36,934 bases of DNA from Bacteroidota bacterium. Its GTDB lineage: Bacteria > Bacteroidota > Bacteroidia > Bacteroidales > VadinHA17. The stretch lies in NCBI GenBank assembly GCA_022561875.1, contig JADFQJ010000023.1, positions 1 through 36,934 of the forward strand, given 5' to 3'. Each line of letters starts with the position of its first letter. Within the stretch, counting starts at the first letter, position 1. A program made the translations under genes and the position numbers. Below the pieces are notes generated by a model, which worked only from the letters and a program-made list of their open reading frames with translations, was not told the DNA's origin and ran no database searches. Of the stretch, positions 1 to 36,934 are shown piece after piece.

Positions 1-63
1 ATAGATCTCAGGCATTTTATGGATACGGTTCAGATTGATGCGTGGGTATATATTAATGAATAG
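1..63 (+). other. possible 3' end of an unidentified plus-strand gene
   Basis: Frame 1 is open from the window edge and ends in TAG at 61-63. The 20-residue tail includes DTVQIDAWVYINE. This is too short to identify, and it could be chance. It would converge on the insertion sequence and truncated lipoprotein gene to its right. Confidence 0.25.
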
Positions 64-68
64 AGCAA

Positions 69-113
69 CGAAACTCGTAACCCGTAGCTCTTAACACTGC
101 ATCACTGCAACAC
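69..113. repeat. two adjacent intergenic word repeats (GTAACCC and CACTGCAA types)
   Basis: Positions 69-92 are, in reverse complement, nearly the same as 35142-35165 (AAGAG, then TTACGGGTTACG, then GTTTCG). Positions 93-113 are built of the 8-mer CACTGCAA/T, which also occurs at 21963-21985, 31211-31237 and 36578-36590. They lie directly beside the insertion sequence. Function is unknown. Confidence 0.6.
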
Positions 114-133
114 AAATTTCTACTAGTGTCATG

Positions 134-832
134 TCACACATGAATTGACGGATAAAGTCGTTTCAATTTAATTCTGGCATTTTTTGTTTTAAACTGCCAA
201 TCGATTCTTGCTTTCTTATTATTTCTACTTTCTTCCCAAGCTTTTATTTCCTTTTTCACTTTATCAATTTTGTCAATTCGCCTTGACAAACATTGCCCTT
301 GCAATACATTCAATTCTATTTCAGCCATATTTAACCAGCTACCATGCTTAGGTGTATAAACAAATTCAAACCTGTCCCAGATGCGTTTTGCCTCAGCAGG
401 TTTAAATACCTCGTACAATGAACCGGGTTGATGTGTATTTAAATTGTCCATTACCAGAGTTATTCGATCTGCACTCCTGTAATATTCATCTGATATTTGT
501 TTCACAAATATTGCCCAGTCTTTTTTCGTCTTTCTTTCGGTTACTTTAACATACCGTTGACCTATCAAAGGTTCACTGGCCATAAAAATATTGCATGTTC
601 CGCATCTTTCATATTCATAGTCAACCCTTTTAACCCGCCCCGGCTTTGCCTCTATACTTTCCCTGGTTTCCCGTATTAACTGTTTAGGTGATTCATCCAT
701 ACACACAACCGGATATTTTTCATCATACGGCCGTTTATAGACATCCAATACTTGTTCCATATTGGCAACGAATTGGCCATTTTTTGTCTTTGGTATTACC
801 CACCTCTGGACTTTCCATGGTTTTAATTCGTT
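134..832 (-). CDS. IS630 transposase, catalytic DDE part (ORF B, read by -1 frameshift)
   Basis: This is the DDE superfamily catalytic half. Translation from the slip site begins NELKPWKVQRWV and continues through NMEQVLDVYKRP. The acidic residues are visible: D in VVCMDESPKQL, D in LVMDNLNTH and E in SWLNMAEIE, the normal IS630 signature. An internal ATG at 760 could start a separate product, but that would lose the upstream linker. The frame is -1 relative to ORF A and meets it at the A AAA AAA heptamer (838-832), so it is probably made as a fusion. No internal stops were seen, so the element may be active. Confidence 0.88.
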   Translation of the reverse strand, partial: NELKPWKVQRWVIPKTKNGQFVANMEQVLDVYKRPYDEKYPVVCMDESPKQLIRETRESIEAKPGRVKRVDYEYERCGTCNIFMASEPLIGQRYVKVTERKTKKDWAIFVKQISDEYYRSADRITLVMDNLNTHQPGSLYEVFKPAEAKRIWDRFEFVYTPKHGSWLNMAEIELNVLQGQCLSRRIDKIDKVKKEIKAWEESRNNKKARIDWQFKTKNARIKLKRLYPSIHV

Positions 833-1266
833 TTTTTTAGCGTACGCCTTACCGTTTCATATGAAATGCTTTCCACATATTTTAGTTCAACCACTTTATC
901 TGCTAATAAGCGAAGTGACCATCTTGCATAGCCTTCTGGAGGATCGCTGCAACTCAATGCAATCAAATGCGCCTCTAAGTCTCCATCTGCCTTTCTTTCG
1001 TATTCCCGATCCGGAGGTTTTCTCTCCAGGATTGCTTCAAAACCTTCTTCAACAAAACGTTTTTTTACGCGATCGATTGTTCGCATACCTACTTTCAAAA
1101 TTTTGCTTATCTGAGCATTGGTTACTTTCTCCGAATACTCTCCTTGATCACAATTTAATAGTATATATGCATTGCGATATTTTTGCGAAGTATGTTTGCC
1201 TTTGTTAATTATTGACATAAGTTCTTCGCTTTCTTCTTTGGTTAAGGTAACTTTGTATTTTGCCAT
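823..1266 (-). CDS. IS630 transposase, N-terminal part (ORF A, helix-turn-helix)
   Basis: This is the DNA-binding half of an IS630 transposase. The start chosen is the ATG at 1266 (MAKYKVTLTKEE); an upstream in-frame start at 1296 is less likely because family members begin near this motif. Residues about 45-85 hold a helix-turn-helix (NAQISKILKVGMRTIDRVKKRF), and residues about 105-145 a second winged-helix-like region (GYARWSLRLLADKVVE, SISYETVRRTLKK). The frame stops at 823 just after a run of eight A residues. A -1 slip there continues into the catalytic half, giving a 377-residue fusion of normal IS630 length. Confidence 0.88.
   Translation of the reverse strand: MAKYKVTLTKEESEELMSIINKGKHTSQKYRNAYILLNCDQGEYSEKVTNAQISKILKVGMRTIDRVKKRFVEEGFEAILERKPPDREYERKADGDLEAHLIALSCSDPPEGYARWSLRLLADKVVELKYVESISYETVRRTLKKTN
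832..838 (-). promoter_or_regulatory. -1 programmed frameshift heptamer A AAA AAA
   Basis: On the minus strand the ORF A codons are CTA AAA AAA ACG AAT TAA. The phase A_AAA_AAA matches the X_XXY_YYZ slippery pattern. Slipping back one base gives AAC GAA TTA, which enters the catalytic frame in the place expected for this family. No downstream stimulatory structure was modelled. Confidence 0.7.
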
Positions 1267-1344
1267 AATTTGTGTTATTTTGGTTTTGGCAAACATACAA
1301 AATTATTATATAATTACGTCATTTTATATGTGACATGACACTAG

Positions 1345-1680
1345 TATCTTTTTATCATATGTAGCTAAATAAACCTTATCACTATTGTCAAGTGCAATAT
1401 CTATTACTGCTGGTATTTGATCATTCATTAAAAACTCGTTATTCTCTAAATTTAAAAATGAAATCTGATAGTCTGGTACTACAGCGGTTATTGAGATAAA
1501 ATCTTGAGGAGTTGAAGATAATACCCATAACTTATTATCCGCAAGAAGAATTTCTTCAATTCTCTTATTACTTAGAAACTCATCAAATGTGACTAAGGAA
1601 TCTCTTTTCTCACAGGAACTTGTTATAAGGTAAGCTATACCCAATACCGTAATGATAAGGTGCATAATCTTCTTGTTCAT
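1345..1680 (-). pseudogene. truncated lipoprotein gene, propeller-like remnant
   Basis: The product starts MNKKIMHLIITVLGIAYLIT and then SSCEKRD, a lipoprotein signal peptide with cysteine at residue 23. The rest (about 85 residues) has short strand-like repeats such as DNKLWVLSS and DNSDKVYLATYD, which resemble Bacteroidota beta-propeller lipoproteins. Only about 112 codons remain before the insertion sequence. Removing the element does not restore a long gene: the joined frame ends within about nine codons, inside the GCAGTGATGCAGTG repeat. The gene was therefore already truncated, or flanking DNA was lost. The specific function is not recognisable. Confidence 0.6.
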
Positions 1681-1683
1681 AAT

Positions 1684-1992
1684 TATGAGTATTTATACTA
1701 TTAATAAATATTGTCTAATATAGCATGTTTGCTAACTTGTTTATAAACGAGGTAAACTTTCGCTTTAACGACTTATATAGTTTATAAAACGAATATTTTG
1801 TTCATTTTGTATAAAGTACCAATTTACCTTTATATTCTTAAATTATCCAACGGATTTCTTTTGTTTATTAGATTTTTTCTGTTTACATGCGTATTCACCC
1901 CGTTGGATTCTTTCAGGAAAATTCCTCAGCCTGGTTTTTTATCAATCGTTTATTGACGATCGCACGAATTTGGTCAATCATTATGTCACACT
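1684..1992. other. AT-rich non-coding stretch with a 9-bp inverted repeat
   Basis: No convincing gene was found. ATCCAACGG at 1845-1853 is repeated in inverted form as CCGTTGGAT at 1900-1908, with a 46-base loop. It lies just past the 3' end of the minus-strand acyltransferase gene. There is no T-run typical of an intrinsic terminator close to it. Confidence 0.4.
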
Positions 1993-2940
1993 CTATTCAT
2001 GCGAAGGCAACTGGTAATCTTTCCGGTAAGTGGCCAGATGCCTGTTCACTTTTGAGATATACATGTCTTTGAGCGTGATCATTATCCCGGTTTCCTCAAC
2101 ATAGCCAAAATCGGTATTGATAATAGTACCAAAGGTCTTCATTGTGGGTGTTAGATTCATGTAAGTGTTAATTAGAGGCGGGACATTTTCACCTAATTTT
2201 CGAACCTGTTGGGAAAGTAACTTGTAATCTTCCATGTAATCTTTGCCGGTCAATAAAGAAGTAATTTCCTTTCTTTCAAGGTCAAGAGGCATAGGATCAA
2301 TGGGTGTTACAAGTTTGTCAGGATCACCAAAGTGCTTGTAGAGGAAATGCAAAATCATATCCCTTGCAAGCCTGTCAAAATGCGGATACATGGTTACTTT
2401 ACCAAAAAAATAACGCATTCCGGGGTTGTCAATTACAAGTGATCCCAAACCATCCCATAGATTGTCAAGGGCAAACAAACCTTTTCGTCTTTTACCGGAA
2501 GCAAGAAAAGGTTGAACAAATGAACGTCCCAGCTCAATCATGTGTGGCAAATAAGTTTTCTTGAATTTCTCAGAGAACTTAAAATAATGAGATGTTGATA
2601 ATTTATTAAAGTCAAAACAATCCTTTTCTGCCTCCATACATTTATAAAAGCGATAACCCCCTAATATCTCCTGATCTTCCGGATCCCAGACAATTAGTTG
2701 CTGATAGGAATCTTCCCGGGTATCCAATTCATCAATATCAATCTTCTTCCCGGTTCCGCCTCCTGCATGCCTGAAAGCCATTTCCCTTAGCCTGCCAATC
2801 TCCCGCATTAGCATGGGGGAATCATGGTGAGTGAAAATATAAATTTCATTGTTTCCGTAATTGGTTTTACGTACAAACCGTTCCGGAACTAATTCTTTAA
2901 TTAGTTTTTCTCGCGGTACTGCAGGAATAATAGGTTCCAT
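1993..2940 (-). CDS. glsB: GNAT-type N-acyltransferase, probable glycine/ornithine lipid synthase subunit GlsB
   Basis: Members of this hemolysin-like/OlsB family transfer a 3-hydroxy fatty acyl group to the amino group of glycine or ornithine, the first step of amino-lipid synthesis in Bacteroidota. The 315-residue protein shows the family pattern: an N-terminal region with REIGRLREMAFRHAGGGTG (about residues 45-65), then WDPEDQEILGGYRFYKC, then IELGRSFVQP, the acetyltransferase-like core. I prefer the ATG at 2940 (MEPIIPAVPRE) over a TTG four codons upstream. It lies 62 bp downstream of a PlsC-like acyltransferase on the same strand, the partner expected for the second acylation. The substrate (glycine rather than ornithine) is inferred from Bacteroides and is not shown by the sequence. 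Confidence 0.8.
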   Translation of the reverse strand: MEPIIPAVPREKLIKELVPERFVRKTNYGNNEIYIFTHHDSPMLMREIGRLREMAFRHAGGGTGKKIDIDELDTREDSYQQLIVWDPEDQEILGGYRFYKCMEAEKDCFDFNKLSTSHYFKFSEKFKKTYLPHMIELGRSFVQPFLASGKRRKGLFALDNLWDGLGSLVIDNPGMRYFFGKVTMYPHFDRLARDMILHFLYKHFGDPDKLVTPIDPMPLDLERKEITSLLTGKDYMEDYKLLSQQVRKLGENVPPLINTYMNLTPTMKTFGTIINTDFGYVEETGIMITLKDMYISKVNRHLATYRKDYQLPSHE

Positions 2941-3002
2941 GAAAATAATCAATCACTTTATGAATTGGTAAAGATACAGATAATAAATAATTCAGACAAT
3001 TA

Positions 3003-3866
3003 TCAGGATACTGCATTCAAAGAAAATTCCTTTCCATCTCCAAGAAAATATACGATCTTTTTTACCTTGAGCGCCCACTCTTCAGGTGATAAAGAGTTGT
3101 CAAACATTCTGTATGATATTGGTTTCCCAAACCTGACAATTATTTTTTTATTTTTTTGCTTAAACATCTCATTAGCCAGGTATATCATTTCAATATTGGA
3201 TTTTATTCCCATCATGCTCCGCAGGTTGGCAAGATTATAAAAGAAATTGGAATTACGGCCTGTGAAATGCACCGGTACAATATCCCTCTTATGCTTAACA
3301 GCCTTGGTTATGAAATGTTTTTTCCATTCAAGATCTTTGATTTTTCCCTTCTTTTTCCTGGAACATAAACCTGCAGGGAAATACAGGATTTGATCATCTG
3401 AGGCATATGACTTTTCGATTTGTATTACAGCCTGTTTGTCTTGTTTTCCATGTTTGTTAATTGGAAGAAAGATGGGTTCCAGATTTTTAATATTCAATAA
3501 AAGATCATTAACAGGGAATTTAAGGTTAGGCCAGATCTTCCCGATTTCGTGGATAAAAATCAATCCATCAAGTCCACCCAGCGGATGGTTCGATGCAAAC
3601 AGAAACCGTCCTTCTTCGGGTAAATTCTCCAGACCTTTAACCTCATAATTTGTTTTCATATATTTTAAACCTTCCCGGATAAAATCAAGTCCCATTAACT
3701 CTCCATGAAACTTAATGAATTTATTGAGCTCATCCTGATGAATGATCCTTTTCAGGTACCGGACCAGAAACTTAGGTAACAGCTTAAGTAACCGGGGGTT
3801 TTTGTCTGAAATCACCTTCTCGATATCGATAAAGAATACCTCTGCTTGTTGCCCTTCACTTTTCAT
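3003..3866 (-). CDS. glsA: PlsC-like O-acyltransferase, probable glycine lipid synthase subunit GlsA
   Basis: A 287-residue lysophospholipid-type acyltransferase. The catalytic NHx4D motif is in FASNHPLGGLDGLIFIHEIG (about residues 90-108). The second conserved block (VNDLLLNIKNLEPIFLPINK) and a substrate block (ILYFPAGLCSRKKKGKI) follow, where FPAG replaces the usual FPEG. In amino-lipid synthesis this class adds the second fatty acid to the hydroxyl of the first. It is the first gene of a two-gene minus-strand unit with the GNAT acyltransferase. It diverges from the dcw cluster across a 325-bp gap. A simple phospholipid PlsC role is the alternative; the pairing favours amino lipids. Confidence 0.8.
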   Translation of the reverse strand: MKSEGQQAEVFFIDIEKVISDKNPRLLKLLPKFLVRYLKRIIHQDELNKFIKFHGELMGLDFIREGLKYMKTNYEVKGLENLPEEGRFLFASNHPLGGLDGLIFIHEIGKIWPNLKFPVNDLLLNIKNLEPIFLPINKHGKQDKQAVIQIEKSYASDDQILYFPAGLCSRKKKGKIKDLEWKKHFITKAVKHKRDIVPVHFTGRNSNFFYNLANLRSMMGIKSNIEMIYLANEMFKQKNKKIIVRFGKPISYRMFDNSLSPEEWALKVKKIVYFLGDGKEFSLNAVS

Positions 3867-4118
3867 GCCTGAATTGTATTTTCTATAACCTGTATTATAA
3901 GGTTAAGGTTTGTAAAAATACCAAAAATATGTAGAATAGCATATGGTAGAAAGCTTTTAAACATACACATAACTTATTGTAAATCAACAAACAATTTTGA
4001 ACCGAGCTTGCGAGCTCAACGGAGTTAAATTCCGATACGTTAAAAAAACTAATTAATAACCAATAAACTTTGATTATCCATTGAAAATGAGAAATATCGA
4101 TAAAAGTTATCAACAAAG
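3867..4118. other. divergent intergenic region with two small hairpins
   Basis: This lies between the minus-strand acyltransferase genes and mraZ. Around 4004-4017, GAGCTTGCGAGCTC can form a five-base-pair stem. Just after it, CGGAGTTAAATTCCG can form a second small stem. The rest is AT-rich, and no gene was seen. AAACTTTG at 4065-4072 is a one-mismatch -7 box that could serve mraZ, without a clear -33 element. Confidence 0.35.
3922..3929 (-). promoter_or_regulatory. candidate -7 box (TATTTTTG) for the acyltransferase pair
   Basis: On the minus strand TATTTTTG matches the Bacteroidota -7 consensus TAnnTTTG, 55 bases before the ATG at 3866. No TTG at the right -33 distance was found, so this is weak. 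Confidence 0.35.
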
Positions 4119-4153
4119 TGGGAAAAAATGGGAGAAAATGGTAATTTGTGGTA
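4119..4153 (+). promoter_or_regulatory. MraZ operator: four TGG(G/T)A boxes at 10-bp spacing
   Basis: TGGGA occurs at 4119-4123 and 4129-4133, and TGGTA at 4139-4143 and 4149-4153, exactly one DNA turn apart. MraZ is known in other bacteria to bind direct TGGGN repeats separated by five bases upstream of its own gene. The array ends 38 bases before the mraZ start. The first two boxes match best; the last two have T in place of the third G. Confidence 0.8.
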
Positions 4154-4191
4154 AATTATTGTATATTTCAGCAAATTTTATATTATGTGAA

Positions 4192-4662
4192 ATGTCGACA
4201 TTTATTGGTAACCATACATGTAAAGTTGATTCCAAAGGTAGGATCTTATTTCCATCTGCCTTCAAAAAACAGATGCCGGGAACAGCACAAGACAGTTTTG
4301 TAGTCAAGAAAGATATTTTTGAAAAATGCCTTGTACTGTATTCTATGGACGAATGGGAACGGCAGAATAAATTAATTCGTAGTCGTATCAATCCGTATAA
4401 CAAGGAACATAGCAAGTTTCTAAGGAGTTTCTACAGAGGTACGGCTGAACTTATTTTGGATAGCAACAACAGGATGCTGATCCCCAGACGATTATTAGAG
4501 CTAGTGGGAATTAAAAAGGAAATAGTTCTCGCAGGTCAATACGGAAAGATAGAGATATGGCCCAAAGAGAGCTATGAAATATTGGATGAAGAGGTGAAAG
4601 ATTTTCCGGCTCTTGCAGAAAAACTAATGGGTAGTTCACTTATTGATACTAAAAAAGAATAA
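4192..4662 (+). CDS. mraZ: MraZ transcriptional regulator of the dcw cluster
   Basis: A DNA-binding regulator of division and cell-wall genes, forming a ring of AbrB-like swapped-hairpin domains. The start is the ATG at 4192 (MSTFIGNHTCKVDSKGRILFP); a longer open frame upstream covers the operator and is not coding. The 156-residue length is normal. Two repeats are visible, each with its hallmark: VDSKGRILFPS near residue 12 and LDSNNRMLIPRRL near residue 90. The canonical second-repeat motif D-x-x-G-R-I is N-N-R-M here. It is the first gene of the cluster, and its TAA shares an A with the rsmH ATG. The four boxes upstream indicate autoregulation. Confidence 0.95.
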   Translation: MSTFIGNHTCKVDSKGRILFPSAFKKQMPGTAQDSFVVKKDIFEKCLVLYSMDEWERQNKLIRSRINPYNKEHSKFLRSFYRGTAELILDSNNRMLIPRRLLELVGIKKEIVLAGQYGKIEIWPKESYEILDEEVKDFPALAEKLMGSSLIDTKKE

Positions 4663-5555
4663 TGTACCATATACCGGTTCTTTTACATGAGAGCATTGAA
4701 GGATTGAACATAAAATCTGACGGGATTTATGTTGATGCAACTTTTGGTGGTGGCGGACATTCCGGAGAAATTCTGAATCAGCTTGGAAATGGCAAACTGT
4801 TTGCTTTTGACGTTGATGAAGATGCCAGGGCAAATGTCATAAGAGATGACAGATTTCAGTTCCTGCTACAGAATTATAAATACGTAAGTAACAATCTGCG
4901 ATACTACGGAGTTTCCAGGATCGATGGATTAATAGCCGACCTTGGTGTTTCATCGCATCAGTTCGATATCCCTGAAAGAGGCTTTTCATTTCGTCAGGAT
5001 GCGGTGTTGGATATGAGAATGAATTACGGAATAAGAAAATCAGCAATGAATATCCTTTCCGAATATAGTGTTGAGAAATTATCCGAGATGTTCAGATTTA
5101 ATGGTGAGATCAGAAAATCAGGCGAATTAGCCGAAAGAATTGACAAGTTCAGAAAAACGAAAAAAGTCGAAAGGGTTTATGAGCTGGTGAATTTGGTAAA
5201 ACCGTTAACCGGCCGTGAAGGGAGGAACAAATTTATGGCAAAGGTTTTTCAGGCAATCAGGATCGAAGTGAACAGGGAAATGGAGAACCTGAAAGAGATG
5301 CTAATGCAAACTGTACCATTAATGAATGCTGGCGCCCGTCTGGTTGTAATCACTTATCATTCACTTGAGGACAGGCTGGTGAAGAATTTTATGCGGGCCG
5401 GGAATTTTACCGGCAGCATTGAAAAAGATATCTATGGAAATTTTGACGTTCCTTTTAAACAGGTTAACCGAAAAGTAATAATACCTGACGAAAACGAAAT
5501 ATTGAAAAATAAAAGAGCACGTAGCGCAAAACTGCGTATAGCTGAAAGGATTTGA
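4662..5555 (+). CDS. rsmH: 16S rRNA m4C1402 methyltransferase RsmH
   Basis: N4-methylates C1402 in the ribosomal P site of 16S rRNA using S-adenosylmethionine. The 297-residue protein begins MYHIPVLLHESIEGL. The SAM-binding motif DATFGGGGHSGEIL is at about residues 25-38, ADLGVSSHQ with the following PERGFSFR block at about 92-113, and the conserved VVITYHSLEDRLVKNF near 227-242. Length and motif order are normal for the family. It overlaps mraZ by one base (TAATG), so translation is probably coupled. In most bacteria this gene follows mraZ, as here. Confidence 0.96.
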   Translation: MYHIPVLLHESIEGLNIKSDGIYVDATFGGGGHSGEILNQLGNGKLFAFDVDEDARANVIRDDRFQFLLQNYKYVSNNLRYYGVSRIDGLIADLGVSSHQFDIPERGFSFRQDAVLDMRMNYGIRKSAMNILSEYSVEKLSEMFRFNGEIRKSGELAERIDKFRKTKKVERVYELVNLVKPLTGREGRNKFMAKVFQAIRIEVNREMENLKEMLMQTVPLMNAGARLVVITYHSLEDRLVKNFMRAGNFTGSIEKDIYGNFDVPFKQVNRKVIIPDENEILKNKRARSAKLRIAERI

Positions 5556-5561
5556 ATTAAA

Positions 5562-5942
5562 ATGGATCATAACGGAAAAAATATTGATTTTATTGATGTG
5601 CCCGCTGATTACAGGGAAGAGAAAAAATTCACTGTTAAGAGCCTGATTGACGGTTCTGTATTAACCAGAGACAGCGTAGTTAAACAGGTGCCATTTATTA
5701 TTTTTCTCACTTTTCTTGCAATCCTTTATATAGCCAATAGCTATCATGTTGAACGTGTAGTAAGAGAAACTGTAAAAATACAACGTGAAGTGGAAGAACT
5801 AAGGTTTGAATCAATAACAACAGCTGCTGATCTGATGTATATAAGCAAACAATCGGAAGTCGCCAGGCTGGTTCAGGAAAAAAAGCTGGGACTTGAAGAA
5901 CTCGTTGAGCCTCCCGGCAAAATCATTATAGAAAAAGATTAG
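5562..5942 (+). CDS. ftsL: FtsL-like divisome protein
   Basis: A 126-residue bitopic membrane protein in the position of ftsL. A cytoplasmic segment of about 44 residues leads to one membrane helix (about 45-62, VPFIIFLTFLAILYIAN). A periplasmic stretch follows (ERVVRETVKIQREVEELRFESI), rich in heptad-like leucine and charged residues and likely a coiled coil. FtsL activates septal synthesis through FtsQ, FtsB, FtsW and FtsI. FtsL sequences are poorly conserved, so the call rests on topology, size and position between rsmH and ftsI (six bases after rsmH, 11 before ftsI). No separate FtsB gene is visible in the window. Confidence 0.8.
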   Translation: MDHNGKNIDFIDVPADYREEKKFTVKSLIDGSVLTRDSVVKQVPFIIFLTFLAILYIANSYHVERVVRETVKIQREVEELRFESITTAADLMYISKQSEVARLVQEKKLGLEELVEPPGKIIIEKD

Positions 5943-5953
5943 GAACAATAACA

Positions 5954-8074
5954 ATGTCATTGAAAAAACATATCGTTTGGAGAGTAGGCGTAGTGTACCT
6001 CGGTATTTTTATCTTTTCCCTGTGTATAATAGGTAAGCTGTTCTTCATTATTTATGTGGAAGGAAGCAAATGGGAGGAAAAAGCTGAAGAACACAATATG
6101 AAATACGTTACCATTGATCCGAATCGTGGGGATATTCTTGCCGATGATGGCCGACTGCTTGCCAGTTCATTACCATATTACGAGATAAGGATGGATCTGA
6201 TGAGTACAGCTATGCCCGGAGAAATATTCCGGAAAAAAGTAGACTCTCTTGCATATTGTTTATCACAACTATTCCACGATAAATCAAAAGCTGCTTATAA
6301 GCGTGAACTTATTCGTGCCAGGGAAAATGGTGAGAGATATCATTTGCTGAAAAAAGGAGTAGATTATAATGAATTGAAAAAACTAAAAACTTTCCCTCTG
6401 TTCAGGCGTGGCCGTTTTAAGGGGGGACTTATTTATGTTCAGGAAAATAAAAGAATATTGCCACATATGGGACTGGCATCCAGGACAATAGGATATCTGA
6501 CCAAGGGCAGATCGGGTAATGTGGTTGGTATTGAAGGAGCGTATGATCATGAACTTTCAGGGGTGGTAGGAGTCAGACTGATGCAACGTCTCTCCGGTGG
6601 TGTATGGATGCCTGTGAACAGTAGCAACGAGGTGGAACCACATGACGGGAATGAAGTAGTAACAACTATTGATATAAATCTGCAGGATGTTGCTGAACAT
6701 GCCCTGTTGAAACAACTTTCCAAACATAATGCACATCATGGTACTGCCATACTTATGGAAGTTCAAACAGGTGAGATAAAAGCCATAGTTAATCTGGAAA
6801 GGGATAGTAAAGGCAAATACCGTGAATTATACAATTATGCCGTTGGCGAGAGTACTGAACCCGGATCAACCTTTAAGCTTCCTTCACTTATGGCAGCCCT
6901 GGAAGACAGGGTTGTTAGTCTGGATGATACAATCGATACCGGCAATGGGGAGATAAGGTATTATGATAAAACTATTAAAGATACCAGGAAAGGGGGATAT
7001 GGAAAAATAACGGTCAGACAGGTTTTTGAATTTTCTTCAAACGTAGGTATGTCAAAAATAATTTGCGAAAACTATAAAGGTCGTGAAAATCAGTTTATTG
7101 ACAGACTTTATGCTATGCGCCTGAATGAGAAGCTCGGTGTTGAGATAAAGGGTGAAGGGAAACCTTTTATTCGGTATCCGGGAGATAAATATTGGTCGGG
7201 GTTAAGCCTTCCTATGATATCTATTGGTTATGAAGTAAGACAGACGCCTTTACAGATACTTACATTCTATAATGCGGTTGCTAATAATGGTAAGATGGTA
7301 AAGCCGAAATTTGTCAGGGAGATAAGATACCACGGAAAAAAAATACGAAATTTTGATATCGAAGTGCTTAATCCTTCAATCTGTTCTGATGAAACTATCA
7401 GAAAAGCCCGGGAGATACTCGAGGGTGTTGTTGAAAACGGTACAGCTAAAAATCTTAAGAATAATAACTACAAAATAGCCGGTAAAACAGGAACTGTACA
7501 AATTGCAAATGATAAATATGGCTATAAGCAGGGATCAGAAGTTTCATATCAGGCTTCTTTTGTGGGATATTTTCCGGCGGAAAATCCAAAATATTCATGC
7601 ATTGTTGTGATCAATTCTCCCACTACCGCAGGTTACTATGGGAATCTGGTTGCAGGACCCGTGTTTAAGGAAATTGCAGATAAAGTGTATGCTACCAGTC
7701 TGTTCCGGGATGGAAAACAGTATTTGAATATATCTGCGGAATACGATCCGCCATATACAAAACACGGGAACCTGAAAGATCTGAAGACGGTATTTGAACA
7801 CTTTAATATAGCTATAGCAAATGAAAGTATCCAGTCGGAATGGGTTATAACGGTCAAGCAAGATTCGTCAATAATGTTAAAGACACTGAATGTGCGTAAA
7901 GGGATTATGCCGAATGTTAAAGAGATGGGGCTCAGGGATGCTATTTATATTCTTGAGAATATGGGTTTGAAGATAGAGGTAAATGGATATGGTAAAGTCT
8001 GGAAACAATCGATTGCCTCCGGAACAAAGATATCAAAGGGTTCAAAAGTAATTCTTGAAATGAGTATGATATAA
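5954..8074 (+). CDS. ftsI: Septal peptidoglycan transpeptidase FtsI (PBP3) with PASTA domain
   Basis: A class B penicillin-binding protein that cross-links septal peptidoglycan with FtsW. A membrane anchor lies at about residues 12-33. A dimerisation/pedestal region follows (NRGDILADDGRLLASS near 57-72). The transpeptidase domain has S305 in STFK, SSN at 361-363 and KTG at 511-513. A C-terminal PASTA-like domain occupies about 640-706 (MPNVKEMGLRDAIYILENMGL and GTKISKGSKVILEM). The 706-residue length is typical for Bacteroidota, where division PBPs often carry PASTA. All catalytic residues are present. It sits between ftsL and murE with short gaps, consistent with one transcript. Confidence 0.95.
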   Translation: MSLKKHIVWRVGVVYLGIFIFSLCIIGKLFFIIYVEGSKWEEKAEEHNMKYVTIDPNRGDILADDGRLLASSLPYYEIRMDLMSTAMPGEIFRKKVDSLAYCLSQLFHDKSKAAYKRELIRARENGERYHLLKKGVDYNELKKLKTFPLFRRGRFKGGLIYVQENKRILPHMGLASRTIGYLTKGRSGNVVGIEGAYDHELSGVVGVRLMQRLSGGVWMPVNSSNEVEPHDGNEVVTTIDINLQDVAEHALLKQLSKHNAHHGTAILMEVQTGEIKAIVNLERDSKGKYRELYNYAVGESTEPGSTFKLPSLMAALEDRVVSLDDTIDTGNGEIRYYDKTIKDTRKGGYGKITVRQVFEFSSNVGMSKIICENYKGRENQFIDRLYAMRLNEKLGVEIKGEGKPFIRYPGDKYWSGLSLPMISIGYEVRQTPLQILTFYNAVANNGKMVKPKFVREIRYHGKKIRNFDIEVLNPSICSDETIRKAREILEGVVENGTAKNLKNNNYKIAGKTGTVQIANDKYGYKQGSEVSYQASFVGYFPAENPKYSCIVVINSPTTAGYYGNLVAGPVFKEIADKVYATSLFRDGKQYLNISAEYDPPYTKHGNLKDLKTVFEHFNIAIANESIQSEWVITVKQDSSIMLKTLNVRKGIMPNVKEMGLRDAIYILENMGLKIEVNGYGKVWKQSIASGTKISKGSKVILEMSMI

Positions 8075-8090
8075 CAAAGAATATATTCGG

Positions 8091-9554
8091 ATGGTAGGAT
8101 TAAAAGAGATATTACACGGGATCAATATCCTGAAAATTACCGGCTCTCAGGAAATAAAAGTAAACAGATTACAATTTGACTCCAGGGAGATAGAAGCGGA
8201 AGATCTGTTTGTTGCTGTAAAGGGTACACAGTCAGACGGACACAATTATATCCGGTCGGCTGTTGATAATGGTGCATCTGTGGTTGTTTGTGAAAAGATT
8301 CCGGCCCGGATTTCTGAGAGAGTAGCTTGTGTCCGGGTAAGTAATAGTGCTGTTGCTTTAGGTAAGATAGCTGCAAATTTCTATGGAAACCCTTCCGGAA
8401 CTCTCAAACTTGTTGGAGTAACAGGTACAAATGGTAAAACCACAATTGTACACCTTCTTTTCAATCTTTTGAGGAAATACGGGTATAAAGCAGGATTATT
8501 ATCTACTACCGGGAACATAGTTATTGATAATGAGATCCCGGCCACCCATACAACGCCTGATATTGTGCAAATAAACCGGTTGCTTGCAGAGATGGTTAAG
8601 CAGGGATGTGAATATGCGTTCATGGAAGTAAGCTCTCATGCTCTTGTTCAATACCGGACAGCCGGTTTAACTTTCAAAGGCGGAATTTTTACCAATATTA
8701 CACACGATCATCTCGACTACCATAAGAACTTTGGGCAGTATATTAATGCCAAGAAGAAATTTTTTGATGATCTGGGAAAAGATGCCTTTGCTCTTGTAAA
8801 TGCGGATGACAAAAACTATAAGATTATGGTCCAGAACTGTAATGCCAGTATCAGCACTTACGCTCTAAGGTCCGTGGCAGATTTCAAAGGCAGAATAATT
8901 GAAAGTTTATATGAGGGAACACAGCTGGAGCTTGATAATCAGGAAGTATGGACCAGGCTTATCGGAGAATTTAATGTCTATAATCTGCTTGCTGTTTATG
9001 CCACTGCATCTCTTCTGGGCTTGAAAAAAGATGATCTCATACGATTTATCAGCAAATCCGAACCGGTACCCGGACGCTTTGAAACCATCAGGTCGAAAGG
9101 AGGTGTAATCGCTGTGGTCGATTATGCACATACCCCTGATGCCCTGAAGAATATAATGAATGTACTAGTGAAGATAAAGAAACAGAATAAGCAACTGATA
9201 ACTGTAATTGGTGCCGGTGGCGACCGTGATAAGTCGAAACGACCGGTAATGGCTGGTATTGCTGTAACGAAAAGCGATAAGGTGATACTTACATCTGATA
9301 ACCCCCGGACAGAAAACCCGCAAAAGATCATTGATGACATGTATAAAGGGGTGGGAAAAAATGAACAGAGGAAAGTCTTGATCCTGGTTGACAGAAAGGA
9401 AGCAATAAAAATAGCATGTATGCTGGCAGAAAAAGAAGATGTAATTCTTATTGCCGGTAAAGGCCACGAAACATACCAGGAGATAAAAGGTGTAAAATAT
9501 CATTTTGATGACAGGGAAGTGGTTGCCGGCATGTTTGAAGCTTTAACTATGTAA
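8091..9554 (+). CDS. murE: UDP-MurNAc-L-Ala-D-Glu:meso-diaminopimelate ligase MurE
   Basis: An ATP-dependent ligase that adds the third stem-peptide residue in the cytoplasm. The N-terminal UDP-binding domain has RLQFDSREIEAEDLFVAVKG. The P-loop TGTNGKTT is at residues 111-118. The central domain has ATHTTPDIVQINRLLAEM, EVSSHALVQYR and ITHDHLDYH. The C-terminal domain has TSDNPRTENP, with DNPR at 403-406, the motif that reads meso-diaminopimelate rather than lysine. The 487-residue length is normal. It begins 16 bases after ftsI and precedes mraY, as in many dcw clusters. Confidence 0.96.
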   Translation: MVGLKEILHGINILKITGSQEIKVNRLQFDSREIEAEDLFVAVKGTQSDGHNYIRSAVDNGASVVVCEKIPARISERVACVRVSNSAVALGKIAANFYGNPSGTLKLVGVTGTNGKTTIVHLLFNLLRKYGYKAGLLSTTGNIVIDNEIPATHTTPDIVQINRLLAEMVKQGCEYAFMEVSSHALVQYRTAGLTFKGGIFTNITHDHLDYHKNFGQYINAKKKFFDDLGKDAFALVNADDKNYKIMVQNCNASISTYALRSVADFKGRIIESLYEGTQLELDNQEVWTRLIGEFNVYNLLAVYATASLLGLKKDDLIRFISKSEPVPGRFETIRSKGGVIAVVDYAHTPDALKNIMNVLVKIKKQNKQLITVIGAGGDRDKSKRPVMAGIAVTKSDKVILTSDNPRTENPQKIIDDMYKGVGKNEQRKVLILVDRKEAIKIACMLAEKEDVILIAGKGHETYQEIKGVKYHFDDREVVAGMFEALTM

Positions 9555-9572
9555 CCGAATTGAAAAAAGAAA

Positions 9573-10823
9573 ATGTTCTATTATTTGTTCGGATATCTTG
9601 AAAATTTTGATCTGCCCGGAGCAGGAATGTTTCAGTACATTTCTTTCCGGTCTGCTATGGCAATAATTACATCCCTTTTCATATCATTATTGTTCGGGAA
9701 GCGAATTATTCTGTATCTCCGGAAAAAGCAAATTGGTGAAGTGGTCCGGGAATTGGGACTTGAAGGACAAAACAAAAAGGCCGGAACTCCGTCCATGGGA
9801 GGTATTATTATACTGGCATCAATTATTATTCCTACACTTCTGTTTTGTGATCTTGGAAATATCTATATTATTCTGATGCTGATTACTACTGTGTGGCTTG
9901 GGTTTGTTGGATTTATTGATGATTATATTAAGATCTTCAAAAAGAACAAGAAGGGACTTGCCGGAAAATTTAAGATAATCGGGCAGATAATTCTGGGATT
10001 GATTGTTGGGATAACACTTTATCTTAGCGATGACGTTTTTGTAAGGGAGCTGACCAGGATTGACCAAACTGTTCAGACAGAAAAAATACCGGAATCAGAA
10101 ACCGGAGAAAAAAAAGGAATCGAATACAAAAGCAGGGATGTGAAAAGTACCATCACAACCATCCCTTTCATAAAGAATAATGAGTTTGACTATGCCTATC
10201 TGGTGGCATTTCTTGGCGAGAAGAGCAAACAGTGGGGCTGGATCATATTTATTTTAATAACCATTTTTATTATTACCGCAGTTTCTAACGGGGCAAACCT
10301 TACCGATGGTCTTGACGGGCTGGTTACAGGAACTTCAGCTATTATAGGGACCACCCTTGGCATACTGGCATATGTGTCGGGTAATATGATCTATGCTGAT
10401 TATCTGAATATCATGTATATCCCCAATACCGGTGAATTGGTAATTTTTATAAGTGCATTTATCGGTTCTACAATAGGGTTCCTGTGGTATAACTCCTATC
10501 CTGCCCAGGTTTTTATGGGAGATACAGGGAGTCTTCCACTGGGTGGTATTATTGCAGTTTTTGCCATCCTTATAAGAAAAGAATTGTTGATCCCGATCCT
10601 TTGCGGGATATTCCTGGTAGAAAGTCTTTCTGTATTAATCCAGGTGAGTTATTTCAAACGGACAAAAAGGAAACAGGGAAAAGGCAAGCGGGTTTTTCTG
10701 ATGGCGCCTATCCATCATCACTACCAGAAAAAAGGATACACCGAACCGAAAATCGTTACCCGGTTCTGGATTGTAGCAATCATGCTGGCTGTCATTACCC
10801 TTGTTACATTGAAAATCAGATAA
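9573..10823 (+). CDS. mraY: Phospho-N-acetylmuramoyl-pentapeptide transferase MraY
   Basis: An integral membrane enzyme that joins phospho-MurNAc-pentapeptide to undecaprenyl phosphate, making lipid I. Around ten membrane helices are apparent. The family motifs are present: GTPSMGG (71-77), FIDDYIK with aspartates 116-117, NLTDGLDGL (242-250), [12 protein letters not shown] (314-325) and [12 protein letters not shown] (377-388). The protein is 416 residues, longer than the roughly 360 of proteobacterial MraY. The excess is an insert at about 152-222, rich in charged residues ([16 protein letters not shown]), a usual feature of Bacteroidota MraY. It is five bases upstream of murD. Confidence 0.96.
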
Positions 10824-10828
10824 TTATT

Positions 10829-12184
10829 ATGTCGGAAGATAAAAAACATGAAAAAATCGTAGTGCTGGGTGCCGGAGAAAGCGGCACAGGGGCTGCTGTG
10901 CTGGGACTTAAGAAAGGCCTGGATGTTTTTGTTTCTGATAATGGAGAAATTAAAGATAAATATAAAAAATTGCTTGAGAATTACCGGATAGAATATGAAG
11001 AAGGAAAACATTCGCCGGCAAAGATCCTTTCTGCAGATGAAGTGATAAAAAGCCCGGGTATTCCTGATGATATTGAAATAATCAGGAAACTAAAGGAAAA
11101 ACAAATACCGGTAATCTCTGAGATCGAATTTGCAGGAAGATATACCGGAGCCGGGAAAATATGTGTGACAGGAACTAATGGTAAAACCACTACCACTTCG
11201 CTGATATTTCATATGATGAAAAAAGCAGGACTGAATGTGGGAATGGCAGGGAATACCGGGAATAGTCTGGCTATGCTGGTGGCATTGAAAGATCATGATT
11301 ATTACGTGATTGAATTAAGTAGTTTCCAGTTAGACAATATGTACGATTTCAAAGCCGATGTGGCAGTGTTGATGAATATTTCACCCGACCATCTTGACAG
11401 GTACGGATATGACTTTGACAGATATGTGGATTCGAAATTCAGAATAATCCGGAACCAGAGTGCAGACAACCACTTTATTTTCTGTGGTGACGATGAGGTA
11501 ATACTGAGGGAATTGGAAAAAAGGAAGATTATAGTAAACGAATTTTCATTCTCTCTCAATAAATCAGAAAATCAGGCAGCATTTATTCGCAATAATATGG
11601 TATACATTAAAACAAATAAAAACAAAATAATGAAAATGTCAATTGATAAATTAGCCTTACAGGGAAGTCATAACATTTATAATTCTATGGCAGCCGGTAT
11701 TGCAGGCCAGGTGTTAAATATCAGGAAAGAAACTATCAGGGAAAGCCTGAGCGATTTTAAGGGTGTGGAACACCGTCTTGAAACTGTTATTAAAGTGCAC
11801 GGGATCTTGTTTATTAACGACTCTAAGGCAACTAACGTAAATTCAACCTGGTATGCTCTTGAAAGCATGGATGCCGCAGTGGTATGGATTGTTGGAGGGA
11901 TTGATAAGGGGAACGACTATTCCGGGCTTACCGGATTGGTTAAAGAAAAAGTTAAAGCTATCATATGTCTGGGAAAAGACAATTCGAAGATCCATAAGGT
12001 TTTTGATGATGTAGTTAAAGATGTTATTGATTCCCAATCTATGGAAGAAGCGGTACGTTCCGCTTATTATTTTGGCAAAAAAGGAGATACTGTCCTCCTG
12101 TCTCCGGCATGTGCAAGCTTCGATCTGTTTGAAAACTATGAAGATCGTGGAAGACAATTTAAAGAAGCAGTAAGGAATCTGTAG
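10829..12184 (+). CDS. murD: UDP-MurNAc-L-Ala:D-glutamate ligase MurD
   Basis: Adds D-glutamate to UDP-MurNAc-L-alanine in the cytoplasm. The start is the ATG at 10829 (MSEDKKHEKIVVLGAGESGTG), five bases after mraY; a longer open frame upstream only overlaps mraY. An N-terminal Rossmann-like domain has VVLGAGESGTGAAVL. The P-loop TGTNGKTT is at about 114-121. LSSFQLDNM, NISPDHLDRY and the C-terminal HRLE, FINDSKATN and LLSPACASFDLFENYEDRG blocks are all present. The 451-residue length is normal. Confidence 0.96.
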   Translation: MSEDKKHEKIVVLGAGESGTGAAVLGLKKGLDVFVSDNGEIKDKYKKLLENYRIEYEEGKHSPAKILSADEVIKSPGIPDDIEIIRKLKEKQIPVISEIEFAGRYTGAGKICVTGTNGKTTTTSLIFHMMKKAGLNVGMAGNTGNSLAMLVALKDHDYYVIELSSFQLDNMYDFKADVAVLMNISPDHLDRYGYDFDRYVDSKFRIIRNQSADNHFIFCGDDEVILRELEKRKIIVNEFSFSLNKSENQAAFIRNNMVYIKTNKNKIMKMSIDKLALQGSHNIYNSMAAGIAGQVLNIRKETIRESLSDFKGVEHRLETVIKVHGILFINDSKATNVNSTWYALESMDAAVVWIVGGIDKGNDYSGLTGLVKEKVKAIICLGKDNSKIHKVFDDVVKDVIDSQSMEEAVRSAYYFGKKGDTVLLSPACASFDLFENYEDRGRQFKEAVRNL

Positions 12185-12189
12185 AAAAA

Positions 12190-13347
12190 ATGGATGAAAA
12201 AATCGGCAAATATCTGAAAGGCGACCATATTATATGGGGTGTTATTATTGTCCTGAGTATATTTTCACTCCTGGCGGTGTATAGCTCAACAGGTACGCTG
12301 GCTATGCAAAAAGTGGGCGGCAATACTTTGTATTACCTGATTCGTCATGGCGTGATCCTGGGGTTTGGGATCATGATCATTTTCATCACACACCTTATCC
12401 ATTATAAATATTATTCAAGATTATCTCAATTGTTGATTGTGGCAGCTATTATTCTTTTGATACTTACCCTGATCGTGGGTACAAACCTGAACCAGGCCAC
12501 ACGTTGGCTTACTCTGCCGGGACTGGGATTTACCATCCAGATATCTGACTTTGCCAAGCTGGCCCTTGTAATGTACATAGCAAGAGTCTTGTCAATGAAG
12601 CAGGATGAAATAACAAGTTTCAAAGAGGCATTTCTGCCGATCATTATACCTGTTGGAATAATTTGCATTCTGATCCTCCCGGCAAACCTGTCAACCGCGG
12701 TATTGATTTTCGGAATTACACTCATACTTATGTTCATTGGCAGGATTAGTATGAAATATCTCCTCGCATCGGGAAGTGTTGCAATACTATTACTGGCGCT
12801 TTTTATTACAATCGGCACATTGATTAACAAAGAAGGAAGAATAAATACCTGGAAACATCGTATCGAGAATTACTTCGAAGAAGGGAATGAGGAAAGTTAC
12901 CAGAGCCAGCAAGCAAAAATTGCTATTGCTACAGGTGGTTTGTTCGGAAAAAAGCCCGGGAAAAGTGTCCAGAGAAACTTTCTGCCTAACCCATACTCTG
13001 ATTTTATTTACGCAATTATTGTTGAGGAATACGGACTTATATTTGGAGGAATCCCAATATTACTGGCCTATTTGTTCTTGTTGTTCAGGGCAGGAGTTAT
13101 TGTAAGAAAGTGTAACCGGACATTTCCTGCATTCCTTGCCATTGGGTTGACACTTATGATAGTGGTTCAGGCAATGGTTAATATGGCAGTTGCAGTCGGC
13201 CTTTTACCTGTAACAGGACAAACATTGCCATTTGTCAGCATGGGTGGATCATCGATGCTGTTTACAAGTATTGCGCTGGGAATTATTTTAAGCGTAAGCC
13301 GAAATATTGATAAAGTTGAACCGGATGAAGAAGAAGTTACAGCATAA
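12190..13347 (+). CDS. ftsW: Septal SEDS glycosyltransferase FtsW
   Basis: A polytopic SEDS-family protein that polymerises lipid II at the septum with FtsI. The 385-residue sequence has about ten hydrophobic helices. It shows the family blocks ATRWLTLPGLGFTIQISDFAKLALV, QQAKIAIATGGLFGKKPGKS, FLPNPYSDFIYAIIVEEYGLIFG and TGQTLPFVSMGGSSML near the C-terminus. It starts five bases after murD and overlaps murG by 23 bases. A RodA (elongation) role is less likely given its place in the dcw cluster. Confidence 0.95.
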   Translation: MDEKIGKYLKGDHIIWGVIIVLSIFSLLAVYSSTGTLAMQKVGGNTLYYLIRHGVILGFGIMIIFITHLIHYKYYSRLSQLLIVAAIILLILTLIVGTNLNQATRWLTLPGLGFTIQISDFAKLALVMYIARVLSMKQDEITSFKEAFLPIIIPVGIICILILPANLSTAVLIFGITLILMFIGRISMKYLLASGSVAILLLALFITIGTLINKEGRINTWKHRIENYFEEGNEESYQSQQAKIAIATGGLFGKKPGKSVQRNFLPNPYSDFIYAIIVEEYGLIFGGIPILLAYLFLLFRAGVIVRKCNRTFPAFLAIGLTLMIVVQAMVNMAVAVGLLPVTGQTLPFVSMGGSSMLFTSIALGIILSVSRNIDKVEPDEEEVTA

Positions 13348-14443
13348 CAGGATTATTATCAGTGGCGGAGGAACCGGTGGACATGTGTTCCCGGCAATTT
13401 CAATTGCCAATGCTTTGAAATCGAAAAGGCAAGAGCTTGATATCTTGTTTGTTGGAGCTGAAGGAAAACTGGAAATGGAAAAGGTTCCTGAAGCCGGTTA
13501 TCCTATTGAAGGGCTTCCCGTAACAGGGCTTTACAGAGGTTTCTCTTTGAAAAATATCTTTTTTCTTATTAATCTTTTTCGCAGTTTAATTATTGCCGGA
13601 AAGATCATAAATAAATTTCAGCCCTCAGTGGTGGTAGGAGTAGGAGGATATGCCAGCGCTCCTGTTCTCTGGCAAGCCGGGAAAAAGGGAGTTCCTGTAC
13701 TGATACAGGAACAGAACTCTTTTGCCGGTATGACTAATAAACTGCTCGGAAAAAGGGCTGAGAAAATATGTGTTGCCTACGAAGGTATGGAAAAATATTT
13801 TCCGGAAAAGAAAGTGATTCTTACAGGAAATCCCGTCAGACAGGATCTTGATCAACTGGAGAAAAAAAACAGAGAGGCAATGAAATATTTCGGACTTGAG
13901 AAAGGGCCGGAAACGGTATTAGTTCTTGGTGGTAGTGGAGGAGCAAAGACTATTAATGAAAGTATAATGAGCAGGGTAGGCAGAATAAAAAATGAAAATA
14001 TCCAGATTATCTGGCAAACAGGTAAATTTTATCAACAAAAAGCTGAAGAAGCATTATCTCCCGGTGGTGCGGATAATATAAAAATATTTCCGTTTATCGA
14101 CCGTATGGACCTGGCTTATTCAGCAGCGAATGTGATTATTTCGAGAGCAGGGGCCGGGACTATTTCGGAATTGTATATCGTAGGAAAACCGGTTTTGCTT
14201 GTTCCTTCTCCAAATGTAGCAGACGACCACCAGACAAAGAATGCACAGGTGCTGGCGGAAAAAAATGCTGCCATTATGGTGAAAGATAATGAAGCCAGGG
14301 AAACTTTACTGGATGTAGTGCTGGAACTCTCAGCTGATAAGGAAAAAAAGGAATCATTATCAGTGAATATCCGGAAAATGGCTGTAAGGAATTCAGCTGA
14401 CCTGATTGCGGAAGAAGTGCTTAAATTGATGAAAGTAAATTAA
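13325..14443 (+). CDS. murG: Lipid II synthase, GlcNAc transferase MurG
   Basis: A membrane-associated glycosyltransferase that adds GlcNAc to lipid I to form lipid II. The ATG at 13325 (MKKKLQHNRIIISGGGTGGH) is chosen over a TTG at 13307, since the basic N-terminus followed directly by the first strand is usual. The G-loops GGGTGGHVFPA (about 14-24) and LVLGGSGGAKTIN (about 200-212) are present. The donor-site region has SRAGAGTISELYIVGKPVLLVP and DDHQTKNA. The 372-residue length is normal. It overlaps ftsW by 23 bases and is followed by murC after one base. Confidence 0.95.
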   Translation: MKKKLQHNRIIISGGGTGGHVFPAISIANALKSKRQELDILFVGAEGKLEMEKVPEAGYPIEGLPVTGLYRGFSLKNIFFLINLFRSLIIAGKIINKFQPSVVVGVGGYASAPVLWQAGKKGVPVLIQEQNSFAGMTNKLLGKRAEKICVAYEGMEKYFPEKKVILTGNPVRQDLDQLEKKNREAMKYFGLEKGPETVLVLGGSGGAKTINESIMSRVGRIKNENIQIIWQTGKFYQQKAEEALSPGGADNIKIFPFIDRMDLAYSAANVIISRAGAGTISELYIVGKPVLLVPSPNVADDHQTKNAQVLAEKNAAIMVKDNEARETLLDVVLELSADKEKKESLSVNIRKMAVRNSADLIAEEVLKLMKVN

Positions 14444-14444
14444 C

Positions 14445-15827
14445 ATGGACCTGGGAAAAACACAAAGGGTTTATTTTATTGGTATCGGAGGTATCGGGAT
14501 GAGTGCCCTTGCCAGGTATTTCAAAGCCGGTGGTTTTGATGTGGCAGGATACGACCGTGTTGAATCAGAACTCACATCACAGCTTTTAGCAGAAGGTAAC
14601 ATAATTCATTTTACAGATGCAGTAGATATTATCCCTGAAATATACCGGGATATTGATAAAAGGGAAGAAGTGCTGGTTGTCTATACCCCTGCTGTTCCGG
14701 AGATTCATCAGGAGCTGGCCTTTTTCAGGGAGAAAGGCTTCCGCGTGGTTAAAAGGTCTGAAGTACTTGGATGGATAACACAGGAAGCAAAAAGCATTGC
14801 TGTAGCCGGCACTCATGGAAAAACAACAGTCTCAACTATGATTGCCCATTTACTGAAACAATCAGAACTTGATTGTTCAGCTTTCCTGGGGGGAATCTCA
14901 AGGAATTATAATACTAATTTTCTTTCGGGTAAAAGCGATTTGGTTGTTCTTGAAGCTGATGAATACGACAGATCATTCCTGCAGTTATATCCATGGATGG
15001 CTGTAGTGACAGCAATGGATGCTGATCACCTGGATGTTTATGGGAAAAAAGAAGAAATGGAAAAATCCTTCGTGAAATTTATTGGGCAAATAAAACCGGG
15101 AGGTATCTTGCTGATAAAGAAAGGGCTGCAACTCGAATCTGAAAATCTGCATGATGTGTCGGTTTATACATATGGTGTCTTTGAAAATGCTGACTTTTAT
15201 TCTTATGATGTAACTATTAAGGAAGGATTATATGTGTTTAATGTTCATACTCCTGTTGGAATAATCAAAGAGATACACTTTGGTTGTCCCGGCCGGATGA
15301 ATGTCGAAAATGCAGTTGCTGCTGTTGCAACTCTTACCCTGCTTGGAGTAAAGCAGGAAACAATTAAGAAAGCATTGCTACATTTTACCGGTGTAAAACG
15401 CAGGTTTGAGATTGTTGTTAAGACTGATAAACTGGTTTATATTGACGATTATGCACACCATCCTGAAGAATTGAAAGCGTGTATTGCATCTGTCAGAGAA
15501 ATGTTTCCCGGCAAATCAATAACCGGCGTATTTCAGCCACACCTCTATTCCCGTACACAGGAATTTGCAAATGAGTTTGCCGGTAGTCTTGATAAGCTGG
15601 ATGAGCTTATACTTCTGGATATTTATCCGGCACGGGAGAAACCTGTTCCCGGTGTTACCTCTGAGATGATATTGCGGGAAATGAAAATGAAAAATAAACA
15701 AATGGCAAAAAAGGAGAACCTTACAGATCTACTTGAAAACAAGGAGTTAGAGGTGTTGTTAACCCTTGGAGCCGGAGATATTGATGAATATGTTGAACCT
15801 CTCAAAGAGATGCTTGAAAAAAGATAA
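14445..15827 (+). CDS. murC: UDP-MurNAc:L-alanine ligase MurC
   Basis: The first amino-acid-adding ligase of peptidoglycan synthesis. The sequence has the N-terminal FIGIGGIGMSALARYF (residues 11-26), the P-loop AGTHGKTT (121-128), LVVLEADEYDRSFL, VVTAMDADHLDVYG and the C-terminal YIDDYAHHPEEL and GVFQPHLYSRT blocks. The 460-residue length is normal. It lies one base after murG and seven before ftsQ. No murB or ddl lies beside it, so those steps must be encoded elsewhere. Confidence 0.96.
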   Translation: MDLGKTQRVYFIGIGGIGMSALARYFKAGGFDVAGYDRVESELTSQLLAEGNIIHFTDAVDIIPEIYRDIDKREEVLVVYTPAVPEIHQELAFFREKGFRVVKRSEVLGWITQEAKSIAVAGTHGKTTVSTMIAHLLKQSELDCSAFLGGISRNYNTNFLSGKSDLVVLEADEYDRSFLQLYPWMAVVTAMDADHLDVYGKKEEMEKSFVKFIGQIKPGGILLIKKGLQLESENLHDVSVYTYGVFENADFYSYDVTIKEGLYVFNVHTPVGIIKEIHFGCPGRMNVENAVAAVATLTLLGVKQETIKKALLHFTGVKRRFEIVVKTDKLVYIDDYAHHPEELKACIASVREMFPGKSITGVFQPHLYSRTQEFANEFAGSLDKLDELILLDIYPAREKPVPGVTSEMILREMKMKNKQMAKKENLTDLLENKELEVLLTLGAGDIDEYVEPLKEMLEKR

Positions 15828-15834
15828 AGAAAAA

Positions 15835-16617
15835 ATGAAGCGGATTTTAAAAATATGCGTTTGGATCTTTATCATAACCTACCTGGTTTTGGTCCCTGGT
15901 TTTATTGTGGACAGGTTGGAAAAGACACCTTGCAATTCGATCGGTATCAGTATGCCGGATTCGCTTACAAGCCGGTTTGTTACAAAAGAAGATATACTCA
16001 CTATTATTAATAAACGTGACGAACAGATACTTGGATATCCGATTGGCAGGCTAAATACCCGGGAAATTGAAACCCGGCTTGCTTTACACCCGGCGTTGAA
16101 AAAAGTAGAAGTATATAAAACCATCGGAGGGCAATTACATATTGAGGCAATTCAAAGAGTTCCGGTTGTGAGGATAATGAATAGCAATGGAAGGAGCTAT
16201 TATCTTGACGCGGAAGGGGCAGTTGTTCCGTTTTCTATGAAATTTACTCCCAGAGTACTGGTAGCCAGTGGGTATATTAACGAACCTGCTGAAGTTATGC
16301 GGGAACTTACGATAAAAAATATTGACGCTGACAATAACCTGAAACAAATTCATGAACTGGGTTGTTTTATCAGCTCACATGAATTCTGGCAAGCACAGAT
16401 TGAGCAGATATATGTAAACAAAAAAGGAGAATTTGAACTCGTACCCCGGGTTGGCGCCCACAGGATTATTCTTGGGAGCTTTGAAGATTATAGGGTAAAG
16501 TTCAGGAAACTTTACGCCTTGTATGAAAAAGGATTAAATAAAGTAGGGTGGAACAGGTATGAAACTATTAATCTGAAATTTGACGGACAGATAGTTTGTA
16601 CTAAACGTACTTATTAG
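15835..16617 (+). CDS. ftsQ: Divisome protein FtsQ
   Basis: A bitopic division protein that recruits FtsL and partners. The ATG at 15835 (MKRILKICVWIFIITYLVL) follows murC by seven bases. One membrane helix lies at about residues 4-24. The periplasmic part has a POTRA-like region (FVTKEDILTIIN, LGYPIGRLNTREIETRLALHPAL, VEVYKTIGGQLHIEAIQRVPVVRI) and the FtsQ-type DAEGAVVPFS and VLVASGYI. The 260-residue length is typical. The TAG stop at 16615-16617 falls inside the end of a MITE-like repeat. Confidence 0.9.
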   Translation: MKRILKICVWIFIITYLVLVPGFIVDRLEKTPCNSIGISMPDSLTSRFVTKEDILTIINKRDEQILGYPIGRLNTREIETRLALHPALKKVEVYKTIGGQLHIEAIQRVPVVRIMNSNGRSYYLDAEGAVVPFSMKFTPRVLVASGYINEPAEVMRELTIKNIDADNNLKQIHELGCFISSHEFWQAQIEQIYVNKKGEFELVPRVGAHRIILGSFEDYRVKFRKLYALYEKGLNKVGWNRYETINLKFDGQIVCTKRTY

Positions 16618-16844
16618 TGTCTGTCTATAAAGTCAGAAAGTTTAAATAAATATTAAAAATCACAAATGACAAGCACCAAAATACAAATAAATCTCAAATT
16701 CCAATGACTAAAAAATCAAACAAATTCTTGTATATGTGCTGTTTGGATTTTGTTTTTTCAAACATTGGGTATTATTTGTTATTTGTTTTTTGAGATTTGT
16801 TATTTATTTATAAACGAAATATAGAGTTTATGGACAAACTCTAA
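16614..16844. repeat. MITE-like element with 21-bp imperfect terminal inverted repeats
   Basis: The left end 16614-16634 (TTAGTGTCTGTCTATAAAGTC) and the reverse complement of 16824-16844 agree at 17 of 21 bases. The inner left half is A-rich on the plus strand and the inner right half T-rich, with shared words such as CAAATAA and CCAATG, so the whole could fold into an imperfect long hairpin. It encodes nothing. It fills most of the 271-bp gap between ftsQ and ftsA and supplies the ftsQ stop codon. Confidence 0.7.
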
Positions 16845-16888
16845 TTAGCAAAAAGAAAATTAAATAACCACATTAAAAATCAAATACT

Positions 16889-18187
16889 ATGAACAAAAAA
16901 GACCATATCGTTGCAGCTGTTGATATTGGGACAACAAAGATTGTTTCTATAGTCGGCAGGAAAAATGAGGATGGTAAAATCGAGATTTTAGGACTTAGTA
17001 AAGCTCCCTCAAAAGGTGTGAAACGGGGAGTTGTCCTGAATATTGAAGAAACCGTGAATGCTATCCGTTCAACAGTAGAGGATGTTAAGAAACATTCCGG
17101 AATAGATTTCAACCAGGTTTTTGTTGGAATTGCCGGACAACATGTTCGTAGCATGCGAAACAGAGGATATATTAACAGGGATTCCAATGAAGAGGAGATC
17201 ACCCGGGAAGATATCATCCGGCTGATCAAGGATATGTATAAGATCCCTATTGATGTTGGTGAGGAAATTATTCATGTCCTGCCCCAGAATTTCATTGTTG
17301 ATAATGAAACAGGTGTAAAAAATCCTGTAGGAATGAACGGCAGAAGGCTGGAAGCCAATTTCCATATTGTGATAGGACAGATAGCCTCAGCAAAGAACAT
17401 TGGGAAATGCATTAACAGAGCCGGACTGGAAATAAGGGAGCTTATCCTGGAACCCCTGGCTTCTTCCGAGGCAGTACTTACTGCCGATGAAAAAGAAGCA
17501 GGTGTGGCTTTAGTGGATATTGGTGGAGGAACAACCGATGTTGCTGTTTATTATGATAATATTATCAGGCATACTGCCGTGATACCTTTTGGTGGTAATG
17601 TGGTTACGAAAGATATCAAAGAAGGCTGTGCAATACTCCAGCGGCAGGCTGAATCGTTGAAAATCCAGTTTGGTTCGGCTCTTGGGGATATTTCTCCGGA
17701 TGATAAAGTAGTAACAATACCCGGTATCTCAGGACGGGAACCAAAGGAGATCTCTTTCAAAAGCCTGGCATATATCATCCAGTCGAGGATGGAGGAGATC
17801 ATTGATACAGTTATGTTTGAAATAGAGAACAGTGGTTATTTTGAGAAACTTGCTGCCGGTGTTGTTCTTACAGGTGGGGGCGCCTTGCTCAGGCACCTTT
17901 CACAGCTTGTGAAATTTAAAACAGGGATGGATGTGAGAATAGGTCTGCCAAACGAATTTATTGGTGGTGAGTTAGATGATGATATTAACCAACCACAGTT
18001 TTCTACAAGTGTTGGCTTGGTGCTGAAAGGGTTTGAATACCTGAATGTTTACGAGGTTGAAAAGGAGACTTCACATGAGCTCCTCGAACAGGAAAGTGAA
18101 AACGAAGAGGATAAACCCCGCTTTTTTGAGAAGTGGAAAAAAACATTTAATGAAATGTTTGTAGAAAATGATGTTAGAATGGATTAA
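16889..18187 (+). CDS. ftsA: Actin-like divisome protein FtsA
   Basis: An ATP-binding actin-fold protein that tethers FtsZ to the membrane. The sequence shows the phosphate 1 motif VDIGTTKIVSIVG (about 11-23), the 1C subdomain (KAPSKGVKRGVVLN), VGIAGQHVRS, phosphate 2 ALVDIGGGTTDVAVYY (about 207-222) and the adenosine motif GVVLTGGGALLRHL (about 324-337). The 432-residue length is normal. The C-terminus FFEKWKKTFNEMF fits an amphipathic membrane-targeting helix. ftsZ follows after 49 bases. Confidence 0.95.
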   Translation: MNKKDHIVAAVDIGTTKIVSIVGRKNEDGKIEILGLSKAPSKGVKRGVVLNIEETVNAIRSTVEDVKKHSGIDFNQVFVGIAGQHVRSMRNRGYINRDSNEEEITREDIIRLIKDMYKIPIDVGEEIIHVLPQNFIVDNETGVKNPVGMNGRRLEANFHIVIGQIASAKNIGKCINRAGLEIRELILEPLASSEAVLTADEKEAGVALVDIGGGTTDVAVYYDNIIRHTAVIPFGGNVVTKDIKEGCAILQRQAESLKIQFGSALGDISPDDKVVTIPGISGREPKEISFKSLAYIIQSRMEEIIDTVMFEIENSGYFEKLAAGVVLTGGGALLRHLSQLVKFKTGMDVRIGLPNEFIGGELDDDINQPQFSTSVGLVLKGFEYLNVYEVEKETSHELLEQESENEEDKPRFFEKWKKTFNEMFVENDVRMD

Positions 18188-18236
18188 CGAATAGTTTGAC
18201 AGGAATGTATTTATCTAATAATTTAAAATTATAGCC

Positions 18237-19733
18237 ATGACTGATGAAATAATGAACTTTGATCTGCCGGTTGAAAGGTCGTCAGCCATTAAGGTTCTGG
18301 GTATTGGTGGAGGTGGCAGTAATGCTGTGAATTATATGTACCAGAGAGGTATTAAGGATGTTAATTTTGTAGTGTGTAATACTGATGCACAGGCATTGAA
18401 TACCAGTCCGGTACCTGTGAAAATACAAATCGGGGAGTCTCTCACCGAAGGAAGGGGCGCTGGAAATATACCAGAGATCGGGAAACAAGCTGCTTTGGAA
18501 AATATTGACGACATCATGGATGCCATTTCAAGCAATACAAAAATGGTTTTCCTGACAGCCGGATTGGGTGGCGGTACAGGTACAGGTGCAGCGCCGGTAA
18601 TTGCAAAAGCTACCCGCGAAGCAGGTATCCTGACAGTTGCTATCGTTACAATCCCGTTTAAATTTGAAGGACAGAAAAGAATTAATCAGGCTATAGACGG
18701 TATCAATGAATTAAGACAACATGTCGATTCCCTCCTGGTAATTAATAATGAGAAGCTTAGAGAGATTTTTGGGGATCTTACATTATCAGATGCATTCGGA
18801 CGTGCTGATGATGTGCTTACTATGGCGGCTAAAGGGATAGCTGAAATAATAACCGTTCATGGTTATATCAATGTTGATTTTGCTGATGTACAGACAGTAA
18901 TGACTGATTCGGGTGTGGCAATTATGGGTTCAGGTGTAGCCGAAGGTGAAGGCAGAGCCATGAAGGCAATAGAACAGGCAGTAACCTCTCCTTTGCTTAA
19001 TTCGAATGATATTACCGGAGCAAGAAGTATTTTGCTGAACATAACCTCCGGGTCTGATGAAATCAGTATGGATGAAGTAGGCGAAATAACCGACTATATC
19101 AATGAATTGGCAGCTGAGGATGTACAACTGATATGGGGAACAGGTATTGATGAGTCTCTTGAAGCGAAGGTGACTGTTACAATTATTGCTACCGGGTTCG
19201 AGGCTAACAGTATCCCTGAATTATATGTAAAAAACAGATTCAGGAAAAGTGTAACGTTGTCTGAGAATTCATCGGATGAGGGAAAATGGAAGGATACCAT
19301 ATTTGAAATTAAAGATAAAGATCTTGGCACTTACCGTGTTGATGAATTTAATACCAGTCAACGTACTATTAATTTTAATATGCAGGGCGGGAATGAAGAG
19401 TTTGCAGATGAGAATAAAAGACCGGATCATAATTTATCAAAACATTCAATTGATGCTGAGAAAACCGCTGAACGGATTAGAAAGCTGAAAGAGACACATT
19501 CCGTTATCAAAGAAAAAGGGCTTAAGAATCAGGATATTAAGGACAATATTGATGAACTGGAAAATGAACCGGCTTATGTAAGAAGAAATATCAATATTGA
19601 AAATTCCGTCCATTCTTCCAAACTAAAAGTATCAAGATATTCTCTTGGTGATGAAGAGGATAATGAGGGGGGAAATAAGAAAAAATCAACATTGAGAAAT
19701 GATAATGCATATCTTCATGATAATGTTGATTAA
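18237..19733 (+). CDS. ftsZ: Tubulin-like division GTPase FtsZ
   Basis: The GTPase that forms the Z-ring. It has GIGGGGSNAV (22-31), the tubulin signature GGGTGTGAAP (111-120) and the T7 loop NVDFADVQTVM (about 213-223). The folded core ends near residue 325. A charged, poorly conserved linker of about 140 residues follows. The tail is SRYSLGDEEDNEG and then LRNDNAYLHDNVD at the end, the Bacteroidota type of C-terminal peptide rather than the proteobacterial one. The 498-residue length is on the long side because of the linker. It is the last gene of the cluster and converges with the ppiD-like gene. Confidence 0.97.
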   Translation: MTDEIMNFDLPVERSSAIKVLGIGGGGSNAVNYMYQRGIKDVNFVVCNTDAQALNTSPVPVKIQIGESLTEGRGAGNIPEIGKQAALENIDDIMDAISSNTKMVFLTAGLGGGTGTGAAPVIAKATREAGILTVAIVTIPFKFEGQKRINQAIDGINELRQHVDSLLVINNEKLREIFGDLTLSDAFGRADDVLTMAAKGIAEIITVHGYINVDFADVQTVMTDSGVAIMGSGVAEGEGRAMKAIEQAVTSPLLNSNDITGARSILLNITSGSDEISMDEVGEITDYINELAAEDVQLIWGTGIDESLEAKVTVTIIATGFEANSIPELYVKNRFRKSVTLSENSSDEGKWKDTIFEIKDKDLGTYRVDEFNTSQRTINFNMQGGNEEFADENKRPDHNLSKHSIDAEKTAERIRKLKETHSVIKEKGLKNQDIKDNIDELENEPAYVRRNINIENSVHSSKLKVSRYSLGDEEDNEGGNKKKSTLRNDNAYLHDNVD

Positions 19734-19761
19734 TACCCAACCCCACATGTTTATTCTTATT

Positions 19762-21870
19762 CTAATAAAATTTCGATCTGCTGTCTACTATTCCGGCATT
19801 TTCTTTTAAGGCCTCATAAGCTTCATAACCGACCCGGACATTATAAGTGCTTTTTAAACGGTTTAAAATTGCAGCAAGATCAGTTTCTTCCGAATTTGTA
19901 ATATTTGTAACATAAATAACATATACACCATTGTTTCCCTTAACAGGACCGGTAAGCTTATCTTGTTCGCAATTAACTGCGGTGGCAATTAACTGTGGTT
20001 CAATACCGGCTCCGGTAACTGAAAATGAGTTGAATGATATTCCTGTTGCAGACTCTGTATTAACTCCCAGTATTCCTGCAAGGTCCTCAATAGTTTCCGT
20101 GTCGGCCATTCTGGCTTTAATGTTTTCTATTATCTTACCGGCTTTTTTCTCCTTCATAACATTCAGGCGGATATCTGATTCAACATCTTCAAGTGGCGAA
20201 AATCCCTCTTTTTTTACACCGGTGAGATAAACAATTACGAATTGATCACCCAGTTCGAAAACAGCCTGCTCATTAAAATCAAGAACAATATCATTTTCCT
20301 CGCCTTCAAAAACCGACCTGATAAGATTCCTTGGCGACTCAAGACCCGGAATTTCTTTATCTGTAGGTTTTAAATCACTGGCTGTTCGTTTATCATAACT
20401 TTTGTCAGCTATAGTTTGATTGAATTTTTCATATGTGTTGTTCATACCGGCAAAACGACTTGCCTCAGCATAAGTGTTTTGATATGTGGTTGAACTTGGC
20501 TCCAGCTTTCTGTCGACTATCCCCACTTTTATTTTTTTCACAGGACTACCCTGATCAAGTATCTCAATGATGTGAAAACCAAACTGGGTTTCAACAATAG
20601 TCAGATCGCCTGTTTTCCCCTGGAAACATGCATCATTGAAAGGCATAACCATCTGTCCTTCACGGAACCATCCCAGGTCACCTCCAAGTTGTGCCGACCC
20701 CTGGTCGTCGGAAAAAGTTATGGCAATCGAATTAAAATTGGCGCCATTCTCTATCAGTGCTTTCAGGCTGTCTGCAGTAGATTTTGCTACACTAAAGTTT
20801 CTGGTCTGACCGGCAATAAGTATATGGCGGGCATGAACTGAATCCGGCAAATAATTTATTTCAGCTATTTTTGCCAGTTTAAAAGTTTCGTTTTCAAAAT
20901 ATGGCCCGTAAACTTCTCCTAATTCAGCGGTATCAACAAACCCCCTGATGATCTCCGGGAATTCATCAGGAGTATGGTTAGCATTATCAAACCGTGTGTC
21001 TGCTGTCAGGTTAACAAATTCTCTCACATCCTCAGCTTCTTCAAATTCAGATTTGATATCATTGATCCACTTCTCACTTTCTGTAATATCTGTTTCTGAA
21101 GGTTCTACAATGAATATAACATACTCGATAGTTCTCGAGGCTGATTGTTTGTATTCATCCTTGTGAGCCTTGTAATATTTCTCAAGGTCTTTTGAGCTTA
21201 CCGTTACAACAGTGTCAGAAATAGTATTGAATCGTTTAACAAGGTAATTGAAATCAACTTTTTTATTTGCCGCGATTAATTCAAATTCTGCCTGGTTATT
21301 GGTAGGATATAATCCCTTCCGGATCAAATTGTTGTATTTAGCGAAAAGCCTGTCATTTACTATTTCTTCCTCCATGAATAACCAGTAAGCTTTCCGGGTT
21401 GGATCATTATCCATATTTTTCAGGAAACTGATCAAAGCCAGCTTATTCATTCTTCCTGTTTGTGGATCAGTAAACATTTGTTTCACAAAAGGATGAGGGT
21501 TGTTTCCCTGTACCATGTCAAACAGTTCTTCATTGCTGACACCGATCCCCAGCTTTTTATATTCATCTTCAAGTACATTTTCACGGATTAGCTGTTGCCA
21601 GCTTTGCTCCCTTATACTTTCTGATGCGCTTTCATCAATAGTTCCGCTGGCTGTTAGTTTATAGATATCGGTAAGTTTTTCGATCTTTTTCTCAAAGTCC
21701 TGGTAAAGAATAGATTTTCCACCAATCTCTGCTATCTCATAATATTTTTTCGATTTCCGTCCGGTTCCTTTTCCAATGAAATCACTAAGCACAAAAAATA
21801 AAAGCGCTAATCCTATAACAACCGCTACAAGAACTCCTGCTTTATCACGTAAGGTTTGTAATGTTGCCAT
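19762..21870 (-). CDS. ppiD: PpiD-like periplasmic peptidyl-prolyl isomerase / chaperone
   Basis: A membrane-anchored folding factor for outer-envelope proteins. An N-terminal membrane helix lies at about residues 11-31 (GVLVAVVIGLALLFFVLSDF). A SurA/PpiD-type N-terminal chaperone region follows (about 45-240). A parvulin domain is at about 344-440, with VHARHILI, GGDLGWFREGQMV and TQFGFHIIEI. The C-terminal part is another SurA-like region. The 702-residue length is normal for Bacteroidota PpiD/SurA_N_3 proteins. It is the last gene of a minus-strand envelope block, 115 bases after the CorC-like gene. Confidence 0.92.
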   Translation of the reverse strand: MATLQTLRDKAGVLVAVVIGLALLFFVLSDFIGKGTGRKSKKYYEIAEIGGKSILYQDFEKKIEKLTDIYKLTASGTIDESASESIREQSWQQLIRENVLEDEYKKLGIGVSNEELFDMVQGNNPHPFVKQMFTDPQTGRMNKLALISFLKNMDNDPTRKAYWLFMEEEIVNDRLFAKYNNLIRKGLYPTNNQAEFELIAANKKVDFNYLVKRFNTISDTVVTVSSKDLEKYYKAHKDEYKQSASRTIEYVIFIVEPSETDITESEKWINDIKSEFEEAEDVREFVNLTADTRFDNANHTPDEFPEIIRGFVDTAELGEVYGPYFENETFKLAKIAEINYLPDSVHARHILIAGQTRNFSVAKSTADSLKALIENGANFNSIAITFSDDQGSAQLGGDLGWFREGQMVMPFNDACFQGKTGDLTIVETQFGFHIIEILDQGSPVKKIKVGIVDRKLEPSSTTYQNTYAEASRFAGMNNTYEKFNQTIADKSYDKRTASDLKPTDKEIPGLESPRNLIRSVFEGEENDIVLDFNEQAVFELGDQFVIVYLTGVKKEGFSPLEDVESDIRLNVMKEKKAGKIIENIKARMADTETIEDLAGILGVNTESATGISFNSFSVTGAGIEPQLIATAVNCEQDKLTGPVKGNNGVYVIYVTNITNSEETDLAAILNRLKSTYNVRVGYEAYEALKENAGIVDSRSKFY

Positions 21871-21914
21871 CTGATATTTAAAATTATTTATTTAGATACG
21901 AAAAATTCAGGCAG

Positions 21915-21922
21915 CAAATATA
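21915..21922 (-). promoter_or_regulatory. candidate -7 box (TATATTTG) for ppiD
   Basis: Perfect TAnnTTTG on the minus strand, 44 bases before the ppiD ATG at 21870. No TTG at -33 spacing was found. It suggests ppiD may have its own promoter in the 115-bp gap. Confidence 0.4.
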
Positions 21923-21962
21923 TAAAAATTTGGCGTCTCCTTTGATATGGAATGAATAAAAA

Positions 21963-21985
21963 AACACTGCAACACTGCCTCACTT
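21963..21985. repeat. CACTGCAA-type tandem word repeat abutting a stop codon
   Basis: AACACTGCAACACTGCC followed by TCACTT lies directly against the stop codon (21986-21988) of the CorC-like gene. It is the same 8-mer family as at 93-113, 31211-31237 and 36578-36590. Confidence 0.6.
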
Positions 21986-23254
21986 CTAAGATTCTTTACC
22001 TGATATTATCAATTTCACCAATTCGATTCTTGTTTCACTGACTTCCAGTATTCTGAATTCAAATAATTCAATTATAATACGTTCCTTAGGTTTTGGCATA
22101 CTCTCGTAATAGTGAAGTATTAAACCGGCAAGTGTCTCATAATCATCGTGTTTGGGGAAATTGAAATGGTATTTTTCGTTAAGGTAGTCGATCTCAAGGC
22201 GACCTGAAAATATATATTCTTTCTCATCGATCTTCTGTTCAATAAGCTTCGAAGTGTCATGTTCATCTTCAATCTCGCCAAATATCTCCTCCAGGATATC
22301 TTCGATGGTCACAATGCCTGATGTTCCCCCGAATTCATCAACCACCACAGCAATGTTCTTCTTCTCCTTAACAAACATCTCAAGAAGTTTATTGGCGGGC
22401 ATTGTTTCAGGTACAATTGATACATCAATAAGACTTGATTTTATATTATCGGGTTCATTAAACAGGTTCTTCATGTGGACGTACCCGATAATCCGATCAA
22501 TTGAATCCTTGAAAACAAGTATTTTGGATAAGCCTGTCTCGATGAATTTTTGTTGCAGATCTTCTATTTTACTATTGTTTTTCACAGCAATTATCTCTGT
22601 TCGGGGAACCATACATTCACGGAGTTTCACATCAGAAAAATCAAGTGCATTCCGAAAGATCTTAAAATCAAGGTCATCTTTTTTGGAAATTGTTTGCGTT
22701 GCTCTTTTCTCATTCATCAGATTATCAAGATCTACCTTGCCAAAAACAATGTTTTCCTGCTTCTCTGGTGTTTTTACTTTGAAAAATGTTACTAAAATGA
22801 AGTTAGAGAGGTATATGGTTAATTTACTGATGGGGTAAAAAATTATGAAAAATAGCAATACCGGTATGGCAAAAACCTTTAAAAAGATATTTGGATTGAG
22901 CCTGAACAGGGCTTTTGGAAGAAACTCTGCTGTCAGGAGTATTAGGAGAGTGGAGATAATTGTTTGAAGGATAAGGATATTAATATCAACCTCAGTGAAA
23001 GCCTGGATCAGTGGCTTAAGTAATATTGCCATGAAGATACCGTAAATCACCAGGGCAATATTATTACCGATAAGCATTGTTACAATATATTGCCCGGGAT
23101 ACCGCGAGAAAAATGAGATAATTCTTGAATTTACAGAACCTTCTTTTCTGTCCAGTTCAATCCTGAGCTTATTGGATGAAATATATGCGATCTCCATTCC
23201 CGAGAAGAATGCAGAAAACATCACTGTTATGACAATGATAATTATAATTGACAT
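21986..23254 (-). CDS. CorC/HlyC-type membrane protein with CNNM, CBS and CorC domains
   Basis: Related to magnesium/cobalt transport-linked CNNM/CorC proteins and to GldE, a family linked with gliding in some Bacteroidota. The 422-residue sequence has a DUF21/CNNM membrane domain at about 1-185 (FSAFFSGMEIAYISSNKLR, GNNIALVIYG, ILLTAEFLPKALFRLNP). A CBS pair follows at about 210-325 (MVPRTEIIAV, VVVDEFGGTSGIVTIEDILEEIFGEI), and a CorC_HlyC domain at about 340-420. The transported ion is not shown by the sequence. Its ATG overlaps the stop of the small upstream membrane protein by one base. Confidence 0.9.
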   Translation of the reverse strand: MSIIIIIVITVMFSAFFSGMEIAYISSNKLRIELDRKEGSVNSRIISFFSRYPGQYIVTMLIGNNIALVIYGIFMAILLKPLIQAFTEVDINILILQTIISTLLILLTAEFLPKALFRLNPNIFLKVFAIPVLLFFIIFYPISKLTIYLSNFILVTFFKVKTPEKQENIVFGKVDLDNLMNEKRATQTISKKDDLDFKIFRNALDFSDVKLRECMVPRTEIIAVKNNSKIEDLQQKFIETGLSKILVFKDSIDRIIGYVHMKNLFNEPDNIKSSLIDVSIVPETMPANKLLEMFVKEKKNIAVVVDEFGGTSGIVTIEDILEEIFGEIEDEHDTSKLIEQKIDEKEYIFSGRLEIDYLNEKYHFNFPKHDDYETLAGLILHYYESMPKPKERIIIELFEFRILEVSETRIELVKLIISGKES

Positions 23255-23460
23255 TATTCTTCTTCTTGTTTATTTACTTCAACTTTACGTCTCGAATTTC
23301 TTCTGAAAAAATACATGGCAAATGATATCAGAGCCATAATGAAAAACATTATCCCCGAAAAAAATCCTGTGGCGCTGGTACGATGCAATCCTGCTATCAC
23401 ACTAAGGATGGCAATTATGAGCCACGCCAATTCCAGTAATCTTAATTTTGTTCTATTCAT
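23254..23460 (-). CDS. small two-helix membrane protein, unknown function
   Basis: A 68-residue protein starting MNRTKLRLLELAWLIIAIL. Two hydrophobic helices are separated by a short loop (GLHRTSATGFFSG), then a basic stretch FRRNSRRK and an acidic tail NKQEEE. The stop overlaps the ATG of the CorC-like gene (TAATG), so it is probably translated and co-expressed with it. I do not recognise a family. Size and position suggest an accessory subunit, which is inference only. Confidence 0.7.
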   Translation of the reverse strand: MNRTKLRLLELAWLIIAILSVIAGLHRTSATGFFSGIMFFIMALISFAMYFFRRNSRRKVEVNKQEEE

Positions 23461-23475
23461 TTTCAGTAACTATTC

Positions 23476-23640
23476 AGTGCCTTAAGTTTGGTTTTTATAA
23501 AGTGCCTAAAGTGCCTAAAGTTTTAAATTCTTTCCAATTATTGCAAACTTCTTAGTCCTGCTTTCTAATTGCTTACTAAATTCCTTATTATCCATCTTTA
23601 ATAACTTTAGGCACTCTTAACTTTAGTTCACTTTAAGTAC
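23476..23640. repeat. AAGTGCCTA repeat element, copy A
   Basis: The plus strand has AAGTGCCTA in tandem near 23500-23520. Inverted versions follow near 23604-23636 (CTTTAGGCAC, CTTTAGTTCAC), so the ends can pair. Between them, positions 23547-23575 (CTTAGTCCT, TTTCTAATT, CTTA) match 32793-32821 closely. It occupies nearly all the 183-bp gap between lptC and the small membrane gene. Confidence 0.65.
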
Positions 23641-23643
23641 TTA

Positions 23644-24249
23644 TTAGTTACCATTTTCAATATAAAATGTGCCTCTGGGTTTCATGATTTTCCAGTCTGT
23701 GAAATTTTCATTTGCTTCCATTCCATCGCCATAAATTATTTCATCAGACGAAGTAATTTTAACAAATTCAGAGGTATAGATCAATTTCTTATTTTCATCC
23801 CAGAATAATTGTTCAGTATTCAAAACTTCACCCCTGTCATTAGTAGCAACCACGCTGTCTTTTGCTTCCCAGAGTTCTTCTGCTTCATAATAGATCGCAT
23901 ATCTGGCTGATAACTGTGATTCGACCTTTTCGTTTTCATCATAGAAATAAACTTTAAGGCCTTTTGGGAATTCAAGATACGGATCTTCCTCATGGTCATA
24001 CCTTTTTACCAACGGAGCTTTTATTCTAAGCTGTATTTTTGTTGAATCGGTATAAATAGTTTCAAGGTTGACAATAGTTAGTGAAGGTAAGTTATTGATG
24101 TTGGTAAGTAAATTAATAACTTCAATATCGTTCTTACATGACATAAGCATTGCAACGGCAAGTACAATGCTTATGACAAAAGATATTTTCGGGAAAGTAT
24201 CCCAAAAATCCAGGTGTTTCTTATCTTGTTCTGATAGTAGTTGTTTCAT
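23644..24249 (-). CDS. lptC: LPS export protein LptC-like lipoprotein
   Basis: LptC is an inner-membrane-linked component of the LPS transport bridge. The 201-residue protein has a hydrophobic N-terminus (FVISIVLAVAMLMSCKND) with a lipobox-like LMSC near residue 38. The Bacteroidota LptC/YrbK-type beta domain has YTDSTKIQLRIKAPLVKRY, YLEFPKGLKVYFYDENEKV, YYEAEELWEAKDSVVATN and SSDEIIYGDGMEANENF. The ATG at 24249 overlaps the TPR gene by 29 bases. Family strands and position in an envelope block agree. The exact start is less certain because of the long pre-signal stretch. Confidence 0.85.
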   Translation of the reverse strand: MKQLLSEQDKKHLDFWDTFPKISFVISIVLAVAMLMSCKNDIEVINLLTNINNLPSLTIVNLETIYTDSTKIQLRIKAPLVKRYDHEEDPYLEFPKGLKVYFYDENEKVESQLSARYAIYYEAEELWEAKDSVVATNDRGEVLNTEQLFWDENKKLIYTSEFVKITSSDEIIYGDGMEANENFTDWKIMKPRGTFYIENGN

Positions 24250-25564
24250 TGATCCAACAATCCACTGTGTATCTACTGCCTTCTTTCAGTCCATGGAAAA
24301 ATATGGTCTCGGTATCGGGGAAATGTTGTGAATATGTAACTATCCTTTTATTTGCAATTTGAGAAAGCTCCGGATCAACCTGTTTAGCTTTTGCGAATTG
24401 GTCAACAGCAATCCAGTAAAGGGCTTTCTTAGCAACTTCATCGTTACCACATGGCTCACTGGCAAGGTATATATCGCCAATTAACAGGTAAGGATTTCCT
24501 AATTCCGAGTCCAGTTGAGCCGCTTTTCTGGCATAATTCCTGGAAAGAGAACTATTCCCTAATTCATGAAAAGTTATATCGGCAAGTCTCATATAGTATT
24601 TTGCTGCTTTATCTACATTCTCTGTTTCAAGCTCAATGGCTTGCTTATACAAAACAGCTGCTTTATCATAATTGCCCCGGCCAATATTCATTTCAGCAAG
24701 ATAATAAGCCGATTTGGCGCTGGGTTCAACCTTGTGAAATGAATTACTGGCATTGAAATAAAGATCAGAATCCTTACAATTAGTACTGGCAAGGAAGCTG
24801 ACAATTTTAATCAAAAGTTCTACGTCTTCCGGGTTCCGATCATATTTTGGCTGAAAAAGTTTAATTAACGATTCGCAGGTTGCTGCTCCACTTTTTGAGA
24901 AAATTCCATCAATGCTCTCTTTTAATCTCTGGAAATCGGCACTTTTTGGATTCTTGCTTAATTTATAATCTGCAATATTATTTGCAGTAGAATAGTTTTG
25001 AATCATTTTCTCCTGGGATAATTCTCCGGCTTTGAACAAAATATCAGAAGTTCTCATAAACAATGCAAGTACTGCATTTTCAGTCTTGTTCTTTTGCAGA
25101 TCAATAGATTGCTCAATATATTCATATCCTTTCTTAACATCTCCCGTAGTGCTTTTTCTTATGGATAGCCAGTCAATTCCTTTTCGGCCCAACGCTTTTC
25201 CTTTCTGCCCGAAGTATTTAATTCTCTGATCGTATATTAACATCATTGTGTCCAGATAAGCAAATTGCTGCTCTTCATTATCAGCTTTTCCGGCAAGTAA
25301 TTTATGCATCTTAACACCATGAATGTACAGGTTGAAAATAGCTTTCGGACATTCAGCAAAAACTATCCGCCAATAAGGTAAAGCATCAGTATAGTTTTTT
25401 TGACGATAATATTCAACATACAGTGAAAGGTTTCTGACACATCTTATGCTGTCTTTTCCTTTACCATACTTCGATCCGTCCTCAACACCTTTTTGTCCGA
25501 AGGCAGAAATTGACCCAACTGCAATTAAAATAGCAAGTGCAAACTTTGTGGCTGATACTTTCAT
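24221..25564 (-). CDS. TPR-repeat protein, exported
   Basis: A 447-residue protein with a signal peptide (MKVSATKFALAILIAVGSIS, cleavage probably after AFG). Alpha-helical TPR-like units follow, clearest in the second half: SAKSAYYLAEMNIGRGNYDKAAVLYKQAI, NVDKAAKYYMRLADITFHEL and NPYLLIGDIYLA. TPR proteins mediate protein contacts; no enzyme motif is seen. It lies 11 bases after the outer-membrane barrel gene and overlaps lptC by 29 bases, so it is part of the same envelope operon. The partner is unknown. Confidence 0.8.
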   Translation of the reverse strand: MKVSATKFALAILIAVGSISAFGQKGVEDGSKYGKGKDSIRCVRNLSLYVEYYRQKNYTDALPYWRIVFAECPKAIFNLYIHGVKMHKLLAGKADNEEQQFAYLDTMMLIYDQRIKYFGQKGKALGRKGIDWLSIRKSTTGDVKKGYEYIEQSIDLQKNKTENAVLALFMRTSDILFKAGELSQEKMIQNYSTANNIADYKLSKNPKSADFQRLKESIDGIFSKSGAATCESLIKLFQPKYDRNPEDVELLIKIVSFLASTNCKDSDLYFNASNSFHKVEPSAKSAYYLAEMNIGRGNYDKAAVLYKQAIELETENVDKAAKYYMRLADITFHELGNSSLSRNYARKAAQLDSELGNPYLLIGDIYLASEPCGNDEVAKKALYWIAVDQFAKAKQVDPELSQIANKRIVTYSQHFPDTETIFFHGLKEGSRYTVDCWINETTTIRTR

Positions 25565-25575
25565 TTTTAAAATTT

Positions 25576-26883
25576 TTAATCAAATTTCCGTTGTATGAAC
25601 CAGAAATCATGTAAAGTTAAACTAAAACTCAATATACTATATTTTTCTTTAATCAAATTATTGTCCAGCGTCCCTCTTTGTCCCATTTCAAAAGAAATAT
25701 TAAACATTGACTTTGCACCTTTCAGTGGTAATCCTAATCCAAAACTTATGCCAAAGTCAGTTAATTGCTCTCCTTTTAGCTGAAGATAAGTGCTGGTATA
25801 ATGTCCGCCGATGCGATAATGAATAAAATTTAAATAATTACGCACATTGCGGATGTTTGGAACAAATTCGATTCCGCCAAGGAATGTATTGATATTCTGA
25901 AGAGAGTCAGATTCTCCGAAGAACCTTGCATCAGACCAGTTTTGAGAGAAATAATCAACTCCGATCAGGAACTTGTCTCCTTTCCTGAAGGTAAACCCGG
26001 CACCAATTTTGGCCGGAAGGAAAATATGTCCGTTTTTATCAGTATAATTCAGGATCGTATCAATATAAATACCCTGATCGACCGAATAAATAATGTTCTG
26101 CTGCAATACTTCATGATCGGCTGATAGCTTTGTGTTATTACTGAAAATTGCCCCTGCGGTTAATTCCAGATCCTGTTTAAAATAAGCTGTGTACTGTAAT
26201 CCCCAATCAAACTTAATATCACCTATAATGGTTTTGTCAGTATATTGTGTATTGTAAAAGTCACTGCGGTTGACAAATGACACAGAGTCAACAAATGATA
26301 CAGACCGGATCCGCTCCAGTTTACCGAAAAGATATGAAAAATTGAAACCCACAGATAGATTTTTGTTCAGCTTAACCGCATTACCGATATAAAACTGACT
26401 GATCCCACCATTTCCAATATACTTATAATCCATATTTCCAACGGCCGGATTATACGACGGATCTCCTTCTCTTATCGATCCAAGGATGTTATAATTCTGG
26501 TTGCTGTATGGAATGATCCCAACACTGGTGCCGAGCCATTTGGTTATCGGAAAAGCAATGGCCAAATGGTTAAAATTAATGTCGTTGAACTTATCGGTCA
26601 GTTCCCCTGAACTAAGTTCGGTACTTTTACCAATAATACCGAATTCAAAAAGGAAAGACATAGTATCTCTGGCACTCAGGGAAGCAGGATTTGTCATTAC
26701 AATTGCATTCGGATCTCTCAGCCCCATTGATATCCCGCCAAGCGCCCTGTTCTTTCCAAAACTGTGTCTCACAATGTCTCCAATTCCATAACGGGAATAT
26801 GGCGAATTATTATCGGTCTGACCTGTCAACAGGGATGGGAGGATAAGAATTATGATGAACAGATATTTAACTCTTCTTAACAT
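25576..26883 (-). CDS. outer-membrane beta-barrel protein (porin-like, FadL/PorV-like)
   Basis: A 435-residue protein with a signal peptide (MLRRVKYLFIIILILPSLLTGQ). A conserved Bacteroidota start follows (NNSPYSRYGIGDIV, then ALGGISMGLRDPNAIVMTNPASL). The rest is alternating strand-like segments rich in aromatic residues, ending in F-D after an aromatic-rich strand (FWFIQRKFD), as in outer-membrane barrels. It overlaps the end of coaX by 17 bases and precedes the TPR gene by 11. The substrate is unknown. The pairing with TPR and LptC proteins suggests an envelope assembly role, which is inference. Confidence 0.82.
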   Translation of the reverse strand: MLRRVKYLFIIILILPSLLTGQTDNNSPYSRYGIGDIVRHSFGKNRALGGISMGLRDPNAIVMTNPASLSARDTMSFLFEFGIIGKSTELSSGELTDKFNDINFNHLAIAFPITKWLGTSVGIIPYSNQNYNILGSIREGDPSYNPAVGNMDYKYIGNGGISQFYIGNAVKLNKNLSVGFNFSYLFGKLERIRSVSFVDSVSFVNRSDFYNTQYTDKTIIGDIKFDWGLQYTAYFKQDLELTAGAIFSNNTKLSADHEVLQQNIIYSVDQGIYIDTILNYTDKNGHIFLPAKIGAGFTFRKGDKFLIGVDYFSQNWSDARFFGESDSLQNINTFLGGIEFVPNIRNVRNYLNFIHYRIGGHYTSTYLQLKGEQLTDFGISFGLGLPLKGAKSMFNISFEMGQRGTLDNNLIKEKYSILSFSLTLHDFWFIQRKFD

Positions 26884-27598
26884 TATATTTTAAAATGCTG
26901 TTTAAACCCAAAAGGATCAGATTTGCGACCACAAAGATGTCATTTTTTAATTCTTTTTCAAAAAAATGAGCATCACCTCCTGTAAGGATGACCTTAAGTC
27001 CCGGATAATTATCGCTGAATTTCCTGATATATTGCTCCATCTCAAAAAATATCCCTTGTAAAACCCCGATTGAAATAGCCTCTTCCGTATCCCTCCCGAT
27101 CATTTCGAACCCGGTTTTCGGACTGACAAAAGGCAGGTTGTCTGTAAACCGGTTTAATGCCCTGAACCTCATGTTAAGTCCGGGTGAGATGTTCCCTCCC
27201 AAGTATTTCTTCCCGGCTGTGATCAGGTCATAAGTTATAGCAGTACCGGCATCAATAACCAGAACGTGAGATCCCGGAAAAATATTGCCGGCGCCTGCAA
27301 TAGCTGCAAGTCTGTCCCTGCCCAATGTATCAGGCGTTTTGTAACAGTTCTCGAATGGCAGTGGTGTATCATTATTGAGTTCCAGGAAATCAGGGAAGAG
27401 CTTTTGAAGTTCACCGGTCATTTTCGTGTTTGCTTTCCTTACGGAAGAAAGAATAACACGGTCAATAGAATATTTGCTTTTTAACCTGGAGAAAAATGAA
27501 ACAGAAATAGTTTTATTCACAATTGTCTCAATAATTTCGCTGCAATCAAAAATGGCGGTCTTTATCAGACTGTTTCCTATATCAATGCAAAGATTCAT
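26867..27598 (-). CDS. coaX: Type III pantothenate kinase CoaX
   Basis: Phosphorylates pantothenate in the first step of coenzyme A synthesis. The start is the ATG at 27598 (MNLCIDIGNSLIKTAIFD); a TTG three codons upstream is less likely. Diagnostic blocks are DIGNSLIK (phosphate 1), PDTLGRDRLAAIAGA, HVLVIDAGTAITYDLI (about 110-125), YLGGNISPGLNMRF and VILTGGDAHFFEKEL. The 243-residue length is typical. The next gene overlaps it by 17 bases. TATTTTTG lies on the minus strand at 27605-27612, unusually close to the start. Confidence 0.92.
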   Translation of the reverse strand: MNLCIDIGNSLIKTAIFDCSEIIETIVNKTISVSFFSRLKSKYSIDRVILSSVRKANTKMTGELQKLFPDFLELNNDTPLPFENCYKTPDTLGRDRLAAIAGAGNIFPGSHVLVIDAGTAITYDLITAGKKYLGGNISPGLNMRFRALNRFTDNLPFVSPKTGFEMIGRDTEEAISIGVLQGIFFEMEQYIRKFSDNYPGLKVILTGGDAHFFEKELKNDIFVVANLILLGLNSILKYNVKKS

Positions 27599-27679
27599 TA
27601 TATGCAAAAATAGAAAAAAAATTCTGTTAATTTTCCGGATTAGCTAATTACCATGCAATACTGGGTTATGGTTATTATT

Positions 27680-27752
27680 GAAGCAATCTTTCATGGTTTT
27701 TCGTAAAGCTTATGACAGTCCATTTATTTAGCATTCCGGTTGTTTTAGGGAG
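27680..27752 (+). repeat. 73-bp dispersed repeat, left copy (inverted pair around mfd)
   Basis: The sequence begins GAAGCAATCTTTCATGG and ends TTTAGGGAG. The reverse complement of 31635-31707 matches it at about 67 of 73 bases by eye. Its end at 27751-27760 reads AGATTGCTTC, the reverse complement of its own first ten bases, so this copy has terminal inverted repeats. It lies just past the 3' end of mfd. It is non-coding. Confidence 0.8.
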
Positions 27753-27790
27753 ATTGCTTCCCACCTTCACTGAGTTACGGCGGGCAAGCG

Positions 27791-27817
27791 TCACTTCGTT
27801 CCTCGCAAAATCCTTTT
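27791..27817. repeat. REP-like tail shared with the mfd-upstream side
   Basis: TCACTTCGTTCCTCGCAAAA and the following TCC recur at 31707-31725 as TCACTTCGTT, CGCAAAATCC, in the same orientation, missing the CCT. It directly abuts the mfd stop codon at 27818. Confidence 0.6.
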
Positions 27818-30800
27818 TCACCCACTAATCTGCTCCAACAGACCAATTGCCTGGCGGATATTAATTACTTGCGGGACTGTAAGTGTTAGCTTATCAGTCT
27901 TTTCTTTCATTCTGAACTGCCGAGGGTCATTCTGGACAAATTGTAAAATATATGTGAATGTGGGTGACTGGAAATAGGGGGATTCCTGATCGGAGATAAA
28001 ATGGATCACCATCTTTTTATTTTGAAGGAAGATCTTTTCAAAGCCAAGTTCCTCAGCCAGCCATCTTAACCTGACAATGTTCAGCAGTTCAGAAGCAGGT
28101 TCAGGCAGAGGTCCAAACCTGTCCTTCAGCCTGCTTTCAAACTGCTCCAGATCCTGTTCGCTGTCAATATTGTTCAATTCCCTGTAGAGCCAGATCCTTT
28201 CTGCGATATTTTGAATATAGTCATCAGGATACATTATCTCCAGATCGGTATCAATGTGGCAATCTTTAACGAACTTTTTCTTTTTTGTTTCACTTATTTT
28301 TCCGCTTTCCTGCCTTTTTTCTTCATCAAACAGGTTTTTAAACTCGGTTTCTTTCAATTCATTTATTGCTTCATCCAGTATCCGGTGATATGTTTCAAAC
28401 CCGATGTCGGCAATAAAACCACTCTGTTCCGCTCCCAGCAGATTTCCCGCTCCGCGAATGTCCAGGTCCTGCATGGCAATATTGAAACCGCTGCCAAGCT
28501 CAGAGAATTCTTCAATAGACCTTAATCGCCGCCTGGCTTCAGGTGTAACTACCGAAAGGGGAGGAGCCAGTAAATAACAAAAAGCTTTTTTATTCGAGCG
28601 TCCAACCCGCCCACGTAGCTGGTGCAGATCGCTCAATCCGAAATTATTGGCATTATTGATAAATATTGTATTAGCGTTTGGTATGTCGAGTCCTGATTCA
28701 ATGATGGTTGTTGCCACCAATACATCGTAATCACCATGAATAAAATCAAGCATGACGTTTTCCAGTTGCCTTCCTTCCATTTGCCCATGAACAACCGCGG
28801 TTTTTACTTTAGGACAAATGCGGTTGATCATAGCTTCGATCTTTCTGATATTTACTATACGGTTATGGATGAAAAATACCTGTCCGTTACGGCTTACTTC
28901 ATAGTTAATTCCCTCTTTAATGATCTCTTCATTGAAACCATGCAGTTCGGTGATAATAGGATGCCTGTTTGGCGGCGGTGTGTTGATGATGGACAGGTCA
29001 CGTGCTCCCATCAGGGAGAATTGTAAAGTTCGTGGGATGGGTGTTGCTGTAAGGGTAAGTATATCTACATTTGCTTTGAGTTTTTTCAGCTTTTCCTTAA
29101 CCGCCACCCCGAATTTCTGCTCCTCATCGATGATCAGCAATCCGAGATCTTTGAATTTTATGTTTTTGCTTACCAGCTTATGTGTACCGATAATAATATC
29201 AGGTTTCCCTTCAGGCAGTTCACTTATGATCCGTTTCTGGTCGGAGGGTTTTTTCAGACGTGTGAGGTATTCAATAGTGCATGGGAAATCTTTAAGTCTG
29301 TCGGTAAATGTCTGGTAATGCTGCAGGGCAAGAATGGTAGTTGGAACCAGGACAGCAACCTGCTTGCTGTCAGCCACTGCCTTAAAAGCAGCACGGATAG
29401 CTATTTCTGTCTTGCCAAATCCTACATCACCGCATATCAGCCTGTCCATTGGTACAGCAGATTCCATACCGTTCTTGGTAGCCGCCGTTGCTTCTTCCTG
29501 GTCAGGAGTATCCTCATAGATAAACGATGCTTCCAGCTCCTTCTGCAGGTATGAGTCGGGGGAAAATGCAAATCCTTTTTCCTGTTTTCTTTGTGCATAC
29601 AAGGCAATGAGATCTCTGGCTATATCCTTAACCTTGTTTTTGGTCCTCTGCTTAAGCTTCTGCCATGCTCCTGAGCCTAATTTATAAATTTTCGGAGGTT
29701 TATCATCTTTCCCCTTGTATTTGGAGATGCGGTGCAAAGCGTGGATCTTTACATATAAAATATCATTGTCCTTGTAAACCAGTTTCAATGCCTCCTGGGT
29801 TTTCCCATTCACTTTAACCTTTTCCAGTCCGCCGAAACGGGCAATACCATGGTCAATGTGTACAACATAATCACCGGGTTTCAGACCTGTCAGTTCTCGT
29901 ACGGTAAGCGCTTCACTACGGGTAAAGTTTCCTTTTAAGCGGAATTTATGATATCGCTCAAATATCTGATGATCGGTATAAACACAAAATTTCAGATCGT
30001 GATCAATGAATCCTTCATGCAGGACCATCAAAACCGGATCAAAGTGCAGGCCGCTGTTCATATCAGCAAAGATCGCTACCAGACGGTCAATCTGTTTCTG
30101 GTTGCCGGAGAGGATAATATTATGAAATCCTTCTATCTGTTTCTCAGAGAGATCACGGGAAAGGATCTCGAAATTCTTGTTGAATGAGGGCTGGGAAGAG
30201 GTTCGGAAGTGGAGTTCGTTTTTGGTATGAAAGCTGAAATAATGCCCGAATTCAATAACAGTAAGATCATGGCATTGATCATACAAATGATTTCCTGTAA
30301 GCAGTTTCTCAACGACCTCATAGTCAAGGTCGTTCTTTTCGGAAACCTGTTTAAAAAGATCGTTCATTTTTTCCCGGGTATAATTCATATCCTGGGTCCA
30401 GACAGTGGTTCCTTTTGGGGAAAAACTAATGAGTGAGTCTGTAACTTCTTCAGGATGCAGGTCATGAATATTGGGCACAACCTGAATTGTATCAAGCGAT
30501 TGGATGGATAATTGATTTTCCACATCAAATATCCTTATAGAATCCACTTCATTACCAAAAAAATCGATACGGTAAGGTTGTTCGTTGGAAAAGGAAAAAA
30601 TGTCAACAATGCTTCCCCTGATAGAATAATGCCCCGGTTCATATACAAAATCCACCCTTTGAAAATCGGATCCCTGCAGGATCTCTTCCAGCTCTTCGAG
30701 TGATATTTTTCCGTTAACTTTCAAATGAAAGATTTTTTCTCTCAGTTTTGACCTGGTAACCACTTTCTCGATCAATGCTTCAGGGTAAGTGACAAGGATC

Positions 30801-31159
30801 ATCTTTCGTTTTCCTGAACCGATGGCGTTCAGTATCTCCGTTCTGAGAATAATATTTGAATGATCGGGTTGATTGTAAAGTACCGATCGTTTGAAGGATG
30901 TCGGGAAAAAACTCACCTTCTCTTCTCCGAGAATGTTTGCCAGGTCGTTATGAAAATATGCCGCCTCTTCTTTGTCATTGAGGATAAACAGGTGAGAAGA
31001 TGAGGATTGTTTCAGGAATTGGCTGCAAAACATACTTTTGGATGAACCTGTAAGCCCTTTCAGACGGATCTTTGGATTTTCCTGTTTTCGAACCCATTCA
31101 ACCAGCGTTTGCAGGTTAGGATGGTTCTTGTAGATATTTATGAAGTTTTTAAGTTCCAA
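27818..31159 (-). CDS. mfd: Transcription-repair coupling factor Mfd
   Basis: A large DNA translocase that removes stalled RNA polymerase at lesions and recruits UvrA. The 1113-residue protein has a UvrB-like N-terminal region. The RNA polymerase-interacting (CarD-like) domain is near 410-480 (LKPGDYVVHIDHGIARFGGL). The helicase core has Walker A GDVGFGKTEIAIRAA, DEEQ in LLIIDEEQKFGV, TATPIPRTLQFSLMGARDLS and the RecG/Mfd motif LRGRVGRSNKKAFCYLL. The C-terminal UvrA-binding region follows. Initiation seems to be at TTG (31159), since no in-frame ATG precedes it before the promoter-like box. Confidence 0.96.
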   Translation of the reverse strand: MELKNFINIYKNHPNLQTLVEWVRKQENPKIRLKGLTGSSKSMFCSQFLKQSSSSHLFILNDKEEAAYFHNDLANILGEEKVSFFPTSFKRSVLYNQPDHSNIILRTEILNAIGSGKRKMILVTYPEALIEKVVTRSKLREKIFHLKVNGKISLEELEEILQGSDFQRVDFVYEPGHYSIRGSIVDIFSFSNEQPYRIDFFGNEVDSIRIFDVENQLSIQSLDTIQVVPNIHDLHPEEVTDSLISFSPKGTTVWTQDMNYTREKMNDLFKQVSEKNDLDYEVVEKLLTGNHLYDQCHDLTVIEFGHYFSFHTKNELHFRTSSQPSFNKNFEILSRDLSEKQIEGFHNIILSGNQKQIDRLVAIFADMNSGLHFDPVLMVLHEGFIDHDLKFCVYTDHQIFERYHKFRLKGNFTRSEALTVRELTGLKPGDYVVHIDHGIARFGGLEKVKVNGKTQEALKLVYKDNDILYVKIHALHRISKYKGKDDKPPKIYKLGSGAWQKLKQRTKNKVKDIARDLIALYAQRKQEKGFAFSPDSYLQKELEASFIYEDTPDQEEATAATKNGMESAVPMDRLICGDVGFGKTEIAIRAAFKAVADSKQVAVLVPTTILALQHYQTFTDRLKDFPCTIEYLTRLKKPSDQKRIISELPEGKPDIIIGTHKLVSKNIKFKDLGLLIIDEEQKFGVAVKEKLKKLKANVDILTLTATPIPRTLQFSLMGARDLSIINTPPPNRHPIITELHGFNEEIIKEGINYEVSRNGQVFFIHNRIVNIRKIEAMINRICPKVKTAVVHGQMEGRQLENVMLDFIHGDYDVLVATTIIESGLDIPNANTIFINNANNFGLSDLHQLRGRVGRSNKKAFCYLLAPPLSVVTPEARRRLRSIEEFSELGSGFNIAMQDLDIRGAGNLLGAEQSGFIADIGFETYHRILDEAINELKETEFKNLFDEEKRQESGKISETKKKKFVKDCHIDTDLEIMYPDDYIQNIAERIWLYRELNNIDSEQDLEQFESRLKDRFGPLPEPASELLNIVRLRWLAEELGFEKIFLQNKKMVIHFISDQESPYFQSPTFTYILQFVQNDPRQFRMKEKTDKLTLTVPQVINIRQAIGLLEQISG

Positions 31160-31187
31160 AAGCCTGATATATTTTACTGAACGGCGG

Positions 31188-31195
31188 CAAAGGTA
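31188..31195 (-). promoter_or_regulatory. candidate -7 box (TACCTTTG) for mfd
   Basis: Perfect TAnnTTTG on the minus strand, 28 bases before the mfd start codon. It supports the TTG start, since it leaves room for only a short leader. No clear -33 TTG was seen. Confidence 0.5.
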
Positions 31196-31210
31196 GTAAA
31201 TAAAAGAATT

Positions 31211-31237
31211 GTGTTGCAGTGATGCAGTGTTGCAGTT
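31211..31237. repeat. GCAGTGTT-type tandem word repeat
   Basis: GTGTTGCAGTGATGCAGTGT is followed by TGCAGTT, the reverse-complement form of the 8-mer family at 93-113. It lies upstream of mfd in the gap before the decayed toxin genes. Confidence 0.6.
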
Positions 31238-31394
31238 GAATCTTCATTTCGGCAGGTGAAACGGTAATTTATCCTGTCGATAGCTCTACTATGTAACAGT
31301 TACGAATACAAGAAATCAAATACTTTTAATTCTATTGTGTTTAGACACGAATTACCTGCAAGCAGAAGAAAAATCAGCACATTAAAAAAATTAT

Positions 31395-31402
31395 TATCTT
31401 TG
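31395..31402 (+). promoter_or_regulatory. candidate -7 box (TATCTTTG) of the decayed MntA/HepT unit
   Basis: Perfect TAnnTTTG, 14 bases before the ATG at 31417. It may be a relic promoter of the original module. No matching -33 element was found. Confidence 0.4.
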
Positions 31403-31416
31403 AAAGAAAAAGTAGT

Positions 31417-31663
31417 ATGCAAAAGATTTTTAAGGACAAAATCAAAGAATTAAAAAGTATTTGTTTTATCGTTAGGAGAAAAAAGAGATTTTTTTGAGTA
31501 TCAGGAAAATAAACTTTTACGTAGAGGGATTGAAAGGGAAATTGAAATTATTGGTGAAGCAATGAGTCGGATTCTCAAATTGAACCAAAGTATCAAGATT
31601 AAAAATGCAAGACGAATAGTTGATAATAGGCAAACTCCCAAAAACAACCAGAATGCCAAATAA
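31417..31663 (+). pseudogene. collapsed MntA/HepT toxin-antitoxin remnant
   Basis: From 31417 the frame reads MQKIFKDKIKELKSIC, like the start of MntA-type nucleotidyltransferases, and hits TGA at 31495-31497. In another frame, 31466-31663 reads LGEKRDFFEYQENKLLRRGI and continues with EREIEIIGEA and NARRIVDNR, a clear match to the middle of HepT/DUF86 proteins. The active RNxxxH motif that should follow is missing. The last residues (QTPKNNQNAK) are encoded by the 73-bp repeat. An internal deletion therefore fused the antitoxin start to the toxin middle, and the repeat replaced the toxin end. The HepT identity is solid; the MntA part is tentative. Confidence 0.7.
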
Positions 31664-31707
31664 ACGGACTGTTATAAACTTTACGAAAAACCATGAAAGA
31701 TTGCTTC
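31635..31707 (-). repeat. 73-bp dispersed repeat, right copy (inverted relative to 27680-27752)
   Basis: The reverse complement begins GAAGCAATCTTTCATGG and ends TTTTTGGGAG, differing from the left copy at about six bases. It replaces the 3' end of the hepT remnant and supplies its stop. A REP-like tail continues to about 31728. Confidence 0.8.
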
Positions 31708-31903
31708 ACTTCGTTCGCAAAATCCCTTTACTTATTAAGCTTAAAGGAACACAACCAGAACCGGTCAGACCGCTTGTCTTCATTAGAAAATTTTGATAAA
31801 TGGATATATTTTTTCGGTTCAATAAAATTTCGTATAACTGAAACATAAGACAGGTAACCTGAACTTTATACGTTGCAGCATAAAATATATCCGGACTTAT
31901 TTG

Positions 31904-31911
31904 TAAATTTG
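31904..31911 (+). promoter_or_regulatory. candidate -7 box (TAAATTTG) for the antitoxin gene
   Basis: Perfect TAnnTTTG, 15 bases before the ATG at 31927. TTG at 31873-31875 is 28 bases away, longer than the usual 17-23, so the promoter is only partly supported. Confidence 0.35.
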
Positions 31912-31926
31912 CTAAAATTCAATAAA

Positions 31927-32163
31927 ATGAGCATTGACGAGATAAAAATAAGATTACACGAAGGTATTGAGAATATTGATGACAATGAATTCTTAATGAC
32001 CATTAAAGAGTTGATTGAACATAAATATCAATCTACAGGTTCTCCAAAATTAACTGGATGGCAATTAAAAAGAATTAAAGAATCAGAAGAGCAAATAAAA
32101 AATGGAGAATTCTTAACCGATGAACAGGTTGATAAAGTAATTGACAAATGGTTAGAAGAATAA
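31927..32163 (+). CDS. antitoxin of a ParE/RelE-type module
   Basis: A 78-residue acidic protein. The ATG at 31927 (MSIDEIKIRLHEGIENIDDN) is chosen because the upstream in-frame TTG would place the promoter-like box inside the gene. The C-terminal half (GWQLKRIKESEEQIKNGEFL, then TDEQVDKVIDKWLEE) is typical of small addiction-module antitoxins that wrap around a RelE/ParE toxin. The toxin frame begins inside its last codons (ATG at 32148), the usual overlap. The antitoxin frame is intact while the toxin is broken. Confidence 0.75.
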   Translation: MSIDEIKIRLHEGIENIDDNEFLMTIKELIEHKYQSTGSPKLTGWQLKRIKESEEQIKNGEFLTDEQVDKVIDKWLEE

Positions 32164-32444
32164 TTTGATCGAAAAATGCACTGAGAGACAAAGTGCAAAT
32201 ATTGGATTATTGGCACAAAAGAATTGGAACTAAAGCATATTCTCGAAAACTTAACAAACAATTAAGACAGCTGGTAAAACTACTCAAAAGTTTCCCTGAA
32301 ATGGGAAGACAACTTGAAAATACTAATGTCAGATTCCTGGTTAAAGACCATTATCAAATATTCTACAAATATTCAGGAAACGAGATTAGAATACTACATT
32401 TGTGGGATAGCAGACGAAATCCTGATAATTTGATAATTCCTTAA
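32148..32444 (+). pseudogene. ParE/RelE-family toxin with a premature stop at codon 7
   Basis: Read from the ATG at 32148, which overlaps the antitoxin by 16 bases, the frame gives MVRRII, TGA, SKNALRDKVQILDYWHKRIG, then LKSFPEMGRQ, VKDHYQIFYKY and LHLWDSRRNPDNL. That is a full-length 98-codon ParE-like toxin if codon 7 is W, as family starts of the form IIWSKNAL suggest. TGG to TGA is a single change. A GTG at 32193 could start an 83-residue product lacking the first strand. TGA is used as a normal stop elsewhere in the window (rsmH), so read-through is not expected. Confidence 0.75.
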
Positions 32445-32675
32445 ATCTGCAAGTCGCATTTTTAAACAACCAACTCCAAAACTACAACCCGGCAATATGT
32501 TCAATTTATTAGGGAAACCAAAATTTAGAATCATTCTAAAAAGCCCATAACTATCTGAACCACAGCTCTCTCTTTAAATTTTTTCTAAAAAGAGCATAAA
32601 AATCCTTGAAATAGATAAGCCCGAAGATGATCTTGAAAAAATACCTATTTAAATACCTATTTTTATAACTGCTCA
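32445..32675. other. AT-rich non-coding stretch
   Basis: Between the broken toxin and the AAGTGCCTA repeat no gene is supported. CTCTTT and AAAGAG near 32573-32595 could form a short stem without a following T-run. ATACCTATTT is repeated twice near 32641-32662. Confidence 0.4.
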
Positions 32676-32822
32676 AAAGTGTCTAAATGAAGAAGTGCCT
32701 AAAGTGCCTAAAGTGCCTAAAGTGCCTAAAGTGTTAAAGTGACTAAAATGATCAAAATGCCTAAAGTTTTAAATCAATAATGCTAATTGTGAATTTCTTA
32801 GTCCTTATTTCTAATTACTTAG
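32676..32822. repeat. AAGTGCCTA repeat element, copy B
   Basis: The 9-mer AAGTGCCTA is repeated four times from about 32693, then degrades (AAGTGTTAA, AGTGACTAA, AATGATCAA, AATGCCTAA). The following segment (TTTTAAAT, then CTTAGTCCT, TTTCTAATT, CTTA to 32821) matches copy A at 23521-23575. The end overlaps the last few codons and stop of fbp. Confidence 0.7.
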
Positions 32823-33818
32823 AAACTCCTCAACTTTCCCGATCATCATCCGGGATCCTGTATAGAAAGGGGTTCGCTGGTGGAAGGAGCCCGGCTTGAT
32901 CTCAAGGATCCTTTGTTTACCATTCGTGGCTTTTCCACCTGCCTGTTCGGCAATAAATGCAATAGGGTTACATTCATAAACCAGTCGTAGTTTACCATTC
33001 GGATTTTTCTCTGTCTCAGGATAAAGAAAAATTCCCCCTTTAATAAGGTTCCTGTGGAAGTCTGCCACGAGCGAACCTATATATCTGGAGGTGTACGGTC
33101 TGTTGGATTTTTCATCCATTACCTGGCAATATTTAATGTATTTCTTCACACCGTCAGGAAATCTAAGATAATTCCCTTCATTTATTGAGTATATAGTCCC
33201 ATCCTCAGGAGTTTTGATGTTGGGGTGTGAAAGACAAAACTCCCCGATAGAAGGATCGAGTGTAAATCCGTTCACCCCGTGACCTGTGGTATATACAAGT
33301 ACAGTTGAGGAGCCGTAAATTATGTATCCTGTGGCAACCTGTTCTGTTCCCGGCTGCAAAAAATCATCCATTACAGCTTTTGATCCCCTGTCGGACAGAC
33401 GGCGGTAAATGGAAAAAATTGTACCGATAGAAACGTTCACATCAATATTGGATGAGCCATCCAGGGGATCCATGCAAACAATATATTTCCCGTCACGTGC
33501 CATCTCATCATAAAAGACGATCTGTTCCTTGTTTTCTTCGGTAACCAGCCCGCAACATTCCCCGCTTCCTTTTAGAGCAGCAATAAACTGTTCATCTGCA
33601 AAGATATCAAGTATTTTCTGGTCTTCACCCTGAACATTAACATCACCCGATTCACCAAGGACATCAACCAGACCGGCTTTGTTCACTTTTTTATTCACCA
33701 TTTTGGCGGCGATACTTATGTGGTGCAAAAGCTGCGATAATTCACCTTTGGCATAAGGAAATTCCTTTTGCCGGGCAATAATAAATTCATTTAGTGTTGT
33801 AAAGCTGTAGCTTTTCAC
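32811..33818 (-). CDS. fbp: Fructose-1,6-bisphosphatase class I
   Basis: Hydrolyses fructose 1,6-bisphosphate in gluconeogenesis. The 335-residue protein has the class I signature [20 protein letters not shown] (metal-binding DPLDGSS), [13 protein letters not shown], and [21 protein letters not shown] near the C-terminus. Initiation is at GTG (33818, [12 protein letters not shown]); no upstream in-frame ATG is available. The last residues (FLSN) and the stop lie in the AAGTGCCTA repeat element. It is divergent from lysC with a 65-base gap. Confidence 0.95.
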
Positions 33819-33838
33819 GAATATTTTTTTTGATCTTT

Positions 33839-33869
33839 TTTGCAGCGCTGAAAATACTGTTTATTTTTG
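33839..33869 (+). promoter_or_regulatory. Bacteroidota-type promoter of lysC
   Basis: TTTG at 33839-33842, 19 bases of spacer, then TATTTTTG at 33862-33869. This matches both the -33 and TAnnTTTG -7 elements of the primary sigma factor of Bacteroidota, with correct spacing. The ATG follows 14 bases later, so the leader is very short. It is the best promoter in the window. Confidence 0.65.
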
Positions 33870-33883
33870 TTTAAAACCAAAAT

Positions 33884-35140
33884 ATGCTCATATACAAATT
33901 CGGCGGTTCTTCACTTGGTAACGCGGAAGGTATCCGTGACATCACTGACATTATAAGGAAAGCACCTGAAAATCTTGTTATTGCGATCTCGGCCCTGGGA
34001 AAGACTACCAATGCACTTGAAAGGGTTGTTAAAAGCTATATGGCAGGAGATACCGGTCAGGCAGGGAAGGAACTTGAAACAATCAGAAAATTTCATCAAA
34101 CTATTGTTAGAGATCTTTTCGGATCAGCAGGCAATGAAACAGGAAAGGAATTAAACAGCTCTTTCCGTAATTTGGAGGAATTAATAAAAAAAGTTCCTTC
34201 AGCTGGTTATGACCAGACTTACGATCAGATCGTTTCAATGGGTGAACTGTGGTCAACAAGCATAATAGCTTCCTGGTTCAGAAACCAGGGCATCCCGGCG
34301 CAATTGACGGATATCCGTGATTATTTAAAGACCGACGACACTTTCAGAGACGCTCAGGTTGACTGGGAGGTATCGGGCAATTTAATTCAAAAATATTTCA
34401 GCAATCCCGGGACTGAAAGATTGATAACACAAGGATTTATCGGTGGTACTGCCGGCGGGTTGTCTACTACGTTGGGCAGGGAAGGATCGGACTATACCGC
34501 GGCTATACTGGCTTATGTGCTTGATGCCGAAAAGGTGGTGATATGGAAAAATGTTCCCGGTGTAATGAATGCCGACCCTGCAGTTTTCCCCGATGCTGAG
34601 AAACTGGATGAGCTTTCATACCATGAAGCGCTTGAAATGGCTTATTACGGTGCCAAAGTGATCCATCCCAAGACCATCAAACCTCTTCATAATAAAAATA
34701 TTCCCCTGTACGTAAAATCTTTTCACTCGCCGGATGAACCCGGAACTATCATTCACCTGGTTGACCATCCGCTGGATCTCGTTCCGGTTTATGTTATCAA
34801 ACGTGATCAGATACTTGTGTCTGTCGAACCAAAAGATTATTCATTTATTGTTGAAGAAAACCTTGGGCATATCTTCAGTCTGTTTAATAAGTACCGTATT
34901 CGCGTAAACCTGATCCAGAATTCTGCAGTAACTATAACAGTTTGTGTAAACCAGACCAACGGGCATGTTTATAAAGTGATTGATGAGCTGAAAAAGGATT
35001 TTGAAGTCCGGTTCAATGAGGACGTTGAGCTGGTTACTATACGATATTATAACCGGGAAGCTATTGATAAAATGTCGCGGAACAGGGAGGTATTACTTGA
35101 ACAAATGAGCCGGCTGACAGCACAGTTGGTGTTGAAGTAA
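33884..35140 (+). CDS. lysC: Aspartate kinase (monofunctional, with ACT domains)
   Basis: Phosphorylates aspartate, opening the lysine, threonine, methionine and diaminopimelate pathways; the last feeds MurE. The 418-residue protein starts MLIYKFGGSSLGNAEGIRDI, where KFGGSS takes the place of the commoner KFGGTS. ITQGFIGGTAGGLSTTLGRE and GSDYTAAILAYVL form the catalytic core, and PGVMNADPAVFPDAEKLDEL the aspartate site. The C-terminal 110 residues look like two ACT domains (FIVEENLGHIFSLFNKY, ITVCVNQTNGHVYKVIDEL), the usual feedback-control module. No homoserine dehydrogenase domain is fused. Confidence 0.93.
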   Translation: MLIYKFGGSSLGNAEGIRDITDIIRKAPENLVIAISALGKTTNALERVVKSYMAGDTGQAGKELETIRKFHQTIVRDLFGSAGNETGKELNSSFRNLEELIKKVPSAGYDQTYDQIVSMGELWSTSIIASWFRNQGIPAQLTDIRDYLKTDDTFRDAQVDWEVSGNLIQKYFSNPGTERLITQGFIGGTAGGLSTTLGREGSDYTAAILAYVLDAEKVVIWKNVPGVMNADPAVFPDAEKLDELSYHEALEMAYYGAKVIHPKTIKPLHNKNIPLYVKSFHSPDEPGTIIHLVDHPLDLVPVYVIKRDQILVSVEPKDYSFIVEENLGHIFSLFNKYRIRVNLIQNSAVTITVCVNQTNGHVYKVIDELKKDFEVRFNEDVELVTIRYYNREAIDKMSRNREVLLEQMSRLTAQLVLK

Positions 35141-35141
35141 G

Positions 35142-35234
35142 AAGAGTTACGGGTTACGGGTTTCGTGTTGTATGCCTGATCTCCATGCCTAGCGCCAAGT
35201 AACCAGCACCCAGCACCCAGCACCCAGCACCCAG
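35142..35234. repeat. GGGTTAC words and a 7-bp CCAGCAC tandem repeat
   Basis: 35142-35165 resembles the reverse complement of 69-92 (TTACGGGTTACGGGTTTCG). 35203-35234 is CCAGCAC four times plus CCAG. Both lie directly after lysC and before the convergent DUF2148 gene. No terminator hairpin was seen. Confidence 0.7.
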
Positions 35235-35242
35235 TAACCTAA

Positions 35243-35776
35243 CTATTTCCTGTCAAAAAAAATATTCTTTGACAATGCCGAAAGAGGTATTCCGTAAGCA
35301 ATTCGAATATCTTTACCAAGCAATTCAAGTTCCAGGATTGCCTGACCTGCAGAGTACAGTATCCGGTTATCAACCCTGTGGTCCATGGCTACACTTACTG
35401 CAGACCCCATTGCTATCCCCAGATCGCCGGTATTGAAAACACACGGAATATCAGGATGCTTATCTTTTTCAGCACAATCTTTATGTCCGCACATGCTGCA
35501 ATTCAATTTAAGTGATTGGATGCTGGTTCCCATCAGCACCAGCACTTCAGACTGAAGCATATTTCCTGCATCTCTTTCAAAAAAGTGCTGTCCCTTGCGT
35601 TTCCCGATCTCTTTCATTTTGTCTGCAATTATCTGCAGCTCTTTACCATCAGCCAGTGCCAGTGAAATATAATCCCGACCCCGGGCCTTGGGCGCGGTGC
35701 GTGCGGCAATGATCATTTTCTTTGCAATGTTTTTCACACTTTCCGACTTAAACTGTTCTTCTTTAAGAATGGACAT
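35243..35776 (-). CDS. DUF2148 ferredoxin-domain protein
   Basis: A 177-residue protein of the DUF2148 family, of unknown function. The ATG at 35776 (MSILKEEQFKSESVKNIAKK) is preferred to a farther start because the conserved family region begins there. Conserved parts are MIIAARTAPKARGRDYISLA, VLVLMGT and a cysteine cluster CSMCGHKDCAEKDKHPDIPC at about 106-125, which could bind an iron-sulphur cluster. This is followed by GDLGIAMGSAVSVAMDHRVD. Redox or flavin-linked roles have been suggested for such folds but are not shown here. It is probably co-transcribed with the upstream lipoprotein gene. Confidence 0.8.
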   Translation of the reverse strand: MSILKEEQFKSESVKNIAKKMIIAARTAPKARGRDYISLALADGKELQIIADKMKEIGKRKGQHFFERDAGNMLQSEVLVLMGTSIQSLKLNCSMCGHKDCAEKDKHPDIPCVFNTGDLGIAMGSAVSVAMDHRVDNRILYSAGQAILELELLGKDIRIAYGIPLSALSKNIFFDRK

Positions 35777-35795
35777 AATATGTAGGAGTTTAAGA

Positions 35796-36320
35796 TTATT
35801 CGTTAGATTCAAGTCCGAAGGGCACATAAAATGCAGCTTTATAACTTCTTACGTTGCCTTTTTCATCAAGAATTTCATATGCCAGCATAATATAATGCAC
35901 TTTTTTATACAGATTAAAAGTTAGGGGATCCAAATACCAGTCTTCAAGGAACTGGACTTTTGCTACCTCGGTTCCGTCAGATTCAGCTTGTTTTTCGATC
36001 TCTTTTACCTGTTTAACAGGCATTGGATCGTCAGTGTAATAATCATATGCTTTAACTTTTCCGGCATAAATCGCTTTATAAACTTCATCAACAAGTTTTT
36101 CCCTGACAAGTCCTTTCAGACATGTTTCAGTCCATTCGTCAGCAGGGTCGGGATTTTTAATAACCACATCGTACCTGATGGATTCAGCAATTGGCTGAAG
36201 GTTTAAAAAAGTTGTGTCCTTCAGAGTTTTAGCTTTTCCTGTAACAGATGGTTCACTGCCTTGTTGCTTGCAGGCTGTTATGCCGGCAATTATCAGAATA
36301 ATAATTAATGTTTAATTCAT
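35796..36320 (-). pseudogene. lipoprotein gene with a stop at codon 3, family unassigned
   Basis: From the ATG at 36320 the frame reads M N stop, then TLIIILIIAGITACKQQGSE, a lipoprotein signal with cysteine in ITAC. The remaining frame is intact: DEWTETCLKGLVREKLVDEV, YAGKVKAYDYYTDDPMPVKQ, KVQFLEDWYLDPLTFNLYKK and FYVPFGLESNE. These segments recall the GldN-like proteins of Bacteroidota, but I am not sure. No ATG, GTG or TTG lies between the TAA (36312-36314) and the signal sequence; the first usable start is the GTG at 36167, which would lose the lipid anchor. Either the start region was rearranged or an unusual start such as ATT or CTG is used. Confidence 0.6.
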
Positions 36321-36344
36321 CAAGATTTTTTGGAGCAATTTTGA

Positions 36345-36563
36345 TTAATTGATTTTTAATTGCAGACGGAATATCATATGTTCTACTTTTTTTTGCTTTA
36401 TTTTTCGGTCAATTTCAGAAGCTTCCTGCAGCGCATTATCATTCACATAAAGCAACGCATTTATCTTTCCATTTTCCGCCTTTATGATTTTAAGAAAGCT
36501 GCGTATATTTTCAACAGCAGAAAGTTCCCCTTTTTTAATTTTAGATAGCTTGTTTTCTAGCAT
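36345..36563 (-). pseudogene. GatA amidotransferase subunit, N-terminal remnant
   Basis: A 72-codon frame starting MLENKLSKIKKGELSAVENI, followed by KINALLYVNDNALQEASEID and RKIKQKK. This matches the first 60 or so residues of the GatA amidase subunit of tRNA-dependent amidotransferase (pattern S-A-x-E, N-x-x-x-N-A, A-x-x-I-D). The catalytic Ser-Ser-Lys region is absent. After the lysine run the sequence changes to VEHMIFRLQLKIN and stops. It lies 21 bases after aspS on the same strand. Only a small fragment supports the call, so it is moderate. Confidence 0.55.
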
Positions 36564-36577
36564 TTTGTATTAAAAAG

Positions 36578-36590
36578 CAGTGCATCACTT
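36578..36590. repeat. CACTGCAT-type word overlapping the aspS stop
   Basis: GCAGTGCATCACTT covers the last lysine codon and TGA stop of aspS. It is the shortest member of the 8-mer family in the window. Confidence 0.45.
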
Positions 36591-36934
36591 CTTTATTATA
36601 TCTGTCTTGATGTGCAGTTCTTTAAGCTGCTTTTCGTCAAGATAGGAAGGTGAGTTATCCATGGGACTTTCCGCGTTCTTGTTTTTAGGGAAAGCAATTA
36701 CTTCCCGAATGTCGTTAAAGCCCAGCATTAAGGCCACAGTCCTGTCAAAACCCCATCCTATGCCGCCGTGGACTGGTGCACCATACTTGTAGGCATCCAA
36801 AAGAAAACCGAAACGTTCCCTTGCCTGTTTCTTGTCTATTCCAACAACTGAAAACACTTTGCTCTGCAGTTCAGGGTCATTTATGCGGATGGCACCAGAA
36901 CCGAGTTCTGTTCCGTTAAGAACAAGGTCGTAAA
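36585..36934 (-). CDS. aspS: Aspartyl-tRNA synthetase AspS, C-terminal part (5' end outside window)
   Basis: Charges tRNA-Asp. The minus-strand frame enters from the right edge with YDLVLNGTELGSGAIRINDP, ELQSKVFSVVGI, RERFGFLLDAYKYGAPVHGG and IGWGFDRTVALMLGFNDIRE (class II motif 3), then VIAFPKNKNAESPMDNSPSY, and ends LKELHIKTDIIKK. About 115 residues are visible. The IGWGFDR form of motif 3 and the FPKNKNAESPMDNSP tail differ from what I recall of typical Bacteroidota AspS, so acquisition from another lineage is possible. It is followed by a gatA remnant. Confidence 0.92.
   Translation of the reverse strand, partial: YDLVLNGTELGSGAIRINDPELQSKVFSVVGIDKKQARERFGFLLDAYKYGAPVHGGIGWGFDRTVALMLGFNDIREVIAFPKNKNAESPMDNSPSYLDEKQLKELHIKTDIIKK

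Follow-up and report, generated by a model that had tools for sequence, protein, structure and literature searches.

The window, a stretch of DNA of 36,934 nucleotides, carries between an ftsQ-like gene and ftsA an element that is very probably a MITE with ISNCY-type ends and TANNTA target duplications, that has YTANNTAR as its target, that rebuilt the TAG stop codon of ftsQ on entry and that is likely to be near-neutral. The MITE identity had been proposed in a preliminary description of this DNA and is now supported by other copies, by empty sites, by target duplications and by transposase-bearing relatives with the same ends. These results tie a large MITE family to a specific group of insertion sequences and supply its target rule, which explains how such elements get into compact essential operons with the proteins left intact.

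The element and the ftsQ stop codon

The element lies in a run of same-strand ORFs that extends from about 4081 through ftsZ. In this division and cell-wall run a Mur ligase gene, ftsA and ftsZ were identified by profile matches and a mraZ-like gene had best scores under the curated cut-offs, while the remaining gene names come from gene order only. The ftsQ-like gene gave no Pfam or NCBIfam match. The features of the locus are:

15766-16617, + strand: ftsQ-like gene, named from lying ahead of ftsA and from a colinear gene in relatives
16611-16616, no strand: left target duplication TTATTA, the native end of ftsQ (empty sites of G001, G002 and G005 read CTTATTAGC)
16617-16841, no strand: MITE proper, 225 bp, non-coding, delimited by copies and ends
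16617-16634, + strand: left terminal inverted repeat GTGTCTGTCTATAAAGTC (end pattern in 7/7 genus genomes)
16824-16841, - strand: right terminal inverted repeat, GAGTTTGTCCATAAACTC in the inward reading (end-pattern search; by eye like the G001 ISNCY end)
16842-16847, no strand: right target duplication TAATTA, with 1 mismatch against the left copy
16889-18187, + strand: ftsA (PF14450, PF02491)
18237-19733, + strand: ftsZ (PF00091, PF12327)

The preliminary description had drawn the element as a 231-bp span, 16614-16844. The element is real but its proper extent is 16617-16841, the 'TTA' and 'TAA' at the edges having been assigned to a 6-bp target duplication by comparison with empty sites. 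The 21-bp imperfect terminal inverted repeats described there are borne out, as 16614-16634 and 16824-16844 match at 17 of 21 positions, a value not reached in any of 10000 mononucleotide shuffles of its sequence. The element (16617-16841) is 76% A+T, and the A-rich and T-rich halves, which were correctly seen to be complementary, pair over much of its length (z of -2.95 for the DNA fold of 16600-16860 and of -3.30 for the RNA fold of 16612-16848, with -3.95 for the G006 copy). There is no ORF of 80 aa or more inside 16617-16841, the element being without a transposase gene of its own, and an Rfam search gave 0 matches.

That the element splits ftsQ from ftsA is confirmed by the gap between the two genes, which is 271 bp in the window versus 35-102 bp in four congeners without the element. 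The stop codon of ftsQ is TAG at 16615-16617, and its third base is the first base (G) of the element. The earlier statement that the end of the element provides this stop is right in that its G completes the TAG, but the TAG was present before insertion: the same ftsQ codon is already a stop in congeners without the element, and the junction changes from TAT TAG before insertion to TAT TA joined to the G of the element after it. Read against these congeners, the ftsQ stop is re-formed by the insertion and not newly supplied, and they show the end of the ftsQ protein to be kept despite the insertion.

Copies and spread of the family

The search for other copies with the same ends that had been proposed earlier was run, and it found seven near-full-length copies in the own genome, the window copy included, and the ends in all seven genomes of the genus. 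The own genome has 20 matching places (E <= 0.01), with overlapping opposite-strand matches counted. With up to 3 mismatches the end pattern occurs 29 times in the own genome versus 11 times for a reversed control; with at most 1 mismatch it occurs 16 times there and is present in 7/7 genus genomes, with 0 reversed-control matches. Beyond the genus, a DNA match was found in 12 of 30 near relatives (own genome included), all seven of the genus among them, and the end pattern in 62 of the 295 genomes of an order sample (own genome included; 5 control matches counted), two of which hold more than 160 end-pattern matches each. A scan of named genomes gave at least 117 loci, mostly in Bacteroidota MAGs. 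Other labels among the matches listed are Treponema/Spirochaetaceae, Nitrospira, Thermodesulfovibrionales, Neomarinimicrobiota, Calditrichota and Ignavibacteria, labels that may reflect mis-binning because most of these records are MAGs.

Several loci show variations in the arrangement of copies. By eye, L100, L101 and L105, from other genomes, have a different inner hairpin (GAGGCTTGCGAAG ... GTTTACNNNNGTAAA) between the same ends, so that unrelated cores appear to share these ends. In L136, L137, L140, L142, L143 and L248 MITEs are adjacent and the gap between neighbours is TANNTA-sized. The two copies in L264 (259-409 and 5172-5321) have crossed flanks, TATTTA/TATGTA and TATGTA/TATTTA, the pattern that an inversion between the copies would leave. 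At a site common to G000 and G006 (L004/L286) the inner part of the MITE seems, by eye, to be inverted between the species.

Empty sites and target duplications

The genus set consisted of seven genomes, G000-G006, G000 being the own genome. Presence of the same sequence in all relatives had been named as a sign of ordinary intergenic DNA; the element is in fact absent at ftsQ-ftsA in four of the seven (G001, G002, G004 and G005), and ftsQ ends at the same codon there. The empty sites of G001, G002 and G005 read CTTATTAGC, with a single copy (TTATTAG), and that of G004 reads CATATTAATA. The filled sites are those of G000, of G006 (TAATTA on both sides) and of G003, which has an internal MITE part with no recognisable ends. 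Single-copy empty sites were also found for copies elsewhere in the own genome. For one, the site reads TACTTA in G005 and G006 and is changed in G004, G001 and G002 not being placed; for another, it reads TATTTA in G002, G005 and G006.

The duplications of the window element, TTATTA and TAATTA, agree at 5 of 6 bases. For the family, duplications were tested on the named loci from 120 exact left ends, the TANNTA flank being part of the search pattern. Partner ends within 400 bp were found for 68 of these anchors, and 28 of the 52 without a partner sit within 400 bp of the end of a sequence stretch. The right flank is TANNTA in 55 of the 68 pairs, and the middle bases NN are equal on the left and right in 48 of these 55; 10000 shuffles averaged 9.7 and never exceeded 21. 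An early pairing set of 57 pairs, from a first look, included some second, spurious left ends.

Target rule and stop codons

The target was read from 107 distinct sites at which the two duplications are identical (TANNTA at 106, GAATTC at one), with 17 fresh sites kept separate; as its two duplications differ, the window element is not one of the 107. The base just outside the duplication, read outward on both strands, is a purine in 167 of 214 cases (28 of 34 at the fresh sites). At 31 of the 107 sites another element end adjoins, which itself puts a G outside the duplication, and without sites of this kind the counts are 118 of 152 and, for the fresh set, 25 of 30. As judged from these flanks, the target is shown to be YTANNTAR.

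A stop codon is often part of this target, since TA followed by R is TAA or TAG, and such a codon is turned into TAG when the element, whose first base is G, inserts. Of 191 flanks that could be used, 29 have an open frame of 90 codons or more reaching the junction in the TAG frame, and 4 in the other two frames. The stop is also present in the empty-site reading in 28 of the 29; the exception is the G006 copy at the ftsQ site, with a T beyond the right duplication. Without neighbouring-element sites the counts are 22 for the TAG frame, 21 of them with a native stop, and 2 for the other frames, and the fresh sites gave 3 native stops and frame counts of 3, 2 and 0. Stop-codon sites make up 25 of the 107 sites versus 19 of 198 other intergenic YTANNTAR sites (p 0.002), and 19 of 76 once sites beside another element end are removed. 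The fresh set, which is small, gave 3 of 17 versus 3 of 28 (p 0.66). Because the excess was not repeated in these fresh data, we call stop-containing targets common and not sought.

The probable transposase

The ends and duplications suggest that the MITE was most likely moved in trans by an ISNCY-family DDE transposase of the NF033593 type. Such an enzyme would act on the MITE ends and insert the element into YTANNTAR, with the 6-bp TANNTA duplicated; a stop codon in the target would be turned into TAG by the first G of the element and the upstream protein would keep its end.

An NF033593-type transposase sits between the same terminal inverted repeats and target duplications in L152 and L272, which are relatives and not the window element itself. 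In L152 (519-2522, 2004 bp, from an Ignavibacteria MAG) both ends, flanked by TAATTA/TAATTA, enclose a 443-aa ORF whose protein scored 379 bits against NF033593 (ISNCY family transposase; cut-off 325). L272 (G107) has both ends with TAATTA on both sides and a protein with 60% identity to that of L152, on which its assignment to the NF033593 type is based, the model itself having been scored on L152. The L152 protein was then sought in 42 chosen genomes with end-pattern matches (7 of the genus and 35 others). It has a match in 11 of them, and an unbroken gene with about 60% identity or more is present in only 4. Two genomes of the window's genus, G001 (74% identity) and G005 (66%), have the gene and one matching end, the other end being off the contig. 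G246 likewise has one matching end beside the gene, together with a contig break, and in G238 the helper gene is broken and the flanks differ. The NF033593 model has a match above cut-off in three of the seven genus genomes, namely G001, G005 and G004; the G004 member is distant (27% identical to L152 across the matched region) and no matching ends were seen at it. In the own genome, G000, which is 98% complete, the L152 protein has no match and the NF033593 model gave three weak matches, all below cut-off (none in G006), and no co-resident full-length NF033593 helper was found in G000.

Annotated ISNCY elements provide a further comparison. Plasmid records annotated as ISRm17- and ISRtr6-family have the ends GTGCCC(A/G)TCCATAAAC and GTTTCCGTCCAC(G/A)AAC. 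Their flanks share TAGACTA and TAGCTA, in a register chosen by analogy because the ISRtr6 repeat also permits a reading longer by a few bases. In L378, a third record annotated as ISNCY, the ends are related and the flanks unequal. By eye, the right end of the window element (ATAAACTC, then TATATT) resembles the end of the G001 ISNCY element that lies upstream of its transposase.

Other candidates were considered and set aside. An IS4-family insertion sequence lies beside a matching end in G266 (L103), where only one end matched; the other 26 of the 27 genomes searched for it gave 3 weak matches and, in 23, none. The 1596-bp end pair in L198 proved on reading to be two MITEs around a LacI-type-looking gene, and each of the insertion-sequence-length pairs in G235 (L132 and L134) turned out to be two MITEs, inspection of the ORFs by eye revealing no transposase. 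For the genus and G062, no end pair of insertion-sequence length was taken up, by eye, among the matches listed. Pairs 683-1460 bp apart in L196, L223, L259 and L261 had no match to the L152 protein, the only protein sought there.

History of the ftsQ site

The three species with a filled ftsQ site do not form a group on the gene tree. In this tree, built from ftsQ, ftsA and a portion of ftsZ, G000 falls outside the other six and the filled G003 is sister to G002, which is without the element; the tree covers a single linked region, its outgroups are distant, and the species tree may be different. Fourfold-degenerate sites of G000 and G006 are 65% identical. The MITEs at their ftsQ sites are 96% identical with no gaps over 227 columns (94% in the DNA search of near relatives), and those of G000 and G003 are 87% identical over 180 columns. 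By this measure, the G000 and G006 copies are too alike for the age of the split between the two species. The high likeness would be explained by independent insertion at the same target or by gene conversion of an old insertion.

A single ancestral insertion, with later gene conversion between copies and loss in several lineages, is a real though tentative possibility. It is consistent with the right-hand duplication, which is TAATTA in both G000 and G006 and TTATTA at the empty site. It also fits with two more own-genome sites that are occupied in distant congeners, one common to G000 and G006 and one to G000 and G001 (the G000 copy of the latter being a remnant), and these common sites favour some of the insertions being old. 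What speaks against gene conversion is that species without the element are nested among filled ones, so that about three clean losses would be needed, given that the ftsQ-ftsA-ftsZ tree places G000 outside and empty species among the filled. The star-like tree of the MITE copies is also against it.

Possible effect on FtsA and FtsZ expression

It had been suggested that the element alters the ratio of FtsA and FtsZ to the upstream genes through RNA folding or a new promoter. We found nothing to support either route. For a new promoter, the region 16400-17000 has 3 sigma-70-like sites versus 2.7 expected, which is at chance level, one of them (16831-16860) overlapping the right end of the element, and a Bacteroidetes-type promoter pattern has no match in the element. 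As to RNA folding, a hairpin is predicted, but one is expected of any inverted-repeat element. There are 0 terminator-like sites in 16400-17000. Judged by eye, the sequence leading up to the ftsA start differs little between genus genomes that carry the element and those that do not, which suggests that the operon is probably still read through, with a message that would gain a 225-nt hairpin spacer. Given this likeness, the lack of a terminator and the promoter matches at chance, we think the insertion near-neutral; it most likely has a neutral or mild effect on mRNA processing. A modest RNA effect on neighbours is possible by analogy with ERIC and NEMIS: in the part of PMC2229807 available, effects of ERIC RNA on neighbouring mRNA are reported and effects of NEMIS are proposed.

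G006 has a second, related MITE between ftsA and ftsZ, where the gap is 301 bp versus 44-89 bp in the other genus members. These observations could be joined into one claim, that a cross-phylum MITE/ISNCY family, through its stop-prone YTANNTAR target, its rebuilding G, repeated insertion at the ftsQ stop and the ftsA-ftsZ copy in a congener, settles repeatedly between operon genes and may shift the balance of division proteins; taken jointly, we consider this rather doubtful. We regard as less probable still, and quite unlikely, that the hairpin is a functional regulatory RNA retained at ftsQ-ftsA to tune FtsA and FtsZ relative to the upstream genes. The RNA folds of the window and G006 copies, the second MITE of G006 and the filling of the site in three of the seven genus genomes by copies 96% (G000-G006) and 87% (G000-G003) alike would fit such a role. 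Against it, four of the seven genomes are without the element at this site, no terminator was found and the promoter matches are at chance. The likeness of the copies is also family-wide and not specific to the site, because copies elsewhere are equally close: the G000 ftsQ copy is 95.6% identical to another own-genome copy versus 96.0% to the G006 ftsQ copy, and the G003_C229 copy gave 96.2% over 130 columns. Ordinary intergenic DNA with chance symmetry, for which nothing speaks except the A+T-richness of the region, is already refuted by the other copies, the empty sites and the duplications and has virtually no probability left. Should the ftsQ site have been filled repeatedly by independent insertion, the genus would offer natural pairs, with and without the element, for the effect of a hairpin spacer on FtsA and FtsZ.

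Other repeats in the window

The window holds further repeats. A second mobile element, apparently a broken IS630, lies at 121-1346, where 30-bp inverted repeats (90%) enclose two ORFs with matches to IS630-family transposase, one to its C-terminal part (over the cut-off) and one to its N-terminal part (under it). Repeats of a 9-base unit (CCTAAAGTG) occur at 23498-23536 and 32691-32773, with a neighbouring stretch common to both. A 79-nt inverted repeat, 91% complementary (27679-27757 and 31630-31708), flanks the mfd gene.

Comparison with known elements

No description of the window's MITE family was found in the accessible portions of the open-access literature, including PMC4596501, PMC6382973, PMC2229807, PMC3119063 and PMC8147514. 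According to the available text of PMC6382973, MITEAba12 is, like the window element, short and A+T-rich, with terminal inverted repeats and a duplication length that match those of an insertion sequence. It differs in having 9-bp duplications and ISAba12 as its kin, in contrast to 6 bp and ISNCY here, and the same portion of that paper reports no trend in target sequence, whereas the family described here has YTANNTAR. ERIC, Correia/NEMIS and RUP are, as the accessible part of PMC2229807 describes them, intergenic hairpin elements as well; the likeness is one of description and not of sequence kinship. The BrickBuilt elements of Porphyromonas gingivalis are also MITEs of a member of the Bacteroidetes, but their terminal inverted repeats match IS5-family elements and differ from those of the window element, as far as PMC4596501 is available. 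The ISNCY insertion sequences (NF033593; ISRm17- and ISRtr6-family records) share with the window element GTGYCYGTCCATAAA-type terminal repeats and short TA...TA duplications. The proteins of the plasmid ISNCY elements are less than 60% identical to the L152 transposase (34-36% among the 10 matches listed), and the window element differs from all these insertion sequences in having no transposase gene.
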